A DNA stretch of 64,000 nt from Sipunculus nudus (Eukaryota > Annelida > Sipuncula > Golfingiida > Sipunculidae), in the NCBI GenBank assembly GCA_026874595.1, contig CM049308.1:12790001-12854000 (forward strand), written 5' to 3'. Under the pieces are notes generated by a model. The model searched no databases, was not told the DNA's origin, and saw nothing but the letters and a program-made list of their open reading frames with translations. Positions 1-64,000 of this stretch are shown here, piece after piece. Numbering within the stretch: the first letter of the stretch is position 1; the number at the start of each line of letters is the position of its first letter. The position numbers were made by a program, and so were the translations under genes.

Positions 1-2828
1 TGTATAGAACCAAAATTGTGTCCAAATTTAATTTTACCTCCGAGACCCAGCTAAAACCTTGAGTTCTTAGTGTCAAATCTGAGTTCGTTTTGATGCATTA
101 TGAATAGATGGATAAGCCGATGTCATGTGAAGTAGCTAATAGTGGCCTCTTAGATGTAAGAGTGTTAAAGGATGCTTTATTTGCAGCATCTGTATTTCAC
201 CTTTTTTGGTCCCAATGGTCATTACCTGTAGAATTGTATACCAGACTGAATCAAAAAGGCTAAAGTGAGAAATTTATAGATATCCTTATATATATGTAAG
301 GTTGCCATGGCAACCAATTGAAATGTTAGAAATAAAAAATTTATTTTAAATAGTTAATATTAAAGAAAATTATATTATAAAATAATACTGCAAATTGCGG
401 CAAAAGCTGATATGCATTAAACTAGGCATATAAATCACAAAATCATTCTTATAAAATTAACCCTTTGAAAAGAACTGTTCTACACATTATTAATCAGGTG
501 ACATTTTTACATTTTAATTGTCTACATAAACAATTTTTGTTTTAGCTCAGCTGACTATAAATCATCTGAGCTATCATAGTCGTGGTCCATTGTCAGTCTG
601 TCCGTCTGTTAGTAGGTCTGTCTGTCCATTAGACTGGCATGTTATGATACCGTTAGACCTACGAATCCAAAATTCGACATACTTATAGATATCTCCAAGA
701 TCTCCTACCAAACCAAAAACTAGGTTTTCATTCTTTAGAGAAATCAAGGAAAAACCTCAAACATCTATTAAAAACCTATTGTCATACTTCAGGACTGCCT
801 ATTATCAAAACCACTTACTTGTTTTTAGCTCAGCTGACTGTAAGTCATCTGAGCTCTAGCAATCACTCTTTGTCCGTCGGCCGTCCGGTCGTCTTTCCGT
901 TAACAGGGCAAAAATCTTAACTGCTGGACCTGGAATCTTCTAACTTTACATCCAGAGGGGTCCATGAACAATCTCCTGGTAAGCTTAGAATAAGGTCTAT
1001 GTTACCCATATCTTTGATCAATGGGGTTCTGAAGTACCCCCCAAGAATAATGGGAAATTTGACACAAAAACTGAATGACTAATTTATTGATCACCATGAT
1101 TTTTTGCATGGATATTGATCATGGAGTGTTTCAACAGTTTCTGCAGTCTGGTGGTGCAACCTGTAATTTTTTCAATTTTTTACGATTTTTTTCTCTATTT
1201 TTTTAGACCTTTAAAGATGTGGTCATCTGTTAACAGGGCACAAATCATAACGACAGGACATAGAATCTTCTATCTTGACATGCAGGGAGGCCTATGATTT
1301 GTATCCTTGGAAACCTAGAATTAGGTCTCTGTTACCCGTATTCTTTGAGCTATGGGGCTCTGAAATACAACCCCCAAATGATGGAAAATTTTTTAAACAA
1401 GAGCCTTAAGTATCTGAACAACAAAAGCAGTGATCACCATGATTTTTTGCATGGATATTGATCGTGGAGTGTTTCATCTTTTTCTGCAGACTGGTGGCGC
1501 CACCTGTATTTTTTTATTTTTTTTGCAATTTTTTCTCTATTTTTTAGACCTTATATCATGCGGTCATCTGATGACAGGGCACAAATCGTAATGACTGGAC
1601 CTAGAATCTTCTAACTTGATCTGCAGGGAGGCCCAAGAAAAGTCTCCTTGGAAACCTGAAATTAGGTCTCTGTTACCAAAACCTCAGAGCTATGGGGCTT
1701 CCAAGTATCCCCCAGAATTATTGAAAATTTGATACTAAAGCAGCTTTTAATACGATTTTTTTTCTCTTCTTTTGTGATCTTTAAACATTTGGTCATCTGT
1801 AAACAGGGCACAAATCATAATGACTGGACCTAGAATCTTCTCTCCTCACCTCCAGGGAAGCCCATAAAAGGTCTACATGGAAACCCGAAATAAGGTCCCT
1901 GTTACCCATATTCTGTGAGCTATGCGGCTCTGAAGTACCCCCCAGAATAAAGATTTGGTCATATATTAACAGGGAACAAATCTTAATGACTGGACCTAGA
2001 ATCTTCTGTCCTCACCTCCAGGGAAGCCCATAAAAGGTCTACATGGAAACCCAAAATAAGGTCCCTGTTACCCATATCCTTCAGCTCTGGGGCTCCGAAG
2101 TACTCCCCAGAATAAAGATTTGGTCATCTGTTAACAGAGCAGAAATTATAATGATTTGACCTAGAATCTCCTTTCTTGATATGCTGGGAGGCCCCTGAAA
2201 AGTCTCCTTGTGCACCTGAAATTACATCTCTGTTACCCATATCCTTCATCCTATGCGGCTTTGAAATACCCCCCAGAATAAACATTTGGATTTGTTAACA
2301 GGGCACAAATCATAATAACTGGACCTAGAATTTTATTTTTTGACATGCTGGGAGACCCCTGAAAAGTCATCTTGTAAACCTTGAAAAAAGGTGTCTGTTA
2401 CCCATATCCTTCATGCTACAAAGCTCCATAGTACACCAATGAATATTGGATGATTTTATACAAAAGGTCAAGTTTGGAAAAAGTATTTCATTCAAATTTG
2501 ACATTCAGATGATAAAATTACTTTTGTCAATGTCTTCCTGGTCAGCTGAGCGTCATGACCCCTGGGTTACTTGTTTAGATTTTTACCTTCAAGGTCAGCT
2601 TCAGTTGAGCACAGTGATTTTTGGGTCCCATTGTTTTATTTGCGTATAAACCTAGCACTCTCCCAAACCTTATCAATAAGTATCCGGCATCGCAGGGCAT
2701 GCAGTGCCTCGCCAGTATCTGTACCGTTCCTGCAGAAGGAGGGTTAAGTCAATTGTATAAAAAAAGAATATAATTAATAGTCGATTATGTGCAACTTGAA
2801 TATTATTGTGGTTCCTTTTTCTATTTAG
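1..2828 (+). repeat. HINE-3 family (Helentron-like) copies with ~310-bp tandem core
   Basis: Two 5' ends of the family start at 544 and 827 (AGCTCAGCTGACT followed by an imperfect complement that folds into a hairpin). A core of diverged repeats follows, each with the phrases ACAGGGCACAAATC, GGACCTAGAATCTTC and TGTTACCCATATCC. The 3' end, with TCAGCTGAGC, a GACCCCTGGGTTA hairpin and CTTGTTT, is at 2542-2576. A second, diverged 3' end lies near 2590-2640. The 1740-2578 portion is nearly identical to 39410-40250. No host exon was seen before 2829; the first 540 bases show nothing recognisable. Confidence 0.6.
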
Positions 2829-2927
2829 ATTGTGGAACTAACTGTCTTAACTGCAGCAGTGACACGACTTGCTCAAGGTGCGACACCACAAATATGTATT
2901 GGAATGCCACCGCCAAGGAATGCAAAT
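2829..2927 (+). CDS. Exon: furin-like cysteine-rich repeat 1 (first seen)
   Basis: The acceptor follows a pyrimidine tract ending TATTTAG and the donor is AAAT|GTAAGT. The 99-bp exon is phase 1 on both sides and begins [11 protein letters not shown]. It holds six regularly spaced cysteines plus a final C near the donor, and an NAT sequon. It lies 16.4 kb before the next exon; that intron has been enlarged by transposons. Confidence 0.8.
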
Positions 2928-5900
2928 GTAAGTTGTTGTGCATAAAAAGGGCCCTCTATTGGTCCATTTTATAGCAGGCATCATATAATGCATGGTTCTC
3001 ACAGGTCTTCGAAACTGGGAAAAAGTCTTCAAAACTACAAACAAGTTCATGGCACTAAGCTGAACTTACTAAATTTTTAGCAAATGCAAAATGTACATAT
3101 TTCTATTTATAAACAGTTATTTGTAAGTGTATCAGTATTTCAACCATGTGACAGTTATAAGAGTTTAACCCTTTCCCGTTTGTTTTTGGTTTTCACAAAA
3201 CATCCCCCCTTACTGTTCAGATTAAATTAAGGTTTCTCACGCTTTGAATTTTGGCACATTGTACATTAATTCTATAAATGATGGATAACCTGATCAGTTT
3301 TTGGTGGATCCTTGTGAAATTTTAAACACCTTTTAAAAAGAAATACCAAGCAAGAGGTTTCAGGTTTTGGTTGCACCACCTGCATCAGCCTTTTTTGTAC
3401 GGGGGTAATTGTTCATCTGTACATTAACCCATAATTTCTCAGAAATAACAGGAGCTAACATCCCCGAATTTTTATGCAATAATCTGTCACATGTCAAATG
3501 TTGTGGGAATCACCATATTTTTTGTGCTATCTGCATTTACTTAGATTTTATAGGGAAAAAGCTGAAAAACCTTTACAGTGTTCAGACAGACCCACGAAAA
3601 CTCACTAATATATTATTTTGTTTTCGATATCCTTGAAAACCTTCTAAAAACATCGTATTTGTGCATGTACTCTCGAAAACCCTTGAATATCGGTACTTTT
3701 GTGTGAGTTGATATTGATGTCCTACTGGGGCGTGTGCTAAAACTACCCCTCGCACTTCGGCTTTTTTCTCGTGTTTTCTGTATAACAGCAGAAGAGATCT
3801 GGGAAATTACCGAATCCTTTTTTTGACTCGCACAGCTAATCTGCAGACGGTCTTTTGCCAAGGGTTACAGGGCACTGCCAAGCTTTATCTGTACAGGCCT
3901 ACTGGTCTCATGTACACACGATGCAGATTTCTGATTTGCTCCAGCTTCTTTGCATGAGTGAAGTTCTGGGCCTCCAATTTGTGTTTTCCCGCATCAAATC
4001 GCTAACAAACTGTGAAAGAACAATGTCAACTTGTTTTATCCGGGCTGTAGTAAAGATCATCCTGTACAAATTTTGATAAAATATAGCTATAGGCCCCGGC
4101 ATGTAATATAGATTTATAAACCTGGAAAAAATAAAAAATAGGCCTATTTGACACTTTGATTAACATTTTTATCATACAAAGTCTGTTTGAAAAAAATTGG
4201 GTGAAGCCTCATATGCATGTCCTGCACATGGCTTTGGTGGGAAACCTGTGCTGCAACATTAATTCGCTGATTCGGCCTGTCTTCTAACCGGTGTAACTGA
4301 CAGCACGTTATGAATACCCATGCACATTCCGGTTGCTCTGTCAACCGTCAAGTCCAGAATAAAAAAAAAATCTAGGCATTCTTAAGCCTCGTAAAGGGAG
4401 GACTGGCCAAGAGAATTACCTGGATATTTGAGCTGGAATAGAACCACAGTCTGGGCTAGCGCTGGCCATAGAAACTGGTTAGCCACTGTGGCTAATTAGG
4501 TGGGAAAATCAATAGCCACAGCCTACTTCGGTTAGCCACAGGAAACGTTTAACAAATTTAATCTTTTCAGCTGATTAATACATTGCATATTATAGATCAC
4601 AGCAACAGGCAGTAATTCCAAGACATTTAATCAGTAATAGGCAGTAATAGAAAAAAGTGATAAAAAATGATGAATAATAGTAATAGTAAGAGGATAATAA
4701 ATTAATTGCTATTACTTTTAATTACTCTTACTGGCCTATTGGTTTACTATGGTGTGACAACTAGTAGCAATGCTGTTTAGGCCTCGGTAGGGTCTTAATT
4801 TACAGATACTGACTGCTTACCTCCAATAGGGGCATAACCACTAAATTAATTAGATGGCCTATCAATCCTGATAATTAAGGGTGGATGGCCTGTTGCCATC
4901 CGTGCACGTAGCTGTTCAGTATTTAAGGAAGTGCTGTCTGAAACAATGGGCAGGTTCTTCTTTTGTACTAGTCAAATTAACCTACCTTGGATTGTAACAT
5001 ATGTGACTCAACTCACCTAGGTTTGGTAAAAGATGTTACTCAAAAGCACCAACATTGATTCTAGTGAACGAAAATTAACTTTGCTATGATTATTCAAAGG
5101 CTGGGCATGGGAATTTAGCCGGCTGCTCACAGGACAAGGTACATTACCCATTACACATTTCACCCACTGTAATGAATAAAGCATACTGGGTAACCATGTT
5201 TATTGAGTGAAGTATGTATAATTGTCCAGCAGTTATCCAAGATGTTGACACCAGTGATAACACAGGTTAATATACGACAATATATATCCTTTTGTTTAAA
5301 TGAAGAAGCCCTCCACTCCAGTCAAACTACAGGTCATTTAAAGTATTTATCTGAGCTAACATGAAAAATATACTCCTAGAATAAAGTTTGTTCTTCTTTT
5401 AGTATTTTTTATCTTTGTGCAGTCCGTAATACCAAAATAGGAAGAAATTTATACTAACAATAGCCATGGCACCTACAGCTTTTCATGACACCATTATAAT
5501 AATGGTTAGTTATAGTAGTAATAAGAAAGCAATAGTAATAGTACTTATAGTAATACACTCTGTTACTGAAAGCTGCAATAAGCCCTGTGTGTGATTAAAT
5601 GACGTTGAAGCAATAATTTCATGTTTAAACAATGGATCTATTTTTATTTTGGTCGTACCGACATTTCTTTTTCGGCACCATTTCTGTATGATCGCTCGAT
5701 CGGTGGCATCATTCATAATGCGCTCAGACGACGGCCATCCAGTGTCAGAACATGTGAAGAATTCTGTTATCTTTACTGACATTACTTCTTCCTCACAAAT
5801 CAGATTATATGTCCACACATGATGCTGTCTCTGACATGAAGCACAGGAACACGCGAAACGACCTTTAGCAGTTATAGCCGCCAAGGGTGACTATAAAATG

Positions 5901-8900
5901 TTAGATATAGCTGAGAGTACCTCCGTTAACGGTGCAAGACGTTTCGTCGCTGCAGGCGGCTATAGCAGTTATAGTTTAACTGAAGAACTTCTCCCTTCAA
6001 GGAAAGCATTTATTTCGCTGACTATAGCGGCGGGTGTTACAAGACCATAGGGCCACTGACGAAAATCTTTGATGGATGCCGGCTAATTACACTTTAATCA
6101 AGAAAACACATTACCCAGTACGCTTCATTTATTATGGTGTGTAAAATCAATCGCTGTTATATTGTCATATATTGATGCGTAAACCGTGTCACAACTTACA
6201 GATGATCAGCGAAATATACCGTCTTTCCAATGAGCGCTAAGCAATGTTCAACTACCCATCAATCAGAGCAGAGTTAGTTTTTGTTTTATAAGAATAAAGG
6301 GCATCTGTCAGAGAATTCTCAGAGAGCCGGAGAATTTTTATGGCTGTTCACGCAATGTTAGTTGAACAAAAACATCTCCAAATGTTCTCCTTGAATTCTT
6401 TGAGGATTTTCCCGACTTTTAGACAGACTCACATTAACGTGGTTTCTAGTTGATAAGTAAGTTGTAAACAAACACGATCATTGAATAATCGTTGGTATAT
6501 TCAAGAGAGTATTTCAACTAGATTTTCATGGGGATTTGTGTATTATTTTTAATCGCCACCGTGGCAATTTCTGCAAAAAGTTTCCTCACATTTTGGACAA
6601 ATTACTCGCATTTGGCGACATGGCGAGCGGCTAGCGCGAGCCCAGACAGTGAGCCTGCCTCATCGCTACCTATCTCTATAGGTGCTAATGTTTTCCTGTC
6701 TCATGTTATGTGATTTTGTATGCTTGATCCAGGGTGGTTATCCTTTTTTATGGACGGGCAATGGGATTAAACCTAAGGGTTCATGCTACCTCGCTAGGGC
6801 ACACAGTCTCAAGCTCTGTTTGCATACATACCATTCATACCTCATAACCCATACATGTCAAGACAAGACAATTCTTTATGGGAAAATAGTGGGTGGTCCT
6901 TCCGGAATTTTAATTCCGACATACAAAATTACAAATATGGATATGTATGCAAATATGGGGGGCTTGATTCCGCCCCCCTGTGAACCAATAAGTATAAATT
7001 ACAATTTTTTAGAGACAATTCTTATTGCTCAATTTATGTTTGTTACTGGTATTGAAAGTCCAACATGCTTAACTTTCAATCTGATGTTTGAACAAATGTA
7101 CAGTCCATTTTAAATGGCTGGTGCAGGGGTGGAGGAGGGATTAAATGCGTTGTTGTGTCCAGACGATTCTAATGATTCTGACGAACATGGCCTCTGTTGA
7201 GACTTTAGTAGGATGTACGAAGTTCGTGCTGCGGCTGCGGAGCGTGAAATAGTCCCTTCCACTGATTGGGCCATCGGGCCCCACCACCTGCATTGCTAAT
7301 TACAGCGCGAAGTTTGACATTGTTTTGGATACACTGTACGACGATCGATGTCATGCCCTACCATAAATGTCTTAATGACCTTTGTTCATTAATTATATTT
7401 ATGGACGGGCAATGGGATTAAACCTAAGGGTTCATGCTACCTCGCTAGGGCACACAGTCTCAAGCTCTGTTTGCATACATACCATTCATACCTCATAACC
7501 CATACATGTCAAGACAAGACAATTCTTTAATTCCGGAATTTTAATTCCGACATACAAAATTACAAATATGGATATGTATGCAAATATGGGGGGCTTGATT
7601 CCGCCACAGAATGTGGGGGCGTTACTCACAGGAAGTGGGGAACGGTCCCGCAATCTTCCCCCAATACTAGAAACTGTGTGCCCCCTCCCTTTTTTTTTTT
7701 TTTTTTTTTTAAATATTTCTTGCCAATTATAAAGTCCATGTGGGATCGCAATGTGTGGCGTGCATACCTGTATTATGGTAAAAAAGTCCATGTACCATTT
7801 AATGAATTGGGTGATATGCATGTTAACCATGATCTTGAAGATGATAAAGAGTCCCAGTAGGTTTTATAAACAATAAGGTAACATGCATGTTTTGAATGAG
7901 GAGACTCGCATCAGGCATCAGTAAAATTAAAATTGTTTGATATAAATAATCGTAATCCCCTTTTGATATACTCTTCATTGCAGAGCTATAACTGGAATAT
8001 AGAGGCCACTCTCAGGTCCTCCCTGTCCTAGTGTTGTTTGTACATTTTATTTTTTTTTATTTTTTTTTTAGAAATATGAAGGCCGCTCTCGGGTCCTCCC
8101 TATACTATATACTGTATTATGTCTAATAAATCAATATATATATGGAGACCGCTCTTGGGTCCTCTTTATACTAAATGCTGTATGTTAACATAGGCCAATA
8201 TATGGAGGCCGCTCTCAGGTCCTCCCTATCCTATACACTGTATTATGATTACCGGTGCATAGACCAATATATAGAGGCCACTCTCGGGTCCTCCCTATCC
8301 TATACACTGTATTATGATTACCGGTACATAGACCAATATATGGAGGCCACTCTCGGGTCCTCCCTATCCTATACACTGTATTATGATTACCGGTACATAG
8401 ACCAATATATGGAGGCCACTCTCGGGTCCTCCCTATGCTATACACTGTATTATGATTACCGGTACATAGACCAATATATGGAGGCCACCCTCGGGTCCTC
8501 CCTATCCTGTACACTGTATTATGATTACCGGTACATAGACCAATATATGGAGGCCACTCTCGGGTCCTCCCTATCCTATACACAGTATTATGATTATCGG
8601 TACATAGACCAATATATGGAGGCCACTCTCGGGTCCTCCCTATCCTTTACACTGTATTATGTTTACATTGACCAATATATATGGAGGCCGCTCTCGGGTC
8701 CTCCCTATCCTATACACTGTATTATGTTTACATAGACCAATATATCTATGGAGGATGCTCTCTGGTCCTCCCTATCCTATACACTATATTATGTTTACAT
8801 AGATCCATATTTATGGAGGCCACTCTCGGGTCCTCCCTACCCAATACGTACTGAAAGCATTTGCATAACCTGAATATGGAGGCCACTCTCAGCCTCCATA

Positions 8901-11900
8901 TACTGCTTTCTGTTACCATATTACTATGAAAAAGTAGGCCACTCTACTGTACACTGTGCAACCTTATGTATGAGTGGAATGCATTTGACCGCCACCTGCC
9001 CATGTCCCTAATCTGTGAATCAGATAGACCCCTGGCTGCTGCTTCGGTAGCAGCCCCTATCCTAAAGGAGTGCCCCTTGTATTTTCCCTCCAGACTTGCT
9101 ATTGATACGCAGGCCCTAAGTGCCGCATCAAACTTTGATCTAATGTAAGGGGTTCCGCCAGGATATGCAACAGGGGACCCGGCACAGTTCCGCGTACTTG
9201 TAAAAACTGAAGGATAGCTGTGACTGGACACAGCTTGTCTTTACGTTGTAACGTGACCCTTTCCATGGAACCTGCTGACAAATTTTTGGAATTTCTAATT
9301 AGCAGACTGATCTGTCCAACTTTGCCTTTATTACCTAAGCACCTAACATCCTCAAATTGTAATACCTTTGTTTTTGCCTTTTCAGATTGGGCTACCAACT
9401 CCCCTACGCGGAAAAAACCGTAGAAACATGTCAAATATAGCGCTTTTAGCAAGGTTTTGTCAAAGAAATTGTAGTTTACTAGGGAATCTACCAGTTTCTG
9501 CAAGATTTCTGATGTGATAGGGAGTCTAGTGTCCATTGTGGGGGTTTGTCTTTTTGCGGCCCAAACAAGTTTCTTAATGGCTTGAGATTCTGTAGGGTCT
9601 GGTAGGGACCGGATCTTGTGAACATATGAAACCGCAGAACAGTATGATAATAAAGAGCTGCCTGACATCCCTTTCGTGTAGAGGTTTGTTAAAAACAGAA
9701 AGATGGTCGCAGCACTGACTGGAGGTCGTGCTTTGTCTGCTAATCCTAGACTGTCGCAGAATTCCCTAAGCTTACGCCATACATTGGTGTAGGCCCCCTT
9801 GGTCGATGTTGCTAAGGACTTCTTTAGAAGCGATATGCCTGCTGATTTCAGCTCAGCGATGCGGGCAGTGGAGGATAATGTGTTGGAATAGCGGCCATCG
9901 TTGGTCCTTCTTTTCGGAACCGCTGCATCTGTTATAGAAGAAACTGCCTCCTGAGTGATGTCCTCTAGCAGGATGTCAACCTCGGAGTCCTCGTCTGTGT
10001 CCTCAGCCTCTGCTGGTTCCTCTCGATTTTTGGTTTTTGACGACTGTGGTTGTTTCAACCTATCGCGCTTGAGCTCCTGCATTTCCTTCTGGGGCGACGA
10101 TACCGACGACACCAACTGTGCCAGAAGAGCAGATGAGCTCTGTTCTTCAGTCCCACTATCTTGGTTCGCAGATCCACCTGTTATGCGTGTGGTAGATGTT
10201 GATGGCTGCTTGTCAGCCTGGTGCCGTCTTTTGCGGGGTTGTTGATCATCCTGCGAGTAACGTGCTGGTGTTTTTCGCACCCTTGCTCCCCTGCCAGACA
10301 TCCTGTAATGTTAAAATATCAGAGCAGCAGCTTGGTCAGACAGCTGTGTGCATAGAAGCCTGATTTTGTACCAGTAAGTGGATTACCTTCGAAATATTAC
10401 ATAACTGTAATATAATACCAGCCCTTCAGGCATTTTAAATATATTTAAACGCACACCAATATATTGCACATAGCTACTAGGACACGTATGTGTAGCCTCA
10501 CGGCATTTTTCTAGTGTTATGATTTTTTTTTTTTTTTTTTGATATATGCAATATGTACAAATAGCAGCACTGGCATGTCATTTTTTTTTTTTTTTTTTTT
10601 TTTTTTTGACACCCACCATAACAACTAGGACAAAAAACATGTAGCCCAACGGCATTTTTTTTTTTTTAGTGTTATGAATACAACTATAATACAATATGTA
10701 CATATAATAAAATTTTTTTTTTTTTTTTTTTTTTTAAATTAATGACCACCATAAAACACTAGGACAAAAACATGTAGCCCCACGGCATTTTTTCTAGTGT
10801 TATGAATACAATTATAATACAATATGAACATATATGAACTTTTTTTTTTTTTTTTTTTTAATTTCTACTATAAAACACTAGGACAAAAACATGTAGCCCC
10901 GTGGCCTTTTTTCTAGTGTTGTTTATTTATTTATTTATTTATTTATTTATTTTTTTTTTTTAATGTATATACAAATATGATACAACATGTGCAAGTAGCG
11001 CAACTGGCATTTTTTTTTTTTTTTTTTTTTAACAACTTCCACCACAACAACTAGGACATATGCATATGTAGCCCAACGGCCTTTTTTCTAGTGTCATGAC
11101 TTTTTGCTTTCCGATAATTTTTTACACCATCATTCTGGCCTTAGGACCCTAACGTGCAGCCCCACAGATTTTTATCTGCAGCCTCCGGCTTATCAAGGCT
11201 GACCCCTCAAGGCCCTAACCAGACAACCCCTCAGACTCTTGTACCAACACTTGGTACCGGTAGTATTAAAATGCACCCCATCGTCATCAAACAGGTGGGG
11301 GCCCCATTTGAAGCATTTCGTGTTATCCCAGAAAGTTGCAAAGTCCGTGTCACCCAGTACGGCCTCTAGGTATTGGTTCGTGATACGGACCTTGTTTAGG
11401 TAATCAACTGGGTAATCTCTCCCACAAAAAGGGGGATAGCGGGGCCCTAAGGAGGATACCAATATTCGTGCAACGTCATATTCATGGTGTAAAAGTTCTG
11501 CTAGTTGTAGTAGCCTGTGACCAACAACCTCGGGCCTCCCCTCAAAGTTTTTATCCGATAGGTCGTTTCCCCCGACCGCTAGAAGCACGACTTGTGATTT
11601 TAAACACTTTACCACCGGCATGTCGTACTGCCGTGTTGTGCGCACACAACGACCACCAATGCCGTGGATATGTATCTTAACGGCTGATTCATCAAAGCCA
11701 AAGTTAGGTTTTAGCGCCGTGGCGCTGGGAGGAAAAGCCATTATAGCCTGGTTCAACCTGCGGGTTTCGGAAGCGCCGAGAACCAACGCAGAGTTGTAAA
11801 CAAAAGCCGCCATTGCGGTTGACCCGGCAAGGTCAAAGTTCAAGACAAGTCCCACAATCCCCGCTAAACTCGTAAGTTAAGATGGATTTTATAAACCCCG

Positions 11901-14900
11901 ACTAGAAGCCAATTCGCTCGAAGGAATGGGTATTAATCTTAATAGATTGACGGAAAAAACTGAAACGGATTTTACCTTGACTCCGTGTCTACCCCAAACG
12001 ACCATCTCTCCGTCCGGTATTCAAATCCAGGTCAACCAGGTCAGGTGTCGTTGTACCTGCCGCCGCTTGTAAATGGTATGTCCGAAGGCGATGTATAGCA
12101 GGCTGTCGGCGAGTTATTATCCCCTCTTGCAAATCCAGGCGAAATTAAATGCGTTGTTGCGTCCAGACGATTCTAATGATTCTGACGAACATGGCCTCTG
12201 TTGAGACTTTAGTAGGATGTACGAAGTTCGTGCTGCGGCTGCGGAGCGTGAAATAGTCCCTTCCACTGATTGGGCCATCGGGCCCCACCACCTGCATTGC
12301 TAATTACAGCGCGAAGTTTGACATTGTTTTGGATACACTGTACGACGATCGATGTCATGCCCTACCATAAATGTCTTAATGACCTTTGTTCATTAATTAT
12401 ATAAATTAAGAGATTAATCTAATACTAACAAACTGCCTGCAGTTTGTGCTATGGTAAAAATTTCCGATAATATATCTGTCAGATGTACAGCGTGTCCAGT
12501 CCTGTGCACGCTGCATGTACGTGCGCAACAGTGTACCCTTTGATCTAGCCCTAGCTCCTGTGCTTTCTTACTGTATCTGTTACGCTGTGTGAGAGCCCTA
12601 GAAGATGATTTGAGAAAACTAGAGACTTTCAACATGACAATTAACAGGGTTTGCACAGACCCTTGAAAACCCTTAAATATATTATTTTGTGTTCAGTAAC
12701 CTCGAAAACCCTCAAAAAACATCAATTTTGTGCATGTAATATCAAAAACACTTTATCGGTACTTTTGTGACAATTGATATTCATGTTCTACTGTGGTTTG
12801 TGCTAAAAATACCACTCGCACTTCTGGTTTCCTTGTGTTTTTCGTATAACAGCACAAGATCTGGAAAATTACTGAATCCTTTTCATGACTCACACAGCAA
12901 ATCTGCGGTCGCTCTTTTCCCAAGTGTTACAGGGGACTGCCAGGCGTTGCCGTATAGGCCTGCTGGTTCTCGTGTGCTGATTTGCTCCAGCTTCTCTTGA
13001 TGAGTGAAGTTTGGTGCCTCCAATTTGTTTTTCCACATCAAGTTGCTAACGAACTGTGAAAGACAGTGTGAACTTGTTTTTATCCAGGCTGGCTTAATCC
13101 ATTATGTATAGATCATCCTGTGAAAATTTTGATAAAATATGGCTATAGGCCCCGGCATGTTTTATAGACTTATAAACCCAGTACAAATAAAAAATAGGCC
13201 TATGTGACACTAAGATCAGATTAAAATTTGTAACCATACAAAGTCTGTTTAAAAAAAATCGGGTGAAGCCTCCTCTGCGTGTCCTGCACATGGCCTTGGC
13301 GAGAAACCTGTGCTGAAACATACATTCACTGATTCAGCCCGTCCTTTAACCGGTGTAACTGACGGCACGTTGTGAATACCAATGCACATTCCTGTTGCTC
13401 TGTCAACCGTCAAGTCCAGAATAAAAAAAAAATCTAAGCTTTATTAAGCCTCGTAAAGGGAGGACTGGCCAAGAGAATTACCTGGATATTTGAGCTGAAA
13501 TAAATGCAGTTAACTGTATGGACAGTACTAAGAAACCAGATGAGTACAAGGTCACACTTGAAGTTGAAGGTCAGCCTATTTCATTTGTTAAAGATACAGC
13601 TGCATCAGCCACTGAGATTGGTGAGAGAACATACAATCAGTTCTTACAGAACATTCCTTGTGATGAAAGCAGAATTAAATTATGGAGTTATAGTGGTGAG
13701 CGGATTGAGACAATAGGTGATATCATGGTGTCAGTGACACATAAGAATCAGAAATAGAAATTACCACTGGTCATAGTTAAAGGGTGACAAGGTATCTCTC
13801 TTGGGTCATGATTGGATGAATAAAATTCAGCTAGACTGGAAACAGATATTTGCCATGAATAATTGTAAGAAAGATAGTCAGTTGCAGGAGTTATTAGCAA
13901 CCCATCGGCACCTATTTGAAGGCAATGGACTGGTTAAAGAATTTAAAGCAGAGATACATTTGAAAGAAAATGCTATACCAGTATTCCTTAAACCACGACC
14001 TGTGCCATATGCTTTGAGAGAAAAAGTTGCAGATGAACTTGATAGACTCGAGCAATCAGGAATTATCAGAAAAGTTGGAATGAGCCAGTGGGCAGCTCCG
14101 CTTGTTGTTGTACCTAAGTCTGACCATAGTGTTAGGCTCCGTGGGGATTTTAAAGTGACAATTAACATAGCCATAGGGGATCAGCCATACCCACTGCCAA
14201 CAGCAGAAGATATTTTTGCCACTTCAGCCGGAGGTGACAAGTTCAGTGTACTTGATCTTAGTCATGCATATGCGCAGCTTGAAGTCAAGGAGGAATCATG
14301 GAAACTCCTAACTGTCAATACTCACAAGTGACTTTATGAGTACAAGAGACTTGCATACGGTGTGAAAACTGCACCGCATATTTTCCAGAAAGTTATGGAT
14401 CAAGTACTTGTTGGGATACCAAAAGTAGCTTGCTACCTAGATGGCATCTTGATTGCAGCTAAATCTGATGCAGAGCACCTGCAGACCTTAAATGTGGTTC
14501 TCCAGAGGTTAGCACAGCATGGAGTTAAATTAAAGAAGGCCAAGTCTCAATTTATGGCCTCCAGTGTTGAGTACTTGGGACACAAAATAGATTCAAAAGG
14601 CTTGCACCCTACACAGAAGAAAATCGAGGCAATATTGAATGCTAAACCACCTGAGAATAAATCTGAGCTGAAATCTCTGTTGGGTCTCATCAGTTATTAT
14701 GGGAGTTTCTGGAAGGGCTTTCAACTAAGTTAGAGCCACTGCATAGACTCTTGCGCTCAGAGAATACATGGAAATGGTCTACAGAATGTGACCAGGCCCT
14801 ACAAGCTGTAATGGATGAGCTCACAAGCTATAAGGTACTTGTTCATTATGATCCAAGCAAACAGTTAAAGTTTAGCTACAGAATACAGATGCCTCAGCAT

Positions 14901-17900
14901 ACCGGGTGGGCGCAGTATTATCACAGACTGGTGATGACGGTATAGAGAGACCTGTAGCGTTTGCGTCGAGAACCCTCTGTCCCACCAAGAGAAAGTATGC
15001 ACAGATTGAGCGTGAAGCAGTTGGAATTATTTTTATTATTATGTCCCCGCCACAAAGTGGCCGGGGCATATAGTTTTACCCATGTCCGTCATTCCGTCAT
15101 TCCAAAATCAAACAGTTTTACTGACTTTTTTTCGCAATGCCTGCAGATATTGGCCTGATTTTTGGTGTGTTGGCAGATATAGACCAGTTACAGAACAAAT
15201 TCGCGTTTCGTCCCGGTTGACCTACTTTTGACCTTTTTACAGCTCCAAAACTTAGAAAATTTCATGAAAAATAGAAATATTCATGACAGATACACATGTA
15301 CGGACTTTTTTTTCGCAATGCCTCTAGATATTGGTCTGATTTTTGGTGTGTGGGCAGATATAGACCAGTTACAGATCGAGTTCACGTTTCGTCCCGGTTG
15401 ACCTACTTTTGATCGTTTTACGGCTCCTAAACTTAGAAACTTATGAAAAATAAAAATATTCATGACAGATACACATGTACAGACTTTTTTTCGCAATGCC
15501 ACAGATATGGGCCTAATTTTTGGTGTGTGGGCAGATATAGACCAGTTACAGATCGAGTTCCCGTTTTGTCCTAGTTGACCTACTTTTGACCGTTTTATGG
15601 CTCCTGAACATAGAAAATTTCATGAAAAATATGAAATTATATGACAAATACACATGTACGGCCTTTTTTTTCGCAATGCCTGCAGATATCGGCCTGAATT
15701 TTGGTGTGTCAGCAGATATTGACCAGTTACAGATGGAGTTCGCATTTCGTCCCAGTTGACCTACTTTTGACTGTTTTACAGCTCCTGAACATAGAAAATT
15801 TCATGTAATATATATATTTTCATGACAAATACACTTGTACAGACTTTTCTTCACAATACCTGCAGACTTTGGCTTGATTTTTCGTGTGTGGGCAGATAAT
15901 GACCAGTTACAGATCAAGTTCACGTTTTGTCCCAGTTGACCTATTTTTGACCGTTTGACGGTGCTCTAACATAGAAAATTTCATAAAAAGGTTCACAAGT
16001 ATGGACTTTTTTTCGCAGTGCCTGCAGATACGTGCCTGATTTTTGGTGTGTAGGCAGATAATGACCAGTTACAGATCGAGTTCTTGTTTTGTCTCAGTTG
16101 ACCTACTTTTGACCATTTGACTGCTCCTGAACATTGAAAGTTTCATGAAAAATATAAATTTTCATAACAAATGCATATGTACTGACTTTTTTTCATCAAT
16201 GCCTGCAGATACCACCCTCATTTATTTTGTGTGGGCAGATAATGACAGTTACAGATCGAGTTTGCGTTTCATCCCGGTTGACCTACTTTTGATTGTTTTA
16301 CGGCTCCTAAACATAGAAAAAATTTCATGACAGACAGAAATTTTTTTTCGTAAATGCACATCATGTATGGACTTTTTTCACAATGCCTGCATATACTGGC
16401 ATGATTTTTGGTGTGTTGCTTGATAATGACCAGTTACAGATCGAGTTTGCATTTTGCCCTTCTTGACCTACTTTTGACCATACGACACCTCCTGAACTTA
16501 AAAATTTCTCCAAATTTTACAAATGTTTCTAATTTTCCCAAGGCGGGGGCATTCGTGTCGTTCCGACACATCTAGTTTGTATAAAGAAATTCCACAAACA
16601 CCTTTATGGGAGACGGTTTAAACTTATCACTGATCATAAACCCTCACAGCCATATTCAGACCTAAGAAAGGCTTACCAACACTGTCAGCCCTACGGTTAC
16701 AAAGATGGTGTCTGACATTGATGGCATACCAGTATGACATTGTATACAGATGCACTGCAGATCATTGGAATGCAGATTTTTGTTCAAGGATGCCAACACA
16801 GAGTGATGATGAACTTGAGGCACCAATCAATTATTTCACTCATGTGAATGACCTAACAGTCACAGCTCAGGACAATAGTAGTCAGACCAGAAAGGATGTA
16901 ACCCTGTCAAAGGTGTACCATTATGTCATGTCAGGGTGGTCAACAAATCCAAAATTAATACCAGATGAGCTCAAGCCTTATAACTGTCGCAGAGATGAGA
17001 TTTCTTGTGATCGGGGATGCCTGCTTTGGGGTATGAGAGTAATCATTCCCCCTAAATATAAGAACAACTGGTCAGAGAACTTCATCATGAATACTTGGGA
17101 ATTGTTAGGACTAAAGCATTGGCCAGGTGTTACTTTTGGTTCCCAGGCTTAGATAAATGTGTTGAGGACATGGTGAAAAGCTGTGACACCTGCTGAACAC
17201 TAAAGAAGGATCCACCACTTTCGCCATTGTATCCCTGGAAATACCCTGAGAAGCCATGGTCTAGGATACACATGGATTTTGCTGAATACAGATAAAAAAC
17301 ATACCTAGTGATGGTGGATAGTTATTCTAAGTGGCCTGAGGTAGTTCCTATGAAAACTATAACAGCAGGTAAAACCATAGAAGTACTTAGGAACATATTC
17401 AGTGTGCAGGGATTGCCTGAGGAGATTGTCACAGACAATGGACCGCCTTTTAGATCACAGGAGTATGAAATGTTTACTCAGAGTAATAGAATTAAACACA
17501 CCTTATTACCGCCTTACCATCCTGCAACTAACGGGCAAGCTGAAAGGTATGTGCAAACAGTAAAAAATGCTTTAAAGAAGCATTTCCTGAAGTCTAAAGA
17601 CAACACTACAGATAGTCACAGATAGGCTAATTTTCTACTGACATATAGAGTTACTTCCCATACAGTGACTGGACAGTCACCAGCTGAGATGCTGAACAAA
17701 TGCAGACTACGGACACGTTAGGAGCTCCTGAAACCTGATATCAGAAAGGTTGTAGAAAAAAAAACAGGAGAAACAGAAAGATGCTCATGACACGCGCACC
17801 CAAATGAGAGAATTCAGGAAAAATGAAAAAGTGAGAGTGAAAAACAGTAGAGATAACAAGGAAGTTAAATTTGTGCCAGGCACCGTGATCAAGCGTTTGG

Positions 17901-20900
17901 GACCATTGCAGTATATAGTGTTAGTTGGTGGAAAACAAAGTTTTGTACACGCAGATCATTTAAGGAAAGTGGGAGATACCAAATCTCCATCTGTAGCTCT
18001 GGACACTCAAGACACTCAAGAATTTGATCTTGTTGTTACTGAAACTGTGACACCGGTCACACAAAATCAGCCAATTACTCTACCTATGCAACAAACAGAT
18101 AAACCAAGTGACAACAGAAAAGTGCAGAAACAGTAACAACCAGTGATCAGTCACATGCATCCAGTAACAATCTACCTGAGGATTGTTCTACCAGTACTCT
18201 GCTGGATACCCAGCAGTCGCCTGGACCAGTTTCGGAGAGGCGCTATCCATGGAGGGAGAGAAGAGAGCCAGTAAAGTTCAAAGACTATGTTAAGAGATAA
18301 AGACTAATTAATAAACATGGACAGTGTAGTATATTGGTTAAAACCATTTTCATTGCTATCACTGTGATGCATATGTCATTGCTGTACTGCTATGATCACT
18401 TATACATGTTATGCTTAATATTGTAATTTATTGATATGTCTTATCATTTACTGATTGGTATTGTTAATCTTGGAAACTACCAGTTAAGGCATCATCAATT
18501 GGTTTTATCATAAGAACAGAACTTGCCGTGATAGGATATAACTTGTCTTAAAACCAGTTTGTGTGTTGTAAAAAAAAAATTGATGTAATAGATATAATAT
18601 ATACATTGAGCATCATATGAGTCTGTCAGTTTTACCAACATAATAGTTCAAGTAATGTTCGATATCATAACAACTAGATTTAACAACTGGAACTGATAAA
18701 GACAGAAACACATACTCATGAGTAATTGAAGTTTTTTATTTAAAAGTTACATGTATCAATCCATATTCCTTAAGGATCTCACACAAAGTTGCTTGAATAG
18801 TAACTACAGTTTGGTGGTTAAATATATTACAAGAAAAATGAAGAATGTTCTTTTTACGTAAGTAATTGTGCTCAGGACAAGTATTCAGAATAACTGCCAG
18901 GTTAAGATTTGCATTTTTGGTAATCACACACTAAAGGTGGAGGAGTGTAGTGTACTGACTTGGTGCGCCACCTTGTGGTCGCATCTGAACTATATTGCTG
19001 TTTGTTATGTTTACGGTAATAAATAAGTTAATGCCAAGCTGTTGTTCCTTGAGTACGACTCCGTGACTCGGCCGCCTAACAACACAAAACACTGCTGCTA
19101 ATAACCCCCCATCTGCCCCTTTCTCCTCCATTATTGTTTTTATGGGTTTTATACATGTATGTTGTGTGGCGGTTTTGACCCACCATACCTGGGTTTTATT
19201 ACTTTTATGATATTATTTTGTCATTTTTGGGGTGCAGGATAATTAATAAAATTGTTGGCCCCAGTTGGGTCCATTATCAATCAACTAATGTCTCATGTTT
19301 TAATGTGTGCCTGGGCCTGAATGTGGTTCATAAAATATTGTTCTCCCTTCAGCATGTCCATACGAATGTGCGGCCTGCGCAGGAGACACCAGTTGTACCA
19401 CATGCAACAATGGAACTGTTTGGGTAGAGAAGGATATGCAGTGTACAGGTTGGTCAGCACATTCCTTCTGAAGGAGGCTTTCTAAACAAAGCTATAAAGT
19501 TCTGGGGAAAAAATTAATAAAATTTTATATTATCAACAGGAACAAAAAGCAGTTTCAGATTTCATACCAACAGATGAAACTGCTTATCCACAGCCAAGAA
19601 TAAGGTGCTCATTGGTTGATCAGGTCATGAGCACTTAAAGTTTAATGAAAAACCTGATCTTCAATATGTTGTTTAGTCTTGTATTTGTTATAACTGATGT
19701 ATGAGGGACTTCTAGTTGAATGCAGTTCGCACGTTAGTAAAAAAAATCAACTACAGAAAACTACACAATAACATGATCATTTTTGCTTTTTCATTATGAA
19801 GAAAATTTTAAATTGACTCTTTGACTTGGACTAAGTTTCTGAAAGACTTGACTAGACCTCGAAGACTGATTTCTCACCGACTGACTGAAGATGTATTAAG
19901 CTATCTCAAATCTGCTGCAGGACCATAATAAATATGCACACATCATTCCATTTTTCAGAATGTTTGACCAACTGTTGGAAGTGTCAGAATGCCACTGTGT
20001 GTAGTACATGTCTGCCAGGTTACTACCTCAAGGACTCCACTTCAGGACATACCTGTGAAAGTAAGTGATGCAAAACAAGTCCATGGATGATTTCATTTTT
20101 GGGGTGTTTAAGTGGAGCAGTACTCATTAATATTAGGCACTGAATTTTATAATTGGTAGCAGAAAATACTAGCTATTGATATAATTATCAAGTTTTTATG
20201 AAGTACAAGAATATTGTATTGCTGCATGTCGGTTTTAAGGCAAAGTGTACCTAAGTATGAGTAGAACTTGGTTTGTTTTAAAAATATATTTTATAACAAA
20301 TGATCAAGAATATATGTTGAAAATGTTAAAATATGTGAAATAAGGATGGAACATTTTAAAGCCATGAAAATGAGGCCCCCTTTTCATGTCTACATAATTG
20401 AAACAAACCCAGTATCAGACTCCCACAACTAGCAAAGACCAGTATTGGGTCATTAGGACAAGAATTGTGCCACCAGGATGTTATATAAATAAATGTCCTT
20501 GTCTGTTTCAGGTTGTGGAACAGGGTGTACAGTTTGTTCGGAAGTGAACAGAACTGTCACTTGCAGCAGTTGCCAGGATGGCTATGTTCTTAACTCTAAA
20601 GGAGCATGTGATGGTAGGTAATTAAGCTTCCTAAGTACAGCTTTATAATGCTTACATAGTCCAATAAAAATAAAGTTTCTGTATTTATCTGGGTGTCATA
20701 TTGGGTATCTTTAAAACTGAAAATAAATATTTAATGTGTTTGACCCTAGAGAATCAAGCCTAATGAGGGAGTTTTAGGTGCTTATCTCAAATGAGTGTTA
20801 TGACTCTCTGGTAGTTAAAGGGAAAATTATCAGCTTCCACAAAATGTCATGATTATAAATTCTTTCTAGATAATTTGCCATGATTAATATCTAATGCATC

Positions 20901-23900
20901 AGGGAACATCAGTGGCTAATGACATGGTCTCATATTTCCCTTGTAATGACTATTTCTGTCAATCCAAAAGTTTATAAATGTCTATCTTAGTATTTAGGTC
21001 ATGACTTTGTGATGAGCACAGATATTATTATTATAAATTGGAGAGAAATTAGGATTAAATTGGGTTTATACTAACATGCCTTACTCTACATGAGGGAATT
21101 AAGAAAATGTGAAATGACCTTAACAGTGGTCCATTATGAGTATTTTTCCAGTTACCACAAATGGTTCACCTAGCTCTATTTGAATGCATGGTTACTTTTT
21201 GGACTGACAGTTGTTAAAATTGATTGCAGAATGTGGCATATCTGACTGCGCAACTTGTTCTGACCCAGGAGAGTACTGTACAGTTTGTAATTCAGGCTTT
21301 ATGCTGACATCAGAGAAATTATGTGCTGGTAAGTACAATATCATGAAAATAATCTTGATTTTATTCTGCTGATACTGAAACACTTGTTTTTTTATTTAAC
21401 AAACTTTTAGGTCTATTAAGACATAATGCCTCTCTTGGCTTGCCAATATAGTTGCATGACAGATGATTGGCATGGCAGCATCCTTTCTTGTAGCTTTTCT
21501 TATAGCCAGACTTCCTTTCTGATTGCCACTTGGTAACAGATTTTTCACAGTATTTAATGTCTGTAGCACATGTACATGTGTACACATATTCTGTATCTCT
21601 TTTTAGTTGAGTACCATGAAGTGCGCAACAGAATACACATATTATATTAGGTTAATGTCATTAACAATTTGTATGGAGTCCACCTGTGTCTTATATTTGG
21701 GGCATCACCATGAATCTAACATGGAGCGTCATGAAAAATGACAAAGAGTGAGCAATAAAAAAAGCAGGACAAACTGCCAAGTGCATCTATTTACCGCAGC
21801 CCTGCCTGAACACATCCCCAGCCTTTGTATCATCAGATTATTCATAAATAAGCAGAATGTTTTGTAATACAAATAAAACATAACGAGTATTAATACATGG
21901 TATTTGTAAGATTTTTCGATAATTCTATTGTATAATGTTGGACTAGGAGGTGAGGGTGGGTTTGAGCTAAATTTTGGTGTGTAGTCTGTTAGGGACTTCA
22001 GCGGACGTAATAAGTGTGCATCAATGGGTTAATTTTCTAATTACTAAATGTTAATGATATGATGTTTCTTACAACAGTAAAACCCCGGGCTGCGGACACC
22101 CCTCTGGTGCGAACACCCCGCCTAATAGAAAATTTTTGGAACTACTGAGCGTTTTTTGTCTTTTTTGAACCCCTTTGGGTTCACTTTTTGTCCCCAAATG
22201 GCTAAAATCACCCAAGCCAACAGACATCCAAGCGGCCCAATCGGTGTTGACACGTTGTAAGGTTATAAAATGAACAACATGAGCAGCAGATTAAACCCAA
22301 GTTTTACTATGGCACACAAGTACAGCGGAAGCACACAGTATCACGTAAAAATGTGTACAAACTGAAGTTCCGGTGTTAATCAGTACAGTTCTCACTTCAG
22401 TTTTAAGGTGTTACATACAATACATCACATTTCCTCCTTCCTTAGCTTTGTAGTCCCAATACTACAACATTATTACTATTATTAAAAGTCTAAAAATCAA
22501 TGTAAAGTTCAACCAGTATTGCTCTGCAAATAATACATGTTATGAACAAGATAAGAGTTAATCAAGTTATTTTGTGATGTTCCTATTACTGTGATGTTCC
22601 TTTTTCTTTTATAGTGTTACAGTCTCTTGAATGAACCATTTATAAAGAAATCAGTCCAAGTATGTGTGCATGTGTGTGTGTAATATGTGTCTGTATGCTC
22701 AGTGTGAAATCTTGAAGTGAATTACAAGTCCAGTCTCACTGGAGGTTTAGACACTCGCGTGGAACGTCTTGGTACACTTGATGCCTCTACTGCGGGCTCA
22801 CCTTTTGTGGTCTGCTGTTGCCCTGTGTCCTGTAGTTGAACAATTCTCTCCTCCCCCTCAAGAATGGAAGGCTCTGATGGTCAAGTGGGCAACTGCAGAT
22901 TTTCAGATTCAGGTGAAACCAGCATATCCTCAAAAATGGCATGAGGATTGGATGACATCTGAGACGTTTGTGATCATCCAGTGTCCAGACTGGCCTAATT
23001 TGATCGATGTGTCTCTTGACCACGGTTTCGCCATCAAGTATGGTTACAGTGTAATGGCGATCACCTTTCTTTGTGAGAATAACACCAGGCAACCATTGTG
23101 GGCCTGAGGCATAGTTGCGGATCCAAACTTGCTGATCAGTACTAAACTTTCTGGTTTAGCTATCAGCTACATCCTGAATGAATGAAGCTTGTGCTTTCAG
23201 TTCCTGATTTAAATTCAGCTTAAGCAAATCTAGCCTGGTTCTTAGATCATGTTTCAGGAACAATGTAGCTGGACTCTGTCCTGTTGATGCATGCGGTGTA
23301 TTTCTGTAGGCTAGCAGTAATGCATCAAGCGCTTGTTGCATTGAAATATCAGAGTACTTTGAAGAGCGCATACTTTCTAAACTGTATGAAACGCTGCGCT
23401 AGGCCATTAGTGGCTGGATCTTTATTCCATCTGATTATGTTTGAGAAAATCCTCAAATTCTGCGCTCACAAACTGAGGCCTATTGTCTGTAACAACAGTT
23501 GTAGGTAGTTGTAGGTAAACCATAGCTTGCAAACAAATGTCTCACAACTTCTACTGTTTTTTCACTTGTTGTTGACTTCATAGCTGCGACTTCTGGCCAC
23601 TTAGTGTAAGCATTGACCATGACTAAGTACATCTGGCCAAATATTGGTCCGAATGAGTCTAAGTGAACTCTCTGCCATGGCGCATCTGGCCATGCCCATG
23701 AGTGTGCAGGTGCTATACTTGGCATCTTTTGTATTACAGGCTTGACAATGCTTAGCGAGTTGTTCAATGTCCGCATCAAGACCAGGCCACCACATGTAGC
23801 TTCTGGCTAACGCTTTCATTCTGACTATCCCTTGGTGCCCGGAATGTTGTTCTTGGAGATCTGCATCTCTCAGTTTAGCAGGTATTAGCACGCACATTCC

Positions 23901-26900
23901 CCACATAGTAGGCCTTGATGGACACTTGGTTCATCTTTGTGCCAATAATAGGGCCTGGTAAGTCCTTCTTTCTGACTCATCCTCCAACCTTTCATGACTG
24001 CATCATAAACCAGTGGGAGCACTGGGTCTCATGGTGTTTCTCGCTTAATCTCCACAACACTGACTGGTAGGGGTTCCAAATGATAGTTATAAAACACATG
24101 TACAACATCTTTTCCTTTCTGCTCATTTGTGGATTTAAGCGGCAAGTGAGATAAACCTTCGGCCTTTGCGTGGTCTACTGAACATTTGTATTTGATCTTG
24201 TAGTTGTAGGCCGACAACTGTATAGCCCATCTCTGTAGGCGGGCAGCTGCTAAAGTAGGAATCGCAGTATGTTTACCAAACAAGGAAGTGAGAGGGCGAT
24301 GATCCGTATATAATGTAAATGTCCTACCATACAGGTACTGGTGAAATCATTTCACACCGAATATAATGCCCAAAGCCTCCTTGTCTATTTGCGAATAGTT
24401 TTGCTCCGTCTAATCGGGCATGATGTGAGATATCACTGCACCCACTCTGTAAGGGCTGGCATTGCATGCTAACTGAACTGGTAAGTTTTGATCATAATGA
24501 GTTAACACGTTTGATGATGTGATCAGTTCTTTTGCTTTACTGAACACCTGTTCACATTCAACAGTCCACACCCATGCCTTGCCTTTCTGTAACAGCTCAT
24601 TAAGGGGTTTTACTACAGATGCCAGGTTAGGCAAGAAACGTCCATAATAATTCATAAGTCCTAGAAAGGATCTCAGCTGAACTATACCTTCTGGTACAGT
24701 TGCTCCTGCGATTACTCAGACATTTTCGGGAGATGTGTGCAACCCGTCCTTATCGATCACATGACCTAAATACTCAACAGAATCTACCAGGAAGGCACAC
24801 TTCTCCTGTTTAACGGCTATAGTCCTCTAAACATGTGAGCACCATATCCAGATTATGTAGATGCTCCTCAGTACTGGTACCGGTCACCAGTATATCATCC
24901 AAGTAGCACATTGTCTTTGGTAAACCTTGTAGAACTTGATCCATAGCTTTCTGCCACAGGCTTGATGCAGAGGCTACACCATAAGGTAAACATGTATATT
25001 TATACAGTCCCTTGCAGGTAATCAAGGTCAGATATTTCTGCGACTCAGAGTCAATCTCCATTTGTTGATCGGCTTGAGCCAGATCAATTTTACCGAATTT
25101 CTGACCACCGGATGGAGCTGCAAACATGTCCTCTATCTTAGGAAGGGGATATTTATCCACCTTTAGCACAGGATTTAAGGTTACCCTAAAATTGCCACAC
25201 AGTCTGACGGAAGAGTCCTTTTTCACAACAGGGACTGCAGGAGTGCCCCATTCACTATGGTTGATTTTAATCAAAGTCCCAGCCTTTTCAAGCGGAACTA
25301 TTTCTTGGTCTACACGAGAACGCAACGCATACGGCACTGGTCTCGCTTTAATAAATTTGGGTTCACATCCGTCCATGACTGATAACTTGGCCTTTATGCC
25401 CTTTAATTTTCCAAGTTCCTTCTTGAACAAGGTAGAATGCTGCCCCAGTATATTCTTCAGACCAGCAGACTTGACTGTCACCTGTGTGCTTGCTGCCTGG
25501 TCCAAGTGATTCAGCCACTGTGATATCAGTTCTGACCACTTCAACTGAAAATGTCTGAGCCAATCTCGCCCAAATAATGGTGGTCCTTCACCCTGAACCA
25601 CATACAACTGTAATTCCCGCCACTGGTTCTTGTATCGTACAGTCACACGCAACACTCCCTTTGTAGCAACAGATTCACCCGTGTAGGTTTTTAGTCTCAA
25701 ATTGGACTGGCTCAGTGGAACCTTGCTAAAATGTTTATCATATAACTTTCAACTTTGTAGAAATGATGGACACAGAGGAACCAGTGTCTAGCTCCATTTG
25801 AACAGGAATTCCTTCATTAGCTGTCTTTATTCATATGGTGCTAGTAGTGGAACCATCTGATATGGCTTGTAGCTGACCAAATAATGGTTCCTCAATTTCA
25901 GATTCAATTTCTGGTTCCATTAAATGAAGGCCTGAGGATTTGCCCTTTTTCTTATGGTTTGGTCTGGTGTCTCTACTGACATTGGCTCCTCCTGGCTTCC
26001 TATGACTACTGCGACAAACACGCTCTATATGGCCTATCTTTACACAGTTCCGGCTTTTCTCAGTAAGAAAACTGCACTTATCTGGTGCATTGCGGGTGCA
26101 ACCACATCTGTAACAGGTCTTGTTACTTGCTGGTACTGCATTGTCTCTTTAAACAGATACTCTAAACACCTGTTCCTTGGGCTTATTACTCAGCTCTCTT
26201 GAAACTTTTGCTGCAATTTCCCATGAAAATGCTAACTGCTTTGCCTTTTCAAGTGTTAATATTGACTCTGCTAACAGTCTCTTTTGAATAGCTTCATGTC
26301 GAATTCCACATACAAAACGATCCCTGAGACTATCTTCAAGGCTATCGCCAGACTGGCAGTTCTTTGTCATCTTTTTTAACTCTGCTAAATACTGTGAAAG
26401 AGTCTCAGTCTCCTTCCGGTCTCGTTTGTAAAATCTGAATCGTTCCGCTATTATTAAGGGCGCTGGTGCATAAAGGCCTTTTAAAGTGTTCAATAAATCT
26501 GTGAGCGACTTACTTTGCGTGAGATCCGGTGCTACCAGCAAACGTAACAGTCCATAAGCTTTGTCCCCCGATGATAGTGAGGAAAGCTGGTACTTGTTTT
26601 TCCTCAGTGACACTTAGCCTGAAAGAACAGCATGACACGTTCTGCATAAGCTTCCCAGTCCTCGGAACTTTCGTCGAAAGGGCCGACAACGCCAATCACA
26701 CCAGACATTGCCGCCATTTTGTCAATGCACGAGCTATCGTTCACAAAACAAGTCCTTTGGACAAAAAACATGACTAATACAGTCTTTGGTCCTTTATCCT
26801 TCATATACCATCCTATTCTCCACTTGACACGTTGTAAGGTTATAAAATGAACAATACAAGCACCTGGTTAAACCCAGGTTTTACTATGGCACACAAGTAC

Positions 26901-29900
26901 AGCAGAAGCACACGGTGTCACGTAAAAATTTGTACAAAGTTCCGGTGTTACGTCAATACAGTTCTCACTTCACCTTTAAGGTGTTACATACAATACATCA
27001 CAGGTGTTGGTAGAAATACTTTAAAACTTGCTAATATGGTCTGTTTCTGGTATGCCTTGTATCACTTAATTATTCGTATTATATATTGTCCAGACTATAA
27101 GACCTGGGGTAGTTTTACTCTATTTACCTAATTTTTCAGCTGGATCATTTAAAGGTATTTATCCTTTTATCAATTATGCCCACAAATGGCAGAATTCACA
27201 GCTTCCCTAATGAGCCAAGCTTTCAGTGAAGCAACATATTGATTCTGAATTTGGGCCACGTTGTTCTATCATAGGCCCAGGATCGAGGATAATGACATAT
27301 CTGTTGCACATCTGAACAATAAAGGTCACGGGTTATGACCTCTCACCTGGATGGGGCTTAGCTGGGCTTTAAATCAAAGACATTTATAATGCACCTGTAT
27401 GGAGATTTATGCGTTCAGTCATTGCTCAAAATGATTAACTCACAGTAACACACCCTGACAATCACTGTCACGGGTCATGACCTCTCTCGCCTTGGCAGGA
27501 AGCCAGTGCCCGACCCTGTAACATTTGCATCATGGAACTTAGTTCCACCTACCAATCATAAGGCGCATATGTTATCATAAGTTTATTTTCTCACTTTTCC
27601 TTATGATCCCGTAGGACTTTTAACAGAACTTGAATGAAATGTCAGAAATTTATTTATTTCATAAGCGATTCTTTTAGTATCATGGAAAAAGCGAGCTATA
27701 AGAATTATTACGGACCTAGTGCAGAAATATGTTGAGATGCCTATGAGCAAGTCAAGTCGATATCTATCAATGTAAGAATTTTCTCAGTAGTAATGACGAT
27801 AATGTTCCAGTTTATAATAAAAGCCTCATTTTAAGATAATAATAAAACACAACAACTGGTTGCAAAAAATTATAATCACATATAACATATATGAAAGATT
27901 AAATATTAGATAAAAAAAAACCACCGACTTTCATTGTTGTTTTAGTCCAACACTTATGTCTCAACCTGAACTTCTGGGCCAGACCCCCTTTAAGGCAGAC
28001 ACCCTGCTATACAGACAAGTCATTAAGTCCTGTGGCTGAGGGGTTTCACTGCACATAAATTTCTTTGTATTTTTACCATCTCATGGTGATTGTTGTAGAA
28101 ACCTGCTACTCCTGTAGTGGAACAGGCTGTGATAAGGTACAAGATGCCAACAGTACTATGGCAGCCTGTGATGGCATGGGCAGTTCAGCATCATGCAAGG
28201 TTTGTATATTTGTTATCAAAAACTTAATTTCAGTGTAACAGTAGTGTGAATTGTCATCTTATTTGCTGAACACACAAGACTAAGGACTTTGTTGTTTTGT
28301 TACTTGTATCCGCCAAAACAGAGTTTTGCGGATACTATGTTTTCAGCTGCACGCCGCCGCGGCCGCCGCCGCCGCGTAGGTGTCCGGAGAACTCCTCCGT
28401 AACCGCTGGGCGGAATTTTCTGAAACCCGGGATTATGTTCGGGTCACATGTGAACTGCTTCGCCCCGATTTTGTTTTGACCTCTGACCTTTCCTCTGCGC
28501 TCTGCATCCGTTTGTGCATCTGTTTCCACACATAAACCCACATATCTCGGGAACCGTTTGACCGATCAGGAAATTTTTTTTGCACAAATGTAGCCCTCGG
28601 AGAGCTTTATAACATACACCAAAAATGGTGGCGCCACCTGCAACCATGTTTGCACAGTGTCCATCTGTTCGTCTGCCTTGGGTTAAAATCACTCATATCT
28701 CTGCAGTGACTTGACTAATTCACCTGAAATTCGGCATGCGCAAACATCCTGGATAGCTTTTCTGATTTTATGACAGGTGGCGCCACCCACATTCACATTT
28801 ACGCTGCAGACATCCAAGCTCATATCTCGGGAACCGTTTGACCGATCAGGAAAATTCTTTTGCACAAATGTAGCCCTTGGAGAGCTTTATAACATACACC
28901 AAAAATGGTGGCGCCACCTGCAACCATGTTTGCACAATGTCCAGCTGTTCGTCTGCCTTGGGTTAAAATCACTCATATCTCTGCAGTGACTTGACTAATT
29001 CACCTGAAATTTGGCATGCTTATACATCCTGGATAACTTTTCTGATTTTATGACAGGTGGCGCCACCTACATTCACGTTTACGCTGCAGACATCCAAGCT
29101 CATATCTCGGGAACAGTTTGACCGATCAGGAAAATTCTTTTGCACAAATGTAGCCCTTGGAGAGCTTTATAACATACACTAAAAATGGTGGCGCCACCTG
29201 CAACCATGTTTGCACAGTGTCCATCTGTTCGTCTGCCTTGGGTTAAAATCACTCATATCTCTGTAGTGACTTGACTAATTCACCTAAAATTTGGCATGCC
29301 TATGTATCCAGGATATCTTTTCTGATTTTATGACAGGTGGCGCCACCTACATTCATGTTTACGCTGCAGACATCCAAGCTCATATCTCAGGAACCGTTTG
29401 ACCGATCAGGAAAATTTTTTTGCACAAATGTAGCCCTTGGAGAGCTTTATAACATACACAAAAAATGGTGGCGCCACCTGCAACCATGTTTGCACAGTGT
29501 CCAGCTGTTCGTCTGCCTTGGGTTAAAATCACTCATATCTCTGCAGTGGTTTGACTAATTCACCTGAAATTCGGCATGCTTATACATCCTGGATAGCTTT
29601 TCTGATTTTATGACAGGTGGCGCCACCTACAATCAAGTTTACGCTGCAGACATCCAAGCTCATATCTAGGGAACCGTTTGACCGATTGGGCCAAAATTTT
29701 GCATGTGTATAAATCTCATATAGCTCTTTATCATAGCAAAACTGGTGGCGCCACCTGCAGCCATGTTTGCACAGCTCCCGTCTGTTTGTCTGCCATGGGA
29801 TAAAAACACTCATGCATTCTAGTTTATGCAGCAGATATCCAAGCTCATATCTTGGGAACCGTTTGACCGATTGGGCCAAAGTTTGGCATGTGTATAGTTC

Positions 29901-32855
29901 TCACAAAGCTCTTTATCATACGCTAAACTGGTGGCACCACCTGCAACCCTTTTTTGCACAGCGTCCATCTGTTTGTCTGCCAAGGGCAAAAATCACTCAT
30001 ATACAATATAGTGGTTTGACTTATCTGCCTTAAATTTTACATATGTATACAACTTGGACGGCTTTCTGGATTTTTTGGTAGGTAGCGCAACCTACATACA
30101 CAATTTGGCTGCAGACATTCATGCTAATATCCAATACTTCACCCGTTCCACTCTGATTTAGGCGGATACAAGTAGTCGCTTGTCGACTACCCGTATTCTA
30201 GTTTCATTTTGAACTTTGAAGCTGCTGCAGAATGTACAGGCTTGTCCATAACGTGATACTTGTCAATGTATAATTTATATATATCTGCTGACCTTGCATG
30301 CAGGTTCAGTCAGGTGGACCACAGCAGAGTCATATCATTTAACACAAAATTGATTTTTTTTTAGACCACCATGGTTATGGAGGGATCTTCAGTAACCTAT
30401 ACAAGAGAATGTGCCCAACAAGCCTGTACCAATACAACTGAGCAATGCTCCACAGTAACCAGTGGTGAAGATCAGAGTACAACGGTCAGTCTTTTCTTTT
30501 TCCCTCAAAGCTTGCCAGGTAGCATCTCTGTGAAATTGTACAGCAGTTTTTAACTCAGCTGACTTTGAGTCAACTGAGCTATTGTCATGGTCCAGTGGCT
30601 GTCATGGTGTTCGTCCATTAACAGGGCATGTTTTAAAACTGCTGAACCTATGAATCCAAAATTCAGCATACAGTTAGAAGCCCCCAAAATCTCCCATGAT
30701 ACAAAAATTTGGGTCACTATAACCTCATCCCTTTGAGATATTAAGGAAAAACATCAATTTTCCATTAAACACCAATTGTTTTACTTGAAGGCTGCATGAT
30801 ATCAAAATCACTGATCTGATATTGATCATATTTAATATATCCATTCCTCTACATTTTCTAATGTACTTTCCAGAAATAAGGTCATTATTGTGTTATTTTT
30901 TTTAAGTAATAGTCCCAAACATAATGCACTTAGTGAAAAATCAGAAAATATATTAACTCACTAAACATGAAAATTTTGAAGCTACAGATTTTTTTTAGGG
31001 ATGTAAATTTATATATTCAATATTCAATTGTATACCCAAAAATTACTAAGTAATTACTAAGTAAGCATAATAATAGTTTCTCCCTCATCCAACCAAATAT
31101 ACCTGATTTGAAAAGGGGATATTTTTTTATATAAAATTTAATGAATCTTTTATTTTAGTTAAAAAAATTATCATGTTCTGAAAACTCCAATGTACAGTAT
31201 TTTTTTAATAGTTATTCAAGGAATAATCTTGAAGATGCCATTTTGTGGCATTATGTTCTTTAAGTGATATTATCTTTAAAAAAAAATGTTCTTTTAAATT
31301 CAGTTTAAACATTTTGATATAAAAAATTATAAAAAGTAGATTTGTGTGCATAATTTTACTTGATGTGAGCCAAACTATGGGTAAATAATTATGATGCAAT
31401 TCTGAATTAACTTTCTGATATTTTGATTGCAAATTTTTTTTTAAATTTAAAATAAATAAAATGAATCTGATAAAAACCATTAATGCAAAAAAAAAAGGAT
31501 ATGCTAAAAAATAGGGTTTAATATTAACTTAAAAGCATTATTCCCCCTGAAAGTGAAATTAAGGTATATGTCCTTGTTGTCCACCTGTCTATCTGTAAAT
31601 ATATTTCATGTGCAACACAGTATCGCAAAACTGTTAGTGTTTTTATGGCTGTGTTATCAGAGTATTAGCTTTGCCATCATTTATTTAGAACTCTTACTAA
31701 CCAAGTAGGAGGGCCATTTCCCTTAGCTTTCAAATGCTAATACATAAAAACAGTTACAATAGAAATAAGCATATTTTGCATTTGCTAAAATTTTTCAAAC
31801 TTCGACCGAGTGCTGTAACCCATTGGTCCCTTGTTTTATTGTGTCATAGCCCCTTGAAAACTTCCAATAAATTTTGTGTACCTAGGTGTACCATTTGGTT
31901 GTTTAAAACCTGATCTTCTGGTTGGAATGTAAAATGTGAACACTAGATTTCAACAGGAATTCTAAAATCATGAGTGGTCAACCATTCCTTGAAGGTTGTG
32001 TACAAACACTGACAATAACAGTGGTGATGGGCATATGGTGAAAGGGACTGGTTGACAAGAAGTCAGTGAAGTGCAGGGGCTGCTCAGTGCATCATTTTCT
32101 TACGCTTATTTTTATTGCTGATACAGGCCTAACTGACAGTACTAATTAGGGTGTATAAAAGATCATAGGTGTATCTTGGCAGTGTCTTGCTCCAAAGATC
32201 CGGCTCTGTTGTCACAGTTGTGAATGTCATCTGATGTTCAGGTGCATAAGAGCAGTTATTATTGAAATGGTGCACTTTGCGTAATAAAATAATGACAGAA
32301 AAAAAAATAACTTCTTTTGCACGGTGGGATGACTTGAATTGTAGACAATTCCTACACCAAACACATTGCTCATTTGAAATATTGATGTACAGAGCTGCCA
32401 AGTACCTGCAGCAATAATAATAATAGCATTAATCTAAATACAAAAATCCAGTGCACGTGTGGCACCTGCTGACATTTTTGGGTCATTGCATTGACAAGTC
32501 ATATTTCATAAGATCTCAAATGATAAAAGTAAAAAGTTTACCTGATATTTCAGTACCTGGTTCAGGTTGGATCCTTTACTTTGTATTTTCACTTGGCAAA
32601 ACCAAGAATGACTCTTTGGTCCTGAACACTGCAGAAAATCATTTTTTTAGCAAGGTCAACTAACATCTTATCATTGTCATGTGTAGAGCTTATGAAGATT
32701 TTTTTATTTATTTTCAGACATGCATGAAATGTTGTGTAGGAAGCAGCTGTAATGGCGGCCTGCTGGATGGTCCTGCAGAGTCTGGAGGAAGCCATGTTCA
32801 TGTAGGAGTGGCTGGCCTGCTGTCTCTCCTCATAAGCTTAATGTTAAATTACTAA
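2829..32855 (+). CDS. Furin-like repeat / Ly6-uPAR domain protein, probably GPI-anchored (8 exons seen, 5' end outside window)
   Basis: This is the gene-level entry for exons 2829-2927, 19353-19448, 19959-20060, 20512-20613, 21230-21328, 28099-28199, 30365-30484 and 32718-32855. All have AG acceptors and GT donors, and the frame stays open across every junction. The first five exons are each flanked by phase-1 introns and encode one cysteine-rich repeat of 32-34 residues (pattern CxxxCxxC...CxxC...C) resembling furin-like or growth-factor-receptor repeats. The last three encode a Ly6/uPAR three-finger domain ending in CCVGSSCN, then a short linker and a hydrophobic tail with no cytoplasmic part, as expected of a GPI signal. 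Almost every exon has an N-glycosylation sequon (NAT, NGT, NRT, NST, NTT). I infer an extracellular or cell-surface protein; ligand and exact orthologue are unknown. The signal peptide and first exons must lie before the window. Confidence 0.85.
2928..3586. other. Intron sequence, nothing recognised
   Basis: AT-rich intron sequence after the first furin-like exon. Only short open frames without domain features are present. A short stretch near 3360-3400 (GGTTGCACCACCTGCATC) faintly resembles the HINE core phrase. Confidence 0.4.
3587..4435. repeat. Dispersed repeat of unknown class, copy 1
   Basis: This segment is closely similar, in the same orientation, to 12656-13497. Shared landmarks are AATATATTATTTTG near the left end, the phrase GCTATAGGCCCCGGCATG, and AAGAGAATTACCTGGATATT at the right. 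Both copies lose similarity right after TTTGAGCTG. I see no coding capacity, target duplication or terminal repeat. Confidence 0.65.
4436..6747. other. Intron sequence with a possible old inverted-repeat element
   Basis: No gene is recognised. Near 4470-4540 there are short inverted phrases built on GGTTAGCCAC/GTGGCTAA. A stretch at about 5158-5200 (ending GCATACTGGGTAA) is similar to the reverse complement of about 6108-6150, which might be diverged terminal inverted repeats of a small DNA element. A 124-codon minus-strand open frame (5510-5884) matches nothing I know. Confidence 0.3.
6748..6974 (-). repeat. B2 copy of split direct repeat (outer 3' end)
   Basis: Repeat of B1 with an extra segment of about 20 bp containing AAAATAGTGGGTGG. 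The outer edge is TTATGGACGGG at 6748, flanked by a T run. Between B2 and A2 lies about 165 bp of unique sequence (6975-7139). Confidence 0.8.
7140..7398 (-). repeat. A2 copy of split direct repeat
   Basis: Near-perfect copy of A1 at 12144-12402. Its AATTATAT edge at 7398 is followed directly by B1, giving the fused B1-A2 junction. Confidence 0.85.
7399..7605 (-). repeat. B1 copy of split direct repeat
   Basis: Direct repeat of 6748-6974 from TTATGGACGGGCAATGGG to GGCTTGATTCCGCC. It lacks about 20 bp after CAATTCTTTA that B2 has. Confidence 0.82.
7980..8890. repeat. 69-bp tandem repeats inside the tyrosine-recombinase element
   Basis: About ten or more copies of a unit containing GGAGGCCACTCTCGGGTCC, CCTATCCTATACACTGTAT and ATTACCGGTACATAGACC. 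Copies from 8175 to 8640 are nearly uniform and those at the edges are diverged. Since 69 is a multiple of 3 and the unit has no stops in some frames, long open frames appear on both strands (for example 8175-8735 +). I regard these as by-products, not genes. Confidence 0.85.
8944..10301 (-). pseudogene. Tyrosine recombinase of the split-direct-repeat element (one frameshift)
   Basis: The start is ATG at 10301 ([17 protein letters not shown]). About 130 residues are a charged, low-complexity N-terminal region. A SAM-like core-binding domain follows ([20 protein letters not shown]), then the catalytic domain. The first catalytic Arg is in GFFRVGELV. The H-x-x-R box is in [16 protein letters not shown], and the nucleophile Tyr is in [13 protein letters not shown] near the C terminus. 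The frame runs from 10301 to about 9160 and then needs a one-base shift to continue to 8944, so the Arg and the HxxR...Y boxes lie in different frames. This could be a recent mutation or a sequencing indel. The layout resembles Ngaro-, DIRS- and Crypton-type recombinases, which cut and rejoin DNA by a 3'-phosphotyrosine intermediate. Confidence 0.85.
10440..11110. repeat. Tandem repeats of ~110-150 bp with long poly-T runs
   Basis: Five to six copies contain AACACTAGGACAAAAACATG, TAGCCC(C/A)ACGGC and TCTAGTGTTATGA, each with a run of about 12-25 T. A TTTA microsatellite lies at 10924-10950. The array fills the gap between the SGNH hydrolase and recombinase ORFs. Confidence 0.8.
11193..11855 (-). 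CDS. SGNH/GDSL-type hydrolase of the split-direct-repeat element
   Basis: The frame is intact at 220 codons, starting [11 protein letters not shown]. The block I serine is in [12 protein letters not shown] (GxS in place of GDS). A block II-like glycine is in GIGGRC, block III Asn in [11 protein letters not shown], and block V Asp and His in [11 protein letters not shown]. The SGNH catalytic set (Ser, Gly, Asn, Asp/His) is therefore present. SGNH hydrolases are esterases or lipases; transposon-borne versions are known in Ngaro and CR1 elements, but their role is not settled. The gene sits between A1 and the recombinase, on the same strand, and is the better preserved of the two ORFs. Confidence 0.78.
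   Translation of the reverse strand: MGLVLNFDLAGSTAMAAFVYNSALVLGASETRRLNQAIMAFPPSATALKPNFGFDESAVKIHIHGIGGRCVRTTRQYDMPVVKCLKSQVVLLAVGGNDLSDKNFEGRPEVVGHRLLQLAELLHHEYDVARILVSSLGPRYPPFCGRDYPVDYLNKVRITNQYLEAVLGDTDFATFWDNTKCFKWGPHLFDDDGVHFNTTGTKCWYKSLRGCLVRALRGQP
12144..12402 (-). repeat. A1 copy of split direct repeat
   Basis: A 259-bp direct repeat of 7140-7398; the only difference I noticed is GTTGTGTCC versus GTTGCGTCC. It forms the 5' outer end of the element on the minus strand. Confidence 0.85.
12403..12655. other. Short spacer, nothing recognised
   Basis: Sequence between the outer end of A1 and the second copy of the dispersed repeat. No domain, repeat or splice evidence. Confidence 0.4.
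12656..13497. repeat. Dispersed repeat of unknown class, copy 2
   Basis: Same-orientation copy of 3587-4435, ending at the same TTTGAGCTG edge. The 5'-truncated Gypsy element begins directly after it, so the junction at about 13497 is either a deletion breakpoint or the end of the repeat. Confidence 0.65.
13498..13800 (+). pseudogene. Gypsy 1 aspartic protease remnant
   Basis: A short frame contains [16 protein letters not shown], corresponding to the DTGAS active-site loop of retroviral-type proteases, with Gly changed to Ala. A downstream [10 protein letters not shown] matches the usual G-x-D/R-W segment between protease and RT. Two stops separate them (about 13755-13785). Confidence 0.6.
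13801..14733 (+). pseudogene. Gypsy 1 reverse transcriptase
   Basis: The fingers and palm are recognisable: [33 protein letters not shown], motif A in [15 protein letters not shown], then motif C. Motif C reads CYLDGILIA instead of YLDD, so the second catalytic Asp is lost. A stop at 14330 (TGA, in the position of an Arg codon) divides the domain. The thumb/connection region [20 protein letters not shown] is present, and the frame breaks at 14733. The enzyme would be inactive. Confidence 0.85.
14734..15034 (+). pseudogene. Gypsy 1 RNase H, 5' part
   Basis: Pieces in shifting frames read [31 protein letters not shown] and then, in other frames, AVGIIF at 15017-15034, where the HINE is inserted. 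These match the tether and RNase H start of Gypsy pol. Confidence 0.7.
15035..16575 (+). mobile_element. HINE-1: Helentron-like non-autonomous element with ~180-bp tandem core
   Basis: The insertion splits Gypsy 1 RNase H after TTTT. It has a subterminal inverted repeat: ATGTCCCCGCC at 15041-15051 and GGCGGGGGCAT at 16542-16552 (one mismatch). A 3' hairpin GTGTCG-TTC-CGACAC lies at 16555-16569, and the element ends CTAG at 16572-16575 next to T residues. Between the ends are about eight units of about 180 bp with CGCAATGCCTGCAGATA, CAGTTACAGATCGAGTT and GTTGACCTACTTTTGA. This combination (subTIRs, hairpin near the 3' end, insertion between Ts, tandem core) is the diagnostic pattern of Helentron-associated elements and of pearl-type elements in bivalves. 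Confidence 0.78.
16576..17152 (+). pseudogene. Gypsy 1 RNase H 3' part and integrase N-terminal linker
   Basis: After the HINE the frame resumes with [20 protein letters not shown], the standard end of the RNase H domain. A frameshift follows near 16710, then [21 protein letters not shown] and the linker to integrase with [21 protein letters not shown]. The frame ends at 17152 within the integrase zinc-binding region. Confidence 0.78.
17153..18136 (+). pseudogene. Gypsy 1 integrase
   Basis: The zinc-binding end (VKSCDTC) and HMDFAEYR precede a stop at about 17292. The catalytic core follows with [26 protein letters not shown] and [16 protein letters not shown]. The three acidic catalytic residues are therefore still visible, but across stops and shifts. 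The C-terminal region at 17804-18136 contains [14 protein letters not shown] and [18 protein letters not shown], the GPY/F-like fold of Gypsy integrases. Confidence 0.82.
18946..19084 (+). repeat. Probable 3' LTR of Gypsy 1
   Basis: A purine-rich tract AAAGGTGGAGGAG directly precedes TGTAGTGTACTGACTTGG. The segment contains AATAAATAA and ends about CCTAACAACA, a short TG...CA LTR of about 139 bp. There is no second copy to confirm the borders. The 640 bp from 18301 to 18945 carry no coding sequence and are taken as element 3' non-coding DNA. Confidence 0.5.
19085..19352 (+). other. Intron sequence before furin-like exon 2
   Basis: Short host intron segment containing the polypyrimidine tract and acceptor of exon 19353. 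Nothing else recognised. Confidence 0.5.
19353..19448 (+). CDS. Exon: furin-like cysteine-rich repeat 2
   Basis: The acceptor is TCTCCCTTCAG and the donor is ACAG|GTTGGT. The exon is 96 bp and phase 1-1, so it keeps frame with its neighbours. The protein begins [14 protein letters not shown] and contains an NGT sequon. Spacing of CxxC pairs matches the other repeats. Confidence 0.82.
19959..20060 (+). CDS. Exon: furin-like cysteine-rich repeat 3
   Basis: The acceptor is CCATTTTTCAG and the donor is GAAA|GTAAGT, a near-perfect consensus. The exon is 102 bp and phase 1-1. The product includes [17 protein letters not shown] followed by PGYYLKD, the typical C-x-x-C-x-x-G-(Y/F)-x-(L) furin-repeat signature. 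Confidence 0.85.
20512..20613 (+). CDS. Exon: furin-like cysteine-rich repeat 4
   Basis: The acceptor is TGTCTGTTTCAG and the donor is GATG|GTAGGT. The exon is 102 bp and phase 1-1. The product contains [14 protein letters not shown], then [10 protein letters not shown], with an NRT sequon. Confidence 0.85.
21230..21328 (+). CDS. Exon: furin-like cysteine-rich repeat 5
   Basis: The acceptor is TTGATTGCAG and the donor is GCTG|GTAAGT. The exon is 99 bp and phase 1-1. The product contains [17 protein letters not shown] then [13 protein letters not shown]. The following 6.8-kb intron contains the complete Gypsy element at 22248-27002. Confidence 0.85.
22248..22429 (-). repeat. 3' LTR of Gypsy 2
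   Basis: 182 bp, matching the 5' LTR. It is flanked outside by GGTGT (22243-22247) and preceded on the minus strand by the polypurine tract at 22430-22444. Confidence 0.9.
22780..23940 (-). pseudogene. Gypsy 2 integrase
   Basis: The zinc-binding region is readable: [19 protein letters not shown] and LAKHCQACN. The core has [17 protein letters not shown] then [11 protein letters not shown] tandem 10-bp duplication (CTACCTACAA) near 23500 shifts the frame just before [13 protein letters not shown]. The position of the catalytic Glu reads TNGLAQRFI, with Gln in place of Glu. C-terminal sequence runs to about 22787 ([19 protein letters not shown]). Confidence 0.82.
24029..24809 (-). pseudogene. 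Gypsy 2 RNase H
   Basis: The segments [36 protein letters not shown] and [20 protein letters not shown] are readable. In the last, the conserved first catalytic Asp of RNase H (DASPYG...) is Asn and the following Gly is Arg. After a stop at about 24409 the domain continues with [11 protein letters not shown], then [17 protein letters not shown]. It would be inactive. Confidence 0.82.
24810..25830 (-). pseudogene. Gypsy 2 protease and reverse transcriptase
   Basis: The protease motif [10 protein letters not shown] is intact (DTGSS at 25774-25788), but a stop follows about 12 residues later. The RT frame of 296 codons has [33 protein letters not shown], motif A in [13 protein letters not shown] and motif C in [10 protein letters not shown] with both Asp residues kept. 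The RT frame ends at 24810 by shift. The RT catalytic residues therefore look better preserved than in Gypsy 1. Confidence 0.88.
25940..26720 (-). pseudogene. Gypsy 2 gag with degenerate zinc knuckles
   Basis: It begins [20 protein letters not shown], a common Gypsy gag start. After a shift near 26610 comes a capsid-like part with [36 protein letters not shown] and [18 protein letters not shown]. Nucleocapsid-like sequence near 25990-26140 has [14 protein letters not shown] (the usual His replaced) and [12 protein letters not shown] (first Cys lost), so neither knuckle looks functional. Confidence 0.8.
26825..27002 (-). repeat. 5' LTR of Gypsy 2
   Basis: 178 bp, similar throughout to 22248-22429 with scattered substitutions and short indels. 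It is flanked outside by GGTGT. Confidence 0.9.
27008..28098. other. Intron sequence after Gypsy 2
   Basis: Unique AT-rich intron DNA. Two short stretches with GGTCACGGGTTATGACC and TCACGGGTCATGACC (about 27327 and 27468) repeat one another and are partly palindromic. No exon seen before 28099. Confidence 0.4.
28099..28199 (+). CDS. Exon: Ly6/uPAR domain part 1
   Basis: The acceptor is TTGTTGTAG and the donor is CAAG|GTTTGT. The exon is 101 bp, entering in phase 1 and leaving in phase 0. It begins [13 protein letters not shown], the usual CxxC start of an LU domain, and has an NST sequon. The change of phase fits a switch from shuffled repeat exons to a split LU domain. Confidence 0.82.
28303..30201 (+). 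mobile_element. HINE-2: Helentron-like element with 280-bp tandem core
   Basis: The subterminal inverted repeats are GTATCCGCC (28306-28314) and GGCGGATAC (30161-30169). A 3' hairpin GTAGTCG-CTTGT-CGACTAC lies at 30172-30190, and the end is CTAG (30198-30201) next to T. The core is about 5.5 units of exactly 280 bp (GTTCGTCTGCCTTGGG at 28667, 28947, 29227, 29507). Each carries two GGTGGCGCCACC palindromes and the phrase TCGGGAACCGTTTGACCGAT. A GC-rich GCC run is at 28351-28378. A second, inverted copy is at 43011-44176. Confidence 0.78.
30365..30484 (+). CDS. Exon: Ly6/uPAR domain part 2
   Basis: A T-rich tract precedes the acceptor (TTTTTTTTTAG) and the donor is ACG|GTCAGT. The exon is 120 bp, phase 0-0. 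It contains three cysteines in [14 protein letters not shown], matching the middle fingers of a Ly6 domain, and an NTT sequon. Confidence 0.8.
30548..32717. repeat. Intron with HINE-3-like 5' end and AT-rich sequence
   Basis: AACTCAGCTGACTTTGAGTC at about 30552, then GTCCATTAACAGGGCATG, matches the 5' part of the HINE-3 family and the core phrases at 46400-48900 in reverse. No clear 3' end was found. From 31000 to 32717 the intron is AT-rich with nothing recognised. Confidence 0.5.
32718..32855 (+). CDS. Terminal exon: Ly6 CCxxxxCN motif and GPI-signal-like tail
   Basis: The acceptor is TTATTTTCAG. The exon begins [12 protein letters not shown], the hallmark C-terminal motif of Ly6/uPAR domains with the invariant final Asn. 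A small-residue linker rich in Gly and Ser (possible omega site) follows, then a hydrophobic stretch [15 protein letters not shown] and a TAA stop. No charged cytoplasmic tail is present, which favours GPI anchoring over a transmembrane protein. Confidence 0.85.
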   Translation, partial: TCMKCCVGSSCNGGLLDGPAESGGSHVHVGVAGLLSLLISLMLNY

Positions 32856-33690
32856 ACAGACTTCTCTAAAGCACATTCTTACCTCTGCCCAGCCAGGAAC
32901 CTGTTGACATCTCTCTACCCTTTGATGATGTTCACTTGTAACAGATTAACCAGGGGTTGAAAGATAGGAAACACAGTCATAACAGATTGTGTTTCATGTG
33001 GAACAAATAGTTTCTTGACTTATTTATCATTCCTTTACTCAACATGATGTGCAACTGTAGCATAGAACTTCGAGTGCTGGACTGTAAAATATCTCAAGAA
33101 CTGGATGGTTTCAAGTTATGCACTGGTAAATATGTGCAGATGTTTAACAAGATTCAAATGTTTGGACTGTTTCTGCCTGTAAAGAATTGTTTATGATTAG
33201 GAAATCTTTAAACTTACGTGGACATTTTAAAGGAGAACAGTTAAACAGTTTTGTTTAGGTTTATATATAGAATCCTTTGCATGATACAGATCAGTGCTGC
33301 CCCACATTTAATAAAGATTTAGGCCATAAAGGAAAGGTATTTTAAATGACCAACAATTTATTACTGACCAAACCTGAGATTAATTCTTTGGGATGAATTT
33401 CAAAGGAAATATATGCAGAATGGATGATCCTCTGCAGACAGAGTTTGGCTAAATTGTGATTAAATGTGCGGCCTGACTTTTACATAGCATGGACTGTATT
33501 TATTTTACAGAACTGATTGCTGCTAGAGAGTCGGACTGATCGTTGTCTTGATGAATACTTTTTTCAGCTGACACCCGAGCATGCAGTGACGTAGCACACA
33601 TTTAAATTCTCAAGTGGATGGAGTGAGATGTATGTGTGCTACAATGAAATGTGGCTCATAATGAAGTTGTAATAAAGTATGATAATGCAT
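32856..33690 (+). other. 3' UTR of the furin-like/Ly6 gene with two poly(A) signals
   Basis: Non-coding sequence follows the TAA stop. AATAAA hexamers on the sense strand occur at 33310-33315 and 33671-33676. The distal one is followed by GT-rich sequence (TATGGTGTTTTT). I infer a 3' UTR of about 0.45 or 0.83 kb depending on signal use. Confidence 0.6.
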
Positions 33691-35090
33691 ATATGGTGTT
33701 TTTATCTCATGTACATACAGTTTGTCAGATACCTGTCCCACACATCTTGAATCAGGATTACACTTTTATTTAAACCAAAATGGTCTTACCATGAAACACA
33801 ATGTGGTTGAAAATCCAGTATTTAAATATTATAAATAATATTTATATTATATATAAAAAGTATTTCATATAAGTACCCCAGACTCATGGCAATGATGGAC
33901 CTTTTAATGGGCTACATCATGTTTGAAGATGGGTGACTTTGATTGATTTTCAAGGTCACAGAGGTGATAATGCTAAAATGATGTTAACCAAATAGCTCGC
34001 AAACAATTTGACTAACACTCACTGAACTTAGACCAGTAATGTTTGTTATGAAGGGGATAGGTCAAGTTCCAAGATGGATGACATTGACAGAGGCAATAAT
34101 TCTCAAATGATGTTAATGCAATAACTCGCAAAGAATTTGATGAACAATCAAATTTGTTTCTGCATAATAACTCCCCAAACATATGATGGATAGGATTCAA
34201 ACATAAGATGTAACACCCATGGCCTAAGGGAGAAGCTTATTGATATTTTGGTCAGAAGGGGAAAAAAAAATAAGTAATACACTGGTGTTCAGTTGCTGGT
34301 GTCTCCGTCAGCAGGCCAGAAATTGATGAATCTTTTTCGAGTCACTTGTGTACAGCGGCATTACATTTTCACAGTATATTTTGTACAGACAATTTGAAGA
34401 TTCCCCAGAAAAGGATACACTGGCCCAACGCACCACAGTGGGTCTCATTTAGACTATGTTTGGACAAATCTATCCCCACTTCCCCAACATCTCAAGGAAT
34501 TTGGACCTATTATAGTGACCATCAACAAATTTACATTGATATTCATATGTAGCCGTTCTACACATCACAGCGCATCTGTAGACCCAAGCCCAAGAACAGC
34601 TGAATCTCAGTTCAAGAGAATGACCATTTTATCGCTACAAACCAGCAGCTGACTCTCTCTAATACTACAAGATTCATGTACAGACTCAAACCTCGCATAT
34701 AATAAGGCCAATTCAACATACAAATACTGGAAAAATATTTGACACAGCCCAGTCAAGACTTAAACCAAGAATAACTGGCACAGGTAATACAGAAATACAG
34801 AAACTAAAAATGCATGCAGTTCTTTTATATCATTATTTTGATAGCTTTGAACATTTCACTTTACCATATATTATCTTCCAGTTTATACATGTCAGCTATT
34901 CTTTACAGGTTCTTTAATTTTCAAATATCACTCTATCAGCCCATGCTACCAAAATACACCAAATTCACAGTACTTCAATTTATAACGACTGCATCTTTTG
35001 CGGGGCCCTTACTGTGAGCTGTGAGTTTTCTAGTTTCTGCCGTTTTCAAGATAGTATTGGTTAATGTACAGATGATGGACGATGCTTAAT
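33691..35090. other. Intergenic DNA
   Basis: No gene recognised. Two copies of a segment of about 170 bp containing TAGCTCGCAAACAATTTGA and TAACTCGCAAAGAATTTGAT (about 33900-34170) form a short diverged tandem pair. Confidence 0.4.
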
Positions 35091-38000
35091 TTTTAGCTCA
35101 GCTGACTGAAAGTCATCTGAGCTATAGCGATCACTCTTTGTCCGTCGTCCGTCCGTCTGTCTGTCTGTCTGTCCGTTAACCAGGCACAAATCGTAACCGC
35201 TAGAACTTTAATCTTCTTACTTGACATCCTGGGAGGTCCATGAAAAATCTCCTTGGAAACCAGAAATTAGGTCTCTGTTACCCATATCCTTCGAGCTATG
35301 GGGCCCCAAAGTACCCCCCAGAAAAGTCCAAAATTTCATACAAAAACTTCAATATCTCATTAACTACTTGACTGATGGTCATGATTTTTGGCATACATAT
35401 TGATCATGAGAGGTTCCATCGGTTCCTGAAGACTGGTGGCGCCACCTGTATTTTTCGATTTTTTACGAATTTTTTTCTCTATTTTTGAGACCTTTAAAAA
35501 TGTGAACATCTGTTAACAAGGCACAAATCGTAATGACTGGACTTAGAATCTTCATTCTCGACACACTGAGAGACCTATGAAAAGTCTCCATGGAAACCAG
35601 AAATTAGGTCTCTGTTACCCATATCCTTCGAGCTATGGGGCCCCAAACTACCCCCCAGAAAAGTAAAAAATTTCAAACAAAAACTTCAATATCTCATTAA
35701 ATACTTGACTGATGGTCATGATTTTTGTCATACATATTGATCATGAGATGTTCCATCACTTCCTGCAGACTGGTGGCGCCACCTGTATCGTTCAATTTTT
35801 TACGAATTTTTTTCTCTATTTTTGAGACCTTTCAAAATGTAAACATTTGTTAACAAGGCACAAATAGTAAAGACTGGACCTAGAATCTTCATTCTTGACA
35901 CACTGAGAGGTCCATGAAAAATATCCTTGGAAACCAGAAATTAGGTCTCTGTTAACCATATCCTTCGAGCTATGGGGCCCCAAAGTACCCCCCCCCCCCC
36001 CCCCGAGTAGTCAAAAATTTCATACAAAAACTTCAATAACTACATCACTAATGGTCATGATTTTTGGCATACATATTGATTATGAGATGTTCCATCAGTT
36101 CCTGAAGACTGGTGGCGCCACCTGTATCGTTCGATTTTTTACCTTTTAGGATGCTGTCATCTGTTAGCATGGCACAAATAGTAACGACTGGACCTAAAAT
36201 CTTCATTCTCAACACACTAGAAGACCTATGAAAAGTCTCCATGGAAACCAGAAATTAGGTCTCTGTTACCCATATCCTTCGAGTAGTCAGAGTAGTCAAA
36301 AATTTCATACAAAAACTTCAATATCTCAATAACTACATCACTGATGGTCATGATTTTTGGCATACATATGGGTTATGAGATGTTCCATCAGTTCCTGAAG
36401 ACTGGTGGCGCCACCTATGTTATCTTTCAAGAGGGTACAAATTGCAACAACTGGACCTAGAAACTTCATTCTTGTCATGCAAGGAAGCCCATGAAGAGAG
36501 GCTGTGGAAACTTGAAATTAGGTCTCTGTTAACCATATCCTTCGAGCTATGGGGCCCCAAAGTACCCCCCCCCCCCCCAAGTAGTCAAAAATTTCATACA
36601 AAAACTTCAATATCTCAATAACTACATCACTGATGGTCATGATTTTTGGCATACATATTGATTATGAAATATTCCATTAGTTCCTGCAGACTTGTGGCGC
36701 CACCTGTATTGTTTGATTTTTTACGATTTTTTCCTCTATTTTTGAGACCTTTAAGGTTGCTGTCATCTGTTAACGTGGCACAAATCATAACGACTGGACC
36801 TAGAATCTTCATTCTCGACACACTGAGAGACCTATGAAAAGTCTCCATGGAAACCAAAATTAGGTCTCTGTTACCCATATTCTTTGAGCTTTGGAGCCCT
36901 AAAGTACCCCCAAGAAAAGTAAAAAATTTCATACAAAAACTTCAATATCTCATTAAGTACTTGAATGATGGTCATGATTTGTGGCATAACTATTGATAAT
37001 GAGATGTGTCATCTGTTCCTGCAGACTGGTGGCGCCACCTGTATCGTTCGATTTTTTAAGATTTTTTCCTCTATTTTTGAGACCTTTTAGGATGCTGTCA
37101 TCTGTTAGCATGGCACAAATAGTAACGACTGGACCTAAAATCTTCATTCTCAACACACTAGAAGACCTATGAAAAGTCTCCATGGAAACCAGAAATTAGG
37201 TCTCTGTTACCCATATCCTTCGAGTAGTCAGAGTAGTCAAAAATTTCATACAAAAACTTCAATATCTCAATAACTACATCACTGATGGTCATGATTTTTG
37301 GCATACATATTGATTATGAGATGTTCCTGCAGACTGGTGGCGCCACCTATGTTATCTTTCAAGAGGGTACAAATTGCAACAACTGGACCTAGAAACTTCA
37401 TTCTTGTCATGCAAGGAGGCCCATGAAGAGAGGCTGTGGAAACTTGAAATTAGGTCTCTGTTAACCATATCCTTCGAGCTATGGGGCCCCAAAGTACCCC
37501 CCCCCCCCCAAGTAGTCAAAAATTTCATACAAAAACTTCAATATCTCAATAACTACATCACTGATGGTCATGATTTTTGGCATACATATTGATTATGAAA
37601 TATTCCATTAGTTCCTGCAGACTTGTGGCGCCACCTGTATTGTTTGATTTTTTACGATTTTTTCCTCTATTTTTGAGACCTTTAAGGTTGCTGTCATCTG
37701 TTAACGTGGCACAAATCATAACGACTGGACCTAGAATCTTCATTCTCGACACACTGAGAGACCTATGAAAAGTCTCCATGGAAATCAAAATTAGGTCTCT
37801 GTTACCCATATTCTTTGAGCTTTGGAGCCCTAAAGTACCCCCAAGAAAAGTAAAAAATTTCATACAAAAACTTCAATATCTCATTAAGTACTTGAATGAT
37901 GGTCATGATTTGTGGCATAACTATTGATAATGAGATGTGTCATCTGTTCCTGCAGACTGGTGGCGCCACCTGTATCGTTCGATTTTTTACGATTTTTTCC

Positions 38001-40250
38001 TCTATTTTTGAGACCTTTTAGGATGCTGTCATCTGTTAGCATGGCACAAATAGTAACGACTGGACCTAAAATCTTCATTCTCAACACACTAGAAGACCTA
38101 TGAAAAGTCTCCATGGAAACCAGAAATTAGGTCTCTGTTACCCATATCCTTCGAGTAGTCAGAGTAGTCAAAAATTTCATACAAAAACTTCAATATCTCA
38201 ATAACTACATCACTGATGGTCATGATTTTTGGCATACATATTGATTATGAGATGTTCCTGCAGACTGGTGGCGCCACCTATGTTATCTTTCAAGAGGGTA
38301 CAAATTGCAACAACTGGACCTAGAAACTTCATTCTTGTCATGCAAGGAGGCCCATGAAGAGAGGCTGTGGAAACTTGAAATTAGGTCTCTGTTACCCATA
38401 TCCTTCAAGCTATAGGACTCTGAAGTATCCCTCAGAATAATGGACAATTTGATACAAAAGCTGAAGTATTTGAACAACTAATACGGAGATCATCATGATT
38501 CTTTGCATGGATATTGACCATTAAGTGTTTTTAGCTCAGCTGACTGTAAGTCATCTGAAGTATCCCTCAGAATAATGGACAATTTGATACAAAAGCTCAA
38601 GTATCTAAACAACTATTGCAGTGATCACCATGATTCTTTGCATGGATATTGATCATGGAATGTGTCATCAGTTTCTGCAGTATGGTGAAGCCACCTGTAT
38701 TTTTTTTTATTTTTACGAATTTTTTTCTCTATTTTTGAGACCTCATAAGATGCGGTCATCTGTTAACATGGCACAAATTGTAACAACTGGACCTGGAATC
38801 TTCTCTCTTGACATGCTGAGAGGCCCATGAAAAGTTTCCTCAAAAACTTGAAATTAGGTCTCTGTTACCCATAACCTCTGAGCTATGGGGCTCCGAAGTA
38901 CCCCCCAGAATAATGGAAAATTTGATACAAAAGCCCAAGTATCTGAACAATTATTATATTGATCACCATAATTCTTTGCATGGATATTGATCATGAAATG
39001 TTTCATCAGTTTCTGCATTCTGGTGGCGCCACCTGTATTTTTTCAATTTTTAGCTCAGCTGACTGAAAGTCATCTGAGCTGTAGGGATCCCCTTTTGTCT
39101 GTCGTCCGTCTGGCCATCCAGGCGTCTTTCTGTTAACAGGGCACAAATTGTAACCACTAGACCGGGAATCTTCTTACTTGAAATCCTGGGAGGTCTATGG
39201 AAATTCTCCTTGTAAACCTGAAATTAGGTCACTGTGACCTATATTCTTGGAGCTATGGGGTTCTGAAGTACCCCCCCAGAATAATGCAAAATTTAATACA
39301 AAAGCTCAAGTATCTGAACAACTAATGCATTAATCACCATGATTCTTTGCATGGATATTGATCATGGAGTGTTTCATCAATTTCTGGAGATTGGTGGCGC
39401 CACCTATATTTTTTTTATTTTTTACGATTTTTTTTTCTCTACTTTTGTGATCTTTAAACATTTGGTCATCTGTAAACAGGGCACAAATCATAATGACTGG
39501 ACCTAGAATCTTCTCTCCTCACCTCCAGGGAAGCCCATAAAAGGTCTACATGGAAACCCGAAATAAGGTCCCTGTTACCCATATTCTGTGAGCTATGGGG
39601 CTCTGAAGTACCCCCCAGAATAAAGAATTGGTCATATATTAACAGGGCACAAATCATAATGACTGGACCTAGAATCTTCTGTCCTCACCTCCAGGGAAGC
39701 CCATAAAAGGTCTACATGGAAACCCGAAATAAGGTCCCTGTTACCCATATCCTTCATGGTCTGGGGCTCTGAAGTACTCCCCAGAATAAAGATTTGGTCA
39801 TCTGTTAACAGAGCACAAATTATAAAGACTTGACCTAGAATCTCCTTTCTTGATATGCTGGGAGGCCCCTGAAAAGTCTCCTTGTGCACCTGAAATTACA
39901 TCTCTGTTACCCATATCCTTCATCCTATGCGGCTTTGAAATACCCCCCAGAATAAACATTTGGATTTGTTAACAGGGCACAAATCATAATAAATGGACCT
40001 AGAATTTTATTTTTTGACATGCTGGGAGACCCCTGAAAAGTCATCTTGTAAACCTTGAAAATAGGTGTCTGTTACCCATATCCTTCATGCTACAGAGCTC
40101 CATAGTACCCCAATGAATATTGGATGATTTTATACAAAAGGTCAAGTTTGGAAAAAGTATTTCATTCAAATTTGACATTCAGATGATAAAATTACTATTG
40201 TCAATGTCTTCCTGGTCAGCTGAGCATCATGACCCCCTGGGTCACTTGTT
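35091..40250 (+). mobile_element. HINE-3 complex: Helentron-like element(s) with ~13 tandem units
   Basis: The 5' end AGCTCAGCTGACTGAAAGTC at 35095 forms a hairpin with CATCTGAGCT. The 3' end has TCAGCTGAGC at 40216-40225, a GACCCCCTGGGTC hairpin and CTTGTT at 40245-40250. About thirteen units of about 300-340 bp lie between, mostly with CTGGTGGCGCCACCTGTA. Extra 5' ends at 38533 and 39052 show nested or fused copies. No Rep/helicase coding sequence is visible. Confidence 0.7.
36060..38380 (+). repeat. Higher-order tandem repeat, period 931-941 bp
   Basis: The phrase GAGTAGTCAGAGTAGTC recurs at 36281, 37222 and 38153. The two blocks are nearly identical over all three subunits; the 10-bp difference in period is a loss of CATCAGTTCC-like sequence after GATGTTC in the second copy. 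Such similarity implies recent duplication, or assembly duplication. Confidence 0.85.
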
Positions 40251-42118
40251 AAAGGGTGCAACTTGCACTTTTTTCCTGGTCCTTCCTCACTGAGTGCAAG
40301 TATATTCTGTACATTTAGATCGTGGAACCTAAGCAAATGGAACTACAAACTAAATAAACTGGTGACTGAAAATAGATTGTGAACGATGCAGGAAAGAATA
40401 AATAATTATTTGCTCATGAATATAATTTTAAATGCATATCCCTGCTACCACATATATATGCACACTACAGTCACTTTTAAGTAAAACAATCATATGGTCA
40501 ACTGTATTGCTGGTTAAAAGACTTAAAATTTTAAGTACTGTCAGCTTGAGAAAGACACAAATACTGGAGGGGTTCATCTCTGTAACACCACAGTCACTTG
40601 AATCCCTATTTGTGGTTGAGTTTTTTTCAAGAAATGGAAAAAAACTGCACTTTATGAGTATATAGTCGTATGGAGAAATGTTACTAAATATATGTACTGT
40701 ATGTTACTCCGAAGGTGCTCAAAACATGCATTTCTTACCATTTCCCCCTGAAATAAGGATTTGAGCAACTGTGGTAACACTTAAGCTCAAAGTGGCACAG
40801 GTACTGTCAGTCTGTACTGTAAAACGGTGAGCGTGACAATTCAGCATATACAACCAACTGCAGCCAAGTTGACAAAATAAATAACCAGAGAGCAATGTAA
40901 ACAAGGGCCTACAAATTTGAATAGGGGGTCAACAAATGATGAAACTTCCCAAAAATGGCCAGAAATGGTAATTTGATTTCCTTTACTGGGATCTGTACCA
41001 AAGTTTTAAATGTAAATCATGGAAAAAAACTGACAGATTCATGACCATGAGATAAATATAATGCAACTAGAAATCAGATTCTAAGGAATGCAAGCCTCCA
41101 CCATGGGGGGGGGGGGGGGGATATCCCTTTGTGGGATGCCCCAGAAACCATGTTTGCATTCACTTATTCAGCCCACATACCCAGGTTTGTGAATTTTCCT
41201 ATATGACATTCCTGACTTCAGATCCGCACCAAGATCCAGATCCACTCATTGGCCCATTCCCAAAATCCTGAGAACTTAATGTGATTCCAATCATGACTAT
41301 GCGAGTTATGTTGGGAACAATCCAACAAACAGGCATGATGCATTCCCTCCTGGTGGAGGTAATTATATCATTTATGAAGGTCACATCCTAAAGAGCTCTG
41401 TTTGAAAACTTATGGAATGAGATTTAGTTGAAATCCTGGGATGAGCGATCTTGTACAGGATCAAGAACACCTGTACAAAGTATGGCCAGACATTGGCAAA
41501 ACCCAACTTTTTAACAGTCTCAATCCTCTAGCATATTTCTGATTTTAAAAGACAAGTATTGTTTAGCTGGGGGAGATGTATGGGCAAAGCAAATATCTAA
41601 ACATTACATGAAGCAAATCATGAGAAAAAGGAGCAATAAAATGCTGCATCTGTATATGTTGTCTACAAGTCTGGTTTAATGATATACAGCTAACATAGAT
41701 GGGCACACAAAGTTTAGAACTAAGGCCTGCTAAATCACTTTTTTTAGGATTTTCTGAAAATGACACTAATTTCTCTTTTCACTTTTTTCAGCAGCACTCT
41801 TCCCCCCCCCCCCTCTTTTTTTTCATGAAAGAATTCTAATATATACTATTTCTCTTCAGTCCAGTTAAAACAAGAATGGGACATTTCACATTCTTGAATT
41901 GGGATGGGTGCCATGTATATTTCTGACTTGAATGATATGTGTTGATATACATATAAAATTTTGCTATGAGAAGCACCTGTTCCAAGCCTGTGATTAACAA
42001 GGGACCCATGGGTCACTGTGCTCAGCTGAAGTTGACCTTGAAGGTAAAAATCTTAAATAATATCAAATGGAGAGGAAGAGGTAATATAGGCCATCTTTGG
42101 TTTATATGATTGGTTTAT
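40251..42118. other. Intergenic DNA between HINE copies
   Basis: No gene recognised. It contains a G run at about 41106-41120 and a C run near 41804. A reverse-oriented HINE-3 3' terminus (AACAAGGGACCCATGGGTCA, then GCTCAGCTGA) lies at 41996-42029. Confidence 0.45.
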
Positions 42119-43010
42119 AAGCTCAGCTGACTGTAGGTCATCTGAGCCATAGGGATCACCTTTTGTCCATCGTCCGTCCGGGCGTCTGTCCGTTAACAGG
42201 GCAGAAATCGTAACCGCTGGACCTGGAATCTTCTAACTTTACATCCAGAGAGGTCCATGAAAAATCTCCTTGGAAACCTGGAATAAGGTCTCTGTTACCC
42301 ATATCCTTCAAGCTATGGGGCCCCAAAGTACCCCCAGAATAGTAAAAAAATTCCTACAAAAACTTCAATATCTCATTAACTACATCACTGATGGTCATGT
42401 ATTTTGGCATACATATTGATCATGAGATGTTCCATCAGTTCCTGCAGACTGGTGGCGCCACCTGTATTTTTTTTAATTTTTACAATTTTTTTCTCTATTT
42501 TTGAGACCTTTATAGATGTAATTATCTGTCAACAGGGTTCAAATCGTAACTACTGGACCTAGAATCTTGATTCTTGACACACAGGGAGACCCATGTAGTC
42601 TCCATCGAAACATGAAATTAGGTTTCTGTTACCCATATCCTTTGAGCTATGACACTCCAAAGTACAGCTCAGATTAATGGAAAATTGATACAAAAGCTGA
42701 AGTATCTGACAACTAATGCAGAGATCACCATAATTGTTTGTATAGATATTGGTCATGGAGTGTGTCATCAGTTTCTGCAGCCTGGTGGCACCACATGTAT
42801 TTGTTCGGGCTTTTTACTGTTTTCTCTATTTTTGAGACCTTTAAAGATATTAACATCTGTTAATAGGGCACAAATTGTAACAACTGGACCAAGAATCTTC
42901 ATTCTTGACATTCTAAGAGACCTATGAAAAATATCCATGGAAACCTGAAATAAGGTCTCTGTTACCCATATCCATTAAGCTGTATGGCTCCAAAGTACCC
43001 CCCAGAATAA
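42119..43010 (+). repeat. HINE-3 fragment, 5' end and ~2.5 core units
   Basis: AGCTCAGCTGACTGTAGGTC begins at 42120, followed by core units with the palindrome at about 42453. It is cut at 43010 by the inverted HINE-2 copy. Confidence 0.65.
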
Positions 43011-44176
43011 CTAGAATACGGGTAGTCGACAAGCGACTACGTGTATCCGCCAAAATCAGAGAAGGACGGGTGAAGTGAGGCATGGATTGAGTGGCAAGGG
43101 GAAATAGAGTTACATGTGTTACATATTAGAATGGATCTCTGCCACATAAACATAATTGTAGGTGGCGCCACCTGTTATTTGAATGAGAAACTATCCAAGA
43201 TGTATACACATGCAAAATTTCATGCTGAAAAGTCAAACCACTGCAGAGATATGAGTGATTTTATCCCACAGCAAACAGATGGACACTGTGCAAAAATGGC
43301 TGCAGGTGGCGCCACCATTTTGTGTATGTTATAAAGCTATCAAAGGGCTACATTTGTGTAATTTTTTTTCATGATTGGTCAAACGAGTCCGGAGATATAA
43401 GCAAGGACGTCTACAGTGTGAACGTGAATGTAAGTGGCACCACCTGTCATAAAATCAAGAAAGCTATGAAGGATGTATACGCATGCCGAATTTCAGTTAA
43501 TTTGGTCAAACCACTGCAGAGATATGAGTGATTTTTACCTAAGGCAGACAAACAGATGGACGCTGTGCAAAAATAGCTGCAGGTGGCGACACCATTTGTG
43601 TGTATGTTATAAAGCTATCCAAGGGCTACATTTTTGTAAAAAAATTTCCGGATTGGTCAAACAGTTCCCGAGATATGAGCTTGGATGTCTGCAGTGTTAA
43701 CGTGAATGTAGGTGCTGCCACCTGTCATAAAATCAAGAAAGCTATCTAGGATGTATACACATGCCGAATTTTAGGTGAATTAGTCAAACCACCGCACAGA
43801 TATGAGTGATTTTAACCCAAGGCAGATGAACAAATGGACACTGTGCAAACATGGTTGCAGGTGGCGCCACCTATTTTTGTGTATGTTATAAAGCTATCCC
43901 AGGGCTACATTTGTGTAAAAAAAATTTCCTGATCGGTCAATCGGTTCCCGAGATATGTGGGTTTATGTGTGGAAACAGAGGCACAAACGGACGCTGGGCA
44001 GAGAGGAAATGTCAGAGGTCAAGGTCACTTGGTTAGGCACCAGTTCACATGTGATAATTTGTGTAAGTTTCGGAAAAATCTGTACAGTAGTCTCAGAGGG
44101 GTTCTCCGGAAACGAACGCAGCGGAACCCAGTCAAAAACATAGTATCTGCAAAACTTCGTTTAGGCGGATACAATT
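43011..44176 (-). mobile_element. HINE-2 second copy, inverted, shorter core
   Basis: The order of ends is reversed relative to 28303-30201: CTAG at 43011-43014, hairpin GTAGTCGACAAGCGACTAC at 43022-43040, then the subterminal repeats GTATCCGCC (43043-43051) and GGCGGATAC (44164-44172). The core has about 3.5 units of the 280-bp family. It appears inserted into a HINE-3 core unit on its left side. Confidence 0.75.
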
Positions 44177-44385
44177 ACTGCATAACACTTGGTGGATTGG
44201 GTTGGGGGGGGGGGGGGGGGGGGGGGGGAAGGCGTGATGATATGAGAATAACTGTACACCTGTCACAGAAGGGGATCTCCCCAAGTGACTGTAACAAATC
44301 AGAAACCCTGGCATAGCTGGCTTCCAGTGACTTCCAGTTGGACCCTGCATCTGGACAAAGCAACCAACTACAATAGAGCCTCAAG
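44177..44385. repeat. Poly-G tract and short spacer
   Basis: An uninterrupted G run of about 26 bases lies at 44203-44228, able to form a G-quadruplex. The remainder is unrecognised. Confidence 0.6.
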
Positions 44386-44429
44386 AAAACAAGGGACCCT
44401 TGGGTCACAGCGCTCAGCGCTCAATCGAA

Positions 44430-45560
44430 TGCTATTGTCATACAGATTTTGACTTGGCCATATAACTTATAAGCAGCACATATTATAAAAGAGTTTAACT
44501 ATTCATTAAAATTTAATAACAAATTTTGTGCAAATATAATTTTTATTTAAAAAAAAAAGAAAATCATATGATTTTTTAAAATAAAATATAACTAAAATGA
44601 TTATTGAAATAATATTATAGAATATATTCATGAATGCATTTATGAATACATTTTGCAAGTATCTGCACTGGTATTCAAATACTTTAATTTTTACCTGAAT
44701 TCCCATTCTAATGCAATAAAATTTTTTAATGCAGTACATATTCATATTCAAATACATTTGCAAAGCATTCGCACCATGTCTAGTATTTATTCAGTTTTAG
44801 CAAAACAAAGAGTTGAGAATCCAGAATATACAAAAATTCATAAATTTAAATAATGATCATAAGTACCTGGTTTTATTGCTTTTATTTATATTAAAACAAG
44901 GGACCTATGGGTCACAGTGCTCAGCTGTTATATATGATAAAAAAATATGAATTTAAAATGAGGCACATGCTGGTTTTGTGTGGTAATAAATATAAGCTGT
45001 ATTATGAGTTGTTGTTGTTTAGCTCATGTGTGATTTTGATAGTACCTTTGGAGACAGGGAAGAGGATTGATTTCATTTATTTTATTAACAAATGGAGTAC
45101 TATTGTCACACAGATTTTGACTTGGCAATATAACTTAAAAGCAGAACATATAATATAAGAGTTTAAATATTTATTAAAAAATTACAAATATTGTCCCAAA
45201 TAAATTGTATTAAAAATAATAAGAGAATCATATGATTTTTAAAAATGAAATATAACTGAAATGATTATTAAAATAATATTAAAGAATATATTCATGAATG
45301 CATTAATGAATACATTTTGAAAGTATTTGCACTGGTATTCATATACTTTCATTTTTACCTGAATTCCCATTCTTTATGCAAAAAATTTTATAATGGAGTA
45401 CATATTCATATTTGTATTTAAATACAATTGCAAAGTATTCGCACCATGTCTGGTATTATTCAGTTTTCACCAAACAATGATGTTGAGAATCCAGAATATA
45501 CCAAATTCACACATTTAAATAATGATCATAAGTATCTGGTTTTATGGCTTTTATTTATAT
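44430..45560. repeat. Two tandem ~450-bp related segments
   Basis: 44430-44890 and 45095-45560 share GATTTTGACTTGGC, AAGAATATATTCATGAATG, CACTGGTATTCA and GCACCATGTCT in the same order. An AAGGGACC(T/C)(A/T)TGGGTCACAG phrase at 44386 and at 44895 marks HINE-3 3' termini in reverse orientation. Confidence 0.7.
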
Positions 45561-45954
45561 TAAAAAAAAATTAATGTAATATATTCATTTTGGACTAATT
45601 TCACATCAGTGTTCACACTAGACACAGTAGGAATCTAGATTAATATTATCAACTCAGTGCATCTTTGTCTATCATTAATTTCCTTCATATGATCCTTAAT
45701 GATTAGTAATGAATAATATGATTTACTTTTTTATCATTAAAATTGAACTGAAAAATACCATAGCTGACTGCATGGTGTTATTTTGAATATGTGACATTCT
45801 TTCCATCAATACAAGATTCTTATATCATCAGTAACTGCAAGTTAATTTCCTGTTATTATACACTAACAAATTCCTTTTCTATTTTTCTTTAATTTGTCAT
45901 TAAAACCCATAAAAATTTATTAATTTATTGTTAATTGTTATGTTGTTGGTCAAA

Positions 45955-48480
45955 ACTACTAGATGAGTTGGGTTGGACACCTGGATCAACTGTGGCTGTT
46001 CATAAGCTGCCTGGCTGCCCCAGTGTATGTCTCGCCTCAAGTAAGCATAATTTGCTGAAAGTTCAAATGGGTCAAAATACAGGTGACTCAAGAGGGGCTA
46101 GAGAGAGCCAAGGTCTGACATGGTATCATAAAAACAGTAATGAAAGCTACAATTTTTGGCCAATTTCTTTCAGCTTTCTAAACTACAAAGCTGAAATCCT
46201 TATGTGTGCATGATATGAAATTATATCAACAGTGTTCACTGGAAACAAATGTGCCATGGTCAAAGTTGGGCAAAATTTAAGGTACTAATTTTATATTTAT
46301 ACTAATAATTTATAAAATTTGAAAAATTCAGAACTAATTTGGGGTATTCAATTGAATCTTGATTAAATAATGTTACATCCCTGACAAAAAATCTCTAGCT
46401 TCAGCAATCCCCTTGTTTAGGGAGAAAATATATTTCTTGATTTTTTACAAAGTGCATTATGTTTGGGCCCAAAACTTGAAACAATTACGCAATACTGACA
46501 TCATTTTTGGCATGTGCATAGAGAATGTATAGAAAAATATGTATATTATATATGATTACAGTCTGATCAGTGGTTTTGATATTAGGCAGTCTTGAAAAGT
46601 AACAATGGGTTTTTAATAGAAAAATTAAGTTTTTCATTAATATCTCGAAGGTATTAAGTCCTAGTGACCTAATTCTTCGCATGGTAGGGGATTTTGGAAA
46701 CATCTAATTGTATACCAAAGATTCTTACATCATCAGTAACTGCAAGTTAATTTTCTGTTACTCATCAACTAACAAATTCCTTTTCTCTTAGTTTTTCTTT
46801 AATTTGTTATAATAAACCAATACAAGATTATTAATTTATTGTTTATTGTTATGTTGTTTTTCAAAACAACTACTAGATGAGTTGGGTTTGACATCTGGAT
46901 TAACTGTCGCTGGGCATTAGCTGCCTGGCTGCCCCAGTGTATGCTTCGCTCAAGCATGCATAATCTGATGAAAGGTCAACAAGGTCAACATACAGGTAAC
47001 TGAAGAGGAGCTGGATTAAGCCTGGGTCTGACATGGTCTCATAAAAACATTAATAAAAGCTACAGTATTTGGCCAATTTCTTTCAGCTTTCTAAACTACA
47101 AAGATGAAATCCACTGGTCGTCTTTTCTCCTGGTACTAGTGGTAGATGGCTGCCTAGTCCTGGTTGACGAGTGATCTTGTCCCAGCGCAGGCATGTCTTC
47201 TCAAACAATGACCTGGACTGCTATTGGCCGGTACTTACTTCCGGTTTGCAGTGCATTATGGTTGCCCCAGATCTTTCTTAATATAATATTTAATGGAGTT
47301 TTCAGTCCAGTTAGAATACGGATGGGGATGTATGTAACATATATTTACTAATCGTGACCCTTCTTGTCAAAGTGAGGTCATCTGTAATCATTATTCAAAA
47401 TCTAGCGACCTTGAACTTCAACCCTCTTGTAAGCAGTGCCGCCATATTGGATATTCGCCCTCTCCTACAGTTAATTCAGCGTCTTCACGAACTGGTTATA
47501 CTGCAGATAAAATTAAACTACTTGTTTCAAATGAATCTGCTTATTTAGCAAGGTCCTCACGCTGCCGGCTATGGGTTTCCATACATTAAGAGTACCAGAT
47601 TTCCCAGAACACAGTGTTACCTTAATTACTGCACAGCGCCGCCGTACTAATAACGATGTCAGCCCTCCAAGTATTCTCACTATTTGTCGGTATAGTTTTT
47701 AACTCTGATTTGGTTATCATGCATTACCTTCTTTTCAACCAGGCAGGTCTTGGGCTTTAAATATTTGTGTATATACTAGTATTGTCCCCCCCCCCCCCCT
47801 CCAGTATCGTTCCTTTTATTGGCGCCCAACAAACAAAACACTGATGGTGAGGTGAGCATAAAATTATTATCTGCTTGGGGCAGAGTAATTGTATATGTGT
47901 GCATGATATGAAAATTATATCAACAGTGCTCTCAGGAAACAAACGTGCCATGGTCAAAATTTAAGGTACTAATTTTATATTTATACTAATAACTTATAAA
48001 ATTTGAAAAATTCAGAACTAATTTTTGGTATTCAATTGAATCTTGATTAAATAATGTTACATCCCTGACAAAAAATCTCTAGCCTCAGCAATCCTCTTGT
48101 TAAGGGAGTAAATATATTTCTTGATTTTTTAAAAAGTGCATTATGTTTGGGCCTATAACTTAAGACAATTACGCAATACTGACATCATTTCTTGCATGTG
48201 CATAGCGAATGTATAGAAAAATATATATATTATATATGATCAAAGTCAGATCAGCGGTTTTGATATTAGGCAGTCTTTAAGTGTAACAATGGGTTTTTAA
48301 TGGAAAAATGAAGTTTTTCATTAATATTTCGAAGGAATTAAGTCCTAGTGATAAAATTCTTGGCATGGAAGGGGATTTTGGAGACATCTTACTGCATGCT
48401 AAATTTAAGGAACTTAGAGCTGAAGCTGGGGAGCTGAGCTCTAACAAACTGCATAACATTAGCTTGATGTAAACTTGATG
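45955..48480. repeat. Large duplicated segment, second copy interrupted
   Basis: 45961-46200 matches 46874-47113 (shared AGATGAGTTGGGTT, CTGCCTGGCTGCCCCAGTGT, CTTTCTAAACTACAAAG). The part after it, 46203-46700, matches 47898-48380. The second copy is interrupted at 47114-47897 by unrelated sequence. Confidence 0.75.
47114..47897. other. 784-bp insertion with promoter-like motifs
   Basis: Unrelated, GC-richer sequence interrupts the second duplicate. It contains ATTGG (CCAAT box, reverse) at 47223, CTTCCGG (ETS core) at 47238-47244 and GCCGCCATATTGG (YY1-like) at 47438-47450. A C run occurs at about 47788. I infer a captured promoter-proximal piece of a gene; no coding match was recognised. 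Confidence 0.4.
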
Positions 48481-49997
48481 TGACATGGTGCTTGAAAACT
48501 TGGTTAAAATCTACAGTTTTTGATCAACTGGTTTCAAATTTTTGGTGTTAACAGACAAAATACTAACAAAAACATGCTGTGAAAATGCTGGCATGTACAT
48601 AGGAACTATATGGAGGAATATTTATGGTAAATATGAAGAAAACCAGAAGAGTGGTTTTGATATTATGCAGTCCTGAAGTGTGAAAATAGATTTCTAATAA
48701 AAAAATTGAGGTTTTTCCTTAATATCTTAAAGGAACAAAGTCCTATTGACCCAATTTTCGGCATGGTAGGAGATTTTTGGGACATTTAACTGTATGGCAA
48801 ATTTCAGATTCGTAGGTCCAATGGTGTCGAAACGTGCCAGTCTTACGGACGGACAGCTCGACAGACAGACGGACGGACGATGGACAATGGACCACGACTA
48901 TAGCTAAAAATCAATAACTTGCCTAATTTTCAAGCTTTTATTTTCAAATTTCAGATTTAAACAAATTAAATACATATGTTAACAAGCTGTGAAAATTAAA
49001 TTAATTGTATTTACAGGAAAAAAACATGCTATGATCAAAGTTGGGCAAAATTTAAGGTACTGATTTTATTTTAATGTTAATATCTTAAAAATTTACAAAA
49101 TTCAGATCTAATTTTGGGTAAACAATTGAATCTTAATCAAACAAAGTTAAATACTTGGGAAAATAGTCCCTAGTTTCAAAATTTTTCATGTTAAGTGAGT
49201 AAATATTTTTCCTGATCTTTTTACAAAGTCTATTAATTTCTGGCATGTATATAGAAAATATATAGGAGATTACTTCTTGTAAATATTAAGAAAAGTGGTT
49301 TTGATATTAGGTGGTCCTGAAGTGTGTTAATAAGTTTTTAATGTAAACTTGAGGTTTTTCCTAAATATCTCAAAGGAACAAAGTCATAATGACCCAATTT
49401 TTGGTATGGTAGGAGATTTTGGGGACATCTAACATTATGCCGAATTTTGGATTCGTAGGTCTAACGGTTTCAAAACGTGCCTGTCTAACGGATGGACAGA
49501 CGGACGGACAATGGACCACGACTATAGCTCAGATGACTTATAGTCAGCTGAGCTAAAAATGGGGAATTTATGCTAATTTTACTTTATTTTTCACTTTTTC
49601 AAAGTCTACTCTTTTTTTTCTCCAGAGCACTTACTCTTTTTGTAGATCATTATAAACCTTTAACAGTCCACGCAGCCATTCCTCAGAAACCTAACAAATG
49701 AAGTTCCATTACATGGTTTTTAGATCCTTAAAAGTCGTGAATAATGGAATTTAAAAATTCAGTACTTCATTTTTAGACAAATACTTTTTCAATAGAAAGT
49801 GGATGTTTTTCCTTAATTTCTTGAAGTTAGTAATCCAATTTATAAGTTTGGCAGAGGAATTTAAGGACATGTATCAGCATGTCCAATTTTTGATTTGCAA
49901 GTCGAACCATTTCAAAATGTGCCAGGCTACCAAGGAATGGATGGTCAAGGACAGGATCATCACTATAGCACAGATGACTTTAGTCATCTGAGCTAAA

Positions 49998-51587
49998 AAC
50001 TGAAATATATAAATAAAAACTTTCTGTCAAACATAATAAACTTTATTACATTATATTTCACAACTGTTTGGAATAATCCCAAAAGTTATCACATTGTGAC
50101 TGCAATATATCACACTTATAACACAATTTCTGCCTTCTTGCCAACCAGGCACTTTTACACATTATGAGATATATGAAAATAAAAGGACCATAGATCTGAC
50201 AAAGAAAGCCATACTGTTACATTTAACACTATTTAGTACCAAAACAAGATAAAATGATTACTTGTTAAACTCAATGCAATGTGGATTTGGATTCCACAAT
50301 GCTACAAATATTACTGATTCGAGATTGCTTAATGAATATTGATTTTAAAAAGTTGCTCGTAATAATAAATGCATTAAAAACAGAAATCGTGTTTTAAATT
50401 ACAAATATTTTCCAGTAAATTTTCAGTGTATGAAGATATCCAATAATACCACCTAGTGTAAAGTTATGAAATCTTAAGTGAACCATAAACAAATTTTACT
50501 GAATGAAATAAATAACGCTGGCCCATTTAATAGTCTGAAACATATTTAACACTGGCAACAGTCTGCAACATTGAAAACTTTGTCAGTCAAGAATATTTGC
50601 CTATTCATGTCAACACCCCAAATTTAAGCATTATTTTCAAGTTCACAATATTATGATCACGAGCAAATGGACATATCAGGGCTTTCCCCAGTAAAGGCAA
50701 CACAGCCACCAGCAGCAGCATGGTATAATAAAGTGACCTTTTGTGTCGGGGCAGGATTGAGGCCCAGCAATTTACCCCGTTATGGAAAAGATAGATATCT
50801 GTATTCACATATTAGTTTATGTGTTTACAAATACATATAGACTGTTATGCTACCACTCTGAATTTTATGCAAGAAAGTATAAAATTCTTCGACCAAAAAA
50901 TATTAAAAAGTATGAAAAGGTATATACAATGCCAAATTCTGTGATTTCCTGCTATTGTGCTTGTTTAGGATACTTCCAAAACAAGATTCTCATATTTCCA
51001 GCCACTATTTGCTAACGCTAGCAAGTTCACAGCACTAGATGCTCAATGAAATCCCAGTAACAGGTGCACAATTATGAAACATGGAGAGTGCTTATCTATT
51101 TCTTGCACCAAGTTTTGAAATAAATGTGAAAAAAAGTGACAAAATTGTTAATACCTGAAAAAAGGCACTTTAAAAAAAGTGTAAACTGAATTTTCTCAAA
51201 AAAGTATAATGCTCTTAAAAAATATTTAGTGGCAGCAATGATACTGCTATTCAGCCTGTATGTATAAACCAAAATGACTATTTTAGGATTTCTGAAATAA
51301 TATTTTTACAACAACAGACCCAGTATCCAACTTGCTGAACTTTAAATGGCTGGTCCAGCTAATATTTCAGCTGGTCAGCACAGCCTTGGGGAAAACCCTG
51401 TATGTACCAGTGTATACAAAGTATACCTGTACCAGTGTACAGATTCTTGTATTGGTTCTTCTTAGTGCTGACTTCTGGCTCTGTAACAGGGCCAGCTACA
51501 TGTTACACATACTGCTGTGTATTCAAGAAGCACATTGACTAGCAGTGAATGACAGCAGAGTCCTCTAGATGGCGCTAGCAGCTTTAG
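49998..51587 (-). other. Probable 3' UTR / downstream region of PPP2R3C distal last exon
   Basis: Non-repetitive DNA follows the distal stop codon. The reverse strand carries AATAAA at 50042-50047, a possible poly(A) signal 1.5 kb after the stop. No other coding evidence was seen. Confidence 0.4.
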
Positions 51588-51699
51588 TTAGACTTCAGCT
51601 TCCTCTGCTGCCGTTTCAGCCACCAGCATCTCGCGGTTCTCGTAAGTCCAGAATCCATTGAGATCTATTAGAATGCTCACTACAGTATCTCCCTGCCCG
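51588..51699 (-). CDS. PPP2R3C: PPP2R3C alternative terminal exon, distal
   Basis: The acceptor TTGTCTTCTAACAG completes AGC (Ser). The protein reads GQGDTVVSILIDLNGFWTYE, then NREMLVAETAAEEAEV and TAA (51588-51590). The core is closer to vertebrate PPP2R3C than the proximal exon, and the acidic tail is also more similar in character. Confidence 0.88.
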
Positions 51700-54600
51700 C
51701 TGTTAGAAGACAAAACAGGAAGCAAACTGTACAGTTACAGAACACCACACCAAGCTCAACCTGTAGTATTATATAAGCTTTAAACCCATGCGTGTCTGTA
51801 TATGTGAACATTGCTTGCATCATTCTACAGAAGACTAAATTGCAAGCTTGATCAACTGTATAGTGTCCCTGCAGGTGTCACTGAACCAGAAAGTAACAGC
51901 GACCCCTCAAAAGACAACCTTCCTGGAGGATATAGTGATTTATAGAAGTGATTTTGTGTGCATTTGTCATGTATATACCTTACACCTGTCCCTTGCACTT
52001 TGTTTGACACATATACAAACTCACATGGGTTTTAAGCCAGCACATCAGACCAAAGCTCAGGTGACAACAGAGGTATTATGGGCAACTGTTAAAAATAAGC
52101 TCTATTCAAAAACTTTAAATGCACACACAAAAATTGCCGGATACAATTTTAATGGTAAGAACAAAATTCAGCAATGTATACCAAGTTTTTCCCAGGCTTT
52201 ATGAACCTTGTCAAGACATCAAGTGATTTTTCTCTTTTCTGCTTTTTGCCCATGATGGTTTTGTCTGTGTTCCCCCTCCCCAAAATACTGACAGATAACA
52301 GTCCTACAAAGATTATGCTTTATCTCAACAATCATTTAAATAATTAATTGGAAGAAATTATCATAAAATTGAAAGTAAACAGGAAAATTCAGAAAAGATA
52401 TAGCATTTGGATTAAACTATAGATATTTATCCACATTTAAACATCAACTGCAGATGATGATATTGCAGGAAATATTTCCATGGCATAATTCATTAGTTAA
52501 CAGTAACCCATTATGGAGGACAGAAATTTAATACTCGGGCTTCTTTTTGTTTTAGCCATCCTTTCCTTAACCTCTGATACTGTCAAGGTGTAAGCTTGGT
52601 CTGAGCTGAGGTGACCCACATGGAAAGCAGTGTGTATGGTTAATACACTACACCACCCACACCACAAATACTGAGGTTAAACAAAAATAAGTCCCCTCAC
52701 CCATACAGAAGCACCATAAAAATGTAGGCAATCTAAATTGCTATGACTACCAGGTGAGATCATCTAAATCTTATGTTTCATTATTGGGTGTTTAATTTTG
52801 GCAGATGCTCTGACAGTTTCCATTATCATAGTTTTTGTGTACTGTGATGGTTTTAGGTTGGTGGTTTGGGTTTCTCAAGTCAGTGCACTAATACATCACA
52901 AAAAAAGTCAAACATCACATCACTATTATCATATGTTTCTGGAGTAACTGACTGGTTGTGAAGAAAGCCAACATCCTGCTACAGAGACACAATTTGGGGA
53001 AATGAAAAAGCAAATAGAGTAGGTTCCCTTGCATTGTCCTAGAATGCAATCTCTATATATACAATTTTAGGCAGCCTGAGCAATAAATAAGTTAAACCTC
53101 TTTTCCAGCATGTACTGTAACAATACCAAGTCTCTACAGTGCTGTTTGCTTTGGTTTCCTGGCAAGAGGTTGGATTAATCAGCTTGCACATAATGCAGTG
53201 AAAAATGTCCGCCATACAAAATCTGTGATAGGCTGATCTGAACAAATCACAGGAGTAGGTTTTGGCTGCTGACACCTAACAAAATAAAAGATTTCACAAG
53301 AGAGCAGGAAGAACTGAAAAACTACTTAAATATCACAGTCCTGCTTTTACTGGCTGAGTTGGGCCAGGAAGACTGCCTTGTTATTTCCAACTTGAAGTGG
53401 TAAATCATAATTATAAGTGTGCCAAGGCAACTACACCCTTTGTGTAGCCATGTATCTTGAATGAATTGCAAACAGGGATTTGACTGGCATCATGTTGCAT
53501 CATATGTATTATGTATTTCAGTGGAAGATATCCTTGCTTCCGACTACTGATTTTTTTGTCAGATACCATCTCAGGCAGGGGTTAGTCCAGAGCATTGTAA
53601 AATGCACTGGCTGGTCCCTGTCATGGAGGTTTGTAGACAATTGTAACTTATTTAAAGCCCTACAGCATGACTAATAATTTGACTCCTCTTGTATTTCCAC
53701 TTGGGACCCACAAAATCCAACCCTGATGGATTTCAGATTCCTGTATTCAAGTTTACATAATATCAGGAATCTACATCAGTAAAAAGTGGACTATGAGAAA
53801 AGGACCAATGAGTAAAACTAGTGTATAAATATAATCTTAAACAAAAAGTGTCTTCACAGCATGTTCAGCACCACATGGATGTATTATTGGCAATGTTTCC
53901 TCAAGGAACTTCTATCCCTATTTAAACATATGTTGGAAATGGTTCCTCAAGGTAACATAATTTTTGGTATCATATTTGAGGTTTAATAAACATTTAAATG
54001 TATAATTAATTATTATACATTTAAATGTGTCTCTGGGAGAGTTAACCAGTAATTGTTTAGAGAAATACTGCGATGGTTGAAAGGCTATAATTGAAGAAAA
54101 CTTCAATTTCTTACAGATTAAAATAGCTGTAATATTAAATGGTTATATACATGTATAAGCGGAGTACATGTTTAAATATTCTTTTATGTTTCACTTGGTA
54201 AAACTTTCAACCCCTTTTGATACATGTTCACCACTAAAATATTATCTCTAGAATATAAAAGCAATTTATACAAACTAATGCTCTGGGTCATCTTAACTTG
54301 GCAGCTTGTTAGGTCGCAGGCTTCTTTTGTAGGAAGTCACTAGTCTTGACTACTGATACTGAAGTAATGCACACAGATTATTTTCTTCTATAATAAACTG
54401 CTTCTATTTTTTAAAGGATTTTTGAGAGATAGAATTTCTGTTCACATGTTTATTACATGGTTTGTGATGAAAAGTTTTTAAATTTAATTTACTTTGTGTT
54501 AATTTATTTTTTCACTGTTGATTAAAATATAGTAAAGTAGAGGGTGGTAAAACAGAGCACTGGGTTTTATACCTACTACAAAGTTCACAGCTACATCCAC

Positions 54601-57600
54601 CACCAACTAGAGACCCATCATGTTTGATATAATGAGGCACTACCAGAAAACACACTAATGTAAAAGTCTAAACGAAGCCGAAAATAAATATAGTTACCAG
54701 GCAACTATACCCAATCACAATCTTTAAAACCATGATGAGAAGTGGTTACTTTCTGTAGTTCATTTATTGTACAACTGGAATGAACCACTGAATACACTAC
54801 ATGAAAAAAAGGGTTAATATATACAAAGAGCAGTGGTTTAGTAGAGCAAAGGAGTACACCACCTATCAAGATATAAATAGAAGGTTCCCAGTCTATATAT
54901 TTACACCAAAAAGTGCAAGTAAGCAGAAAACTACAGGAGACAGTATTTAACCATGGATGCTAAGCACTTGTGTATCTTCCCTGGGGTCAGGTACAATCAC
55001 CTCCCGATTTTCGTAAGTCCAGAAGGAATTCAAGTCTATCAGAATGCTGACCACAATGTCGCCATGGTTACTGTCAACAAAAACAACATGGAACACAAGA
55101 ATTCAATAGCAGCACAACTTGCAGTAACTTAAATTGGTGGCTATTTCAGACACAGTTTAGTTGTACAACACAGGAAACAGGGTACAATAATGGAGTCAAA
55201 AACTATTCTGGCGACTCACAAACAGTGAACAAAATCCAAACAGCGCATGATTTATTTCACTTGAATGGATTTACATCAGTCAGGTGCAACTGTGTTTATT
55301 CTTAAATTATAACTTTCTGCAAGGAAATGCCTGATGTTTTTAGTGGGTTTATTTTTTTTTGTTCATATTTAAAATATAAGTAAGTGTCAAGATTTTCACC
55401 AACTCTGGGATCCTGGATGAACCAGTTAAAATCTCCATATGGATCTAGATACAGAAGTAGGTTAACAGCACTTTTTTCTAACAATTTACCACTCTTGTTC
55501 CATAATTTTTATGGCCTTTCCTTTCAGCATTATTATTAATTAAAACAAGAAATTATTGGATATTTTCTATTCTTTCACACAGCTGAGTGGTAGACCTTGG
55601 CAGACAAGTGTTTCTCTAATTACCATTGATTTAACAGATTTCTGAGAAATTGAATTACCACTTTTCATTGATAAATTTTGTCTTGTGTAAGATCTCACTG
55701 TTATTTATATAATTACTTTGAATAAAATAGAAGAACATTCATGGTTCTTAAATTTATCCTTTTTTCCTTCTTCTTATGACCCTTAAAAAGCTAAGATACA
55801 GGTAGCTCCCTAGAGCCACAGTATATAGTTACAGCAAGCAGCAAAGGAAATGTCTTTTACATAAACATCACTTAAGCTATTCCAATACAACACCATTACC
55901 ATACACTTTATATCAAAGACACTATCTGTCACAATATAAAGCAACAACAACAATTAAGGAATGAAATAATCAAAACATTTAAATATTCATTAAAATATCT
56001 TTATAACTCTAAATTATACCTTAATCAAATCAGTCTAAAAGTAGCAAAACTGGATTACACCTTCCATGGGAATCTTAGCAGGTGGTTGTGTAACATTGAT
56101 TTTATATAAACCTACTTAACTGACCAACCAGGTAACCTGTAAATAACTACTTGACAATGGGATCACAGTTATACTTAAACCTTTAAAGGACCAGTCAGAA
56201 CAATAATCCCTGCTGCTACCCACCTGTACATGAGTGAACCTTTTGGGATCAGTCAGGACAATTTCTGCTGCTACCCACCTGTACATGAGGTCACTAAAAG
56301 TGATCCATAAAAGGATCAGTCAGGACAATTTCTGCTGCTACCCACCTGTACATGAGGTCACTAAAAGTAATCCTTAAAGGATCAGTCAGGACAATTTCTG
56401 CTGCTACTCACCTGTACATGAGGTCACTAAGAGTCATGCTTTCATGAAAAGTCAGGACAATTTCTGTCTCTACCCACCTGTACATGAGGTCACTAAGAGT
56501 CATGCTTTCAGGATCAGTCAGGACAATTTTTGCTGCTACCCACCAGTACATGAGGTCACTGAGAGTCATGCTTTCAGGATCAGTCAGGACAATTTCTGCT
56601 GCTACCCACCTGTACATGAGGTCACTAAGAGTCATGCTTTCAGGATCAGTCAGGACAATTTCTGTTGCTACCCACCTGTACATGAGGTCACTAAGAGTCA
56701 TGCTTTCAGGATCAGTCAGGACAATTTCTGTTGCTACCCACCTGTACATCAGGTCACTGAGATTCATGCTTTCAGGATCAATCAGGAAAATAACACCTGC
56801 TACTCCCCACCTGTACATGAGGTCACTGAGAGTAATTCTTTCAGGATCAGTCAGGACAAATTCTGCTGCTACCCACCAGTACATGAGGTCACTAAGAGTC
56901 ATGCTTTCAGGATCAGTCAGGACAATTTCTGCTGCTACCCACCTGTACATGAGGTCACTGAGAGTCATGCTTTCAGGATCAGTCAGGACAATAACACCTG
57001 CTACTCCCCACCTGTACATGAGGTCACTAAGAGTGATTCTTTCAGGATCAGTCAGGACAAATTCTGCTGCTACCCACCTGAAGATGAGGTCACTAAGAGT
57101 CATGCTTTCAGGATCAGTCAGGATGATTTTTGCTGCTACCCACCTGTACATGAGGTCACTAAGAGTGATTCTTTCAGGATCAGTCAGGACAAGTTCTGTT
57201 GCTACCCACCTGTACATGAGGTCACTAAGAGTCATGCTTTCAGGATCAGTCAGGACAAATTCTGCTGCTACCCACCTGTAGATGAGGTCACTAAGAGTCA
57301 TGCTTTCAAGATCAGTCAGGTTGATTTTTGCTGCTACCCACCTGTACATGAGGTCACTAAGAGTGATTCTTTCAGGATCAGTCAGGACAAATTCTGCTGC
57401 TACCCACCTGTAGATGAAGTCACTAAGAGTCATGCTTTCAGGATCAGTCAGGATGATTTTTGCTGCTATCCACCTGAACATGAGGTCACTGAGAGTCATG
57501 CTTTCAGGATCAGTCAGGACAATAACACCTGCTACTCCCCACCTGTACATGAGGTCACTAAGAGTGATGCTTCAGGATCAGTCAGGACAAATTCTGCTGC

Positions 57601-58577
57601 TACCCACCTGTACATGAGGTCACTAAGAGTCATGCTTTCAAGATCAGTCAGGATGATTTTTGCTGCTACCCACCTGTACATGAGGTCACTAAGAGTGATT
57701 CTTTCAGGATCAGTCAGGACAAATTCTGCTGCTACCCAATGTACATGAAGTCACTGAGTCATGCTTTCAGGATCAGTCAGGACAAATTCTGCTGCTACCC
57801 ACCTGTACATGAGGTCACTGAGAGTGATCCTGACAGGATCAGTCAGGGCAATATTTCATGCTGCCACCCTTCTAATCAAGATTTTTAGAGATCACCGAGT
57901 GGTCCTTCAGGGATCAGTCAGGACAATTTCTGCTGCTATCTACCTGTACATAAAGTCACTGACATTGATGATAAAGAGATCAGTCAGGTTATATGTGGTT
58001 TATGTACATACTTTTACCTATCTGACTATTGGTCATCGAATGTGATCTTGAGGGGAATGGTTTTGAGGTCACAGAGTGTGTTCCTTAATGCACCAGTCAA
58101 GTCATAAATTCCTGCAAATTATCAACCAGGCTATTAGGTGTGATCTATAAATAATATATCAGTCAGGTCATGTTACCTACCTGGCTATGAGGTCACTGAG
58201 TGTGATCCTGAAGGGATCAGCAGGTTTAACCATGTCAAATATCTCATCCTTGACATCCTGAAATGACACGGGCTCCTGGCCATGCAGCTTCATCTGTTCC
58301 TGGATCGCCTGGAATCACAGATTTACAGAACATCTTTCACTCTACACTAAAACATGAACTTAATTTTCTGGTATTTTTAGGGCTGAGCTTTTCTATTCAC
58401 ATGTGGAAGTATGATTTCGCTGCGAGTCTGACCATTGGAGAATTAGCGCTATATAATTACTGTATATTATTATTATTATGACAGTGTTATAGTCAACATC
58501 CGATTTGGTGGTGGATTTCCATCAAGTTTGTACTATTTTCCTGTGTTTTAACCACTGGTTAAAGTCTTCACAAAAAG

Positions 58578-58663
<86 letters not shown>

Positions 58664-61600
58664 AATGGCCCCCAATGGGGATGGTGTGTGAGGGGGACAC
58701 CAAATACCACATTTTGAAGAAAGTTTTAAAATATGTACTCAAAATGAATTCTGGGAACCTTCCTGGCTATGTATAATGAATTTGTATAATTCATTTTTTT
58801 TGGGCTGCATTTTAAAATTTATAGTTTTGCTCTTTATAAATTTTGCCTACATTAAGTTATATTTATAATGGGAACATCATGAACTTTAAGCTGCAATTTA
58901 AAGCATATCCTACCATCATATTTTTAATTATTTTATCTCTAACCAAATAGTTGTTTTAGCTTCCTTAACTTTTTCTTAAATTCTTATCATTTTATGTTTC
59001 ATCTTCACCTGTATTGGCACCACTGGGCAGCAATGAGTGCTGGATATTGGCGTGGTATTAAATGAATAAATATTATTATTATATTTCCAGTCTTGAATGC
59101 ACTGAAATATCATAATCTTTTAACGGCTTGAACCCATCTCAAATGCCCCCTGCATGTATCTCTGTGTTCTTACAATAGCACATTAAAATACACAATTTTA
59201 CACTACTCTTAACATCTTGAGTACTGTAATGCATGAACTCATTGTGTGTCTGTTGATTTTCAACAGCTGCTGGATAATTTGATAATTTTTTATGTTATAT
59301 AACCTGATAATTTTGTAAAGAAAATAGTAGCAATCCTCCACCAGATCTGTACAGAAATTTACTTAACGAACTTAAAATGCTCAAATATATAATGACTGTT
59401 ATCAAAACTTACCCTGAAGAAGTAGTTGAGGTCAAACACATTCAGGTGTGACTTGTTTTGAACATCAAGAAGACGGAATAAATACTGAAGGGCCTGGGGC
59501 TCCTTTCTGTTCTCCAGAGCCAGCACAAAGTCCAGGTAGGTTTTATAGTCCTATAGTCACCAATAAAGAATATTAGTATAAATAACTCACACACACACAC
59601 ATATATATTTACATCACACCTGATGTTAATTTGTTAACTAAATGAATAACTGTTTAGTATAATCAACAGTCATCAAGACAGTGAACACCATGATGTAACA
59701 TTAAAAGCTATTTTGCCATGAATATATAAAAATAAATGAATATATAAATATAAAAACACATACATGTATATAAACTTTAAAGGAGGTGTTGTGCAACATA
59801 CCATTTCCCCATCATAAGTTAAGCATTCTTGGAAAACTCTGTCCAGGAAAACATCAGTTAGTGTCCCTGTGCCATATCTGCAAAAGGGAATAAAATCAGC
59901 TGAGCTAAAAAACCTTCTGAAATTCCTGTAAGTTTAAATGGTATATTGATCCACTTTAAAGTAGTTCACATGAATGATTAATAGTTTACCAATGACTAGT
60001 CACAGAACTTTACACTGAAATGCATGCAACATCATTAAAACTATCAGTTGAGCTGATTACCGGAAAACCACTGACCAACTTGTTGAATCAACAGTTTGCT
60101 AAACAAAAGCACTGCAAAATGTATGTAATACACCCGTCACATATCTGGTGACCTCTGACCTCATAAAATATGTGTGAATTATCCTGAGAATGTAATTCAG
60201 GTGAGAAACTTTATTGATTATTATGTATAATGAGTTTCATCAAAATCCATAAGATATTTTGTAAGTCGCAATGGTACCACCAAAGTCTGGTGACCTCTGA
60301 CTTCATTGAATATGGGTGGATTTTGCTGGAAATTGAAATTAGGTGAGATATTTTACTGATTAATATTTGTCTCCAGTTTTATTAAAATCCATCATATTCC
60401 TCTAAGTTATTGCGCTGACACCGCAAAGTAGCATTGTGACTTCTAACCTCATTAAATATGCGTGGACTTTGCCTATAATCAAACTCTGGTAAGTTAATCT
60501 ATTGGTAGGTAGTTCAGACCTCCCACTCACTTTTTTATGATTTTGTGACTTTTTTTGTAAAATTTTTTGCTATTTTTATGCTCTTTACAAGCGCTTTTAT
60601 TTGGTTGAGATAGGAATTCCAATCTCAACTGGCAATCTTCCAGCTGAGATGGGAATTCCCATCTAAACGGTTGAGATGTGAATAGTCACTGTTATTCCAA
60701 TATCAACTAGTTGACATTGGAATATTCAAATGTTCATTGGTTCACATTGAAATATCCCCACATGAACCAGTTTGCTTTGGGATATCCTGAAATACACTAG
60801 TTTTCTTTAGCATTTCTGATTATTATAGCTTATATGTAACTTGGTAAAACAGTCTTTTTTGGAATAACCTGAAATACACTAATCTTACCCTTGTTGTTAA
60901 GATTTTATTTTAAGTTTCAATTACTGTTAAGTGTACACAAGAATATCTGATTTTCTGTTAATTTTCTGTGATAAGATGACAATACAGGGCCCACCTTAGA
61001 ACACTGACCAGCTGAATAAAAGCATAGATATTAATATTAATATATACAGATTTGAGGGAATGAAACAGACTAGGAATTCATGTGTATCAATTCCATAACC
61101 AAACTGTAATCACAATTTAAACTATGTAGTATGCAGCATTTACAATAAATAATTTAAACACTTTAAGATCTATTTAACACTTATAAGCACATCAAATGTA
61201 GAAAAAAATAGTTTATAGAGTAAATCTTTCAGCTTTACATGTTTAATGATAATTCCAAAGTTATAAAAGCTTCCAAGCATATAATGAAAAAAAATGGCTT
61301 TCCTCCGAAATACAGCACTGTTATAAATGTTTTACCATATTAAAACAAATTAGTTTAACTAAAATATTGCAACATATTGTTTTAATATAGTTACAAATGA
61401 CATGAATGGTCATAAAGTTTTCTTCTGTGGAGCCTTCATCTGATGTAAACCTGAATTTAAGAACATCAGCTGGAGAATGGAGACCCCAGCTCATAAACAA
61501 CAATGTACAATGAAATCTAGCTGCAGTTTAATTCAAACTAGACTAGATAATAGTATAAAGGAGTAAAACATTTTTAAATCACTCCCACAATTTCATGATT

Positions 61601-62606
61601 TTACATATCTATTTATTATAATAACAAAATATTTTTTTTCAATAGCTTATCCAGAAATATATCTACAATTTTAGTGTTGGTTTATTTATGTATAAGATTA
61701 ATTATGAAACGTTACCTTTAATTGTATCTGAATCATTCTTCAAATACTGAGATGTACATCATAACAGAACAAGAAGAATGCATTTTTCCATGTGCCAGTA
61801 TGTAAAACTGTGCCAGTATGTACATTGTGACATATACATCATATACAGCAGTTTAGGTCATGAATATGTCAACAGCTGTTAAGGATATTGCATATGATAT
61901 TTTCATCCTTTACAAGAAAGAACTATTTTTACTCTAGCCCACACACCACTTGTGTAACATGCAATGCAAATATACACATATGGTAGTTTGAGCACTATGC
62001 AAAATAGCCACAGATCTGAAGTTGAAACAAATGTTATTGGGTAATTACATAAAATTTATGATTTTATTATTATGTTACTTATTTGATGCTAATTTGGGAA
62101 ATTTTATGATTTTATGCCAGTGTGGGAGGCCTGGTAGTTATTGGTGAGTTTAGTGTTAATCTATCTATGCCCTGGTAAGTTATCATGGCGACACTAAAAG
62201 TTAATGGACGGACAGATGGAGAAACGGTGGGTATACCATAATAGGTCCTGTCATAGACAGGGGTACCAAAAAAATGTAGGGAGGCTGTTTACCAGTTGTT
62301 ACATTTAACATTCAACTTAAGTAAAATTGACTTTACTTCCCTTTTTGTAAACCCCTGTTTCTCAGTTTAAAGATTTGTATTTCAGTTCTATTCAGTTCAT
62401 ACATAACACTGGCCTGTCCAGCTCCTCTACATAACACTGACTAGGCCAGCTCCTCTACATAACACTGACCTGGCCAGCTCCTCTTTACTCAACATCCCAT
62501 TGTGATCTTTGTCCAGATTCAAGTACTGCCCATATACCCTAAGGGCAGACGGAGCAGAAAACCAGTTAGACTCCTGCATGTCTTTGGACAAATCTTCATC
62601 CCGCAA
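51588..62606 (-). CDS. PPP2R3C: PPP2R3C (G5PR), B''-type regulatory subunit of PP2A, C-terminal exons
   Basis: This is the gene-level entry for exons 62470-62606, 59802-59877, 59413-59550, 58181-58308 and one of two terminal exons (54947-55070 or 51588-51699). The frame is continuous and every junction has AG/GT. Recognition rests on WFSAPSALRVYGQYLNLDKD, RVFQECLTYDGEM, DYKTYLDFVLALENRKEP, FQDVKDEIFDMVKP and ILIDLNGFWTYENRE, all very close to vertebrate PPP2R3C. The family binds PP2A (and PP5) catalytic subunits through EF-hand domains and acts in centrosome, cytokinesis and lymphocyte-signalling settings in vertebrates. The first EF-hand loop, DKDHNGMLSKEE, keeps all calcium ligands; the second, near DVQNKSHLNVFD, is degenerate. 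N-terminal exons lie beyond 64000. The gene converges on the Ly6-type gene. Confidence 0.94.
51700..54762. other. Region between the two terminal exons
   Basis: About 3 kb of mostly unique AT-rich DNA. No further exon-like or repeat structure was recognised. The upper end would be 3' UTR or downstream of the proximal terminal exon. Confidence 0.4.
54947..55070 (-). CDS. PPP2R3C: PPP2R3C alternative terminal exon, proximal
   Basis: The acceptor TTTTTGTTGACAG completes AGT (Ser). The protein reads NHGDIVVSILIDLNSFWTYE, then NREVIVPDPREDTQV and SIHG before TAA (54947-54949). A reverse-strand AATAAA at 54763-54768 is a plausible poly(A) signal about 180 bp downstream. The core matches the family C terminus, with Gly to Ser before FWTYENRE. 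Confidence 0.85.
55071..56189 (-). other. PPP2R3C intron between the proximal terminal exon and the 66-bp array
   Basis: AT-rich intron sequence without recognisable features until the tandem array begins near 56190. Confidence 0.4.
56190..58180 (-). repeat. 66-bp tandem array derived from a PPP2R3C exon end and splice donor
   Basis: About 25 well-conserved and several diverged units. On the minus strand each contains TGACTCTTAGTGACCTCATG, TACAG|GTGGGTAGCAGC and a TTGTCCTGACTGATCCTGA phrase. The native exon end reads GGATCACACTCAGTGACC, then TCATAGCCAG|GTAGG. The unit is thus exon 3' end plus donor plus a short intron stretch. Units near the exon (57870-58180) are the most diverged. At 66 bp with no stop, the exon frame stays open (LSDLMYRWVAAE...), giving a 380-codon minus-strand frame at 56408-57550. 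Plus-strand frames of similar length are shadows. Confidence 0.88.
58181..58308 (-). CDS. PPP2R3C: PPP2R3C last shared exon
   Basis: 128 bp, acceptor TGTGATTCCAG, donor GCCAG|GTAGGT. It encodes AIQEQMKLHGQEPVSFQ and KDEIFDMVKPADPF, ending RITLSDLIA plus AG of a Ser codon. In frame, the donor itself reads TAG, so intron retention would terminate translation at once. Its 3' end is the apparent seed of the adjacent 66-bp array. Confidence 0.93.
58580..58661. repeat. (TA)n-(GA)n compound microsatellite
   Basis: About 25 TA units followed by about 16 GA units, in a PPP2R3C intron. Confidence 0.95.
59413..59550 (-). CDS. PPP2R3C: PPP2R3C exon
   Basis: 138 bp, phase 0-0, donor TTCAGG|GTAAGT. It encodes DYKTYLDFVLALENRKEP through LNVFDLNYFFR. 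The acceptor GACTATAG|GACTATAA has an 8-bp direct duplication across the boundary. Confidence 0.94.
59802..59877 (-). CDS. PPP2R3C: PPP2R3C exon
   Basis: 76 bp, acceptor TTCCCTTTTGCAG, donor AAATG|GTATGT. It completes the Arg codon and encodes YGTGTLTDVFLDRVFQEC and the following LTYDGEM, matching the family. Confidence 0.94.
60137..60500. repeat. ~170-bp tandem repeat, three diverged units
   Basis: The phrases GGTGACCTCTGACCTCAT, GGTGACCTCTGACTTCAT and TTGTGACTTCTAACCTCAT recur about 165 bp apart, each followed by TAAATATG(C/T)GTGGA-like text. It lies in a PPP2R3C intron. Confidence 0.65.
60603..60723. repeat. Cluster of palindromes
   Basis: The cluster has three members: a 26-bp palindrome with one mismatch pair (GTTGAGATAGGAATTCC, then AATCTCAAC, 60604-60629), a perfect 18-bp palindrome AGATGGGAATTCCCATCT (60647-60664), and a 30-bp palindrome around CAACTAGTTG (60694-60723). 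Similar half-sites recur between them. Confidence 0.75.
62401..62484 (-). repeat. PPP2R3C: 28-bp triplication across a PPP2R3C splice donor
   Basis: Three units of ACATAACACTG...CCAGCTCCTCT at 62401, 62429 and 62457. The unit at 62457-62484 contains the real exon end and its GGCCAG|GTCAGT donor. The others carry CCTA|GTCAGT and ACAG|GCCAGT versions. Confidence 0.85.
62470..62606 (-). CDS. PPP2R3C: PPP2R3C exon with EF-hand loop
   Basis: 137 bp, acceptor GTTTGATACAG, donor GGCCAG|GTCAGT. It starts in phase 0 (LRDEDLSKDMQESNWFSAPS) and ends after two bases of an Arg codon. The canonical EF-hand loop is near its end. A 28-bp triplication spans its donor (62401-62484). Confidence 0.94.
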
Positions 62607-62720
62607 CTGTATCAAACAGAAAATATCAGTATTAAACAACTGAATTTCATTATCTGAAAGATAATCAGACTTGATACTCACAGACTTATTTGCAAATAAT
62701 TCTTTCATATTTACCATCAT

Positions 62721-63057
62721 GAAATTTTATGGAAAGAGTGCCAGATTTTACATTTATTAGGGGCAAGGTGTTTATTTATAGTTCAGGGAATGTTAATCTG
62801 TTACTAACACACATGATCTGTTAGATTTCTAAAACTAAACAAGGGAAATGCAAAGCTAAGCATCCCTTGCACTGGCATAATTAGAATGGGTGTATCACAC
62901 AGTGTGAAAATGAGGAGGGCAGCTCTCTGGCCTTGACCTTTGCTGCTGAGATCTCAATTTAAATAGGGTTCTTCATCCATGGGTGGGTGAGCCATATATG
63001 CAAGATGAAAGGTTTTGGTCACACAATTTGGCTTAAAATGGGTCCAAAAAGCTTTTA
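62721..63057. other. PPP2R3C intron, nothing recognised
   Basis: Unique intron sequence upstream of the exon at 62606; no further exon of the gene was found to the end of the window. Confidence 0.4.
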
Positions 63058-64000
63058 AGCCCTCAGCCCTTAGGCTGATGGACTATTGTCGTCACCCAAG
63101 CTGTCCGTCTGTCCGTCCATCCTGCGTCCGTTAACTTTTACCTTGTGAGCAGGATATCTGGAAAAGGATTCACCGTCAGAATTTTATTTCCTCCGTAAAG
63201 ATGTATATTGACAAAATCTCGGTCAAGTTCGAAGATGGGTGACCTTGACCTATTTTTACATTTTAGAGCTGATTATAGAAAAACACTTAGATGCTTATTA
63301 CTCAGGAACCATTTGGTGGATTTTCACAAAACTTACTATGATTATTGGGACTGATAGTCTGTACCTGCTACACAAGTTTGGTGGCGCACCTACAATTTCT
63401 GATTTTAAATGAATTTTTCTCGTATTTTTCAACTTTGGGCTTGTGAGCGGGATATCTCTAAAAGGATTCACCGTAGGAATTTTATTTTTTGGGTGAAGAT
63501 GTATATTGACAAAATCTCGGTCAAGTTTGAAGATGGCTGACCTTGACCTATTTTTCTACGTTTTAGAGCTGATTATAGAAAAAACATTTAGAAGCTTATT
63601 TCTCAGGAACCATTGGGTGGATTTTCACAATACTTACTATGATCATAGGGACTGATGGTCTGTAACTGCTGCACAAGTTTGGGGGTGCCACCTACAATTT
63701 CTGATTTTTAATGAATTTTTCTTGGATTTTGAAACTTTGGCCTTGTGAGCGAATATATCTCTAAAAGGATTCACAATAGGAATTTTATTTCTTTGGTGAA
63801 GATGTAAATCGACAAAATCTCGGTCAAGTTCGAAGATGGGTGACCTTGACCTACTTTTTAAGGTCACAGAGCTTATAATAGAATAAAAATTATTTTTCAG
63901 GAAGCATTTGGTGGATTGTTATGAATCATGGTACATACCTCTCCATTTTAAATGTATAACTGAGACATGTACAGATATACATCCATGTGAGAACAGATAT
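63058..64000 (+). repeat. HINE-like element (fourth family), ~300-bp tandem core, runs out of window
   Basis: It starts with a hairpin CAGCCCTTAGGCTG (63065-63078) and GTCCGTCTGTCCGTCC. About three units follow, with TTGTGAGC(A/G)GGATATCT at 63144, 63432 and 63743 and TCTCGGTCAAGTTCGAAGAT in each. A degraded form of the GGTGGCGCCACC palindrome occurs (TTGGTGGCGCACCTAC at about 63389). Confidence 0.6.

Follow-up and report, generated by a model that had tools for sequence, protein, structure and literature searches.

A probable spliced retrocopy of a Ngaro-like tyrosine-recombinase retrotransposon in Sipunculus nudus, with spliced Gag-YR as the probable route to its recombinase

The element and its class

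How does an element with the long split direct repeats of a retrotransposon come to carry a tyrosine recombinase (YR) and an SGNH hydrolase without a reverse transcriptase (RT)? Such an element lies on the minus strand at 6747-12402 of the window, the 64,000-nucleotide stretch of Sipunculus nudus DNA that was analysed, and reads A1-SGNH-[Gag-YR]-B1-A2-B2, without RT or RNase H (RH). Its features are as follows, the C4 copy being a sister element at C4:84.2 Mb.

12144..12402, minus: A1, left split direct repeat
11193..11855, minus: SGNH hydrolase ORF (Pfam Lipase_GDSL_2, E 3.7e-9)
10530..11110, minus: A-rich tandem repeats (families D8 and D9), spacing about 120-175 bp, in the SGNH-Gag interval
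9929..10301, minus: putative exon 1, Gag N-terminus and linker, 3' end ...TCTATAACAG (by comparison with the C4 Gag)
9928..9929, minus: junction, at which 2,242 nt with GT-AG ends (C4:84201816-84204057) in the C4 copy are missing
8944..9928, minus: putative exon 2, tyrosine recombinase, ORFs 9099-10301 and 8944-9231 (from the ORFs and the Cre-like predicted fold of a homologue)
8119..8863, minus: 69-bp minisatellite (D1-D3) in the YR-B1 interval, with matching repeats in the C4 copy
7398..7605, minus: B1, aligned with B2
7140..7398, minus: A2, 259 nt
6747..6974, minus: B2, the element's right end, aligned with B1

A preliminary description of this DNA had recognized the split-repeat layout, the near-identity of A1 and A2 and the absence of RT and RNase H, and all three stood: A1 and A2 differ by 1 mismatch in 259 nt, and no RT or RNase H frame was present between A1 and B2 in the list of ORFs of 80 aa or more. 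What did not stand was the reading of ORF 9099-10301 as a YR alone, as it consists of the Gag N-terminus (10301-9929) fused to the YR (from 9928). A second correction is the spacing of 165 bp from A2 to B2. B1 and B2 are identical in 207 of 228 columns, apart from a gap of 20 nt and a mismatch next to it. The first ATG within the SGNH ORF is at about 11813, and a frameshift late in the YR moves its reading into ORF 8944-9231.

Split direct repeats in the order A1-int-B1-A2-B2, a Ngaro-like trait, are present in the window and matched in the C4 copy (97-100% for the A repeat), and a related copy at C3:12.6 Mb has A1/A2 at 97% and B1/B2 at 99.6%. The tyrosine recombinase was counted as present in the window copy, though frameshifted. 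A Pfam scan of the window Gag-YR ORF gave no match; Phage_integrase was found on the relatives L022 and L027 (E 1.3e-4 and 1.7e-4, below the curated cut-off), and the homologue P0001 has a Cre-like predicted fold (best Foldseek E 8.1e-11, mean pLDDT 75). L022, a related lineage, matches RVT_1 (E 1.5e-15), and the Pfam scan of its pol frame showed no methyltransferase domain. A homology search of 5.8 billion proteins returned 3 matches, without context. By repeats and gene content the window copy and its relatives appear to be Ngaro-like (order DIRS). The earlier reading as a split-repeat YR element was close; the window copy, which lacks RT, is a non-autonomous derivative and itself no full Ngaro.

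The Gag-YR junction in the window and in related copies

The window and C4 copies are 92-97% identical in their aligned pieces (SGNH 97%; exon 1 protein against the C4 Gag, 96% aa over 124 aa), and the YR of the C4 copy is also frameshifted, at another place than in the window. At the junction the window reads TCTATAACAG/ATGCAGCGG and the C4 copy ...ACAG/GTGAGG...TTTCAG/ATGCAGCGG, the slash marking the break. The 2,242 nt found only in the C4 copy hold the rest of Gag together with RT and RNase H, read from the frames of that copy, and their loss in the window joins the Gag N-terminus in frame to the YR. Set against its unspliced relative, the window copy shows the precise loss of a GT-AG intron, as SpIREs (spliced integrated LINE-1 copies) do. 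Relatives with RT between SGNH and YR had been proposed as a check, and the sister copy has RT/RNase H between the Gag N-terminus and the YR, as read in the C4 copy only. Among the 151 GT of the gag-RT-YR stretch of the C4 copy its donor ranks first, and among the 250 AG its acceptor ranks eighth.

Among family relatives, gag-side matches end at query position 135 (5/5) and YR-side matches start at 130-132 (6/6); seven family copies were matched, the window copy alone being joined across the junction. The two halves are separated by 2.2-2.25 kb in the copies at C4:84.2, C1:65.5, C1:110.6 and C5:80.0 Mb, a stretch read as Gag/RT/RNase H in the C4 copy only, of these four, and the donor GT is lost in the C5:80 copy. 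The C4 copy has a further 4.6 kb between SGNH and gag, which was considered as a second intron and rejected, as it resembles a nested repeat; other parts of the window, chiefly 44-49 kb, carry similar repeats.

Two further exact losses were found. L027 (C1:11.64 Mb), with an open Gag-YR frame of 447 aa, was compared with the unspliced C3:12.6 Mb copy (CTG/GTGAGT and TTCCCAG/G), and L057 (C3:33.67 Mb) with the unspliced C8:5.06 Mb copy (TAG/GTGAGT and CTTGCAG/G). An exact GT-AG loss at the homologous place is therefore seen in three copies of three lineages. Of the two whose ends were examined, the window copy and L027, only the window copy shows intact split repeats, L027 stopping before B1. 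The SGNH of L027 was lost by a non-splice deletion, a splice being rejected there on a break without GT.

Predicted splice sites across lineages and the probable origin of the copy

Fifteen lineages, hand-chosen from hit lists rather than clustered by tree, were compared at both sites. In 14 of 15 the variable linker of Gag holds a phase-1 donor and the end of RNase H a phase-1 acceptor, and the two jointly open the YR frame. The sites of seven lineages (4, 5, 7, 9, 10, 11, 12) were read by eye and donors then listed in the frame so read; where gag is interrupted, the reading was confined to the open stretch that contains the donor. In 12/12 lineages the donor sits at an isolated [TSA]G motif within an otherwise unalignable linker, its Gly codon is GGT in 12/12 (against 0.36 of the other Gly codons in these frames), and the codon that follows is GAG in 11/11 Glu (0.54 elsewhere). 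With C9:64 Mb and C8:5.06 Mb added to these 12, two of 14 donors are other than GTGAG, namely GTAACC at C4:20.68, only the second best at its locus, and GTAGGT at C9:64. Constraint on the protein could account for the conservation of the [TSA]G(E) and LSRxQ motifs. In none of 18 usable copies, of which some are near-identical, does an in-frame Met lie between the acceptor and the stop upstream of it; these 18 were left from 23 after dropping two without an acceptor by pattern and three with a misplaced acceptor (C3:47, C1:11.94 and C7:48). In some lineages a Met follows soon after the acceptor, at codon 8 (C10:19.40) or codon 18 (C10:19.30).

The fifteenth lineage (C9:75.145 Mb) has its YR in frame with RT, and RT-RH-YR of one lineage is a single 780-aa frame, in a survey covering 91 of 95 rows of one hit list, from which second pieces and one gag-only row were omitted, and 77 of 150 of another. 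The C9:75.145 Mb Gag still has a weak phase-1 CAG/GTAACA at a similar TGN motif (score 6.87). The Gag motif thus also occurs in a lineage whose YR does not depend on the splice, and this lowers the odds that the window holds a spliced retrocopy.

With this taken into account, we consider it probable, judging from the sequences, that the window element arose as a retrocopy of the spliced RNA of a Ngaro-like YR retrotransposon and that spliced Gag-YR is the way the YR is made. The parent element would have the order A1-SGNH-gag-RT/RH-YR-B1-A2-B2, with Gag and RT made from unspliced RNA. In the spliced form the donor in the Gag linker would be joined to the acceptor in the last RNase H codons, taking out most of Gag and all of RT/RH, giving a Gag-N-terminus-YR protein and allowing an otherwise start-less YR frame to be translated. 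The window copy most likely derived from such an RNA, which would have kept its A and B ends, been reverse transcribed by RT acting in trans from a full copy, and integrated as an RT-less element. The best reading is that Ngaro-like elements here may express their recombinase as spliced Gag-YR and that reinsertion of such RNAs sometimes yields RT-less copies; we infer splicing at the RNA level, a working fusion recombinase, RT in trans and YR-driven integration of the window copy. Slightly favoured, and no more than that, is the broader proposal that Ngaro-like elements here, perhaps YR retrotransposons with a start-less YR generally, make their recombinase only as spliced Gag-YR, whose Gag N-terminus would bring it into the particle or nucleus, and that each element would seed RT-less, trans-dependent satellites, the spliced RNA retaining all cis signals. 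The literature searches yielded no report of spliced Gag-YR in Ngaro-like elements; one of them, dominated by splicing papers, says little, since among the 10 papers listed of 2,390 matches none contained "Ngaro".

It is rather unlikely that splicing is real but a side reaction, with the YR normally made by frameshifting, by re-initiation or from a start of its own, and that the fusion copies, like human SpIREs, are dead ends. The YR here does overlap the RH end in another frame, one lineage has RT-RH-YR in a single 780-aa frame, PMC3783388, PMC9210276 and PMC3266345 describe various arrangements of the ORFs of Ngaro, and PMC5860796 terms SpIREs dead-ends; against it stand the phase-matched sites in 14 of 15 lineages and the invariant GGT codon in a variable linker.

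Ordinary loss of the RT region, by microhomology-mediated repair or by RT template switching during cDNA synthesis, is improbable. Case by case it could apply, since 3 (CAG), 4 (GGTG) and 5 (AGGTG) nt are common to both sides of the three junctions, and ordinary deletions do occur in this group: the C4:20.6 Mb copy, rejected as a further spliced copy, breaks away from the splice sites (at about C4-copy positions 13621 and 15017, with splice sites at 12816 and 15057), and C1:45.85 Mb, likewise rejected, has an ordinary deletion from SGNH into RNase H. Yet three lineages are broken at the same homologous positions, in phase, and among 400,000 random deletions of at least 1 kb with at least 3 nt of junction homology, 11,022 had GT-AG ends and only 54 had sites as good as the window's, by approximate splice-site weights. 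Spliced RNA fits better than random deletion because the GT-AG ends are exact and the place recurs in two other lineages. The internal deletion mobilised in trans that had been suggested earlier was close, but missed that the absent part has exact intron ends.

That the element belongs to a distinct autonomous RT-less lineage, a Crypton-like one with split repeats whose DNA would move by means of YR and SGNH alone, was the other earlier suggestion and is very improbable: intact split repeats and near-identical A1 and A2 would suit it, but the sister copy bears RT, only one of the seven family copies is joined, and the ORF is a Gag fusion with exact intron loss. An assembly or cDNA artefact is hardly credible, for although cDNA contamination can yield intron-free copies, this one lies with flanking DNA inside a contig of tens of megabases, differs from the C4 copy and has similar fusions at two other places.

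How a YR is translated from a start-less frame overlapping the RNase H end is not settled in the literature searched, and the three intron-less genomic copies, together with the phase-matched sites in 14 of 15 lineages, offer a concrete answer that RNA-seq could test. Descent from spliced RNA would explain an RT-less YR copy with intact termini, no new transposon class being needed, and suggests that the route by which the element replicates and integrates can serve spliced RNA in trans.

Comparison with known systems

Retroviruses make Env from a spliced subgenomic RNA. Splicing of one RNA to favour one protein is also described for the LTR subgenomic RNAs of BARE (PMC3735527) and EVADE (PMC8892269), where the product is Gag, whereas here it would be a Gag-recombinase fusion. 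Crypton DNA transposons likewise have a YR without RT, but with short terminal direct repeats and no Gag origin (PMC3212892); the window copy has long split repeats and an RT-bearing sister.

Within Ngaro, the YR ORF of fungal elements is described as either sharing the frame of RT-RH or being frameshifted (PMC3783388), all ORFs of Xenopus elements as overlapping (PMC9210276), and Ngaro as usually without ORF overlaps (PMC3266345). The Ngaro-like DIRS-53_XT and DIRS-54_XT of Xenopus share with the present elements the split repeats A1...B1-A2-B2, Gag, RT/RH, YR and an SGNH ORF, which is 5' of gag here and after the YR in the amphibian elements (PMC9210276). Unlike in that description, in whose full text "splic" and "intron" have 0 occurrences, the YR here is reachable by a phase-1 splice from Gag. 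In SpIREs (PMC5860796), as proposed here, element RNA is spliced, reverse transcribed and reinserted intron-free. They belong to another element class; here the intron takes out RT itself, the window copy retains the terminal repeats of the element, and the sites are both in frame and conserved.

The window element and its relatives

The 1.43 Gb genome (153 contigs) was searched for relatives of the element on the minus strand of the window (C3:12790001-12854000). Aligned repeats and an ORF list confirmed the proposal of the preliminary description that a split-repeat element with an SGNH hydrolase and a tyrosine recombinase (YR), and without reverse transcriptase (RT), lies here, with the following features:

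12144-12402, minus strand, split direct repeat A1
11193-11855, minus strand, SGNH hydrolase (Pfam E 3.7e-9)
9099-10301, minus strand, ORF of 400 aa, in-frame fusion of the Gag N-terminus and YR
7398-7605, minus strand, split direct repeat B1
7140-7398, minus strand, split direct repeat A2
6747-6974, minus strand, split direct repeat B2

Over 259 positions A1 and A2 have a single mismatch; B1 and B2 are distinguished only by a 20-nt gap and one mismatch beside it. No RT or RNase H frame was seen among the ORFs listed within the element. Direct repeats at 4050-4440 and 13106-13502 (87-90% identical, 9.06 kb apart) flank it, and are possibly an older element or duplication that received it. Adjoining it, at 13801-14733 on the plus strand, are interrupted reverse transcriptase frames, the second matching RVT_1 (E 9.8e-17), which we take to be perhaps from a Gypsy-type element.

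A genome search with the A repeat led to C4:84194749-84206525, which holds a sister copy, and to C1:47581121, which holds a repeat. The latter is a solo A-B unit that belongs to this family but lacks the internal part (L011/L012, C1:47581117-47581782), as would be expected of recombination between A1 and A2. The C4 copy is alignable to most of the window element and has two additional blocks. The first (4.6 kb, between SGNH and gag, C4:84196555-84201153) looks like an unrelated nested repeat; it has dispersed-repeat relatives at about 44-49 kb of the window and a GACG run close to its end. The second (2,242 nt) encodes the remainder of Gag and RT/RNase H, and since it is missing from the window, the ORF previously taken as YR does contain a YR, but as the fusion of a Gag N-terminus to it. 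The YR is frameshifted in the window copy and, at a different place, in the C4 copy. RT identity was given by RVT_1 (E 1.5e-15) in the related-lineage copy L022; the YR of relatives gave Pfam matches under the cut-off, and a YR homologue has a Cre-like predicted fold (best Foldseek E 8.1e-11, TM about 0.56, mean pLDDT 75).

Splice-like junctions in three copies

The window reads ...TCTATAACAG|ATGCAGCGG... and its C4 counterpart ...TCTATAACAG|GTGAGG ... GCGGTTTCAG|ATGCAGCGG..., so that the window junction resembles a splice junction in form. Scored with splice-site weights over the gag-RT-YR stretch, the C4 donor ranked first among 151 GT and the acceptor eighth among 250 AG. Among 400,000 random deletions (at least 1 kb, at least 3 nt junction homology), 11,022 had GT-AG ends and 54 had sites as good as those observed. 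A 241-nt query spanning the junction gave 12 matches in the genome (12/12 candidates scored); only the window matched at full length across the junction, while 5/5 gag-side matches ended at position 135 and 6/6 YR-side matches began at 130-132. Of the six other family copies read at this place, five have the donor CAG|GTGAGG; in the one at C5:80 Mb it is changed.

A fusion-protein search of the whole genome, with 104 of 476 candidates scored, yielded among those scored a second Gag-YR frame (L027, C1:11.64 Mb) of a different family, its YR about 38% identical. It reads CATTTG|GTGTCC; an unspliced relative, 94% identical in gag and 90% in YR, lies at C3:12.6 Mb and reads CATCTG|GTGAGT ... CGTTCCCAG|GTGTCC. 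L027 has lost SGNH via a non-splice deletion and stops short of B1. The third copy (L057, C3:33.67 Mb) reads CTCCTAG|GTGGAGGCAGCG; the unspliced relative in this case, at C8:5.06 Mb and matching in gag at 95% (276 aa) and in YR at 92% (37 aa), reads CTCCTAG|GTGAGT ... CTCGCTTGCAG|GTGGAGGCAGCG. In all three copies (3/3) the lost stretch has exact GT-AG ends, and the positions are homologous.

With 3, 4 and 5 nt common to both junction sides, each junction singly could be a microhomology deletion, and ordinary deletions are also present among these elements, with breakpoints elsewhere; the breakpoint positions and phases of the three copies, combined, nevertheless make such deletions unlikely for the three together. 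At the level of aligned sequence, three things are shown: intron loss in three copies, phase-matched sites, and split repeats that are intact in the window copy. The best explanation for the RT-less state of the window copy is that a spliced RNA was reinserted.

Predicted splice sites across lineages

The predicted Gag donor and RNase H acceptor sites are conserved. The Gag linker is hardly alignable except for one invariant Gly, encoded by GGT in 12/12 lineages (elsewhere in these frames GGT makes up 0.36 of Gly codons) and followed in 11 by Glu, encoded by GAG in 11/11 (0.54 elsewhere). This Gly codon forms a donor in phase 1, which reads G|GTGAG in 11 lineages and G|GTAAC in the twelfth; two added lineages, with G|GTAGG at C9:64 Mb and G|GTGAG at C8:5.06 Mb, bring the number to 14. 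In the same 14 the acceptor is a CAG after LSR[FLS] or a variant, in phase 1 for the YR frame. Nominal probabilities for this conservation take no account of common descent. In the YR frame a stop precedes the acceptor by 6-34 codons, and no in-frame Met lies between the two in 18/18 usable copies, some of them near-identical.

The fifteenth lineage (L056, C9:75.145 Mb, C9:75145401-75147900) carries RT, RNase H and YR in a single 780-aa frame, a natural contrast to the lineages with split frames. Its best Gag donors score 7.07 and 6.87, compared with 10.5-12.5 in the eleven GTGAG lineages but with 7.54 and 8.58 for the two donors that are not GTGAG; the lower of its two scores, 6.87, belongs to CAG|GTAACA, which is in phase 1 and sits at a similar TGN motif. 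As a single lineage it is a weak control.

Proposed mechanism and known systems

The spliced RNA would encode the recombinase as a Gag fusion and would retain the A and B ends, so that it could be reverse transcribed and circularised by full-copy proteins; YR would then integrate the circle, a circle intermediate being the standard model for the order. The SGNH ORF, retained upstream of Gag, bears on how ribosomes would reach Gag or Gag-YR. Splicing to Gag-YR is likely how these elements generally express their recombinase.

Literature searches of open-licence papers brought up no account of DIRS-order elements being spliced, and none stands in passages of PMC6681497, PMC4157794, PMC3212892, PMC3266345, PMC3783388 and PMC8547959; 'splic' or 'intron' occurs zero times in PMC9210276. 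Within this scope the absence is a limited one. Splicing is established for BARE (PMC3735527) and EVADE (PMC8892269), as is reinsertion of spliced LINE-1 RNA (SpIREs, PMC5860796).

Of 91 YR places, 55 have an SGNH on the 5' side, in the same orientation and no more than 12 kb away, and in 43 of these the distance is 2.7-4.5 kb. Two distances fall below 2.6 kb: that in the window (1.26 kb) and that at C1:45.85 Mb, which proved to be an ordinary deletion. Whereas SGNH follows YR in amphibian Ngaro as described in the Xenopus paper (PMC9210276), SGNH ORFs of the elements described here lie, genome-wide, 5' of gag/YR.
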